This document shows, piece after piece, positions 1-42,620 of a stretch of 42,620 nt of DNA. Position numbers and translations under genes: made by a program. The stretch is from Bacteroidales bacterium (lineage in GTDB: Bacteria > Bacteroidota > Bacteroidia > Bacteroidales > UBA932): positions 1-42,620 of the forward strand of contig JAGCYX010000015.1 of NCBI GenBank assembly GCA_017960585.1, in the 5' to 3' direction. Under the pieces are notes generated by a model. It saw only the letters and a program-made list of their open reading frames with translations. It was not told the origin of the DNA and did no database searches. Position 1 is the stretch's first letter; the number at the start of each line of letters is the position of its first letter.

Positions 1-102
1 ACGGTGAAAAGCCATGAACAGAAGCGGCGTAAAATTGGCCACGATGGCCTGCGTCACAAACCCCAGATAACACGCCAGTTTGGTTTTTCTATAGTCTTTC
101 AT
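1..102 (-). CDS. MFS transporter, N-terminal fragment (runs off the left edge)
   Basis: Only the first 34 codons are inside the window. The start is the ATG read from 102 to 100 on the minus strand, and the peptide begins MKDYRKTKLACYLGFVTQAI, continuing into a hydrophobic stretch rich in F, L and A. That opening (basic head, then the first membrane helix with a polar Q/N pair) matches the start of Bacteroidota major facilitator superfamily permeases. Substrate cannot be told. A TAnnTTTG element lies 20 bases upstream. The gene is cut by the window edge, not visibly broken. Confidence 0.7.
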   Translation of the reverse strand, partial: MKDYRKTKLACYLGFVTQAIVANFTPLLFMAFHR

Positions 103-121
103 TCCATTTTGATTTCCTTGG

Positions 122-129
122 CAAAATTA
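122..129 (-). promoter_or_regulatory. -7 promoter element for the MFS gene
   Basis: The minus strand reads TAATTTTG, matching the Bacteroidota -7 consensus TAnnTTTG, about 20 bases before the MFS start codon. I do not see a clear -33 TTTG at the usual distance. Confidence 0.45.
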
Positions 130-178
130 AGCATTTTACTTCTATTTGTCTATAACAAAATCAACTGTCCGTAGCCAC

Positions 179-376
179 ATGGATCCGGTTTCTGCCAGGC
201 TCCTTAACCAGCAAATGATTTGCCCCCGGTTCACTTCGCCGCACGATGGATGGGGGCTTTGCAGCGGAGACCTCTATGCCCTGAAACAGAGCTATGCCCG
301 TTTCGTCCTTCTGGACTGCGTTACCGGCTACAGGAGCCAGTATCAGGAAGGAGCGTGCGTGATTAGCGTCCGCTAG
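179..376 (+). pseudogene. Decayed N-terminal fragment of an AlkZ/YcaQ-like winged-helix DNA glycosylase
   Basis: The open frame begins MDPVSARLLNQQMICPRFTS and stops after 65 codons. The R-L-x-N-Q-Q-x-I-x-P-R-F block is typical of the N-terminus of HTH_42 (AlkZ/YcaQ) proteins, which bind DNA and remove crosslinked or alkylated bases. The family then continues with W-M-G-A-x-Q-A-Q-D-Y. Here W-M-G-A-L-Q is found only in a shifted frame near 253-272, and a D-L-Y-A-L-K remnant reappears in the original frame. The family is normally over 350 residues, so this is a frameshifted leftover. It points tail-to-tail at the DUF4143 fragment. The assignment rests on a short motif and could be wrong. Confidence 0.4.
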
Positions 377-384
377 GTTTGGAA

Positions 385-756
385 TTACTCGCCCTTTAGA
401 AAATCCTTCGACAAGCGGTTTACCTCATCGATATCCAGGACAGGCAGGTTAATATCCTCTACCCCTTCAAATTCGAGGAGGAATTCCATATATGTGGGAA
501 GAGTCAGAAGATAGTCCTCACGTCCGACATTGTAGTCACCGAACTTGATGGCATGGTCCAGATGATAGACCGGCTTATTCTTTATCGCCGTTGCAAGACT
601 CTTGGCCTTGGCGGTCTTAGCCTTCACTTCCACCGGAACACATTCACGCTTCTGCCTGATCAGAAAATCCAGCTCCAGGCCGCTGCTCCACAAAACGAAA
701 CGGACGGCTTTCTGCCGCCCGTTTTTCGTTTTGCGGAGCACGCTTCGCTTCACCAT
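385..756 (-). pseudogene. C-terminal remnant of an AAA ATPase / DUF4143 protein
   Basis: The 123-residue frame contains SSGLELDFLIRQKRECVPVE, then VEVKA, HAIKFGDYNVGRE and LLTLPTYMEFLLE. This series is the C-terminal nuclease-like DUF4143 domain of Bacteroidota ATP-binding proteins, which are about 400 residues long. The whole N-terminal AAA module (Walker A and B) is missing, and the residues before W23 (a basic K/R-rich stretch) do not resemble the family. That odd stretch is encoded by a hairpin at 691-735. The frame is open upstream to about 797 without a better start. I read it as a decayed gene whose 5' end was lost; a small expressed protein cannot be excluded. Confidence 0.6.
691..735. 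repeat. Palindromic element inside the DUF4143 remnant
   Basis: The arms CAAAACGAAACGG (691-703) and CCGTTTTTCGTTTTG (719-733) are inverted copies, apart from two extra A/T bases, around a short GC-rich loop. The element is read in frame and encodes the basic residues near the start of the remnant that do not fit the DUF4143 family. Confidence 0.5.
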
Positions 757-840
757 CCTGGCATCAAGTGTGGTAGACGGGACAAAAAAGGGACTATCTA
801 CCGCATTATTTCATTATCTTCGTGACGATAATACGCGATT

Positions 841-1278
841 ATGTCTAGAATCAGGTTCCGGCACATTATTGTGCTCATTGCATTATTAATCAGCTCATCC
901 CTATCTGCCATGAGCAAGAATCCCGTTCTGAAGAACACAAAATGGACGGCCGTCCAGGAGGAGTTCGTCGCCGACGCCGGCACGATGACCATCACCTACA
1001 CGCTGGAGTTCATCTCGGACAAGGAGGTGCGCGTCCACGAGAAGAGCTATCTTCCGCCCTACCCCGCCATATACATGAATCCCGACGGGACGATAGACAC
1101 CATGCCCGGACACTCCTCGGAGACCAGCGAAACCGGTACCTACAGCTACCGGCGCGGCAAACTGACCATCACGACGAAAGACGGACAGAAACAGGAGTAC
1201 ACCTACAGGATTGACGGCACCTTTGTCCGGGAACTTCCCTGGGGAGAGCTCGTGGTATTCTCCCGCAGCAAGGACTGA
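841..1278 (+). CDS. Small secreted protein of unknown function
   Basis: A 145-residue protein with a clear signal peptide: basic MSRIRFRH, hydrophobic core to about residue 20, cleavage likely near SLSA. The mature part starts with K-N-T-K-W-T-A and is predicted to be mostly beta strand, with a closing G-T-x-x-R-E-L-P-W-G-E-L-V-V-F motif. This layout (K-W, repeated short strands, terminal hydrophobic strand) resembles small lipocalin-like periplasmic proteins of Bacteroidota, but no family is recognised with confidence. A weak -7 element TATCTTCG lies at 815-822. The gene ends three bases before the convergent HD-domain gene. Confidence 0.7.
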   Translation: MSRIRFRHIIVLIALLISSSLSAMSKNPVLKNTKWTAVQEEFVADAGTMTITYTLEFISDKEVRVHEKSYLPPYPAIYMNPDGTIDTMPGHSSETSETGTYSYRRGKLTITTKDGQKQEYTYRIDGTFVRELPWGELVVFSRSKD

Positions 1279-1281
1279 TTC

Positions 1282-1869
1282 CTATTCCGGCAGGTTGCCT
1301 TTTTCGATCTGGCCCCGGATGATGCCCTCCGTGACTTCGAAGAGCTTCTCGGAGCCGAGTTTGGTCTGCGTCTGGCGGCCCCAGACCTGCCGGGCCATCA
1401 CGCCGTGCGCCTTCCAGTCGGCGCCGTCATTGCTGTTGTTGAGCATCAGCGGCTGGAGATTGTCCAGCGAATGGGCGAAGCGGGCCTCGGGGCTGGACCA
1501 CTGCTCGAACTCGTCGAAGAGCGCGATCAGCTCCGCGCGCTGATCGTCGGGCAGCAGCGAGAAGATCCGCTCCTTGGCCGCGTCCTCGCGCGCCTGCTGC
1601 GTCTTCAGGCCCTCCGGGTCATAGGCGTAGGTGTCGCCGGCGTCGATCTCCACGATGTCGTGGATCAGGCACATCATCATCACCTTCGCCACGTCCACCG
1701 GCTCGTTGGCGTAGTCCTTCAGCAGCCAGGCCATGATGGCCATGTGCCACGCGTGCTCGGCGTCGTTCTCCGCCCGGCCGCCGCCGGACAGATGCGTCTG
1801 CCGGAAAACGTTCTTCTCCTTGTCGATCTCCAGGATGAACGCCAATTGCCGTTTCAGTCTATCGTCCAT
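1282..1869 (-). CDS. HD-domain hydrolase (HDDC2/YfbR-like, putative 5'-deoxynucleotidase)
   Basis: A 195-residue protein with the HD_3 pattern: A-E-H39 after N-D, H70-D71 in CLIHDIVEIDAGD, and D136 in HSLDNLQP. These four positions form the metal site. HDDC2/YfbR family enzymes dephosphorylate deoxynucleoside 5'-monophosphates, so nucleotide pool cleaning is the likely role; the exact substrate is inferred. Length is normal for the family and no signal peptide is present. It is a single gene with its own -7 element (1896-1903), convergent with the secreted protein on the left. Confidence 0.82.
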   Translation of the reverse strand: MDDRLKRQLAFILEIDKEKNVFRQTHLSGGGRAENDAEHAWHMAIMAWLLKDYANEPVDVAKVMMMCLIHDIVEIDAGDTYAYDPEGLKTQQAREDAAKERIFSLLPDDQRAELIALFDEFEQWSSPEARFAHSLDNLQPLMLNNSNDGADWKAHGVMARQVWGRQTQTKLGSEKLFEVTEGIIRGQIEKGNLPE

Positions 1870-1895
1870 ACTTGCGAATCTTGTTATTCATACGG

Positions 1896-1903
1896 CAAAG
1901 ATA
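1896..1903 (-). promoter_or_regulatory. -7 promoter element for the HD-domain gene
   Basis: The minus strand reads TATCTTTG, an exact TAnnTTTG match, 26 bases upstream of the ATG at 1869. Confidence 0.5.
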
Positions 1904-1933
1904 ATACAATTACGGCTGCAACCCGCTTGCAAC

Positions 1934-2860
1934 TTACAGGCGGATGTGTCCGTTGCGGACGGCCGGCGAAAGGAGCACCCCGGGAACGATGCCCTTGACG
2001 GCCTGGACGACCACGTTCAGCAGCGATTCGTGGATGTAGTCCTTGCGGATGGCCAGGCAGATCGTACGCTTGAGTTCCGGATCCACGATGGGCCGGAGAT
2101 TCTTCTGGAAGCTGTACAAGATCAGGTCGATGTGCGTCTCCGGGACCATGGTCAGGCCGCCGCTGTCGTTCACGATCTGGATCAGCGTACCCACGCGTCC
2201 GCCCTCGAAATAGTGCTCGTATTTGGCAGTCTCGGACTCCGGGAGGTCCGTCGTGTCCAGCAAGCGCACGCCGTCTTTCATGATCCAGACCGGCCGGCCG
2301 GTCAGGCTGTGGGCCGGGATGGTCTCGCGGGCGTACGCGGGATCCTTTTCGGACACGTAGGCGAAATAACGTTCCGTCCACAGCGGAATCTCCAGCAGCT
2401 CCGGGTCGTTCACGGGCGCGGACAGGATGCCCATGTCGACTTCCGCCTTGCGCAGGCGGTCCAGGATGGTGTCGCTCAGCATCTCCAGCGTCTGCAGGGA
2501 AATCGCCGGATGATGGGTGCCGATGTACTTGAACAGGCCGGGGACCAGGACCGGCGCCGCCGTGGAGATGAGGGCGATCTTCAGCGGACCGGAAAGAATT
2601 TCCTTTTCGGTCCGCGTCATTTCCCGGATCTGCGCGGCGTTGTGGAGGACCACCTTGGCCTTGTCGATGACCTTGCGGCCGATCTCCGTGGGCTCGATCG
2701 GATGGGCGTCGCGGTCGAACAGGATCACGTCCAGTTCCTCTTCCAACTTCTTGACCATCAGGCTGAGCGTGGACTGGGTCAGCTCGCAGGCCTCGGCCGC
2801 TTTCCCGAAGTGCCGGTACTGGTCGATGGCCACGACGTAGCGGAGTTGTTGAAGCGTCAT
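1934..2860 (-). CDS. LysR-family regulator of the OxyR type, lacking the redox cysteines
   Basis: A 308-residue protein starting MTLQQLRYVVAIDQYRHFGK. The start was set at 2860 because this is the exact beginning of Bacteroidota OxyR proteins; a longer open frame upstream crosses the promoter. Residues 1-60 are the winged helix-turn-helix and the rest is the LysR substrate-binding fold. OxyR normally senses peroxide through C199 and C208. Here the aligned segment (MKDGVRLLDTTDLPE, from 195) has R199 and E208, and the only cysteines are C24 and C268. So it cannot use the classic disulfide switch; ligand sensing or constitutive action is possible. It is divergent from trkH, with LysR-type inverted repeats in between. 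Confidence 0.85.
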   Translation of the reverse strand: MTLQQLRYVVAIDQYRHFGKAAEACELTQSTLSLMVKKLEEELDVILFDRDAHPIEPTEIGRKVIDKAKVVLHNAAQIREMTRTEKEILSGPLKIALISTAAPVLVPGLFKYIGTHHPAISLQTLEMLSDTILDRLRKAEVDMGILSAPVNDPELLEIPLWTERYFAYVSEKDPAYARETIPAHSLTGRPVWIMKDGVRLLDTTDLPESETAKYEHYFEGGRVGTLIQIVNDSGGLTMVPETHIDLILYSFQKNLRPIVDPELKRTICLAIRKDYIHESLLNVVVQAVKGIVPGVLLSPAVRNGHIRL

Positions 2861-2870
2861 ACGCGGTACG

Positions 2871-2914
2871 ATTGATTTTATCAATGCAAATATAAAAATA
2901 ATTATATTGATAAA
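2871..2914. promoter_or_regulatory. Two LysR-type operator half-repeats between the regulator and trkH
   Basis: ATTGAT-TTT-ATCAAT (2871-2885) is a perfect inverted repeat and includes a T-N11-A LysR box. A second weaker inverted repeat TTAT-ATTG-ATAA lies at 2902-2913. Their centres are about 30 bases (three helical turns) apart. The second overlaps the -33 region of trkH, and a minus-strand TATATTTG (2887-2894) for the regulator lies between them. This is the usual layout for LysR autoregulation plus control of the divergent gene; which sites are bound is inference. Confidence 0.5.
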
Positions 2915-2937
2915 TGACATCCGGCGAAATAACTTTG
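2907..2937 (+). promoter_or_regulatory. Promoter of trkH
   Basis: TTG at 2907-2909 and TAACTTTG at 2930-2937 match the -33 and -7 elements, with 20 bases between. The start codon follows 19 bases after the -7 element. Confidence 0.6.
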
Positions 2938-2956
2938 CGGCGTTTTTGTTTGGAGA

Positions 2957-4408
2957 ATGAACGCGAAGATCATTGTATGGTACGTCGGGGTTGCGCTGCT
3001 GCTCGTGAGCGCGCTGATGGCCGTTTCCGGGATCATCGCCTGCTGCACGCCGGGAGACGTCAGCAGGATGCCCCTGCTCTTCTCGGCCTTCGCCACCGGC
3101 ATCGTCGGATTCTTCCCGCTCATCTTCATCCGGAGCGGCCAGCATAAACTCAATTTCCGGGAAGCCAACTGCATCGTCGTCGTCTCATGGCTCGTCGGCT
3201 GCCTCTTCGGGATGTTCCCGTATTTCTTCTACGGCGGGGACTTCAACCTGGTGAACGCGCTCTTCGAGAGCGTGTCGGGATTCACGACGACCGGCGCTTC
3301 CATCCTGACGGACATCGAGGCGCTCCCGCGCGGGCTCCAGTTCTGGCGCATCGCCACGGCCTGGGTGGGCGGTATCGGAATCGTGACCCTCTTCTCGCGC
3401 CTGATGATCGGGCGCCAGGACCAGGCCAAACTGTCCGGAACGGCCATCTCCACGATGGCCCGCGCGGGCATGTCCTCGGGGCGGAGCGAGCGCTTCGCCA
3501 ACCGCATCCTGGTCACCTACATCGTCCTCACTTTCGTGACGCTCTTCGCGCTGAAACTCACGGGGCTGGGCTGGTTCGACGCCGCCACCACGGCCATGTC
3601 GGCCTGCAGCACCTGCGGCTTCTGCGACCGCAACGCGAGCATCGCCTCGTTCGCCAACCCGGCCGCCGAGGTGGTCCTGACCTTCGCCATGCTGGCCTCG
3701 GGCATCAATTTCGGACTCCTCTTCCTGACCTTCGTGCGCGGCAGCGGCAAAAGCGTCTTCAAATCGGAAATCTTCCGGGTATTCTTCGGCATGGTCGTCC
3801 TGTGTACCGTCCTGATCACCCAGGACCTGCTGACCCGCGGCGGCTACACGTCGTTCGGGGCCGCTCTGCGGGATGCAGCCTTCCAGGTGACGTCCATTTC
3901 CACCACGACAGGCTTCGCCACGCAGGACACGACCCTGTGGCCGCCCCTGTCGATGGGCATCCTCGTCGCCTGCTCGCTGTTCTGCGGCTGCAGCGGCTCC
4001 ACCTCGGGCGGCATCAAGATGGACCGCCTGCTGCTGGCCCTCAAGGGCGTGGGCAAGAAGATGCGCAATTTCATGAATCCCAGTGCCGTATACACCATAC
4101 GGATGGACGGCGTCCCCCGCAGCGAACGGCAGGTAAACGACACGTTCGGCTTCATCTTCTGCTACCTGATCATCCTGGGCGTCGGGGGCATCATCAATAT
4201 GGCGGGCGGACTGGATTTCACGACGGCCGTCACGGCCTCCATCGCCTGCATCGGCAACGTGGGGCCCGGTTTCGGAGAGGTCGGTTCTATGGCGAATTAC
4301 GGCGATTTCCCCGTCCTGCTCAAGATCTCCGGCATGCTGGAAATGCTCGTCGGCCGTCTGGAGATCTTCCCGATCCTTTACCTCCTCCAGGGCTTCCGCG
4401 AGCGGTAG
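2957..4408 (+). CDS. trkH: TrkH family potassium uptake protein (first copy)
   Basis: A 483-residue multi-pass membrane protein, the pore subunit of Trk potassium uptake. The four pore-loop filter segments are visible in order: SVSGFTTTGAS, SACSTCGFCDRNAS, STTTGFATQD and CIGNVGPGFGEVGS. The C-terminus MLVGRLEIFPILYLLQGF is typical. Length is normal. The second loop has C-G-F-C where the paralogue at 37275 has G-G-F-S. TrkH usually works with the NAD-binding gating subunit TrkA, which is not in this window. It is transcribed alone, divergent from the LysR regulator, which may control it. Confidence 0.92.
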   Translation: MNAKIIVWYVGVALLLVSALMAVSGIIACCTPGDVSRMPLLFSAFATGIVGFFPLIFIRSGQHKLNFREANCIVVVSWLVGCLFGMFPYFFYGGDFNLVNALFESVSGFTTTGASILTDIEALPRGLQFWRIATAWVGGIGIVTLFSRLMIGRQDQAKLSGTAISTMARAGMSSGRSERFANRILVTYIVLTFVTLFALKLTGLGWFDAATTAMSACSTCGFCDRNASIASFANPAAEVVLTFAMLASGINFGLLFLTFVRGSGKSVFKSEIFRVFFGMVVLCTVLITQDLLTRGGYTSFGAALRDAAFQVTSISTTTGFATQDTTLWPPLSMGILVACSLFCGCSGSTSGGIKMDRLLLALKGVGKKMRNFMNPSAVYTIRMDGVPRSERQVNDTFGFIFCYLIILGVGGIINMAGGLDFTTAVTASIACIGNVGPGFGEVGSMANYGDFPVLLKISGMLEMLVGRLEIFPILYLLQGFRER

Positions 4409-4436
4409 TGTCCGCACACTTTTCCTGAATTATTCT

Positions 4437-4444
4437 TACATTTG
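4437..4444 (+). promoter_or_regulatory. -7 promoter element for the esterase gene
   Basis: TACATTTG matches TAnnTTTG. It covers an in-frame TTG at 4442, so that TTG is unlikely to be the start codon. The ATG at 4463 lies 18 bases downstream. Confidence 0.5.
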
Positions 4445-4462
4445 AATGATAATCGGACAGGG

Positions 4463-5140
4463 ATGCTCGAGCAGTTGCTCATAGAAGGCAGGACCTGCCG
4501 GCTGTTCGGATCGGAACGGCCGGACTGCCTGCTGATCCAACCCTCCGCGCGGCACGAGAACGCCACGCTGGAGGCGGAGGCCGCGCAAATCGCGGCCCGC
4601 TCGCCGCTGCCCTTCCTGCTGGCCACGGTGGAACTTGCGGACTGGATGATCGACCTGATGCCCTGGCCGGACGCGAACATCTCGCGGGAGCCGGAGGCGG
4701 GAATGCACGCGCAGGAGACGCTGCAGTACGTGCTCGTCTCGCTGGTCCCGGCGCTGCAGGAGCGCTTCGGGCCCCTGCCGGTCATCCTGGGCGGCTATTC
4801 GCTCGGCGGCCTGTTCGCGCTGTGGGCGTCCGCCCAGTCCGACAGCTTCCGGGCCGTCGCGGCCGCCTCGCCGTCGGTGTGGATCCGGGACTGGCTCCCG
4901 TTCGCCCGGAAGCACGCGCCCCTGGCGGACCAGGTCTATCTGAGCCTTGGCGACCGCGAGGAGCAGGTGAAGAACCAGGCCATCGCGCGGGTCGGCGACT
5001 GCCTGCGGGCGCAGTACGCCCTGCTGCAGGAGCAGCTCGGGGCGCAGAACTGCACGCTCGCCCGGGAGCCGGGCGGGCATTTCAACGACAACGAAGGCCG
5101 ACTGGCCCGGGCGTTCGCCTGGTGTATGGAACGGCTGTGA
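4463..5140 (+). CDS. Alpha/beta hydrolase (esterase-like)
   Basis: A 225-residue protein with the nucleophile elbow G-G-Y-S-L-G-G (S113), a candidate acid in SLGDREEQ (D164) and a candidate histidine in EPGGHFND (H206), in the order serine, acid, histidine of the alpha/beta hydrolase fold. There is no signal peptide, so it acts in the cytoplasm. It resembles esterase D-type serine hydrolases; the substrate is unknown. An in-frame TTG at 4442 would add seven residues but lies inside the -7 promoter element, so the ATG at 4463 was chosen. It converges on the flavodoxin gene with three bases between stops. Confidence 0.78.
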   Translation: MLEQLLIEGRTCRLFGSERPDCLLIQPSARHENATLEAEAAQIAARSPLPFLLATVELADWMIDLMPWPDANISREPEAGMHAQETLQYVLVSLVPALQERFGPLPVILGGYSLGGLFALWASAQSDSFRAVAAASPSVWIRDWLPFARKHAPLADQVYLSLGDREEQVKNQAIARVGDCLRAQYALLQEQLGAQNCTLAREPGGHFNDNEGRLARAFAWCMERL

Positions 5141-5143
5141 TGC

Positions 5144-5932
5144 CTAGCGCAGAACCTGCGTAAAGACGGGATCCTTGCCCTCTTCGGCGAGGACGAGCAC
5201 CTTGATGGTGCCGCCGCGCTCCTCGGCGGAGAAGAGGTATTCCTTACCACCCGGCACGTCGCGCTCGGCCACTTCGGCGGCCTTGGCGCGGATCATCGGG
5301 TAGGTACCCACGGCGGTGTCGAAGATGGCGGACTCCTCCTCGGAGACGGCGTGCGGGGCCGGGAACTCCGCCGGCTTCACATACTCACCGGCCAGGAAAT
5401 CATTGGCCTTCAGGAAGTTCTCCACCTCGGCAGGGGCCGCGGCGATGCGGGCGGCACGGACGCCGTAGCCCGGCAGGACGGTCGCATTGGGGAGTTTCTC
5501 GCGGAGCGCCTTCTCGCTGGTATCCAGGCCGCCGCTGCCGAAGGTGCAGAACGGAACGACCTTCTTGCCGCTGAAGTCGACGGTGGCGATCAGCGTCTCG
5601 ATCGGGTTGGCGTAGGTGCCGAACCAGACGGGATAGCCGATGAAGATGACGTCATAGTCCCTGACGTCGGCCTTGAGCGGCTGGAGCTCCGGGAACTTGC
5701 CCTCGCTCATCTCCTTCTGGCCGCGGGCGATGGTGGCGTTGAAGTCGGGATCGTAGGGGTCGACGGGTACGATCTCTTCGATGTCCGCACCGATGGCGGT
5801 CTGGATCGCCTCGGCGACGGCCTTCGTCGTACCGCCCTGCGAATAGTACAAGACCAGGGCCTTGGAATCCTTGTTGGCGCCGCAGGAAACGGCAAAAAGC
5901 AGAGTAGCTGCCATCATGAGAATCTGTTTCAT
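5144..5932 (-). CDS. Flavodoxin-domain lipoprotein
   Basis: A 262-residue protein with a lipoprotein signal (hydrophobic LMMAATLLFAVS followed by C17), then a flavodoxin fold. The FMN phosphate loop is visible as YYSQGGTTKAVAE near residue 30, followed by the flavin-contacting YPVWFGTYANP and TFGSGGLDTSEK. Such membrane-anchored flavodoxins are common in Bacteroidota and carry electrons in or at the periplasm; the partner is unknown. Residues from about 180 onward are an extra tail with no recognised domain. It is close to msrA in divergent arrangement, which fits a redox neighbourhood but is not proof. A weak -7 element TATATTCG is at 5964-5971. Confidence 0.85.
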   Translation of the reverse strand: MKQILMMAATLLFAVSCGANKDSKALVLYYSQGGTTKAVAEAIQTAIGADIEEIVPVDPYDPDFNATIARGQKEMSEGKFPELQPLKADVRDYDVIFIGYPVWFGTYANPIETLIATVDFSGKKVVPFCTFGSGGLDTSEKALREKLPNATVLPGYGVRAARIAAAPAEVENFLKANDFLAGEYVKPAEFPAPHAVSEEESAIFDTAVGTYPMIRAKAAEVAERDVPGGKEYLFSAEERGGTIKVLVLAEEGKDPVFTQVLR

Positions 5933-5984
5933 AATGTGTTACGTTTTGATTTCTTTCTGAGCGCGAATATACTAATTTTATCTC

Positions 5985-6015
5985 TTGCATAATTCTTCCT
6001 TTGCTTGTATTTTTG
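5985..6015 (+). promoter_or_regulatory. Promoter of msrA, abutting the start codon
   Basis: TTG at 5985-5987 and TATTTTTG at 6008-6015 with 20 bases between fit the -33/-7 pattern. Only four bases separate the -7 element from the ATG at 6020, so the transcript probably has almost no leader. Confidence 0.55.
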
Positions 6016-6019
6016 CATT

Positions 6020-6544
6020 ATGACAAAGGATCTTTATCTGGCAGCCGGCTGCTTCTGGGGCGCCGAGCATTACCTGAAACGCATTCGCGGCGTAGTCAAG
6101 ACCGAGGCGGGCTATGCCAACGGAAATATCGCATACCCCACCTACCGGGAAGTCTATACAGACTCCACCGGCTATGCCGAGGCCGTCCACGTGGTCTACG
6201 ACCCCGACGTGCTTGGTCTGGAACGCCTGGTCCAGATCTACTTCATGGCCATCGACCCGACCAGCCTCAACAAGCAGGGCGGCGACGAGGGCACGCGCTA
6301 CCGCACCGGCATCTACTACAACGACCCGGCCGACCTGCCTGCCATCCAGAAGATCTACGACCGCGTGGCGGGCGAGATCAAGGCGCCGCTCGCCGTGGAG
6401 GTCAAGCCCCTGAAGAATTTCTACCGCGCGGAGGACGAGCACCAGGACTACCTGGACAAGCACCCCAACGGCTACTGCCACATCTCCCTTTCCCTGATGG
6501 AGTTCGCCCGTACGGCCAACGAACCGGACGGCGATACCGATTAG
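6020..6544 (+). CDS. msrA: Peptide-methionine (S)-S-oxide reductase MsrA
   Basis: A 174-residue enzyme that reduces methionine-S-sulfoxide in oxidised proteins. The catalytic motif G-C-F-W-G is at the start (C11), followed by RIRGVVKTEAGYANG, YTDSTGYAEAVHVVYDP and GTRYRTGIYY, all standard MsrA blocks. The ATG at 6020 was chosen because it gives the family's normal N-terminus; a longer frame from 6005 crosses the -7 element. It is followed 13 bases later by priA and probably cotranscribed with it. No MsrB domain is fused. Confidence 0.95.
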   Translation: MTKDLYLAAGCFWGAEHYLKRIRGVVKTEAGYANGNIAYPTYREVYTDSTGYAEAVHVVYDPDVLGLERLVQIYFMAIDPTSLNKQGGDEGTRYRTGIYYNDPADLPAIQKIYDRVAGEIKAPLAVEVKPLKNFYRAEDEHQDYLDKHPNGYCHISLSLMEFARTANEPDGDTD

Positions 6545-6557
6545 TCCCCTCCCGGAA

Positions 6558-8204
6558 ATGACGGCAGCCCGGACATACATTCAGGTTCTCCTGCCGGTCA
6601 AACTCCGGTGGATTCCCACCTACGCCGCTCCCACGCCCCTGGAGCCGGGCCGGCGCGTCTGCGTCGAGCTCGGGCGGCGGCGCTACGACGGCGTGGTCTG
6701 GTGCAGCCTCAAGGAGCCCGGCCTGCCGCCGGAGCGCATCCAGGACATCGTGGCGGTGCAGGACGAACTGCCCGCCGTCACGCCGGAGGAGCTGCGCTTC
6801 TGGACGTTCCTCGCCGACTACTACCTCTGCACCCTGGGAGAGGTCTACAAGGCCGCCTATCCTCTGCTCAAGCTGCGCAGCGAGCAGACGGCCGCCGACA
6901 TCCTCGCCCGCCTGCGCGAGCGCCTGGAGAAGAAGGAGCAGCAGCTCGCCGGGCGGCACAACGAGCGCGTCACGGCCCGGCTCACGGCCGAGCGCGACGC
7001 GCTGCTCGCGGAGATGGCGGGGTATGAGTCAGAGTCCGTCATTCGCCGACGCTTCCTGAGCCTGCCGAAGGACGATCGGCGAATCCCCTCCCCAAAACCG
7101 CTGGTCCTCACGGCCCCCGACCGCCGCGACACCTATCTTCCCGCCCTGCGGGAGACGCTCGACGCGGGCCGGCAGGCCCTGGTGCTGACCCCCGAAATCG
7201 CCTTCTGCAACCAGCTGGAGGCGCTGCTGGCCCCGGCTTTCGGAGACCGGCTGGTGGTCTTCCATTCCGGCAAGACGCCGGTGCAGCGCCGCGCCGCCGC
7301 CGAACGCCTGCGCCGGGGTGCGCCCGTCATCATCCTCGGCACGCGCTCGGCGCTCTTCCTGCCCTTCCGGACGCTGGACCTCGTGGTCGTGGACGAGGAG
7401 CAGGATCCCGCCTACAAGCAGACCGAGCCGGCGCCGCGCTACCACGGCCGCGACGCGGGCATCGCCCTCGCGGGCATCCACGGCGCACGCGTCCTGCTCG
7501 GCGCGGCCGTCCCTTCGCTGGAGACGCTCCTCAACGTCCGTCTCGGAAAATATACCCTCGCCGACGGTCCTTCGACAAGCTCAGGAACCGTCGGTCCAGG
7601 CTCAGGATCCGTCGGTCAATCCCCCGCCGAAATCATCGACCTGTCGGCCGAACGGCGCAAAAACGGAGTGGTCGGCAACTTCTCGCGCAAACTGATCGAC
7701 GCCGTCCGCCAGACCGACGGCCCGGTCCTGCTGCTGCGCGGCTGGGAGAAACCAGAGGCGTTGCAGGAAGAGATCACGGCCCTGTTCCCGGAACGGGAGA
7801 TCCTCGTCCGGACCCTGAACGCGCTCAAGCGGGAAGGCATCCCTGGCGTGGCGCTGCTGGCGGTGCTGCAGGCCGATGCCCTCGTCTCGCGCGACGATTT
7901 CCGCGCCGACGAGCGCGCCGCGCAGATCGTCGGCACGCTCTGCCAGTTCGCCCCGCGGGTCCTCGTGCAGACCGCAGTCCCGGCCCGCTTCGACGCCTCG
8001 CGCGGCCCGGACGAACTCCTCGAAGAGCGGCGCGCGTTCGGCTTCCCGCCCTTCACACGCCTGGTGGAGATCCGCCGCCAGGGCGACGGCGCGGTGCTCG
8101 ACCGCCGCTTCCTCCCCCGCGACCGCTCCCTCGCCGCCCGCAAGGCCGCCCTCCTGGACGCCCTCGCCCCCGGCACCTACCCCGACGTCGATCCCGTCGA
8201 CTAA
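6558..8204 (+). CDS. priA: PriA-like primosomal protein, degenerate (no Walker A, no zinc cysteines)
   Basis: A 548-residue protein; PriA is usually 730-820. The N-terminal DNA-binding domain (TYIQVLLPVKL to LADYYLCTLGEVYKAA) is recognisable. In the helicase part, the family pattern TPEIA, VFHSGKT, LGTRSALFLPF, VVDEEQDPAYKQ and YHGRDAGIA is kept, but the Walker A loop GxTGSGKT is replaced by TAPDRRDTY, DEEH has become DEEQ, SATPSLE is AAVPSLE, the GRAGR motif is missing, and the zinc-binding cysteine block after LLLRGWE is absent. The C-terminus (ELLEERRAFGFPPFTRLVEI) is intact. It is one uninterrupted frame, so probably an ATPase-dead replication-restart protein, as known for actinobacterial PriA. 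A hairpin repeat is inserted in frame at 7561-7594. Confidence 0.85.
   Translation: MTAARTYIQVLLPVKLRWIPTYAAPTPLEPGRRVCVELGRRRYDGVVWCSLKEPGLPPERIQDIVAVQDELPAVTPEELRFWTFLADYYLCTLGEVYKAAYPLLKLRSEQTAADILARLRERLEKKEQQLAGRHNERVTARLTAERDALLAEMAGYESESVIRRRFLSLPKDDRRIPSPKPLVLTAPDRRDTYLPALRETLDAGRQALVLTPEIAFCNQLEALLAPAFGDRLVVFHSGKTPVQRRAAAERLRRGAPVIILGTRSALFLPFRTLDLVVVDEEQDPAYKQTEPAPRYHGRDAGIALAGIHGARVLLGAAVPSLETLLNVRLGKYTLADGPSTSSGTVGPGSGSVGQSPAEIIDLSAERRKNGVVGNFSRKLIDAVRQTDGPVLLLRGWEKPEALQEEITALFPEREILVRTLNALKREGIPGVALLAVLQADALVSRDDFRADERAAQIVGTLCQFAPRVLVQTAVPARFDASRGPDELLEERRAFGFPPFTRLVEIRRQGDGAVLDRRFLPRDRSLAARKAALLDALAPGTYPDVDPVD
7561..7594. repeat. Palindromic repeat inserted in frame in priA
   Basis: The arms CCGACGGTCCT and AGGAACCGTCGG (one bulge) flank the loop TCGACAAGCTC. 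The core CCTTCGACAAGCTCAGG is a palindrome I recognise as a common dispersed repeat in bacterial genomes. It encodes the low-complexity stretch G-P-S-T-S-S-G-T-V-G around residues 335-346 of PriA, followed by a partial second copy (CCAGGCTCAGGATCCGTCGG). Confidence 0.7.
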
Positions 8205-8228
8205 TTTTTCCAGCAAGGGAAAGAAAAA

Positions 8229-8259
8229 TTTGGTGAATCAAAAAATTTGCGTACCTTTG
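8229..8259 (+). promoter_or_regulatory. Promoter of the tRNA-Glu gene
   Basis: TTTG at 8229-8232 and TACCTTTG at 8252-8259, with 19 bases between, match both Bacteroidota promoter elements. The mature tRNA starts 12 bases later. Confidence 0.7.
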
Positions 8260-8270
8260 CACTCCCAACC

Positions 8271-8345
8271 GCTGGGTTCGTATAACGGTTAGTACTCGAG
8301 ATTCTCAATCTCGCAATAGGAGTTCGATTCTCCTACCCAGTACCA
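8271..8345 (+). tRNA. tRNA-Glu (anticodon CTC)
   Basis: The acceptor strands GCTGGGT and ACCCAGT pair (first pair G-T), followed by an encoded ACCA end. The anticodon stem CGAGA/TCTCG holds the loop TTCTCAA, giving anticodon CTC, which reads GAG. The T arm is AGGAG-TTCGATT-CTCCT and the D arm GTA...TAC. The CCA is encoded in the gene. It has its own promoter and a strong terminator. Confidence 0.95.
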
Positions 8346-8380
8346 AAAAGCATCTGTCCGTCGGGCAGATGCTTTTTTTC
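8346..8380. terminator. Terminator between tRNA-Glu and the convergent NamZ gene
   Basis: The stem GCATCTGTCC/GGGCAGATGC (10 pairs with one G-T) closes on GTC and is followed by seven T. A run of A precedes it, so it can work in both directions, ending the tRNA and the minus-strand glmM-NamZ operon. Confidence 0.88.
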
Positions 8381-8381
8381 G

Positions 8382-9446
8382 TTATTTCATCCGGTAGGGT
8401 GCGTCCTCGTAGAGGATGTAGCGCTTGGCCTTGCGGATCCACTTCTGCTCCTCCAGCTTGACGTGCTCCTGCACCACGTCGAAGGTCAGGCGCCCGCGCA
8501 GGTACTCCTCGATCACGGGATCCGCCACCTTGACGAACAGCGAATCGAAGAACTCCACCTGTGAATAGCGCTCCGACAGGAAACGCATCAGCTGCAACGT
8601 GTGCAGCAGCGAATGGTACTGCACGCCCGGCTGGAGCATGATCTGGTAGCCGTAGCAGCGCTCGCCGGCGTAGCGGCCGGCGGCCGGCGTGAAGGAGCAC
8701 GGGCGCATCATCACGCCGGGCGGCGTGGGCAGGAAGCGCACGTCGCCGCTCTTGATGAAGGGGGCGCCGAAGTACTCGTACGGGCGCGCCGTGCCGATGG
8801 CCGGGGTGACGGAGGTGTTGTTCCAAAGGCCGCCGCCGGGATACATCTCGCAGGTGAACATCCCCGGGATGTCGGAAGCCGGCGCGATGGTCCAGGGCAG
8901 CAGGTCCTTGCCCACGTCGGAAACGAAGGCGGAGATGATGTGCAAGGGGAACTTCGCCCCGATCTCGCTGCACCACAGGTGGCAGAGCTCGCCGAGCGTG
9001 AGGCCGTGCCGGTGCGCCACCTTGGGCGTCCAGATGTCGGACTCCACGGCGGGCATGGTCCCTTCGACCACGCGCCCCGCCGGGTTGATGTGGTCCACGA
9101 TGAAGACCGACGGACTCTCGGCCATGCGGGCGCACATCGACAGCAGCCGCATCACGTCGCGGGTGTAGTTGAAGTAGCGCGTGCCCACGTCCTGGATCTC
9201 CACCACCACGGCGTCCAGCCCCTCCAGTTCGTCGGCGCTGAAGTCGATGTGGTTGGTGTCGGGCGTCAGCTCGGTGTCGCGCGGCGAGAAGATGCGCTCC
9301 AGGTTCCCGCGTTCGCGGAAAATGTCGTACAGGTAGCGCCCGCGGGACGGGTCCCAGCAGTTCTGCGTGCAGAAGCAGGCGACCCGTCCCTCGCGCAGGC
9401 TCCTGTCGAGCTGCTCGTCGATCGGCGTGGTGCGGAAGGAGAACAT
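8382..9446 (-). CDS. DUF1343 protein, NamZ-like exo-beta-N-acetylmuramidase
   Basis: A 354-residue protein of the DUF1343 family. Family blocks visible in order: IFSPRDTELTP, AVVVEIQDVGTRYFNYT, FIVDHINPAGRVVEGTMP, HGLTLGELCHLW, PWTIAPASDIPGM and NTSVTPAIGTARPYEYFGAP. Characterised members remove N-acetylmuramic acid from the ends of peptidoglycan fragments. There is no signal peptide at the chosen start, while many relatives are exported, so a cytoplasmic recycling role is possible. It lies four bases after glmM on the same strand and is almost certainly cotranscribed with it, which suits amino-sugar recycling. Enzyme activity is inferred from the family. Confidence 0.85.
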   Translation of the reverse strand: MFSFRTTPIDEQLDRSLREGRVACFCTQNCWDPSRGRYLYDIFRERGNLERIFSPRDTELTPDTNHIDFSADELEGLDAVVVEIQDVGTRYFNYTRDVMRLLSMCARMAESPSVFIVDHINPAGRVVEGTMPAVESDIWTPKVAHRHGLTLGELCHLWCSEIGAKFPLHIISAFVSDVGKDLLPWTIAPASDIPGMFTCEMYPGGGLWNNTSVTPAIGTARPYEYFGAPFIKSGDVRFLPTPPGVMMRPCSFTPAAGRYAGERCYGYQIMLQPGVQYHSLLHTLQLMRFLSERYSQVEFFDSLFVKVADPVIEEYLRGRLTFDVVQEHVKLEEQKWIRKAKRYILYEDAPYRMK

Positions 9447-9450
9447 GGCC

Positions 9451-10872
9451 TTAGGCGCCGATGATGCGCTGCGCCAGCGCGATGACTTCCTCGCCGAGGC
9501 GCTGCGCCTCCTCCTCGGTTTGCGCCTCGGAGTAGATGCGGATGATCGGCTCGGTGTTGGACTTGCGGAGATGGACCCAGGTCTTGTTGGCCTCGAAGTC
9601 GATCTTCACGCCGTCGATCGTGTTCACCTTTTCGTTCTTGAACTGCTCCTTCATCGCGTCCAGGATGCGGTCGATCAGGGCCGCGTCGCTCAGGTCGATG
9701 CGGTTCTTGGCGATGAAGTACGGCGGCAGCGTGGCCTTGTATGCGCTGACGCTCAGGCCCTTGTGGGCCAGGTGGCTGAGGAAGAGCGCCACGCCCACCA
9801 TCGCGTCGCGGCCGCAGTGGCTCGCGGGATAGATGACGCCGCCGTTGCCCTCGCCGCCGATCAGCGCGTTCACGGCGTGCATCTTGGTGGTCACGTTGAC
9901 CTCGCCCACGGCCGCGGCATAGTAGGTGCCGCCGTGGGCCTCGGTCACGTCGCGAAGGGCGCGGCTGGAGCTGAGGTTGGAAACCGTGTTGCGCGGGGTC
10001 ACGCCCGCTTTCTCGGCCCGCTCGAGCAGGTAGTCCGCCACCGCCACGAGGGTGTATTCTTCGACGAAGGGCTTGCCGTCCTCGCAGATGAAGGCCAGGC
10101 GGTCCACGTCGGGATCGACGCTGATGCCCAGGTCGGCCTTCTCCCGGACCACCGTGTCGCTGAGTTCCACGAGGTTCTTCGGCAGCGGCTCGGGGTTGTG
10201 GGCAAAATCGCCCGTAGGTTCGCCGTTGAGGGTGATGCACTGCACGCCGAGGCGCTCCAGCAGGCGCGGCATGATGATGCCGCCGACGGAGTTGACGGCG
10301 TCCAGGACCACCTTGAAGCCAGCCTTGCGCACCGCTTCGGCGTCCACGGCCTCCAGGGCCAGGACGGCGTCGATGTGCTCGTCGGTGAAGTCGTGCTCCT
10401 CGATGCTGCCCAGCTCGTCCACCGGGGCGAAGTCGAAGTCGCCGCTCTCCGCGAGGTCCAGGATGGCCTGGCCCTCGGCGGCGGTCAGGAACTCGCCGTG
10501 CTCGTTGAGCAGTTTGAGGGCGTTCCACTGGCGGGGATTGTGGCTGGCGGTCAGGATGATGCCGCCGTCCGCGCCGGCGAAGCCGACGGCCAGTTCCGTG
10601 GTCGGCGTGGAGGCGAAGCCGCACTTCACGACATCCACGCCGCAGGCCACGAGGGTGCCGCAGACGAGCTGCTCGACCATCGCGCCGCTGATGCGTGCGT
10701 CGCGGCCGACGACCACTTTATAACGTTTGCCGTTGTTGGGCGCGGGCTTGCGCACCTTCAGGCAGGCGCAGTAGGCATAGGTGAATTTCACGATATCGAC
10801 GGGCGTCAGGGCCTCGCCGGGGGCACCGCCGATGGTACCGCGGATGCCGGAGATGGATTTTATCAGTGTCAT
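9451..10872 (-). CDS. glmM: Phosphoglucosamine mutase GlmM
   Basis: A 473-residue phosphohexomutase starting MTLIKSISGIRGTIGG, the usual Bacteroidota GlmM beginning. The phosphoserine loop is T-A-S-H-N-P with S110, the metal loop is D-P-D-V-D-R, the sugar loop is GGEGNGG, and the C-terminal phosphate loop is RKSNTEPIIRIY. GlmM turns glucosamine-6-phosphate into glucosamine-1-phosphate for UDP-GlcNAc and cell-wall synthesis. The start was set at 10872; a longer frame runs 18 codons upstream through the promoter. The second member of the superfamily in this window (29072-30736) is the longer PGM2-like type. Confidence 0.92.
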   Translation of the reverse strand: MTLIKSISGIRGTIGGAPGEALTPVDIVKFTYAYCACLKVRKPAPNNGKRYKVVVGRDARISGAMVEQLVCGTLVACGVDVVKCGFASTPTTELAVGFAGADGGIILTASHNPRQWNALKLLNEHGEFLTAAEGQAILDLAESGDFDFAPVDELGSIEEHDFTDEHIDAVLALEAVDAEAVRKAGFKVVLDAVNSVGGIIMPRLLERLGVQCITLNGEPTGDFAHNPEPLPKNLVELSDTVVREKADLGISVDPDVDRLAFICEDGKPFVEEYTLVAVADYLLERAEKAGVTPRNTVSNLSSSRALRDVTEAHGGTYYAAAVGEVNVTTKMHAVNALIGGEGNGGVIYPASHCGRDAMVGVALFLSHLAHKGLSVSAYKATLPPYFIAKNRIDLSDAALIDRILDAMKEQFKNEKVNTIDGVKIDFEANKTWVHLRKSNTEPIIRIYSEAQTEEEAQRLGEEVIALAQRIIGA

Positions 10873-10874
10873 AG

Positions 10875-10907
10875 TTTGCAAAATTACGAAATTTATTGTT
10901 ATCTTTG
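10875..10907 (+). promoter_or_regulatory. Promoter of the L31 gene
   Basis: TTTG at 10875-10878 and TATCTTTG at 10900-10907 with 21 bases between fit the -33/-7 pattern. It overlaps the oppositely directed glmM promoter, so the two probably exclude each other. Confidence 0.65.
10879..10886 (-). promoter_or_regulatory. -7 promoter element for glmM, six bases from the start codon
   Basis: The minus strand reads TAATTTTG, an exact TAnnTTTG match, ending only six bases before the glmM ATG, so the leader must be extremely short. Confidence 0.5.
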
Positions 10908-10933
10908 CGCCTCGATTCAAAAACACTAGTGTA

Positions 10934-11185
10934 ATGAAAAAAGGAATCCATCCCGAAACCTACCGTCTTGTAGCTTTCAAGGATATGTCAAACGAGGACG
11001 TGTTCATCACCCGCTCCTGCGCTACCAGCAAGGAGAACATCACCATTGACGGTGTCGAGTACCCCCTCGTAAAGCTTGAGATTTCCAACACATCTCACCC
11101 TTTCTACACCGGCAAGATGAAGATCGTCGATACCGCCGGCCGTGTTGATATGTTCTATCAGCGTTACAAGAACCGCAAGAAGTAA
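10934..11185 (+). CDS. rpmE2: Type B 50S ribosomal protein L31
   Basis: An 83-residue ribosomal protein starting MKKGIHPETYRLVAFKDMSN, with the type B signature FITRSC, ISNTSHPFYTGKMK and GRVDMFYQRY. The zinc-binding C-x-x-C of type A L31 is absent, as expected for the zinc-independent form. The start at 10934 gives the family N-terminus. It is a single-gene unit with a strong promoter and a terminator directly after. Confidence 0.96.
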   Translation: MKKGIHPETYRLVAFKDMSNEDVFITRSCATSKENITIDGVEYPLVKLEISNTSHPFYTGKMKIVDTAGRVDMFYQRYKNRKK

Positions 11186-11207
11186 GCTTCTGCGACATCA
11201 TAGGTTG

Positions 11208-11243
11208 AAAGAACCCGGACACCAGGTGCCCGGGTTCTTTTTT
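11208..11243 (+). terminator. Terminator of the L31 gene
   Basis: The arms AAAGAACCCGG and CCGGGTTCTTT enclose ACACCAGGTGC, followed by more T. The core nearly repeats the terminator at 14731-14769 read on the other strand. Confidence 0.88.
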
Positions 11244-11266
11244 ATCCGTTCCTCCGGGATTATTGT

Positions 11267-11274
11267 TATATTTG
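11267..11274 (+). promoter_or_regulatory. -7 promoter element of the 11302-14716 operon
   Basis: TATATTTG matches TAnnTTTG and lies 27 bases before the ATG at 11302. Confidence 0.55.
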
Positions 11275-11301
11275 TGATTCAAATAACAATCCGAGAGCGT
11301 T

Positions 11302-11733
11302 ATGTCAACCAAAGGCAAAATCATCACCTGGCTCACGGCCATCCTGCTGGTCGGAGCAGCGGTTTTCGTGTACTTCAAGTTCTACTTCGTCTTCGGCGAG
11401 GGCGTCAAGGCCGGCGAGCTGAACCAGATCGTCTACAAAGGCTGGATCTGGAAGACCTACGAAGGCCGTCTCATCCAGACCGGCTTCAAGAGCAACCAGA
11501 AAACCGGCGGCAGCCTCCAGTCCAACGAGTTCAACTTCTCCGTCGTGAATAAGGAAGTGGCCGACTCGCTGATGCTCTGCAGCGGCAAGAACGTCGAGCT
11601 CCACTACAAGGAATACAACGGAATGCTTCCCTGGCGCGGCATGCAGCACTACATCGTAGACAAGATCGTGTCCATCAGCCCGGGCACCGGCAATTCCGAG
11701 ATTCCCATCTTCACCGGAGGCGAGTCGCTATGA
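11302..11733 (+). CDS. Conserved Bacteroidota single-pass membrane protein of unknown function
   Basis: A 143-residue protein with one N-terminal membrane helix (about residues 8-26), then FGEGVKAGELNQIVYKG, KTYEGRLIQTGF, SNEFNFSV, VELHYKEY and LPWRG. This set is a small family widespread in Bacteroidota; entries are often labelled 6-phosphogluconate dehydrogenase in databases, but the protein has no Rossmann motif and is far too short for that. The soluble part should face the periplasm. Its stop overlaps the start of the next gene by four bases (ATGA), so the two are translationally coupled. Function unknown. Confidence 0.8.
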   Translation: MSTKGKIITWLTAILLVGAAVFVYFKFYFVFGEGVKAGELNQIVYKGWIWKTYEGRLIQTGFKSNQKTGGSLQSNEFNFSVVNKEVADSLMLCSGKNVELHYKEYNGMLPWRGMQHYIVDKIVSISPGTGNSEIPIFTGGESL

Positions 11734-13577
11734 CGGGCGCTCTGCTGCTGCTCGTCGCGGGTGTCCTGGCTACGCACCCGGAGGGCAATCCCAACGCGCG
11801 CCTGCTCACCGTGGCCGAGTCCGTCGGCCAGGGCGAACGCTCCGTCTATCCCGAGCAGGTCCGCCTCTTCTGGACGGAAGACAGCCAGCTGACCAAGGAA
11901 CTCCCGCGCCGCGAGCGCCCGGAGTGGAAACTTCCCACCCCGGAAGGCCCCGGCATCGTGTATGGCCAGTCCGTGAGCCGCAATGAATTCGGCATCGACC
12001 GCGGCGTCTTCCCCGCCCCGGACGGACAGCGTCTCGCCGTCTACCGCAAGGACGAATACGCCGTCACGCTCTATCCCCTGCTCGACATCACCACCCGCAC
12101 CGGCGAGGCGAATATGATCCGCTACCCCATGGCCGGGATGGCCTCGGAGCACATCTCCCTGTGCGTGACCGACCTGGAAGGCAACATCCTCTCCACCCTG
12201 CAGGTCGATGATTTCGACGACGAGCGCTACCTGACCAACATCACCTGGTCGCCGGAAGGCAAATACCTCTTCGTGCAGGTGCTCGACCGCAGCCAGCACG
12301 AGATGCACCTCAATATGTACCGCTCCGACGACGGCCGCTTCGTGCGCACCCTCCTGACGGAGCACAACGACGCCTGGGTGGAGCCGATGGACCCGCTCTA
12401 TTTCCTGCAGGGCAGCTACGAGTTCCTCTACCGCACCGACAACCGCGACGGCTACCGCAACCTCTACCGCTGCGACACACTCGGCCGCGTGGAGCGCTTC
12501 ACGCCCGTGGACGCCGACGTGGCCTACGTGGCCAACGACGGCAAATACGTCTACTACACCTCCGCGGAGGTCTCTCCCATCGAGAACCACCTGTTCCGCA
12601 TCCAGATTAAGAAAAAGGGCACCGGGAAGCCGCAGCGCCTCACCTCCGAGGAGGGCTGGCACCAGGTCACGATGTCCCCGGACTGCAGCAAGTTCATCGA
12701 CCGCTACAGCTCCTTCAACGTGCCCGGCGTCACGCAGGTCCGCGCTGCCGACGGCAAGCTGCTGGAGAAGGTCCTCACCGCCCTCGACCCGCTGGACGAG
12801 TACGCCCAGTGCCGCGTGGAGTTGGGCACCACCCCGTCCGCCGACGGGCAGTTCGACAACTACTACCGCCTCTACTACCCGCGGGGCTTCGACCCCGCCA
12901 AGAAATATCCCCTCGTCGTCTACGTGTACGGCGGCCCGCACTCGCAGCTGGTCAACGACTCCTGGCTCGGCGACGTCCGGATGTGGGAGATGCTGATGGC
13001 CCAGCGCGGCTACGTCGTCTACGTGCAGGACAACCGGGGCACGCAGAACCGCGGCGCGGCCTTCGAGAAGGCCATCAACCGCCAGTGCGGCACGGCCGAG
13101 GTGGCCGACCAGATGGCCGGCATCCGCGCCCTGCTGGACCGCGCCCCGTGGATCGACCGCGAGCGCATCGGCGTGCACGGCTGGAGCTACGGCGGCTTCA
13201 TGACCCTTTCGCTCACCACCCGCAATCCCGGCTTCTTCAAGGTGGCCGTGGCGGGCGGTCCGGTCATCGACTGGAAGTGGTATGAGGTCATGTACGGCGA
13301 GCGCTACATGGACACGCCGCAGACCAATCCCGAGGGCTACGAGGCGGCCTCGCTCATCCCGCGCGCCAAGGACCTCACCGGCCGCGTGCTCATCTGCCAG
13401 GGCCTGCTGGACGGCACCGTCGTGCCGCAGCACTCGCTCAACTTCGTGCAGGCGTGCATCGAGGCGGGCATCCCCGTGGACTGGTTCCCCTACCCGCTGG
13501 ACGAGCATAATATGCGCGGCAAAGCCCGCGTGCACCTTTACGAGAAAATCACCGACTACTTCGAAACCTATCTATGA
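11730..13577 (+). CDS. S9 family peptidase (dipeptidyl-peptidase IV type), short N-terminus
   Basis: A 615-residue serine peptidase. MTGALLLLVAGVLA is a short export signal. The beta-propeller region is recognisable from IVYGQSVSRNEFGIDRG onward, and the C-terminal alpha/beta hydrolase domain carries the triad S486 (GWSYGG), D561 (LLDGTV) and H593 (DEHNM). These enzymes cleave dipeptides, often X-Pro, from peptide N-termini in the periplasm. DPP IV relatives in Bacteroidota are about 700-730 residues; the shortfall lies before residue 75, where the first propeller strands should be. It overlaps its neighbours on both sides by four bases, forming a three-gene unit. Confidence 0.9.
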   Translation: MTGALLLLVAGVLATHPEGNPNARLLTVAESVGQGERSVYPEQVRLFWTEDSQLTKELPRRERPEWKLPTPEGPGIVYGQSVSRNEFGIDRGVFPAPDGQRLAVYRKDEYAVTLYPLLDITTRTGEANMIRYPMAGMASEHISLCVTDLEGNILSTLQVDDFDDERYLTNITWSPEGKYLFVQVLDRSQHEMHLNMYRSDDGRFVRTLLTEHNDAWVEPMDPLYFLQGSYEFLYRTDNRDGYRNLYRCDTLGRVERFTPVDADVAYVANDGKYVYYTSAEVSPIENHLFRIQIKKKGTGKPQRLTSEEGWHQVTMSPDCSKFIDRYSSFNVPGVTQVRAADGKLLEKVLTALDPLDEYAQCRVELGTTPSADGQFDNYYRLYYPRGFDPAKKYPLVVYVYGGPHSQLVNDSWLGDVRMWEMLMAQRGYVVYVQDNRGTQNRGAAFEKAINRQCGTAEVADQMAGIRALLDRAPWIDRERIGVHGWSYGGFMTLSLTTRNPGFFKVAVAGGPVIDWKWYEVMYGERYMDTPQTNPEGYEAASLIPRAKDLTGRVLICQGLLDGTVVPQHSLNFVQACIEAGIPVDWFPYPLDEHNMRGKARVHLYEKITDYFETYL

Positions 13578-14716
13578 GAAAGATCCTGACCGCCCTCCTG
13601 GTCCTGCTGCTGGCCGCCGCGCCGCTCGCAGCCCAGAAGAAGGCGGAGACCAAACTGTATAACAAGACCGTCGCAGCTCCTTCGCTGGCGGCCTTCGACA
13701 AGTTCCTGAAGAAATACCCGTCCTCCGTCTATGCGCCCGACATCCTGGCGCGCAAGGACACCCTGCTCAACATCTCGCCCTACGACATGGCGCAGGCCGC
13801 GGCCATCGCGGCGGGACTGCTGCCCGAAGATACGGAATTCCGCGCCATCGCCGACCGGCGCGAGGCCGTGGACCGCATCTACGCGGTCTGCCTCGGCGGC
13901 CCGGAGATGCTGATCGCGCTGGATGTGGTCCGCATCGTCACGTTCAAGCAGGAGAAGGGCGGCTGGACGCAGGAAAGCGTCTATGACGCGCCCGCCGCAC
14001 CCGACGGAGACACGGCCTGCCGCACCTTCGTGGACAGCACCTCCGTGCTGACCATCCGCGACACCCGCTATCTGCGCTTCAACTACATGCTGTCCAGCCT
14101 CGACGGGCTGGCGCAGACCTACGTCGCCGCCGCCTACGCCCCGCAGACCGACGACTTCGGCTGCGTCGCCTTTGAAGGGAACAGCGAGTGGACGGTCGGA
14201 GATTCTGCGCCCTACCGCCTCAGCGGCCGCATCAACGAAGTGGCGCTCAGCGGCATGGAGCGGCCCTTCATGCGCCTGATGCTCCAGGATGTGCGGAACA
14301 ACCCCCTGCTGGAGGAGATTCCGGAGAACTTCTACCTCACCGACGCCGCCATCAACTGGTGGCTGACCGAGAACCCCGACGCGCTGACCACCGCCAGGCA
14401 TCTCAAGTTCAACATCCTGCAGGAGGAGAGTTCGCTGGTCGAGGAGTACCAGAATGCCAAGGGCAAGAAGAATTCCTCGAAATACACCGCCGCGATGTTC
14501 GACCACCGCGGCTACACCGTCATCGTCGTGTACCAGAAGGACGACAAGAACTACGTCCTGGCCTGGGCCGAGCCCGAGTGCAAGAACCACTACCGCGACC
14601 GCCTGCTGAACAGCATCTCCTTCGACGACGCCAACACCCTCGCGATGGACTACTACCACGGCAACCGCACCTTCAAATACCGCCTCAACCTCACCTCCAA
14701 GAACCTCCGGCGGTAA
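13574..14716 (+). CDS. Secreted protein of unknown function
   Basis: A 380-residue protein with a signal peptide (MRKILTALLVLLLAAAPLAAQ). Residues 30-60 look like a single TPR-type helix pair (SLAAFDKFLKKYPSSVYAPD). The rest mixes beta-rich parts with a late stretch ATRHLKF-like helix, SSKYTAAMFDHRGYTVIVVYQKD and HGNRTFKYRLNLTSKNL. I recognise no named domain. The start overlaps the S9 peptidase stop by four bases (ATGA), so it is likely made together with it; a shared periplasmic role is inference. A terminator follows 15 bases after the stop. Confidence 0.72.
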   Translation: MRKILTALLVLLLAAAPLAAQKKAETKLYNKTVAAPSLAAFDKFLKKYPSSVYAPDILARKDTLLNISPYDMAQAAAIAAGLLPEDTEFRAIADRREAVDRIYAVCLGGPEMLIALDVVRIVTFKQEKGGWTQESVYDAPAAPDGDTACRTFVDSTSVLTIRDTRYLRFNYMLSSLDGLAQTYVAAAYAPQTDDFGCVAFEGNSEWTVGDSAPYRLSGRINEVALSGMERPFMRLMLQDVRNNPLLEEIPENFYLTDAAINWWLTENPDALTTARHLKFNILQEESSLVEEYQNAKGKKNSSKYTAAMFDHRGYTVIVVYQKDDKNYVLAWAEPECKNHYRDRLLNSISFDDANTLAMDYYHGNRTFKYRLNLTSKNLRR

Positions 14717-14730
14717 GACGCGCGAATGAA

Positions 14731-14769
14731 AAAAGAAATCCCGGGCACTCGGTGTCCGGGATTTCTTTT
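14731..14769. terminator. Bidirectional terminator between convergent genes
   Basis: The arms AAAAGAAATCCCGG and CCGGGATTTCTTTT surround GCACTCGGTGT, with A on one side and T on the other. It ends the plus-strand 11302 operon and the minus-strand gyrB-to-Spy run. Its minus-strand core CCCGGACACC...GTGCCCGGG matches the L31 terminator except at two positions. Confidence 0.88.
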
Positions 14770-14789
14770 GGGTTATTCAGTCAGCGGGA

Positions 14790-15179
14790 TCAGAATCCGC
14801 CGCCACCGAATTGGGCGCGCATCTCTTCCTGCTGTTTCTGCCATTTGTTGAACTGGTCCTCGGTCAGGATTTCCTTGAGCTTCTTGTTCTGCTCTTCCTG
14901 GCGCTTCTCCATGTCTTTGCGCATCTGCTCGAAGTCGCCGCCCATGCCGCCGCCACCTTCGAACATCTTCTGCATCGCTTCCATCTCCTCCTTGAAGATG
15001 ACAGTAACCTTGGCATACTGGTCATCCGTCAAGCTGACGGTTTCCTTCATCTGATCAGCCCGCATCTTGGCGATCTCGTCGGCGCTGGGCATCTGGCCGC
15101 CGAAGCCCTGGGCATTGGAGGTGAACGCTCCCACCAGGAGCATCGCACCCACTACGAACCATTTGAATAATTTGTTCAT
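14790..15179 (-). CDS. Small periplasmic Spy/CpxP-like protein (DUF4890 type)
   Basis: A 129-residue secreted protein: signal peptide MNKLFKWFVVGAMLLVGAFT, cleavage near SNAQ, then helical segments SLTDDQYAKVTVIFKEEME and ILTEDQFNKWQKQQEEMRAQ separated by a glycine-rich loop (GGGGMGGDF). The repeated L-T-x-D-Q pattern is typical of Spy/CpxP-like and DUF4890 proteins, which are periplasmic chaperones or stress sensors. It sits 48 bases after the trigger factor gene on the same strand with no terminator seen between, so cotranscription of two chaperone-like proteins is plausible. Confidence 0.78.
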   Translation of the reverse strand: MNKLFKWFVVGAMLLVGAFTSNAQGFGGQMPSADEIAKMRADQMKETVSLTDDQYAKVTVIFKEEMEAMQKMFEGGGGMGGDFEQMRKDMEKRQEEQNKKLKEILTEDQFNKWQKQQEEMRAQFGGGGF

Positions 15180-15227
15180 AATAAGAGAGTATTAAGATAG
15201 TTCAAATGTGACAATTCCCGTGCCAAA

Positions 15228-16232
15228 CTACTGCAGTTCGCGGAATTTTGCAGCCGTAATCTTCGTGGGCTTGAGGGTGATGGTCTCCTTGATCTTGTCC
15301 AGCACCTTGCGGTCCTCGACCTGCTCGACCAGGCGGTCGATCTGCTTCTGGTCCTGCAACATATTGACGGCCATTTCCTTGACCATCTCGTCGGGCACGT
15401 TGCCGATGCCGTACATCGCGTACTGGTAGCGGGCGAAAGCCTCGGCCTGCTCGTGCAGGTCCTTCTCCTCCACCTTGAAGCCCCACTTCTGCATCAGGGA
15501 ACCGCGCACCAGCTGCCACTTGAAGTCCTCGGCGAAGCCCGGGAAATCCTTCTCCACGTCCTCGGCGGAAAGCTTGCCGTTGTTGGCCTCGACGAGCCAG
15601 CGCTTCAGGAAAGCCTCGGGGAGCTGGACGTTCGCCTTCTGGATGAAGAAGCTGCGGATGTCCTTGGTCAGGCGCCACTCGGCCTCGCTCTGGTACTGGT
15701 TCTTCATGCGCTCCGACACTTCCTTCTCGATCTCCTCGTCGGTCTTGGCCTCCTGGCCCTCCTCCTTGTGCTCGGCGTAGTATTTCTTCATATTCTCGAT
15801 CATCGGCGCCTTGTCCTTGGCGGACACGGAGACGGTGTAGGAAGGCACGGTGTCGGCCTTCTCCACCTCCACGTTCACCTCCGGGCTCAGGCCCAGGTCG
15901 AAGACGAAGGTGAAGTCGTTGCCGTCGGCCCACTCGATCTGCGGCTGCTTCTCGGAAGCGAGCGGCTCGCCCAGGATGCGGAGCTTCTTGTCGGTGATGT
16001 GCTTGTCCAGGGCCTGGCCGATCACCTGGTTCACGGACTCGACGAGCGCCTGCTCGCCATAGACGCGCTTGATCAGGGAAGCGGGCACCATGCCCTTGCG
16101 GAAACCCTTGAACTCCGCCGTGCGGCGGCGGTCGGCGAGTTTCTTCTTTTCGATTTCTGCATAGTCTGCCGCAGCCACCTCGATGGTCAGCTGGCGGTTG
16201 AGATCATCAATTTTCTTTTCTTTAACTTTCAT
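15228..16232 (-). CDS. tig: Trigger factor, short form lacking a PPIase domain
   Basis: A 334-residue trigger factor; Bacteroidota versions are usually about 430-450. The ribosome-docking signature G-F-R-K-G is at 43-47, preceded by the normal N-terminal domain (IDDLNRQLTIEV). The C-terminal chaperone arms follow (FLKRWLVEANN, FKWQLVRGSLMQKWGFKVEE, MVKEMAVNMLQDQKQIDRLVEQ). Between them, around residues 140-190, there is only a charged helical stretch (KYYAEHKEEGQEAKTDEEIE) with no FKBP-like pattern. It should still bind nascent chains but not catalyse proline isomerisation. It starts four bases after the PgpH-like gene. Confidence 0.9.
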   Translation of the reverse strand: MKVKEKKIDDLNRQLTIEVAAADYAEIEKKKLADRRRTAEFKGFRKGMVPASLIKRVYGEQALVESVNQVIGQALDKHITDKKLRILGEPLASEKQPQIEWADGNDFTFVFDLGLSPEVNVEVEKADTVPSYTVSVSAKDKAPMIENMKKYYAEHKEEGQEAKTDEEIEKEVSERMKNQYQSEAEWRLTKDIRSFFIQKANVQLPEAFLKRWLVEANNGKLSAEDVEKDFPGFAEDFKWQLVRGSLMQKWGFKVEEKDLHEQAEAFARYQYAMYGIGNVPDEMVKEMAVNMLQDQKQIDRLVEQVEDRKVLDKIKETITLKPTKITAAKFRELQ

Positions 16233-16236
16233 GATT

Positions 16237-18264
16237 CTATTTTGTATTATCTTGTTTTCCTTGCGGATAAGCCACGCGCTCGTGATGGATCTGCGCGAGG
16301 TATTGTTTCAGGGTCTCCTTGACCGTGCCCAGCTCGCTGATGGAGATGTCGGCGCGGTCGAACTGTCCCTCCTCCATCTTGCCGGCCACGATCTTCTCCA
16401 CGAAGGCGGAATACGCCTCCGGCGTGAACTCGGTCAGCGTCCGGGACGCCGCCTCCACGCTGTCGCAGAGCATCAGGATAATCTGCTCCCTGGTCACGGG
16501 CTTGATGCCCGGGTAGCGGAACTCCCCGGCCAGGGCCGGATCGCCGCCGGCCTGCAGGAACCGCCCGTAGAAGTAGCCGGTGGTGGTGGTGCCGTGGTGG
16601 CTGCGGATGAAGTCGATGATTATGTCCGGCAGACGGTTCTTCTGCGCCAGCTCCACGCCCTCGGGGACGTGGCGGATGATCTCCCGGGCGCTCTGCTCCG
16701 GACTCATCCCCTCGTGGTAACGCGGCCGCCCGTCCCGCAGGACCAGCGACTCGTTCTCGATGAAGCAAAGAGGGTTATAAAGCTTGCCGATGTCGTGGTA
16801 CAGAGCGCCGGCGCGCACCAGGTCGGCGTTCGCATCCACGGCCCGCGCCACGGTGTCCACCATGTTCATCACCTGCAGCGAATGCTGGAAGGTGCCCGGC
16901 GCCTTCTGCTCCAGCTCGCGGACCAGCGGGTTGGATACGTCGCAAAGCTCGATGAGGCGCGAGTTGGACACCAGGTTGAACAGGCGCTCAAACAGATAGA
17001 TGAGCGGATAGCCCGCCACCGTGAGCATCGATCCGATGAAGAGGCTCAGCAGCGCCGCCCACACGTTGCCCGCCACCAACTCGGCGGCGCGGAAGCCCAG
17101 GTAGGTCAGCGCCAGCACGCCGAAGGTAATCAGTGCGGTGATGAACTGCTTCCAACCGCGGTTGAAGCGGCGGAAAGCCAGGGTCGCCACCATGCCGGCC
17201 ACGAAGAACATCACGAAGAGCACGGAGCCGTCGTGGCTGAAGATCAGCAGCGGCAGCAGCGACACCACATAGACCGGCACCACCAGGCGGTTTTTCATGA
17301 AGGCCTGCAGCAGCAGGGCGACCAGCGTGAACGGCACGAGGTAGAGCGCCTTCTCGTTCACGCGGACCAGGATGAGCGCCGCCACGGCGCCCAGCAGGAA
17401 GACGACCACCAGGTACGGGAACCGGGAGTCGTTCAGGATACGCTTGTTGTTCAGCAGGATGGACAGGAACAGCAGCGCGACGATAGCCAGGGCGATGATA
17501 ACGTTCCCGAGCAGCATCAGCGCCGGCGGGCCCGTGTAGCCCATGTTGGCTTCGAATTCCCGTTTGTAGGAATCCAGCATCTGGGCGATCTCGCCCGTCA
17601 CGATTTCTCCTTCCTTGACAATCAGCTGGCCGGCGTTCACGTAGCCCGAGGTGGGCGAAATGCTCGTCGCGGACTCGGCGTGCACCAGTTCCGTGGTCTG
17701 CTCGTCGAAGAGCAGGTTCGGCACCAGCAGTTCGTACGCCCCGGAGGCGCGCAGCAGCGAATCCACGTTCGCGCCGGACACGTCCGTCAGGTCGGCGAGC
17801 AGACGCGCGCGGGCGTCCGTCAGGCGGTACACCTCGGAGGAAGGCACCTTCGTGGCGCGCTTGTCGCGCTGGATGTAGAGCACGTCCGGATCGGAGGCCC
17901 CGCGGCGGCGATCCTTGTCGTCGGCCACCACGCCCTTCTGGTAGATGGCGCGGAGCGAGGACACCGTGGCGCTGCGCAGCGAGCCCAGCTCCAGACGCTC
18001 GGCGGCGCGGACATTGCGCGAAACGATCTCTTCGGAATACTTGTAATACGGAATCGCCTCCGCAGAAGCGTCTCCCCGCTCCGCGAGCAGCTGCTCCTCC
18101 GTCTTGTAGATCGGGAAGTCGAACTGGGCGTAGAGCGTCTCGTATTTCCAGGTCCGGCCCTTGCGGTAGTCGTAGGCGAACTTGGCGCTGCGCGGCATCA
18201 GCAGGACCAGCAGGAGGAACGCGATTCCGAGCGGGAGCAATATGCGCAGGAGCGGACTTTTCAT
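16237..18264 (-). CDS. 7TM-HD family phosphohydrolase, PgpH-like (likely c-di-AMP phosphodiesterase)
   Basis: A 675-residue membrane protein with the 7TM-HD layout: an N-terminal helix (residues 8-24), a long extracytoplasmic region to about 240, seven membrane helices between 247 and 430, then a cytoplasmic HD domain with H461 (FQHSLQ), H490-D491 (HDIGK) and later SHHGTTTTGYFY. In Listeria PgpH this architecture degrades cyclic di-AMP, a regulator of potassium transport. Two TrkH genes are in this window, but no direct link can be read from the sequence. It lies seven bases after the dehydrogenase and four before trigger factor, so it is inside the same operon. Confidence 0.88.
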   Translation of the reverse strand: MKSPLLRILLPLGIAFLLLVLLMPRSAKFAYDYRKGRTWKYETLYAQFDFPIYKTEEQLLAERGDASAEAIPYYKYSEEIVSRNVRAAERLELGSLRSATVSSLRAIYQKGVVADDKDRRRGASDPDVLYIQRDKRATKVPSSEVYRLTDARARLLADLTDVSGANVDSLLRASGAYELLVPNLLFDEQTTELVHAESATSISPTSGYVNAGQLIVKEGEIVTGEIAQMLDSYKREFEANMGYTGPPALMLLGNVIIALAIVALLFLSILLNNKRILNDSRFPYLVVVFLLGAVAALILVRVNEKALYLVPFTLVALLLQAFMKNRLVVPVYVVSLLPLLIFSHDGSVLFVMFFVAGMVATLAFRRFNRGWKQFITALITFGVLALTYLGFRAAELVAGNVWAALLSLFIGSMLTVAGYPLIYLFERLFNLVSNSRLIELCDVSNPLVRELEQKAPGTFQHSLQVMNMVDTVARAVDANADLVRAGALYHDIGKLYNPLCFIENESLVLRDGRPRYHEGMSPEQSAREIIRHVPEGVELAQKNRLPDIIIDFIRSHHGTTTTGYFYGRFLQAGGDPALAGEFRYPGIKPVTREQIILMLCDSVEAASRTLTEFTPEAYSAFVEKIVAGKMEEGQFDRADISISELGTVKETLKQYLAQIHHERVAYPQGKQDNTK

Positions 18265-18271
18265 CGGGCGG

Positions 18272-19081
18272 CTATTTGAACGGGCTGCCCGTCTCGCGGG
18301 CGATGTAACTGTAGGTCAGGCGGTCGGTCAGGCGTGGGAACAGCCGGTGGGCCCACACAGTCAGCCGGCCCAGCGGGGTCAGCGTGACCTGCGAACGGCG
18401 GCGGTACAGGGCGCGCGAAAGGTGCTTCGCGCAGTCCTCCGCGCTCATCAGGCTGCCCTCGTCCAGCGGCGTCTCGCCCTGGGCGGAACCGTCGGCGGTA
18501 AGGGCCGCGTTGCGGACGTTCGAGGCGGTGTAGCCCGGCGCGAACACGAGGACGTTCAGTCCGTCCTTGAGATGCTCGATGCGAAGCGTGTCCAGGAAGC
18601 CGCGGATGGCGTATTTCGAGGCGCTGTAACCGGTCCGCGCGGGCAGCGCGGAATAGCCGGCCACGGAGATGACGCCCACCACGGAGCCCTTCGTCTCCAG
18701 CAGGTACGGCAGCGCGAACTTCGTGCAGTTGACCGTGCCCCAGAAGTTCACGTCCATCAGGCGGTGGATGACCTGCAGGTCCAGGTCCTTGAACATCGCC
18801 CGCATGGAGATGCCGGCGTTGTTGACCAGCACGTCGATGCGTCCGAAGCGCGCCACGGCGGCCTCGACCAGGGCCCGGCAATCCTCCTCCCGCGTCACGT
18901 CGCACTTTACGCAGAGCACCCGCTCCGCGGGAGCGACGGACGGCGCGAGCTCCGAGAGCTTGTCGTAGGAGCGCGCGGCCATCACGACCTTCGCTCCTTC
19001 GCTGCCGAATTGACGCGCAGAGGCCAGTCCGATACCCGAACTGGCTCCCGTCACGATGATTACCTTGTCCTGTAGATTCAT
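18272..19081 (-). CDS. Short-chain dehydrogenase/reductase, candidate 3-ketosphinganine reductase
   Basis: A 269-residue classical SDR: cofactor loop T-G-A-S-S-G-I-G (11-18), N-N-A-G (87-90), catalytic N112, S139, Y152 and K156 in YSASK. R37 after the second strand suggests NADPH preference. The C-terminal region (LGRLTVWAHRLFPRLTDRL) is hydrophobic and may touch membrane. Position is informative: it follows serine palmitoyltransferase on the same strand after 40 bases, and the next step of sphinganine synthesis is reduction of 3-ketosphinganine by an SDR. The substrate is an inference from this neighbour. Confidence 0.85.
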   Translation of the reverse strand: MNLQDKVIIVTGASSGIGLASARQFGSEGAKVVMAARSYDKLSELAPSVAPAERVLCVKCDVTREEDCRALVEAAVARFGRIDVLVNNAGISMRAMFKDLDLQVIHRLMDVNFWGTVNCTKFALPYLLETKGSVVGVISVAGYSALPARTGYSASKYAIRGFLDTLRIEHLKDGLNVLVFAPGYTASNVRNAALTADGSAQGETPLDEGSLMSAEDCAKHLSRALYRRRSQVTLTPLGRLTVWAHRLFPRLTDRLTYSYIARETGSPFK

Positions 19082-19089
19082 AGTGGAAT

Positions 19090-19116
19090 GAGATTCCCGG
19101 TCAGGCCGGGAATGAC
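19090..19116. repeat. 27-base palindromic repeat, copy 1 (between the Spt and SDR genes)
   Basis: GAG + ATTCCCGG + TCAGG + CCGGGAAT + GAC: eight-base arms round a five-base loop. The inverse copy at 42492-42518 has the same flanks and loop, but one base pair of the stem is swapped. No T run follows, so it is not a standard terminator. Confidence 0.85.
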
Positions 19117-19121
19117 GATGA

Positions 19122-20384
19122 TTATTTGATGGTCATTTCGGCGATGTCGTCGCCGTCGTACAGACCGGCGTCGAGCTTGGCCTTGATCTCCTTGAAAGCG
19201 TTCAGCGTGTATTCCACGTCCTCCATCGTATGGGCGGCCGTGGAAACGATGCGGAAGATGATCATGCCCTTCGGGATCACCGGGTAGATGACCATCGAGC
19301 AGAAGATCCTGTAGTTCTCGCGCAGGTCCTTGGCCATCTTGGTGGCCTGGGCCACGCCGCCGAAGATGTGGACCGGCGTCACGCAGGCCTGGGCCTCACC
19401 GATGTCGAAGCCTTCTTTCTTGAAACCGTCCTGGATGGCGTGGGTAATCTGCCAGCACTTGGCGCGGAGCGCGTCGCCCTCCGGGGAGTCGATGATCTCC
19501 ATGCGCTTCATGTTGCCGATCACGAGCGGCATCGGCAGGGACTTGGCGTACATCTGCGAACGCATGTTGGCCCGCAGGTAGTTGATGATCTTGTGCGGAC
19601 CGGCCACGAAGCCGCCGATGCTCGCCATCGACTTGGCGAAGGCGCCGATGTACAGGTCGATGTCGTCCATGCAGCCCAGCTGTTCGGAGGTGCCGCGGCC
19701 GTGCGCGCCCAGCAGGCCGAAGCCGTGGGCGTCGTCGATCAGGATGCGGAACTTGTATTTCTTCTTCAGCGCGGCGATCTGGTCCAGGATGCCGAGCGCG
19801 CCGGTCATGCCGAACACGCCCTCGGTGATCAGCAGCACGCCGCCGCCGTTCTCCTCCGCCACCTGGCAGGCGCGGGCGAGCACCTTCTCGCAGTCGGCGA
19901 TGTTGTTGTGGCGGTATTTGTACTTCTCGCCAATGTGGAGGCGGATGCCGTCCAGCAGGCAGGCGTGGCACTCCGCGTCATAGACGATCACGTCGTGGCG
20001 CGCGGTCAGCGCGTCGATCGTGGACACGATGCCCTGGTAGCCGAAGTTGTAGAGGAACGCGTCCTCCTTCTTCTCGAACTTGGCAAAGGTCTGCTCGAGC
20101 TGCTCGTGATAGCGAGTGTGGCCGCTCATCATACGGGCGCCCATCGGGTAGGCCAGGCCCCACTGCGCGGCCGCCTCGGCGTCCGCCTTGCGCACGGCCG
20201 GGTGGTTGGCCAGGCCGAGGTAGTTGTTCAGGCTCCAGTTGAGCACCGGGGTGCCGTTGAAGACCATGTGGGGGCCCAGTTCGCCTTCGAGGCGGGGGTA
20301 CATATAATAGCCGAAGCCCTGTTCGAAATATTGGCCGATCGGGCCGCCGCTGTCGCGTTCGATTCTGTCGAAAATGTCTAACAT
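19122..20384 (-). CDS. Serine palmitoyltransferase (alpha-oxoamine synthase)
   Basis: A 420-residue PLP enzyme. It joins serine and an acyl-CoA to give 3-ketosphinganine, the first step of bacterial sphingolipid synthesis. Visible: PLP lysine K251 in F-A-K-S-M-A-S-I-G, D217-D218-A-H220-G, H140 stacking position, YPMGARMMSGHTRYHEQLE, and TEGVFGMTG. The opening MLDIFDRIERDSGGPIGQYF and the NYLGLANHP block match the Porphyromonas/Flavobacterium type more than the short Bacteroides type. The start is 20384; a longer frame runs back into gyrB and was rejected. It begins two bases after gyrB. A relative such as 2-amino-3-ketobutyrate ligase is possible but less likely given this N-terminus. Confidence 0.87.
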   Translation of the reverse strand: MLDIFDRIERDSGGPIGQYFEQGFGYYMYPRLEGELGPHMVFNGTPVLNWSLNNYLGLANHPAVRKADAEAAAQWGLAYPMGARMMSGHTRYHEQLEQTFAKFEKKEDAFLYNFGYQGIVSTIDALTARHDVIVYDAECHACLLDGIRLHIGEKYKYRHNNIADCEKVLARACQVAEENGGGVLLITEGVFGMTGALGILDQIAALKKKYKFRILIDDAHGFGLLGAHGRGTSEQLGCMDDIDLYIGAFAKSMASIGGFVAGPHKIINYLRANMRSQMYAKSLPMPLVIGNMKRMEIIDSPEGDALRAKCWQITHAIQDGFKKEGFDIGEAQACVTPVHIFGGVAQATKMAKDLRENYRIFCSMVIYPVIPKGMIIFRIVSTAAHTMEDVEYTLNAFKEIKAKLDAGLYDGDDIAEMTIK

Positions 20385-20386
20385 AG

Positions 20387-22402
<2,016 letters not shown>

Positions 22403-22423
22403 TCAGTATCTCTTGAAATCCGT

Positions 22424-22431
22424 CAAAGTTA
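22424..22431 (-). promoter_or_regulatory. -7 promoter element for gyrB
   Basis: The minus strand reads TAACTTTG, an exact TAnnTTTG match, and drives the gyrB-to-Spy operon. Confidence 0.55.
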
Positions 22432-22451
22432 CGAAAAATAAGCGGATTTTC

Positions 22452-24104
22452 CTAAAATTTCAGGCTCAAACCGACGGTCCCGTAAGGGCCTTTTTCGACA
22501 TATCCGGGCGCCCGCTCGATGGCCATGCCCAGCAGGTTCCCCGCCTCGGCCCAGACCGTCCAGCGGGAATCGATCCGGTACTCGCCCGTCAGGCCCGGAT
22601 TCACGTACCACGGGATCCAGGCGCCGTCTTCGGCAAGCGACATCCGGGAGGAAGCCGCCTCCACGAAGAAGCCGGCCCAGATGCGCTTGTCCCAGTTGTA
22701 GCGGCCGCGCACGTCGGCGGTGAATGCCGGCGGGGCGTAGGCCGCGTAAGTCCCGTAAATCTTCATGTAGGCATACGCCAAGGCGCCGTCCAGTTCGAAG
22801 CGCTCGTCGTGCCAGGACACGCGGGCCTGGCCGTAGGCGGCCTTGTAGTCCACCGGCAGCACGCAGTGGTAGCCCGCCAGCGGCTTGCCGAGATAGGAAA
22901 CGTAACCTGCTTCGAGTTCATACTGCAGGCGGGAATTCCAATGCCCCTGCAGGCCGGCGCGCACGCGAAGCTTCTCGCGGGAGAGCGTCGCCGAGGAAGC
23001 CGCCAAGTGGGAGAAATGGTTGTTCTGTTTGATGGCATAGTGGCTCTCCACGTTCTGCCCGCCGCTCACGCCGGCGTACAGCTCCAGGTTTGCGTCGAGC
23101 AGGGCCAGGCGGGCCGTCACGTCGGGCGCCAGGGTGAACTGCGGGTCGCCGGCGGAGGCCTGCGCCCAGTCCATCCGGAGGCCGGCATCCAGGCGGACGG
23201 GGCCCAGCAGGAACTCCAGGTGCGGTTTCAGGGAGCCCAGACTGACGGCGCGCTTGCCGCCGAACAGTTCGCCATAGACGGCGGCGTCGTAGCTCGCGTC
23301 TTTCTTACGCAGGGATTCCATTTCAAAGAGGCCGTCCAGCAGGATCTTGTATTTGCCGTCCAGGACGGGGCCCACGGACACGGCCAGACGGGTGTTGTTC
23401 TCGCCCATCTTGATCGCGGCGCCGTTCAGGTAGCCGCCATCCCCGGAGTAGCGGTACTGCAGGTCGAAATCGTAGAAGAGGTAGTTCTCCGGCCGCTCGC
23501 GCGACTGGATGCGGCCCGCCACGACGGCGGAATTGAATCGGGAACGGAAATCCGGCTCCGCCGCGCGCTCACCCGCGAAAATGCCTTCGTAGCCGAAATG
23601 GTAGGACAGGCGCACCGCCGGACGCAGGTACTGACCGCCCACGCCGATGCGGCCGCTCAGGTCGTAGCCGGGAATCCGCTGGTCCGTGTCGCGGCGCCGG
23701 TAGTTGCCGAAAAAGCCGCCCGCCTCGGCGAACACACCGATGGCGAAATCGGGCTCCTGCATCATCTGCCAGGCCAGCTCGAACTGCGGGTGGACGGTAT
23801 AGCCCGCCCCGGCACGCATATAGAACTTGCTGCCGTCGTAGAGGCGCGCCTCGGGCTTCACTGCGATCCGGTACGGGGAGAACTCATAGGAGCCCTTGTA
23901 CGGGGTCTCGAAAACCGAATAGTCGAAATTGTAGTCGAAGCGGTACAGCGAATCCGGCACCTGCAGTGCCGGTCCCTGCTTCTGGAAGTCGGCGAAACGG
24001 GTCACGTAGTCGTTGGTCACCTGCACCGACTGGTTGATGTTCTGTGCAGAAAGCGGCGCGCAGAGCGCCATCAGGGCAATTGCCAGGTTGAATCTATTCT
24101 TCAT
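22452..24104 (-). CDS. Outer-membrane beta-barrel protein (TonB-receptor-like barrel without plug)
   Basis: A 550-residue protein with a signal peptide (MKNRFNLAIALMALCAPLSA) and a mature part made of alternating-pattern strands rich in aromatic residues, such as FYMRAGAGYTV, YYFDLQYRYS-like and RYNWDKRIWAGFFVEA. It ends in G-T-V-G-L-S-L-K-F; the terminal phenylalanine is the outer-membrane assembly signal. No plug domain or TonB box is visible. It begins four bases after the TPR protein stop. The pair (large TPR protein plus plugless barrel) is seen in many Bacteroidota, but its function is not known to me. Confidence 0.78.
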   Translation of the reverse strand: MKNRFNLAIALMALCAPLSAQNINQSVQVTNDYVTRFADFQKQGPALQVPDSLYRFDYNFDYSVFETPYKGSYEFSPYRIAVKPEARLYDGSKFYMRAGAGYTVHPQFELAWQMMQEPDFAIGVFAEAGGFFGNYRRRDTDQRIPGYDLSGRIGVGGQYLRPAVRLSYHFGYEGIFAGERAAEPDFRSRFNSAVVAGRIQSRERPENYLFYDFDLQYRYSGDGGYLNGAAIKMGENNTRLAVSVGPVLDGKYKILLDGLFEMESLRKKDASYDAAVYGELFGGKRAVSLGSLKPHLEFLLGPVRLDAGLRMDWAQASAGDPQFTLAPDVTARLALLDANLELYAGVSGGQNVESHYAIKQNNHFSHLAASSATLSREKLRVRAGLQGHWNSRLQYELEAGYVSYLGKPLAGYHCVLPVDYKAAYGQARVSWHDERFELDGALAYAYMKIYGTYAAYAPPAFTADVRGRYNWDKRIWAGFFVEAASSRMSLAEDGAWIPWYVNPGLTGEYRIDSRWTVWAEAGNLLGMAIERAPGYVEKGPYGTVGLSLKF

Positions 24105-24108
24105 ACGT

Positions 24109-27090
24109 TTACTCTTGCATTAAGGTGGCGAGACGCTCCAGTCTCATCTTGACGCTGTCGAGGATGTCGTCAGGGTTCTCCTCGGGTTCGTAGCCGTCCC
24201 GGATGCTCTCGAAGGTGGCCTTGGCCTGGGCGTACTGGCCGCGCTCCGCGAAGGAGTCGCCCAGCACCACGTAGGCCCGCGCCAGCCAGTAGGGCTGGTC
24301 GCCGCCCTTCTGCGAGAAGGAATAGACCTCCTCGCCCACGGCCTCGAACTTGCCCGTGTCGTAGAGATTCTGGATCAGCAGGTATTCGGATTCGGCCCCG
24401 ATGGCCGAGGTAGGATCGGAAGCGAGCTGGCGGAACAGCCGGAACGCCTGGTCGCGCTGCGACGTGGCCAGGCTGGACTTCGCCTTCACGAAGGTGGTCT
24501 CCCGCTTCAGTTCGTCGGACAGGCCGCGCAGGGCGGACACCTCGTCGGACGCGGCGATGGCCGCCGCATAGTCCTTGCTCCGGTAGGCGGAGCGCATCAT
24601 ACCCACGCGGGCGCTCTGCTTGTTGGCATCCATCCGGGCCGTGGCGAGCAGGGTCTCATAGCCCTTGTACGCATCCTGGTAGCGTTCCAGCCCGTAGGAC
24701 AGGTCCGCGTAGCGCAGGCGCGCCATCTCGGAGAAGGAATACGCCGACGTGCCCGAGGCCGCCACGGCGTAGTGCTCCACGGCCTTCTCCTTCTCGCCGA
24801 AGGCGTTGTAGCACTCGGCCAGGTAGAACTCCGCCTGCAGCCGGTCCGCGCCGCCCGGATAGTCCTCCAGGTACTTGCGCAGCGTAGAGGCCGCCTGCTG
24901 GTAGTTGGCCGCCAGGTAGAGCTGCTCGGCGGTATTGAAGTACATCTTCTCGCGGTCGGCGTCGCTGCGGCTCTGCGCGAGCGAATTCTCCTCCACGTAC
25001 GCCAGGAACTTTTCCGGCTCGCGCCGGGACGTATAGATCGACTCGATCGCCGTCATCGCCTCCCCGGCGTACTCGCTGTTCGGCATCAGCGCCACCACCT
25101 CCTTGTAGTTCTCCAGGGCGGTGTCGTAGTCGGACATATTGCGATGCACCATGCCCAGTCCGATCAGCGCCCGGGCCACCCAGGTATTGTCCCGCGTGTT
25201 GCGGCGCAGGCGGGTGAAGGAGCGCACGGCGTCGTTGTTGTTGCCCTGGTCCATCTGGGCGCGGCCCAGCTCGTAGAGCGCCTCCTCATAGAGGGGCACG
25301 CCCGGCGTGGCGTCCTCGATGTGCAGCAGCGTGGATACCTTGCGGCGCTTGTCGCCGGACAGGCCATAGGCCACCGCCTGCTGGTAGTAGGGATAGATAT
25401 TGTCGGGGGTGAAGAACTCCGTCAGCACCTTCTGGTAAGAGGTGACGGCGGCCTTGTAGTCCCGGCGGCCGAAGTCGCAGTCCGCGCGGCGGTTCATCGC
25501 GTCCTCGCGCACCGTCGCGTCGCCCGAGGCGATGTAGCTGTCGAACCAGCGAGCGGCGTTGGCGTAGTCGCCCGTCTTGAAAAAGCAGTAACCGATGTTG
25601 TACGGCAGCAGGCGGCCTTCCGCCAGGCCGTCCAGCGCGGCCGCGTTGTGCAACTCGGTGAACAGTTTCTGCGCCTCACCGTAATTGCCCGAGCGGTAGT
25701 TCGCCTCGCCCATCCAGTAGCGGGCCAGCTGGTTGAAGCGGTCCGTCCGGGGGACGTAGTAGGCCGTGGCCCGGAAGAACGGGACGGCGTCGCGGTAGGA
25801 GCCGTTCGAGAAGAGCTGCTCGCCCCGCAGGAAGTTCGCCTTCGTGTAGTTGTTCTTCATGTCCGGCGACAGCTCCTCGATGTTGTCGTAGGCCTCCACC
25901 GCGCCGGCGTAGTCCTTGTCCACCAGAGCCGCCAGGGCCATGTAGCCGTAGATCATGTCGCCGCGGGTCCGGGTGGACCAGCGCTCGATGTAACGGGCGA
26001 AGCCGGAGGTGTCCTTGTTCAGGTCGAAGGCCAGCTTGGCGTAGTTGAACGCGGCGTCCTCGGTGATCTCCGGATCGAAGTCCACCCGGGACGCGTCGTT
26101 GAACGCCTGCATCGCCGCCACCTGGTCGTGCGTGCGCAGGTAGGAGTTGGCCATCAGGTAGTTGGCCACCTGGCCCAGGGAATCCGCGCGGTTGCCCATC
26201 TTCGTGAAATTGTCGATGGCTCCGGCGTAATCGTCCACGGAATAGAGCACCGTGCCGGCGTAGAAGTAATCCTTGCGGTTCATGTCCTCGTGGGACAGGT
26301 CGTCGTAGTATTCGCGGGCCTTCTCCTTCTCGCCCTTGATCAGGTACGACTCGGAGAGCACGCGCGCCACGCGTTCGCGGCGCTTCGCGGGCAGGCTGTC
26401 GTAGATGCGCGTTCCTTCCCGGATCACGAAGTCGTAGTTCTTCTGGTTGAACTCGCAGTCCACGATGTAGAAATCGGTCAGGGACTCGAAACGCGGGTCG
26501 GCCGAAGCCAGCCAGAAATTGGCCTCCGCCTCGGCGAACTGCTTGTTCTCATAGAGCATGACACCGGTGAAATAGTGCCCCGACGCCGTATAGTCCGACT
26601 GCGGGAGCGCCTCCAGCAGGGTGAAGAAGCGCTGTGCCTCGGCGTACTGCCCGAGGCTGAACGCGCAGAATCCGCACTTGAAGACATATTCGGGCATCTC
26701 CTCATCCGTGAGGTCTTCCGATCGCACGAACGAGAACTCCGCGGCCGCCTGCTGATACTTCTCCCGGTCGAACAGAATACGGCCCTGCTCGAAATGCAGG
26801 ACACCCGACAGGCGCGACGACGGGTAGCGCAGGCGGTAGTCCGCCAGCAGGTCGTCGCAGTCCGCCGTCTGCATCTTCAGGGCGCACAGCACTTCGTAGC
26901 CGTCGCTCAGCGGGTCGTCCGGCATCGCCTCGAAGAGGAGGCGGGCCTGTTCGTACATCCCGTTCTCATACAGGCGCACCGCCTGCCGCCAGGCGCGCGG
27001 GCTACCGGCGGGAGCAGCGGGCGCCGCGGGCGCTTCGGCGGCAAGGACCGCCAGCGCGAGCAGCGTGGTCACCAGTGATTTCAATCTCAT
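24109..27090 (-). CDS. Large secreted tetratricopeptide-repeat protein
   Basis: A 993-residue protein with an export signal (MRLKSLVTTLLALAVLAAEA) followed by an Ala/Pro-rich linker and then TPR/Sel1-like helix pairs almost to the end. Repeats are visible at about 34-39 residue spacing, for example YENGMYEQARLLFEAMPDD, FSLGQYAEAQRFF, RSGNYGEAQKLF, KTGDYANAARWFDSY, MSDYDTALENYKEV and ERGQYAQAKATFESI. The start is 27090; nine codons further upstream are open but lack a signal-peptide context. It probably sits in the periplasm as a scaffold for its barrel partner, which is inference. Confidence 0.85.
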   Translation of the reverse strand: MRLKSLVTTLLALAVLAAEAPAAPAAPAGSPRAWRQAVRLYENGMYEQARLLFEAMPDDPLSDGYEVLCALKMQTADCDDLLADYRLRYPSSRLSGVLHFEQGRILFDREKYQQAAAEFSFVRSEDLTDEEMPEYVFKCGFCAFSLGQYAEAQRFFTLLEALPQSDYTASGHYFTGVMLYENKQFAEAEANFWLASADPRFESLTDFYIVDCEFNQKNYDFVIREGTRIYDSLPAKRRERVARVLSESYLIKGEKEKAREYYDDLSHEDMNRKDYFYAGTVLYSVDDYAGAIDNFTKMGNRADSLGQVANYLMANSYLRTHDQVAAMQAFNDASRVDFDPEITEDAAFNYAKLAFDLNKDTSGFARYIERWSTRTRGDMIYGYMALAALVDKDYAGAVEAYDNIEELSPDMKNNYTKANFLRGEQLFSNGSYRDAVPFFRATAYYVPRTDRFNQLARYWMGEANYRSGNYGEAQKLFTELHNAAALDGLAEGRLLPYNIGYCFFKTGDYANAARWFDSYIASGDATVREDAMNRRADCDFGRRDYKAAVTSYQKVLTEFFTPDNIYPYYQQAVAYGLSGDKRRKVSTLLHIEDATPGVPLYEEALYELGRAQMDQGNNNDAVRSFTRLRRNTRDNTWVARALIGLGMVHRNMSDYDTALENYKEVVALMPNSEYAGEAMTAIESIYTSRREPEKFLAYVEENSLAQSRSDADREKMYFNTAEQLYLAANYQQAASTLRKYLEDYPGGADRLQAEFYLAECYNAFGEKEKAVEHYAVAASGTSAYSFSEMARLRYADLSYGLERYQDAYKGYETLLATARMDANKQSARVGMMRSAYRSKDYAAAIAASDEVSALRGLSDELKRETTFVKAKSSLATSQRDQAFRLFRQLASDPTSAIGAESEYLLIQNLYDTGKFEAVGEEVYSFSQKGGDQPYWLARAYVVLGDSFAERGQYAQAKATFESIRDGYEPEENPDDILDSVKMRLERLATLMQE

Positions 27091-27114
27091 AAATTTATTC
27101 TGTTTCCAAAGTGA

Positions 27115-27143
27115 CAAATTTACTCATTTTTACGCTATATTTG
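27115..27143. promoter_or_regulatory. Divergent -7 elements for the TPR gene and ftsE
   Basis: TAAATTTG on the minus strand (27115-27122) faces the TPR gene, and TATATTTG on the plus strand (27136-27143) faces ftsE. They lie 13 bases apart, back to back. Confidence 0.5.
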
Positions 27144-27173
27144 TAGGGTTCATCCAACTTTTTCACCTGCTTT

Positions 27174-27860
27174 ATGGAAGAAAACAGCGCCCCGCTCATC
27201 TCCTTCTCCAATGCGGACATCCGCGGCGGGGATGTGACCGTCGTCTATGGCCTTGACATGCAAGTCTATCCCGGGCAGATCGTCTACATCGTCGGCAAGG
27301 TCGGCAGCGGGAAGACCTCCATTTTCCGGGCCATCACGGCGGAGCACAAGCTGCTCAAGGGCTCCGGGCAGGTCTGTGGATATGACCTGACGAAGATCCG
27401 CGCAAAAGACGTGCCCTACCTGCGGCGCAAGATCGGCGTCGTCTTCCAGGATTTCCAGTTGCTGATGGACCGCAGCGTGGAGGACAACCTCGCGTTCGTG
27501 CTGAAAGCCACGCGCTGGAAGGACCCCGCCGCCATCCGCAAACGCATCGACGAGGTGCTGGAGGCCGTGGGGATGACCACCAAGGCCCACAAGATGCCCC
27601 ACCAGCTCTCTGGCGGCGAGCAGCAGCGCATCGCCATCGCCCGCGCCATCCTCAACCGCCCCGCCCTCATCCTCGCGGACGAACCCACGGGCAACCTCGA
27701 CGAGGAGACGGCCGAGGGCATCCTGCAGCTGCTGCAGCAGATCAACCGCGAACAGGGCACGGCCATCGTGATGGTCACCCACAACCGCAGCATCTGCACG
27801 CGCTACCCCGGGCGCGTCTTCGAGACCCGCGACGAGAGCTGCCGCGAGATCGAGCTATGA
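27174..27860 (+). CDS. ftsE: Cell division ATP-binding protein FtsE
   Basis: A 228-residue ABC ATPase. Walker A is G-K-V-G-S-G-K-T (41-48), the Q-loop is [18 protein letters not shown], the signature [14 protein letters not shown], Walker [13 protein letters not shown], and the switch histidine MVTHN. The Q-D-F-x-L-L and D-R-S-V-x-x-N-L pattern is that of FtsE, which with FtsX regulates septal peptidoglycan hydrolases. No ftsX is in the window. Its stop overlaps the start of nth by four bases. Confidence 0.9.
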
Positions 27861-28489
27861 CCCTGAAACAACGCTACGACGGCATCCTTGGCTACTTCCG
27901 GGACAACGTCCCCGTGGCCGAGTCCGAACTGCATTTCGACTCCCCCTGGCAGCTGCTGGTGGCCGTGATGCTCTCGGCCCAGTGCACCGACAAGCGGGTC
28001 AACCTGACCACGCCCGCCCTCTTCTCCGCCTACCCCACCCCGGAAACGCTCGCCGCCGCGTCCTTCGACGACGTCTTCGCGCTCATCCGCTCCATCTCCT
28101 ACCCCAACAGCAAGGCCAGGCACCTGATCGCGACGGCGCAGAAACTGGTCTCCGACTTCGGCGGGCAGGTGCCCACGGATATCGACACGCTGATGACCCT
28201 GCCCGGCGTGGGCCGCAAGACCGCCAACGTGGTGGCCTCCATCACCTGGGGCGAGCCGGTCATCGCCGTGGACACGCACGTCTTCCGCGTGGCCCGGCGC
28301 CTCGGCCTCTCCCGCGGCACGACGCCGCGCGCCGTGGAGCTCGACCTCGAGCGCCACACCCCCGCCGAACTCCGCCCCATCGCCCACCACTGGCTCATCC
28401 TCCACGGCCGCTACGTCTGCACCGCCCTCAAACCCCGCTGCGACCAGTGTCCCCTGACGGCGTGGTGCAAGGAATTCCGTGAGCGATAA
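27857..28489 (+). CDS. nth: Endonuclease III (DNA glycosylase/AP lyase)
   Basis: A 210-residue base-excision repair enzyme for oxidised pyrimidines. The helix-hairpin-helix is L-P-G-V-G-R-K-T-A-N-V with catalytic K121; D139 is in AVDTHVFRVA; the iron-sulfur cluster ligands are C188, C195, C198 and C204 with the C-x6-C-x2-C-x5-C spacing. All key residues are intact and length is normal. The start overlaps ftsE (ATGA), so the two are coupled. Confidence 0.95.
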   Translation: MTLKQRYDGILGYFRDNVPVAESELHFDSPWQLLVAVMLSAQCTDKRVNLTTPALFSAYPTPETLAAASFDDVFALIRSISYPNSKARHLIATAQKLVSDFGGQVPTDIDTLMTLPGVGRKTANVVASITWGEPVIAVDTHVFRVARRLGLSRGTTPRAVELDLERHTPAELRPIAHHWLILHGRYVCTALKPRCDQCPLTAWCKEFRER

Positions 28490-28512
28490 ATAATTGATTC
28501 ATTGACAGATAA

Positions 28513-28551
28513 CAAAACGTACTACCCCGGTTTTCGGGGTAGTACGTTTTG
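28513..28551. terminator. Perfect 17-base-pair hairpin between nth and the YidB-like gene
   Basis: The arms CAAAACGTACTACCCCG and CGGGGTAGTACGTTTTG pair without mismatch around GTTTT. It sits between convergent genes and can end both. The top of the stem, CCCCGGTTTTCGGGG, recurs in the terminator at 33856-33891 on the other strand. Confidence 0.85.
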
Positions 28552-28559
28552 CTAAACAG

Positions 28560-28590
28560 CTGCGTATCAACTACTTACAGCTCACAGCTA
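28560..28590 (-). repeat. Stop-codon-proximal repeat block, copy 1
   Basis: Read on the minus strand, it starts with the YidB-like gene's TAG and continues TAGCTGTGAGCTGTAA, then GTAGTTGATA. The same block starts at the TAG of the esterase at 33815. In both places a CCCCGG-TTTT-CGGGG hairpin follows and the whole unit is 77-78 bases. Confidence 0.7.
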
Positions 28591-29052
28591 TTTCTTCAGG
28601 ATGCTGCCGAGGATGGACTTGGCGGCGCCGCCGAGCAGTCCGCCGCCCGTGGCGCCGGAGTTGCCGCGAAGCGACAGCAGGATGTCGTTGAGGTCGACGT
28701 CACCGTCGCCGTCACGGTCGCGCAGGAAGCCGGACAGCTTGCCCATCACCTGCGGGATGATGCCGGACAGGGAGCTGCTGAGTGCAGGGGGCAGATTGAG
28801 CTTGCTCAGGATGTTGGTGCTGAAGAGGTTGCCGGCCAGCTGCGTGACAGGGCTGGCGGCGGCGCTGGTCTTGCCGGTCAGCAGGGCCGAGATCTGGTCC
28901 ATGCCGCCGGGACGGGCCACGGTCTGGGTGAGGCTGCCGAGCACGGAGGAGGACATACCGTTGAGAATCTGATCCCGGGATGCGGCCGGAATCTGCACGC
29001 CGCCGGTGAGGTTCCGGACCTGCTGTGCAATGAAATCATTGATGGTTGCCAT
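28588..29052 (-). CDS. YidB/DUF937-like protein with an EF-hand-like loop
   Basis: A 154-residue protein without a signal peptide. It starts MATINDFIAQQVRNLTGGVQ, a pattern similar to YidB/DUF937 small helical proteins, and carries one calcium-loop-like motif D-R-D-G-D-G-D-V-D-L-N-D near residue 115 (as in EF-hands and dockerins). The tail is rich in glycine (GNSGATGGGLLGGAAKS). Function unknown; calcium binding is suggested only by the motif. It lies 19 bases after the phosphohexomutase on the same strand and ends in the 28513-28590 terminator unit. Confidence 0.7.
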   Translation of the reverse strand: MATINDFIAQQVRNLTGGVQIPAASRDQILNGMSSSVLGSLTQTVARPGGMDQISALLTGKTSAAASPVTQLAGNLFSTNILSKLNLPPALSSSLSGIIPQVMGKLSGFLRDRDGDGDVDLNDILLSLRGNSGATGGGLLGGAAKSILGSILKK

Positions 29053-29071
29053 GATGATACGGGTTGAAGGT

Positions 29072-30736
29072 TTACTCGCAGAATTGTTTCTTCAGGGCCG
29101 CGATCTTGTCGTCGGCGTCGTCGCCCTTGGCGCCGAAGTAGAACTTGATCTTGGGCTCGGTGCCGGACGGCCGGACGGACACGACGTCGCCCGCCTCGTC
29201 GAAGAACTGGAGGACGTTGGAGGACGGCTGACCGGTCTTCTCCGGCTCCAGGTAGTCGATGACCTGCGTGACCGGGGAGCCGCAGAGCGCTGCCGGCGGG
29301 TTGCTGCGCAGGTCCACCATCATCTGCTGGATCTCGCGGGCGCCGGAGATGCCCTTGCGCACCACGGACACGAGGCCTTCCTTGCGGTAGCCGAATTCCT
29401 TGTATATGCGCTGCATCAGTTGGTAGAGCGAGAGGCCCTGCTCGGCGGCCCAGGCGGCGCATTCGGCCACCATCATCGCGGCCACCTGCGCGTCCTTGTC
29501 GCGGACGAACATGCCCACGTTGAAGCCGTAGCTTTCCTCGCCGCCGCAAATGAATTCGCCGCCGTCCGCCTCCTGGCGCTTGACGACTTCGGCGATGTAC
29601 TTGAAGCCCGTGAGGACGTTGTACACCGGGACGCCGAAGCGTTTGCAGATGTCGGTGATCAGCTCGGTGGTGACGATGGTCTTGACGACGTACTTGCCCT
29701 TGCCGAGCTTGCCGAGGTCGTTCCAGCGGTTGAGGATGTAGTAGGTGAGCATCGCGGCCGTCTGGTTGCCGTTGAAGAGCACCATCTTGCCGTCGTTGTC
29801 GCGGACGGCGATACCGAGGCGGTCGGCGTCGGGGTCGGAACCCATCACGAGGTCGGCGCCGGTCTCGTCGGCCTTCTCGAGGGCCATCTTCAGGGCCGCG
29901 GGCTCTTCGGGGTTCGGGGAGACGACCGTGGGGAAGTTGCCGTCGGAGACGTCCTGGTCGGGGACGTGGATGATGTTCTTGAAGCCTTTGCGCTTGAGGA
30001 TCTCCGGGATCATGCGGACGCCGCAGCCGTGGAGCGGAGTATAGACGATCTTGAGGTCGCCGTGCTTCTCGCAGAGTTCGGGGCTGAGGCTCAGGGAGAG
30101 GAGGTCGCGGAGGTAGGGTTCGTCGACGTTGGCGCCGATGGCTTCAACTTCGCCGCAACGGAGGCCGGCCTTGAACTTGACCATCGAGGGATCGGTGATC
30201 TTGGCGACTTCGGCCACGATGTCCTTGTCCACGGGCGAGGTCACCTGACCGCCGTCGGACCAGCTGACCTTGTAGCCGTTGTATTCCTTGGGGTTGTGGG
30301 AGGCGGTGATCATGACGCCGGCCACGGCGCCCTTCAGCCGGACGGCGTAGCTCATCTCAGGCGTCGGGCGGATGTTGTCGAAGATATAGACGTGGATGCC
30401 GTTGGCGGAGAGGACATCGGCGGTGATGCGGGCGAATTCCTTGCTGTTGTTGCGGGAGTCGTAGGAGATGACGACCTTGGGGTCGTCGTCATCGCAGTGG
30501 GCGAGGATATAGTTCGCGAGGCCCTGGGTGGCCATGCCGACCGTGTAGCGGTTCATGCGGTTGGTGCCTACGCCCATGATGCCGCGGAGGCCGCCGGTGC
30601 CGAATTCAAGGTTTTTGTAGAAGGCGTCTTCGAAGCCGGCGGGGTCTTCGGTGCGGAGGCGCTGGATCTTGATTTTGGTTTCCTGGTCGAAATCTCCGTC
30701 GAGCCAGGCCTGTGCTCTCAGTTCAAATTCTTTCAT
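29072..30736 (-). CDS. Phospho-sugar mutase (PGM2-like phosphoglucomutase/phosphomannomutase)
   Basis: A 554-residue alpha-D-phosphohexomutase. FGTGGLRGIMGVGTNRMN near residue 45, the phosphoserine loop T-A-S-H-N-P (S146), the metal loop D-P-D-A-D-R, the sugar loop GGEESYGF and the phosphate loop RPSGTEPKIKFYF are all present. The length and the GTGGLRG/GGEESYG forms mark the PGM2 branch, which interconverts hexose-1- and hexose-6-phosphates (or phosphopentoses). The exact sugar cannot be fixed. A -7 element on the minus strand lies at 30775-30782. Confidence 0.92.
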   Translation of the reverse strand: MKEFELRAQAWLDGDFDQETKIKIQRLRTEDPAGFEDAFYKNLEFGTGGLRGIMGVGTNRMNRYTVGMATQGLANYILAHCDDDDPKVVISYDSRNNSKEFARITADVLSANGIHVYIFDNIRPTPEMSYAVRLKGAVAGVMITASHNPKEYNGYKVSWSDGGQVTSPVDKDIVAEVAKITDPSMVKFKAGLRCGEVEAIGANVDEPYLRDLLSLSLSPELCEKHGDLKIVYTPLHGCGVRMIPEILKRKGFKNIIHVPDQDVSDGNFPTVVSPNPEEPAALKMALEKADETGADLVMGSDPDADRLGIAVRDNDGKMVLFNGNQTAAMLTYYILNRWNDLGKLGKGKYVVKTIVTTELITDICKRFGVPVYNVLTGFKYIAEVVKRQEADGGEFICGGEESYGFNVGMFVRDKDAQVAAMMVAECAAWAAEQGLSLYQLMQRIYKEFGYRKEGLVSVVRKGISGAREIQQMMVDLRSNPPAALCGSPVTQVIDYLEPEKTGQPSSNVLQFFDEAGDVVSVRPSGTEPKIKFYFGAKGDDADDKIAALKKQFCE

Positions 30737-30774
30737 GATATGGTTATTGTTTTTGCCGTTGTTATCGAATCAAA

Positions 30775-30813
30775 CAAATATAAGAAAAAATCGGGAGAAA
30801 GTGTTTATTTTTG
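30775..30813. promoter_or_regulatory. Divergent -7 elements for the phosphohexomutase and the methyltransferase
   Basis: TATATTTG on the minus strand (30775-30782) and TATTTTTG on the plus strand (30806-30813). The latter ends two bases before the ATG at 30816, so the methyltransferase transcript is probably leaderless. Confidence 0.5.
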
Positions 30814-30815
30814 TG

Positions 30816-32420
30816 ATGATGAAACGGAGTTTCGCGGATATTTTGCAGGGACTGGACAGCGACCGGGCGCAGAAAGTGGCCCGCAAGTTGCCCGCGTGGG
30901 CCGCGGCCGGCGCTGAAATCCCCTCCGCCCTAGCCCTGGAGCAGTGTTCGTCTGCCGCCACCGCGTGCTACAAGGCAGAACTGGCAGTTGCTGTCGTTTC
31001 AGCTAACAGTTATTTTTCTCCCGACAGCGCTGGACAGGCGGCTACTGCTGCAAAACTACGCGCTGCGCGCTATCCCTCCCAACCTGGCGGTTGGGCCCCT
31101 CCCGTTCACGAGGCCACGGGCGGCCACGGTTTTGCAGCAGTACCGCCTGCTCCGGCTTACCAAGACAAGATGAATACTGTTTTGGATTTGACAGGCGGGA
31201 TGGGAGTGGATTCGTGGGCGTTCAGCCAGGTGGCGGAGCGGGTGGTGTATTTCGAGCGGAACGAGGAGCTGGTGGAGGCGGCGAGGCGGAATTTCGCGCG
31301 ACTGGGGGCGGACAACATCGAGTTGCGCTGCGAGACGGTGACGCCGGAGACGGAGCTGCCGGAGGCGGATCTGATCTATGCCGATCCGGCGCGCCGCGAC
31401 GCCGCGGGCCGCAAGGTCTTCCTGCTGGAGGACTGCACGCCGGACATCCTGACGCTGCTGCCGATGTTGCTCCGGAAAGCGCCGGCGGTGCTGCTGAAGC
31501 TTTCGCCGATGGCCGACCTGACCATGCTCGCCGAGCGGCTGGGGCCCGCGCTGCAGGAGATTCACGTCGTCGAGCTCGACGGTGAGGTCAAAGAACTTCT
31601 CTGCCTCCTCCGCCGCGACGACTCTCCCGCCGAACCCGCCATCGTCGTCGTTCAACTCTCCGGACAGGCGGCTGCTTCAGAATTGCATACTTCACGCAGC
31701 GGCGAACTGCCTCCGGAGACGTCCACTCTTACGGAGCCGCCCGATAGGGCAAGATCCCCCTGGAAGGGGGTGCAGGGGGTTGAGAAAAAGCCTGCTTGCA
31801 GGCTACGGTTTCCGGAGGCAGTTGCCGCTGACGTTCCGATAATGAAACCGACATTTGCTCCAGAGAACAGTTTGCGTTTTCGATTATCCGAGGAGCGTGA
31901 GGCGGAAGCGCGGTACGCGGCGGAGGTGCGGCCGGGCGACGTGCTGCTGGAGCCGTGCGCGGCGCTGCTGAAGGCCGGCGCGTTCCGCCTGCCCAGCGCC
32001 CGCTGGAACCTGCTGAAACTCGCGCCTTCGACTCATCTCTACCTCCTGCCGGGCACGGAAAAGCCCTCCAGCGCGCCCGGGGAGTCCATTTTCTACGTCC
32101 CGGGCACAGAAACGCCCCATTCTGCTCCCGGCAACCACTTTTTCAAAGCCCGCACCGTCAAGGAGGTACTGCCGCTGGGCGCAGCGGCATTCAAGGACCT
32201 GCGGAAGCGCTTCCCTCGCGCGGAAGTCACCGCCCGCAACCTCCCCCTGGGCAGCGCCGAACTCCAGAAGAAACTCGGCATCCCTCCCGGCGGCGACGTC
32301 CACATCTTCGGCTGCCGCCTCTCCGACAACTCACACGTTTTAATCATTACCGACACCTCCCCCGCGTCGGACAGCGGAGCGGAAATTGGTTTTCCGGCAA
32401 ACCTGTCCGGAACGAAGTGA
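30816..32420 (+). CDS. Class I SAM-dependent methyltransferase with THUMP-like C-terminus, expanded by repeat insertions
   Basis: A 534-residue protein. Its conserved parts match a Bacteroidota methyltransferase family of about 390 residues: an N-terminal helical region (PSALALEQCSSAATACYKAE), SAM motif I VLDLTGGMGVD at 122, the D-P-A-R-R-D catalytic-type motif, LKLSPMADL, and the THUMP-like tail VKEVLPLGAAAFKDL, TARNLP and GGDVHIFG. Target RNA or DNA is unknown. Between these blocks lie non-family stretches: about 74-112, 294-339 and 514-534, each matching a palindromic element in the DNA, plus a 17-residue tandem duplication at 412-445. The frame stays open through all of them. The start at 30816 (or 30819) directly follows the -7 element. 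Confidence 0.82.
   Translation: MMKRSFADILQGLDSDRAQKVARKLPAWAAAGAEIPSALALEQCSSAATACYKAELAVAVVSANSYFSPDSAGQAATAAKLRAARYPSQPGGWAPPVHEATGGHGFAAVPPAPAYQDKMNTVLDLTGGMGVDSWAFSQVAERVVYFERNEELVEAARRNFARLGADNIELRCETVTPETELPEADLIYADPARRDAAGRKVFLLEDCTPDILTLLPMLLRKAPAVLLKLSPMADLTMLAERLGPALQEIHVVELDGEVKELLCLLRRDDSPAEPAIVVVQLSGQAAASELHTSRSGELPPETSTLTEPPDRARSPWKGVQGVEKKPACRLRFPEAVAADVPIMKPTFAPENSLRFRLSEEREAEARYAAEVRPGDVLLEPCAALLKAGAFRLPSARWNLLKLAPSTHLYLLPGTEKPSSAPGESIFYVPGTETPHSAPGNHFFKARTVKEVLPLGAAAFKDLRKRFPRAEVTARNLPLGSAELQKKLGIPPGGDVHIFGCRLSDNSHVLIITDTSPASDSGAEIGFPANLSGTK
31035..31149. repeat. Inverted-repeat element 1 inside the methyltransferase gene
   Basis: Arm CAGGCGG-C-TACTGCTGCAAAAC (31035-31056) is inverted at 31129-31149, where it reads GTTTTGCAGCAGTACCGCCTG; only one base is extra. 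Between them is a smaller palindrome (CCAAC...GTTGG). It encodes the Gln/Pro/Gly-rich residues 74-112. Confidence 0.8.
31662..31830. repeat. Inverted-repeat element 2 inside the methyltransferase gene
   Basis: Arm CAGCGGCGAACTGCCTCCGG (31697-31716) is inverted at 31812-31830 (CCGGAGGCAGTTGCCGCTG). The left flank GGACAGGCGGCT (31662-31673) also occurs at the left arm of element 1 (31032-31043). The interior has a C/G hairpin (CCCCCTGGAAGGGGG) followed by GCAGGGGGTT. It is read in frame. Confidence 0.75.
32049..32150 (+). repeat. Tandem direct repeat, two 51-base units, inside the methyltransferase gene
   Basis: Units 32049-32099 and 32100-32150 encode PGTEKPSSAPGESIFYV and PGTETPHSAPGNHFFKA. 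The units keep the reading frame and have diverged. Confidence 0.7.
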
Positions 32421-32512
32421 CGCAGGGGGTCCGGGGGGAACGCCCCCTGGTCATCATATATCCGGTGTGCCGGATTCCGTCCGCCCGTCTGGAAGACTCC
32501 GACGCGGGAGGG
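32356..32512. repeat. Inverted-repeat element 3, overlapping the methyltransferase stop codon
   Basis: Arm CCTCCCCCGCGTCGGA (32356-32371) is inverted at 32498-32512 (TCCGACGCGGGAGGG). It begins just after the family's normal C-terminal end (HVLIITD), supplies the last 20 codons and the stop, and contains the G-rich block at 32419-32455. Confidence 0.65.
32419..32455. repeat. 37-base G-rich hairpin repeat, copy 1
   Basis: It begins GACGCAGGGGGTCC, forms CCGGGGGG/CCCCCTGG and ends GGTCATC. It overlaps the methyltransferase TGA stop codon. Copy 2 at 33985-34021 differs at two of 37 positions. Confidence 0.85.
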
Positions 32513-32566
32513 TGAATAGTGGAGAATTTTGACGCAATCGTGACATCCGCGAGGGGGAATAATTGC

Positions 32567-32574
32567 TACCTTCG
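32567..32574 (+). promoter_or_regulatory. Probable -7 element for the esterase gene
   Basis: TACCTTCG differs from TAnnTTTG at one base and lies 40 bases before the ATG at 32615. No clear -33 element is seen. Confidence 0.35.
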
Positions 32575-32587
32575 CGGAAACGATTGA

Positions 32588-33814
<1,227 letters not shown>

Positions 33815-33817
<3 letters not shown>

Positions 33818-33929
33818 CTGTGAGCTGTAACTAATTCATAGCAAACTTCTTACAAAAAGATACTCCCCCGAAAACCGGGGGAGTATCTTTTATTATTTCA
33901 CTAATACTCAGCCACTTGCGGCTCACAGC
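33815..33929. repeat. Composite 3' element: two converging GCTGTGAGC blocks around a hairpin
   Basis: The left block starts at the esterase TAG (TAGCTGTGAGCTGTAA, 33815-33830). The right block, read on the minus strand, is GCTGTGAGCCGCAAGTGG (from 33929 leftward). Both point at the hairpin at 33856-33891. The left half matches the unit after the YidB-like gene (28513-28590) in order and length. Confidence 0.7.
33856..33891. terminator. Bidirectional terminator after the esterase gene
   Basis: The arms AAAGATACTCCCCCG and CGGGGGAGTATCTTT close on AAAAC, with A before and T after. It lies between convergent genes and belongs to the same hairpin family as 28513-28551. Confidence 0.85.
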
Positions 33930-33970
33930 AACCATTTCGACCAGAAAATGGCTTCGGCAGCAGCATCGTG
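33923..33970 (-). pseudogene. Detached duplicate of the S9 peptidase gene's last 15 codons
   Basis: On the minus strand this encodes HDAAAEAIFWSKWLL and then TGA. The intact gene just upstream has HDAAAEEIFWTKWLL at 34022-34066. The first 19 bases of the two copies are identical. Between them lies the G-rich hairpin repeat. This copy sits at the terminator side, so it is probably the original gene end, cut off by the insertion. Confidence 0.75.
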
Positions 33971-33979
33971 CCAGGAGCG

Positions 33980-35851
33980 TCAGCGACGCAGGGGGTCCGG
34001 GGGGACCGCCCCCCGGTCATCCAGTAGCCACTTCGTCCAGAAGATTTCTTCGGCAGCAGCATCGTGAAGATGCTGCTTGCCGCGATAGCCGTGCATCCCG
34101 TCGGGATAGATGCGGGTCTCGAACTGGTAGCCGGCCTTCTGGAGGGCGTCGATGAGCTGCAGCGTGTTCTGGAAATGCACATTGTCGTCGCCCGTGCCGT
34201 GCGTCAGGCACAGCGCGTTCGGCAGCGGCTTCGGCCCGTCGCCTTCGAAAACCGAAGGCACCCAGGTCATCACCGACGCCTCGGCGTAGCCCTCGGGATT
34301 CGCCTGCGGCGTGTCCATGAAGCGCTCCGTGTAGTGCGTATCGTAGAGGTGCCAGTCGTACACCCCGCCCCCGGCGATCCCGCAGCGGAAATACTGCGGA
34401 AAGCGCAGCACCAGCATCGCCGTCGTCGTGCCGCCGAAGGAGAAACCCTTCACCCCGATCCGCGAACCGTCCACGTACGGCAGCGCCTGCAGCCACTTCG
34501 CCCAGGCGATGTAGTCCTGCAGCTCGATCACCGTCATCCGGCGGAACGCCTGGTCCATGCCCCGGCGCCCGTTCTCCCCCGACGAACGGGGATCCACCAC
34601 GATGTAGATGACGCCGTTCTCCCAGCACCAGGCGTCGGAAGCGTCCCGGTCCTGCCAGCTGTCCCGTACGTAGGCCGTGCCCGGTCCGCCGTACAGCTGC
34701 ATCTGCACGGGATATTTCTTCGACGGATCGAAGCCCGCCGGCAGAGACATCAGCCCGTACAGGTCGAAGCCCTCGTTCTCGATCTTCACCACCTGCGGCT
34801 CCGGATACGCCTCGGGCACCTCCACCAGCGTCGAATCGATCTTCATCGTATACTTGTCCGTCCGGCCCGACACCATCACCCAGGGCTTCCGGGCGGTGGA
34901 CGCCGCCGCCGTGAAGGTCTTCCCGTCCTCGGAAATGTATGCCCCGGACACGTTCAGCTCCGGATCCGTCAGCGCCGTCACGCGCCCCTTGCGGTCCAGG
35001 CGGTAGAAGGTCGTGTGCAGGCGGGAATCCCGCTTCGCGGTGAACCACACATCCCCCTTCTTCTCGTCCACCTTCAGCAGGCGGATGCCCCAGTTCTCCC
35101 CGTCCGTCAGGCGCTTCAGCGTCCCGTCGTAACCCAGGAAATAGATCTGCTCCCAGCCCGACTCGAAATTGCGCGCCATATACAGCCCCTTCTCCGTGAA
35201 GATCATCCCTTCGATCCAATCCACCCACGCATCCGGGTACTCCTCGTGATACACCTGCCGCTTGGAACCGTCCGCCACGCTCACCGCGTACAGGTCCAGC
35301 ACCGACTGGCGCCGCGGCTCGCGCGACACATACAGCTCGCGCGAGTCCGCCCCCCAGAAGGGCGTCCCGAAATACTGCTCCGGCGAATCGTCGAAATCAG
35401 CCCAGACCGGCTCCGCGCCCGCCCGAGCCTCGATGATGCCGATGCGCACGGAAGGATTCGCCTCCCCCGCTTTCGGGTAGCGCGTCTGGTTGAGCGTCCC
35501 GTCCTGCCCGAAGGGCGAATAGATGGGAAACATCGGCACCGCCGAATTGTCGAAGCGGTAGAAACCCAGCCGCTGCGAATCGGGACTCCACCAGAAGGCC
35601 TTGTAGCGCGACGCGCGCCCGAAAATCTCCTCATAATACACCCAGGAGGCATAGCCGTTCAGGATCAGCGCCGACCCGTCGAAGGTCAGCCGCGTCTCCG
35701 TCGAATCCGCCACCGAGCGCACCCAGAGGTCGTTGTCACGGGTAAACGCTTCCATCGTCCCGTCCGGCGACGGCGTCACGTTCAGGTCCGCCGCCCGCAG
35801 CGCGAACACCGCCAGGCAGCCGGACAGCATCAGGCACAAAAACTTTCTCAT
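33980..35851 (-). CDS. S9 family peptidase (dipeptidyl-peptidase IV type), tail altered by a repeat
   Basis: A 623-residue exported serine peptidase (signal peptide MRKFLCLMLSGCLAVFALRA). A beta-propeller (DNDLWVRSVADSTETRLTFD, FWWSPDSQRLGFYRFD) is followed by a hydrolase domain with S471 (GFSFGG), D555 (GTGDDNVHFQNT) and H587 (DGMHGY). It is the canonical DPP IV arrangement, though shorter than the usual 700 or more. Its last 13 residues come from a G-rich hairpin repeat instead of the native end. The start at 35851 overlaps the helicase stop by four bases; a longer frame upstream lies inside the helicase gene and was rejected. It is the last gene of the 39553-33980 operon. Confidence 0.9.
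   Translation of the reverse strand: MRKFLCLMLSGCLAVFALRAADLNVTPSPDGTMEAFTRDNDLWVRSVADSTETRLTFDGSALILNGYASWVYYEEIFGRASRYKAFWWSPDSQRLGFYRFDNSAVPMFPIYSPFGQDGTLNQTRYPKAGEANPSVRIGIIEARAGAEPVWADFDDSPEQYFGTPFWGADSRELYVSREPRRQSVLDLYAVSVADGSKRQVYHEEYPDAWVDWIEGMIFTEKGLYMARNFESGWEQIYFLGYDGTLKRLTDGENWGIRLLKVDEKKGDVWFTAKRDSRLHTTFYRLDRKGRVTALTDPELNVSGAYISEDGKTFTAAASTARKPWVMVSGRTDKYTMKIDSTLVEVPEAYPEPQVVKIENEGFDLYGLMSLPAGFDPSKKYPVQMQLYGGPGTAYVRDSWQDRDASDAWCWENGVIYIVVDPRSSGENGRRGMDQAFRRMTVIELQDYIAWAKWLQALPYVDGSRIGVKGFSFGGTTTAMLVLRFPQYFRCGIAGGGVYDWHLYDTHYTERFMDTPQANPEGYAEASVMTWVPSVFEGDGPKPLPNALCLTHGTGDDNVHFQNTLQLIDALQKAGYQFETRIYPDGMHGYRGKQHLHDAAAEEIFWTKWLLDDRGAVPPDPLRR
33985..34021. repeat. 37-base G-rich hairpin repeat, copy 2
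   Basis: It begins GACGCAGGGGGTCC, forms CCGGGGGG/CCCCCCGG and ends GGTCATC. It is read in frame as the last residues of the S9 peptidase (DRGAVPPDPLRR) and lies directly between the two copies of that gene's tail. Confidence 0.85.
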
Positions 35852-37278
35852 ACGAAGAACCGGTCGTTGAAATTCACAAGATACACTTGCCGCACCGCTC
35901 GTGTCAAGGCGGTGTACAGCCATTTCAGGTCGTCGAGCGTCTGCTCGTCCTGCCAGAAGGGGCAGTCGATGAACACGCAGTCCCACTGACCGCCCTGCGA
36001 CTTGTGGCAGGTGATGGCCTCGGCATATTTGAGCTGGAGCGCGTTGAAATACGGGTCCTCCCGCACCGCCTCCCAGATTTTCTTCTTCGAGCCCTTGTCG
36101 GCATAGTCCGCCGACACCCCCTGGTACAGCGCGTTCTGCTGCTCGTAGGTCAGCGACGCCGACTCCGACTCCAGCGTGTCCAGACACACCTTCGCCCGCA
36201 CTTCCACGTCGTCGTAGTCCGGGAAGCTGAGCGTCGCGCTCGCGAAATGCAGCCCGTAGCGCTCCTCGTAGCCCCCGATGCGCACCAGCTTGGCGATGTC
36301 GCCGTTGGCGATATAGTCCATCCCGGGCACGTCTTCCACGAACTGGTAGCAATTCTTGACGATCATCAGCTTCTCCCCGCGCACCAGGCGCTCCTCCTTG
36401 AACTGCACCGTCGAGCGCACGCCGAGGTTGTAGCGGATGGCCCGCTTGTTCGAGCGGCACAGGATCACCGTCCCGTCCTCCCCGTAGCGCCCGTAGGCGT
36501 CCGAGAGCGTCTCGATCAGCTCGCCCCCGCCGATGCGCCGCACGTCCTCCGCCCCGCGCACGTCCAGCTGCCAGCCTGAGAAGCACTCCCCGCCCGCGGC
36601 GATCATCTCCCGCAGGTGCGTGGCGTTGCGCAGGATGCCCGATTCGGCCGCCTGCCGCACCACGCTCGTCAGCTCGCAGTAGCGCACACCCCCGAATCCG
36701 TCCATGAACGGCCGCGACAGGGCGGGCGAAGCGTCCAGCCCCACCGGCGGCAGCTGCGCCGCGTCGCCGATCAGGATCAGCCGGCAGTCCAGTCCGTTCC
36801 GGACGAAGCTCACCAGGTCCTCCAGCAGGTTGCCCGTGCCGAAGGCGGCCGTGCCCTGCGAGGGCGCCGCGTCGATGCCGATCAGCGACACCTCGTCCAC
36901 GACGAAGAGCGTCCCCTTGGCTTTGTTCGGCGACAGCGAGAACTGCCCGAAGCCGTCGCTGCCGACACCCTTCTGACGGTAGATATGTTTATGGATGGTA
37001 TAGGCGGGCCGGCGGGAGATACCCGACAGCACCTTGGCGGCGCGGCCCGTCGGCGCCAGCAGCACCGACTGCGTCCCGACGTCGCGCAGCGCCGCGATCA
37101 CGGCCGCGATGGCCGTCGTCTTGCCCGTGCCGGCATAGCCGTTCACCACGAGGATGTCCGCGTCGTCGCAGGTCACGAACGCCGCCACCTCGCGGAACAG
37201 CCGCGCCTGGCAGGGAGTCGGCTCCGCCTTGAACCGTTTCAGGAACTGTTGCTCCAGGAAGCCCGCGCGGTCCATCAT
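35848..37278 (-). CDS. RecD/Dda-like superfamily 1 helicase
   Basis: A 476-residue ATPase. Walker A is V-N-G-Y-A-G-T-G-K-T-T (45-55), followed by LLAPTGRAAKVLS, Walker B LFVVDEVSLIG, motif III LILIGDAAQLPPVG, and the UvrD-like C-terminal motifs ITCHKSQGGQWD and YTALTRAV. These are features of RecD-type 5'-3' helicases of the short, stand-alone kind; it lacks the N-terminal RecD2 domains. Likely acts in DNA repair or recombination. It overlaps trkH before it and the S9 peptidase after it by four bases each, an unusual set of partners. Confidence 0.88.
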   Translation of the reverse strand: MMDRAGFLEQQFLKRFKAEPTPCQARLFREVAAFVTCDDADILVVNGYAGTGKTTAIAAVIAALRDVGTQSVLLAPTGRAAKVLSGISRRPAYTIHKHIYRQKGVGSDGFGQFSLSPNKAKGTLFVVDEVSLIGIDAAPSQGTAAFGTGNLLEDLVSFVRNGLDCRLILIGDAAQLPPVGLDASPALSRPFMDGFGGVRYCELTSVVRQAAESGILRNATHLREMIAAGGECFSGWQLDVRGAEDVRRIGGGELIETLSDAYGRYGEDGTVILCRSNKRAIRYNLGVRSTVQFKEERLVRGEKLMIVKNCYQFVEDVPGMDYIANGDIAKLVRIGGYEERYGLHFASATLSFPDYDDVEVRAKVCLDTLESESASLTYEQQNALYQGVSADYADKGSKKKIWEAVREDPYFNALQLKYAEAITCHKSQGGQWDCVFIDCPFWQDEQTLDDLKWLYTALTRAVRQVYLVNFNDRFFV

Positions 37279-38732
37279 TCGCGGGCGCGTTTGTCGAAGA
37301 TCATGGCCACCACGGCCAGCACCGGATAGATCTCGATGCGCCCCAGGAACATATCCACGGAGAAGATCAGCTTACCCAGCGCCGGGATGCCGTTGAACGA
37401 GCCCATCGTGCCCAGGGCCCCGTAGGCGGGCCCCACGTTGCCCAGGCTCGTGACCGAGGCGATGAAACTGTTCTGGTGGTCCACCCCCACGAAGAGGCTC
37501 AGCGCCACCGACACCGCGATCAGCAGGCCGTACATCGCCAGGTACAGCAGGTGCGGCTGCACCTCCTCGTCGCGCAGGATGCGCTTGCCCAGGCGGACCT
37601 CATTCACGGAAGACGGATGCAGGATCCGGTTGATCCGGCGGCCGATCGCCTTGAACAGCAGGATGATGCGGTCCACCTTCACGCCGCCGGAAGTCGACCC
37701 GGTGCTGCCGCACATCACGGCGGAGAACATCAGCACCATCACGATCCAGAGCGGCCATTCGGCATTGTCCAGGATGGCGAAGCCGGACGTCGTCGTCACG
37801 CACAGCGTCTCGAAGAGTCCGTTCCACAGGGCGTTCCCCCAGGTCGGGCAGATGCCGTTGCCCTTCAGGCCGGCCCCCACGATGAACGCCATGATCAGCA
37901 CCCAGAAGGTGTAGAACTTCACCACCGGATTGTCATACGGCTTGATGGAGCGCGTGACGATCGCCATGAAGATGACGCCGAAATGCAGCGACGACATATA
38001 CATGAAGAACATCGTGATGCCCTCGATCCAGCGGGAATTGAACGCGGCGATGGACGCGTTGCGCGAACTGAACCCGCCCGTGGCGCTCACGCTCATCGCG
38101 TGGCAGGCCGCGTCGAACACCGGCATGCCGGCGATGATGTAGGCGATGAAGGACAGCACCAGCAGGCCCAGATAGATATAGGCGAAGATATAGGCTGTCT
38201 TGTTGGTCCGCGCGGCATAGCCGCCCCGCGACAGCGAGGTCAGTTCCATATTCGTCAGGCGCATCTTCATCTGGTTGGAGCCGGGAATGAGCAGCAGCAG
38301 GAACACCACGACTCCCAAGCCGCCGATGAAGTGCGTGGACGCGCGCCAGAAAAGCAGGCTCTTCGGCAGCGCCTCGATATCGTCCAGGATGGTCGCGCCC
38401 GTGGTCGTGAAGCCGCTCACCGACTCGAACCAGGCGTTCTGCAGCGTGAACGGGCCGCCCCACAGGGCGTACGGAAGCATGCCGAAGATGAAGGACAGCA
38501 TCCAGGACAGGAAGATGATCACATAGCCCTCCTTCAGGGTGATGGCCGGGCTGGACCGCACGAAGATGAAGGGGAAGATGCCCACGATGAAGGTGATCAG
38601 GAAGGAAATCGTCAGCGCCGCGAGCGCGGAATCGCGCCCGTTCAGCAGCGAAACGCCCACCGACAGCAGCATGAAGAGCGCGCTGACGAGGAGGGCGTAG
38701 CCGATGTTCCTGCTGATGACCTTCCAGTTCAT
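37275..38732 (-). CDS. trkH: TrkH family potassium uptake protein (second copy)
   Basis: A 485-residue membrane pore protein with filter segments SVSGFTTTGATILDD, SATGGFSSRNAS, VTTTSGFAILDN and SLGNVGPAYGALG, and the family ending DMFLGRIEIYPVLAV. It is a paralogue of 2957-4408; they differ in loop 2 (GGFS here, CGFC there) and in partners. It overlaps by four bases with the sensor-like gene upstream and the helicase downstream, so its synthesis is coupled to both. No TrkA is present. Confidence 0.92.
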   Translation of the reverse strand: MNWKVISRNIGYALLVSALFMLLSVGVSLLNGRDSALAALTISFLITFIVGIFPFIFVRSSPAITLKEGYVIIFLSWMLSFIFGMLPYALWGGPFTLQNAWFESVSGFTTTGATILDDIEALPKSLLFWRASTHFIGGLGVVVFLLLLIPGSNQMKMRLTNMELTSLSRGGYAARTNKTAYIFAYIYLGLLVLSFIAYIIAGMPVFDAACHAMSVSATGGFSSRNASIAAFNSRWIEGITMFFMYMSSLHFGVIFMAIVTRSIKPYDNPVVKFYTFWVLIMAFIVGAGLKGNGICPTWGNALWNGLFETLCVTTTSGFAILDNAEWPLWIVMVLMFSAVMCGSTGSTSGGVKVDRIILLFKAIGRRINRILHPSSVNEVRLGKRILRDEEVQPHLLYLAMYGLLIAVSVALSLFVGVDHQNSFIASVTSLGNVGPAYGALGTMGSFNGIPALGKLIFSVDMFLGRIEIYPVLAVVAMIFDKRARE

Positions 38733-39553
38733 TTCTTGCCCATGCTCTTGATCCGGCTGCGGAACTGCCGGTTCTCACCCGCCAGCTCGGAGATCCCCTC
38801 GTTGAGTTGGGAGAGCTGGTCGTCACCGTCGAACTGGACGGAATATTTCTTGTCCTGCGAGCGATAGGCGTTCAGGGCGTCCAGCATCTTGTAGAGCGGA
38901 TTCACGTAGAACGCCAGCAGGAAGAAGAGCAGCATCACCACCAGCAGCAGGCCCACGCCCACCGCCACGATGCCCGGGATGATGCTCCGGTAGAACCCGC
39001 CCTCGAAGGTGGCGGAGTTCTTCGCCAGGTCCTGGTAGATGGCGTTCGACAGGGCGCCCAGGTCCGTGCGCAGGCGCTCGTAGCGCGGCTGCAGCCGCTC
39101 GAAATACCAGGAGCGCGAGTCGATGAAATCCGACTGCAGCACGTCCTCCAGTTCCAGCGAAGTCAGCATATACGCGGAATAGGAATACATCACCGAATCC
39201 GCCAGCGGCTTCACCATGTTGGACGGCACGCTCGAGCGGAGCGAATCGCAGTGGGACTTGAAATACTCGTCGTCGAAGGCGGGCACCCGCAGCGAGGTCT
39301 CGTCGCCGATCACCTCCAGGATCTGCAGGTTGTAGGTATTGCTCATATCGGCCAGGCGGTTGGCCACGTTGATGCTGCTGATGTCGTCCGCGATCAGGTC
39401 CGACACGTAGTCGCTCATTCCGGAATATTCCATCACCGAAATGATCAGGGAAACCAGCAGGATGGCGGCAATCGACGACAGGCTCAGGATGAGCTTCGTG
39501 CGTATCGACAACCGGCGTTCCCGGAGTCGTTTGAAGAATTTTCCGGACGACAT
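38729..39553 (-). CDS. Membrane sensor-like protein: periplasmic helical domain plus HAMP-like region, no output domain
   Basis: A 274-residue protein. Membrane helices lie at about 19-41 (KLILSLSSIAAILLVSLIIS) and 187-212 (IIPGIVAVGVGLLLVVMLLF). Between them is a helical extracytoplasmic region of about 145 residues, as in four-helix-bundle sensors of chemoreceptors and histidine kinases. After the second helix comes a HAMP-like stretch (NPLYKMLDALNAYRSQDKKY) and a coiled coil (QLSQLNEGISELAGENRQFR), and then it ends. There is no kinase, GGDEF or methyl-accepting module. The stop overlaps the trkH start (ATGA), so the pair is made together. Regulation of TrkH gating is an inference. Confidence 0.75.
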   Translation of the reverse strand: MSSGKFFKRLRERRLSIRTKLILSLSSIAAILLVSLIISVMEYSGMSDYVSDLIADDISSINVANRLADMSNTYNLQILEVIGDETSLRVPAFDDEYFKSHCDSLRSSVPSNMVKPLADSVMYSYSAYMLTSLELEDVLQSDFIDSRSWYFERLQPRYERLRTDLGALSNAIYQDLAKNSATFEGGFYRSIIPGIVAVGVGLLLVVMLLFFLLAFYVNPLYKMLDALNAYRSQDKKYSVQFDGDDQLSQLNEGISELAGENRQFRSRIKSMGKK

Positions 39554-39578
39554 TATTAAATTTCTTCAAAAATAATGA

Positions 39579-39606
39579 CAAATATAAGGAAATTTTTATA
39601 TTTTTG
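39579..39606. promoter_or_regulatory. Divergent -7 elements for the sensor-trkH operon and the ROK gene
   Basis: TATATTTG on the minus strand (39579-39586) faces the sensor gene 26 bases away. TATTTTTG on the plus strand (39599-39606) faces the ROK gene. The short space makes shared control by the ROK regulator possible. Confidence 0.5.
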
Positions 39607-39630
39607 CACAAGACTGTACACGCAACCGAT

Positions 39631-40833
39631 ATGACGTCTTCCTTTCTCAACGATACCTCCGGCAAGAGTGCTTCCGTGAAGCGGGAGATCCTGCGTCTGT
39701 GTATCACACATAACAACTACAGCATCGCCGACTTCAGCCGGGCGTTGGGAATCAGTGTACCCACCATCACCAAATTCGTCTCCGAGCTCATCGAGGACGA
39801 TTTCCTCAAGGACGAGGGCAAGGTGGGCACCTCCGGCGGCCGCCGCCCGAGCGTGTACGGCCTCAACCCCGACGCGGGCTACTTCGTGGGCGTGGACGTG
39901 GCGCGTCACCATTTCCACATCGCCATCAGCGACTTCAAGGGTAAGGTCATCTCCTACATCCAGGACATCGAATTCGTGCTCGTGGCCAACGAGAACTCCT
40001 TCCGCACCATGTGCCGCATGGTCATGGACGAAGTCATCCGCAGCGGCATCCCCTGGATCAAGGTCCTCGGCGTGGGCGTGAGCCTCTCCGGCCGCGTGAA
40101 CCCCGAGAAGGGCTACAGCCTCACCTACTTCGTCTCCGACGACCTCCCGCTGGGCAGCATCTTCCAGAAAGAATTCAACGTTCCCGTCACCATCGAGAAC
40201 GACTCCCGCGCCATGGCCTATGGCGAATATATGTCCCTCGGCAAAAAGGCCGACCCCGACATGATCTTCATCAACGTCAGCTGGGGCCTCGGCATGGGCA
40301 TCATCATGGACGGCAAGCTCTACTACGGCAAGTCCGGCTACTCCGGCGAGCTGGGGCACTTCCCCGTCCTGGACAACGACATCATCTGCCGCTGCGGCAA
40401 GGTCGGTTGCCTGGAGACGGGCGCTTCCGGCTCGGCGCTGCACCGGATGATCATCGAGAAGCTCAAGAAGGGACAGGCCTCCTCCATGGCCGACACCTAC
40501 GAGCATAAGGGCGACGTGGAGCTGGACGAGATCCTGCGCGCCGTCGAGGAGGGCGACGTGCTCGCCATCGACGCCATCGGCCAGATCGGCGACACGCTCG
40601 GCCGCGGCATCTCCGGCGTGCTGAACGTCTTCAACCCGGGTCTCGTGGTCATCGGCGGCCGCCTCATCGTCGGCAAGGATTATCTCCTGCTGCCGATCAA
40701 GACGGCGGTCAACCGCCTCTCCCTGCCGCGTGTGTCCGCCGACACCACCATCGTCCTCTCGCAGCTCGGCCGCAAGGCCGCTTCCGTGGGCGACTGCCTG
40801 CTCTCCCGTTCCCGGGTGCTGGGGCTGATGTAG
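39631..40833 (+). CDS. ROK family protein with N-terminal helix-turn-helix (NagC/Mlc-like regulator)
   Basis: A 400-residue protein. Residues 10-75 form a winged helix-turn-helix (SVKREILRLCITHNNYSIAD, then a recognition-helix region ISVPTITKFVSELIED). The ROK kinase-like fold follows: FVGVDVARHHFHIAISD, IENDSRAMAYGEY, GLGMGIIMDG and the zinc motif C-R-C-G-K-V-G-C-L-E-T. Family members repress sugar genes and respond to a sugar or its phosphate; the ligand here is unknown. An in-frame TTG at 39604 lies in the -7 element, so the ATG at 39631 was used. The ABC-F gene follows after one base. Confidence 0.88.
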   Translation: MTSSFLNDTSGKSASVKREILRLCITHNNYSIADFSRALGISVPTITKFVSELIEDDFLKDEGKVGTSGGRRPSVYGLNPDAGYFVGVDVARHHFHIAISDFKGKVISYIQDIEFVLVANENSFRTMCRMVMDEVIRSGIPWIKVLGVGVSLSGRVNPEKGYSLTYFVSDDLPLGSIFQKEFNVPVTIENDSRAMAYGEYMSLGKKADPDMIFINVSWGLGMGIIMDGKLYYGKSGYSGELGHFPVLDNDIICRCGKVGCLETGASGSALHRMIIEKLKKGQASSMADTYEHKGDVELDEILRAVEEGDVLAIDAIGQIGDTLGRGISGVLNVFNPGLVVIGGRLIVGKDYLLLPIKTAVNRLSLPRVSADTTIVLSQLGRKAASVGDCLLSRSRVLGLM

Positions 40834-40834
40834 T

Positions 40835-42620
<1,786 letters not shown>

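Follow-up and report, generated by a model that had tools for sequence, protein, structure and literature searches.

How can one gene hold three strongly folding palindromic segments and a tandem duplication, and still be read through in a single frame? The question is raised by a methyltransferase gene in the window, which here denotes the whole 42,620-nucleotide stretch of DNA analysed. The source genome is a draft of 2.06 Mb in 113 contigs (81% complete, 5.8% contaminated), and we take it that its genus may be Cryptobacteroides. The encoded protein is composed of a Rossmann methyltransferase block, a PG_1098 ferredoxin-like domain and a THUMP-like domain. PF22013 (E 4.3e-11) and PF18096 (E 1.5e-10) match over the Pfam cut-off, a match to PF13847 lies below it, and a solved homologue exists (3ll7). 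The gene and the segments within it are located as follows.

30816..32420, plus strand: host gene, PG_1098-type methyltransferase of 534 aa including the inserts (Pfam)
31032..31155, plus strand: element 1, family 1 copy, with arms 31032-31056 and 31129-31153 flanking a conserved core (exact match)
31662..31676, plus strand: flank common to element 1, probable remnant left arm (repeat search)
31693..31835, plus strand: element 2, family 2 copy, with arms 31697-31720 and 31808-31830 (exact match)
31756-31781, plus strand: GC-rich repeat nested in element 2
32049..32150, plus strand: tandem 51-nt duplication, PGTE...SAPG units, at 32049 and 32100
32354..32516, plus strand: element 3, family 3 copy, with arms 32356-32371 and 32498-32511 (exact match)
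32368-32389 and 32477-32501, plus strand: family 3 ends within element 3
32405..32454, plus strand: family 4 repeat nested in element 3 (blastn match, 92%)

All three hairpins lie where the original prediction had placed them, and folded as single-stranded DNA each is far stabler than its shuffles (z -5.77, -7.34 and -5.47 for elements 1, 2 and 3, with 0/200 shuffles equally stable in every case). Covariance models were built from 22 family 1 copies (R1) and 18 family 2 copies (R2). R1 recognises element 1 at 31032-31152 with 133 bits (E 1.1e-31), and R2 recognises element 2 at positions 2377-2521 of locus L044 (E 9.8e-10). The frame stays open over the inserts from 30816 to 32420, and element 3 supplies the C-terminal residues and the stop codon, both as had been claimed. 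The tandem duplication is equally real, with its 51-nt unit at 32049 and 32100. Because this unit is no stabler than its shuffles (z 0.01), it does not count as a hairpin of the element kind. The number of PGxE...APG units varies among methyltransferase orthologues, from none in G149 and G065 to four in G250.

The flank that elements 1 and 2 were said to have in common is indeed present at 31032 and 31662 (15 nt, 93%), but the second occurrence lies outside the element 2 hairpin. At the corresponding site of G301 and G283, the identical flank forms the left arm of an intact family 1 copy. Judged from these sequences, the flank at 31662 is therefore probably the remnant left arm of a family 1 copy lost from site 2, the site now held by element 2.

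Further matches in the own genome number 18 for element 1, 4 for element 2 and 34 for element 3, of which 24 take in only the nested GC-rich repeat of family 4. Reading the copies with their flanks separates families 1 and 2, which have part of the core in common, family 3, the nested family 4, and family 5, found in relatives; outside the R1 and R2 matches, assignment to a family was judged by eye. Across the genus, R1 finds family 1 in at least 49 of 61 genomes, with up to at least 40 matches per genome and at least 24 in the own genome, and R2 finds family 2 in at least 51 of 61, with up to at least 41 per genome and at least 26 in the own genome. Since the two models recognise many common places, these counts do not add. 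When R1 was run over the order, at least 3 of 149 genomes matched; among the matches listed are the own genome, one genome from another genus of the family and one from another family. We interpret each of the three segments as a copy of a short palindromic element, mobile but non-autonomous, of a kind that has spread through a Bacteroidales genus, mobility being the presumed cause.

Orthologous sites support this interpretation. The methyltransferase gene was compared at 19 loci, some of which also served to build R1 and R2. The relatives are uncultured Bacteroidia or Bacteroidales, mostly metagenome assemblies, and several of seven distinct ones come from rumen or omasum. Site 1 separates the N-terminal part from the methyltransferase block; R1 or R2 matches there in 11/19 loci, and neither does in the other 8/19. 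The hairpins that occupy this site among relatives belong to different families, and the core is reversed in G058. At site 2 a match is found in the own genome, G301, G283, G199 and, weakly, G322. G307, G097, G258, G250, G224, G008, G204 and G015 are without a match at both sites. The exact segments are thus missing from related genomes, as expected from the original prediction of a family of non-autonomous mobile hairpins that the gene tolerates in frame, between its conserved blocks; many copies exist elsewhere in the genome, and no distant orthologue with the same segments was found among those examined.

The same picture is seen in ten other host genes compared among seven relatives, in which a given loop may be empty, contain a remnant or be occupied by different families. 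In a XerC-like gene of G080 (L152) and a RlmI-like gene of G283 (L112), in-frame remnants keep only the first part of family 2, encoding the peptide LPPETS. These remnants point to loss by in-frame deletion. No clear direct target duplication was seen in the occupied and empty pairs read, whose flanks are strongly diverged. The own genome is a draft and most relatives are metagenome assemblies, which could raise the suspicion of an assembly or binning artefact; this is hardly credible, because dozens of separate assemblies, some of them of only 5 to 8 contigs, show these loci and families again.

Insertion into genes is common. Among 21 loci inspected in the own genome, 15 lie within trusted open reading frames, belonging to 14 genes, and 6 lie outside such frames. 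The identities of the 14 host genes rest on Pfam support, and by their finer names we take them to be the methyltransferase, TldD, an RlmI-like methyltransferase, an aminotransferase, TldE/PmbA, a XerC-like recombinase, an FAD protein, PolA, a HemW-like radical SAM protein, TrpC, mannose-6-phosphate isomerase, RmlD, KsgA and a porin. In a set of 29 copies from elsewhere, one per genome, 10 sit within Pfam-supported open reading frames, 17 are intergenic and 2 are undecided, this status being judged by eye. Among the genes read, which do not amount to a systematic survey, no clearly broken host gene was seen.

The host frames are kept. For 63 orthologue open reading frames of the ten host genes, both flanks of the site are retained in 61 by 4-mer count; of the remaining two, one keeps both flanks in an alignment judged by eye and one runs off its contig. 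These counts bear on the idea that the elements are skipped in translation or spliced out, like the byps of yeast mitochondria, and add no peptide. Such bypassing is known, according to the part of PMC6649704 concerned with it, and the hairpins do sit in genes of an essential type. Skipping needs no open host frame, yet 62 of the 63 frames are open across the site and the other is cut by the contig end, so we consider skipping very improbable. Most likely, the elements are translated as extra peptide, presumably located in variable linkers or loops. The window protein was modelled by AlphaFold together with seven relatives; the model was poor (mean pLDDT 49.3, pTM 0.40; low over the inserts and over much else too) and was left out of the evidence on the inserts.

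The elements do not owe their open frames to a design of their own. A preferred frame, or a built-in compatibility with translation, had been proposed for them, and we rejected this together with a stop-free design: 32 scored coding copies use five of the six frames (10, 9, 7, 4 and 2 copies), and the number of open frames per element, of six, is as in shuffles (3.70 versus 3.87 shuffled for coding copies, 3.71 versus 3.67 shuffled for intergenic copies). The frames open across the elements are explained by high G+C together with selection on the host gene. The elements persist inside genes where length and frame permit, and the suggestion that they are domesticated as protein is not supported.

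An unusual feature of the elements is that a conserved core is flanked by outer arms that vary between copies yet remain complementary. The core of family 1 hardly varies, and all eight outer-helix pairs (8/8) have changed on both sides. By shuffles that ignore kinship, arm covariation is 0.445 in family 1 against 0.171 when shuffled (sd 0.017, 0/500) and 0.220 in family 2 against 0.135 (sd 0.010, 0/500); with the arms slid against each other, it is at most 0.098 and 0.096, respectively. Five pair measures were used, of which two in family 1 (78/500 and 41/500) and one in family 2 (267/500) are not clearly above shuffles. In 27 copies from 27 genomes, namely the 29 one-per-genome copies minus 2 at contig ends, the median alignment score between arms is 48 within a copy and 15 between copies. 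The intergenic copies of the one-per-genome set have their arms paired as well as the others.

Arms were also ranked as partners at a fixed length of 25 nt in 49 of 53 copies after removal of overlaps, copies near sequence ends having been dropped beforehand. The own partner ranks first in 25/26 copies of family 1, 8/14 of family 2, 0/5 of family 3 and 1/4 of family 5. The low ranks outside family 1 indicate that part of the arm is family consensus. Copy-specific arm matching is thus a strong effect in family 1; in the other families it is partial or unproven, being weak in families 3 and 5. In addition, intergenic copies at L209 (G016, element at 1500) and L211 (G060, element at 777) have common arms and opposite core orientation. 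This suggests that the core has been inverted between its arms in this pair.

How do arms that differ from copy to copy come to match? The clearest evidence is found in a gene for an EamA-type transporter (Pfam), compared at 30 loci, with the helix motif in 22 and both landmarks in 17. In G011, the left arm enters codons of a transmembrane helix that align across orthologues. At 20/21 positions, the outermost 21 nt of the right arm agree with the inverse of this left helix, and the piece scores 19 to its own helix and at most 11 to the helices of 21 orthologues. In G105 the core is reversed, and a 37-bp arm with one bulge takes in the end of the gene's own helix; the copied helix end is less conserved there than in G011. 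Scored against the inverted downstream sequence, the helix reaches 31 in G011 and 30 in G105; an inverted helix copy is missing from the six orthologues whose loop is shortest (scores 4-7). Among the loci read, host copying is clear in this one gene of two species only. Elsewhere an arm overlaps conserved host codons by about 7 nt, as at the end of a YggS-like gene and in KsgA of G199, or not at all.

On this basis we propose that the conserved, structured core is the mobile part and that the outer arms vary by locus. By folding back, the short inverted ends of the core may act as primers for DNA synthesis templated by the adjacent host strand, either during insertion or during a later replication. 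An inverted copy of the local flank would thereby come to form one side of the element, and later template switching of the same type could keep both arms matched. Manufacture or repair of the arms by copying of the local flank, with fold-back as its presumed step, is the better, not the settled, account of them. Taken as a whole, the account of mobile palindromic elements that persist in frame and have flank-copied arms seems to us probable. It is also possible, and is put forward only tentatively, that the core alone is mobile and builds its own ends, so that the private arms record the host sequence at insertion and keep being rewritten.

Alternatively, the arms might travel with the element and drift as pairs under hairpin selection or local mismatch correction, with no copying from the host. 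The methyltransferase left arm GGACAGGCGGCTGC is present at both sites 1 and 2, as it is in G301 and G283, and this fits arms carried along with the element. The aminotransferase copy likewise differs between the own genome and G301 by paired changes (CCCCTGG/CCAGGGG versus CCCTTGA/TCAAGGG), five other relatives being without the copy, and the arms of family 2 are partly consensus. The transporter arms of G011 and G105, however, match their own helix codons and not those of the orthologues, and pure selection leaves the equally good pairing of intergenic copies unexplained. We therefore regard arms that merely travel as rather unlikely.

Another reading has the core insert into the tip of a hairpin already present at the target. 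Hairpins without a core do occur: a perfect palindrome of 22 nt lies in the RlmI-like gene of G301, and the arms CGACGGAGG/CCTCCGTCG pair in a YfhO-like gene of G199. The YfhO-like gene is longer in G058 and G307, with similar arms, so G199 more likely holds a deletion remnant; it had been considered as an ancestral empty site and was rejected as such after further relatives were compared. Moreover, the six short-loop transporter orthologues are without such a hairpin, and in eight stretches stems of at least 8 occur at only 0.8 to 2.1 times their shuffled number, for which reason genome-wide palindrome formation was dropped as an explanation. Stems of at least 10 are 2.7 to 16.7 times as frequent as in shuffles of the same eight stretches, where the shuffled counts are small. 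Insertion into a pre-existing hairpin accordingly appears improbable, and copying of the local flank is preferred to it.

To our knowledge, discussion of in-frame palindromic elements has centred on Rickettsia and Wolbachia, and a search of the open-licence literature found no description of such elements in Bacteroidales. The closest known kind, compared by description and not by sequence, are the Rickettsia palindromic elements (RPE; Ogata and others 2000 and 2002), covered as in-frame palindromic elements in part of a 2024 review, which calls a similar process in other prokaryotes conceivable (PMC10969869). Like RPE, the elements described here are palindromic, about 100-150 bp long, divided into several families and found in frame in unrelated genes, with a predicted extra peptide. 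Unlike RPE, they belong to another phylum, use several frames and both orientations, and occupy loops that are reoccupied by different families. Rickettsia palindromes are said, in the section of PMC6649704 that mentions them, to lose repeat identity with time, whereas the arms of families 1 and 2 change in pairs, families 3 and 5 being less clear.

Matched arms have a parallel in Nematomorpha mitochondria, where coding palindromes are described and template switching is proposed by the authors; in the passages concerned, each arm encodes conserved protein, and there is no mention of a mobile core (PMC6649704). Both systems have inverted repeats in translated genes with arms kept matched, whereas the elements here consist of a spreading, repeated core with arms mostly in variable segments. 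They combine an RPE-type mobile core with matched arms of the Nematomorpha type. Prokaryotic MITEs are likewise short and non-autonomous with inverted ends and both intergenic and intragenic copies, and occasional in-frame fusions are noted for them in part of the review (PMC10969869); the constant terminal inverted repeats of MITEs are absent here, the outer arms varying by copy.

REP/BIME sequences with RAYT resemble the present elements in that both are hairpin repeats of genomes encoding Y1 transposases. The elements differ in being about 120 bp long, with a branched core, and often intragenic. Of the 49 genomes with family 1, 43 have Y1 matches, compared with 3 of the 12 without it (Fisher p 4.5e-5, a test that ignores kinship). 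Ten Y1 loci searched with R1 and R2 gave no match at E 0.1 or better, with one R1 match at E 0.31, and a short blast of 30 Y1 loci gave only fragments, in 2 of them. The elements do not adjoin the tested Y1 genes, and a RAYT-like Y1 transposase as mobiliser is only a lead. The own genome holds two RAYT-like Y1 transposase genes, L272 (C27) and L273 (C3).

The genus has hundreds of sampled genomes, in which an orthologous site can be empty, occupied or reversed, or retain no more than a remnant. Such sites let the entry, change and exit of hairpin DNA in essential genes be followed. If the arms are indeed inverted local flank, each copy records a template-switching event, and flank-copied arms would offer a natural system in which to test fold-back DNA synthesis in bacteria. 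Peptide segments like PSQPDGWAPPVHEATGGHG in the predicted proteins of this group should be read with the warning that they derive from mobile DNA.

Two smaller observations concern repeats outside the elements of the methyltransferase gene. A further GC-rich family 4 repeat (94% to the core) lies at 33974-34021 of the window, 3' of the next gene. In the HemW-like gene (L017, L104, L114, L122 and L135), a small coding hairpin without a mobile core lies upstream of the insertion site, and it carries compensating changes in five species.
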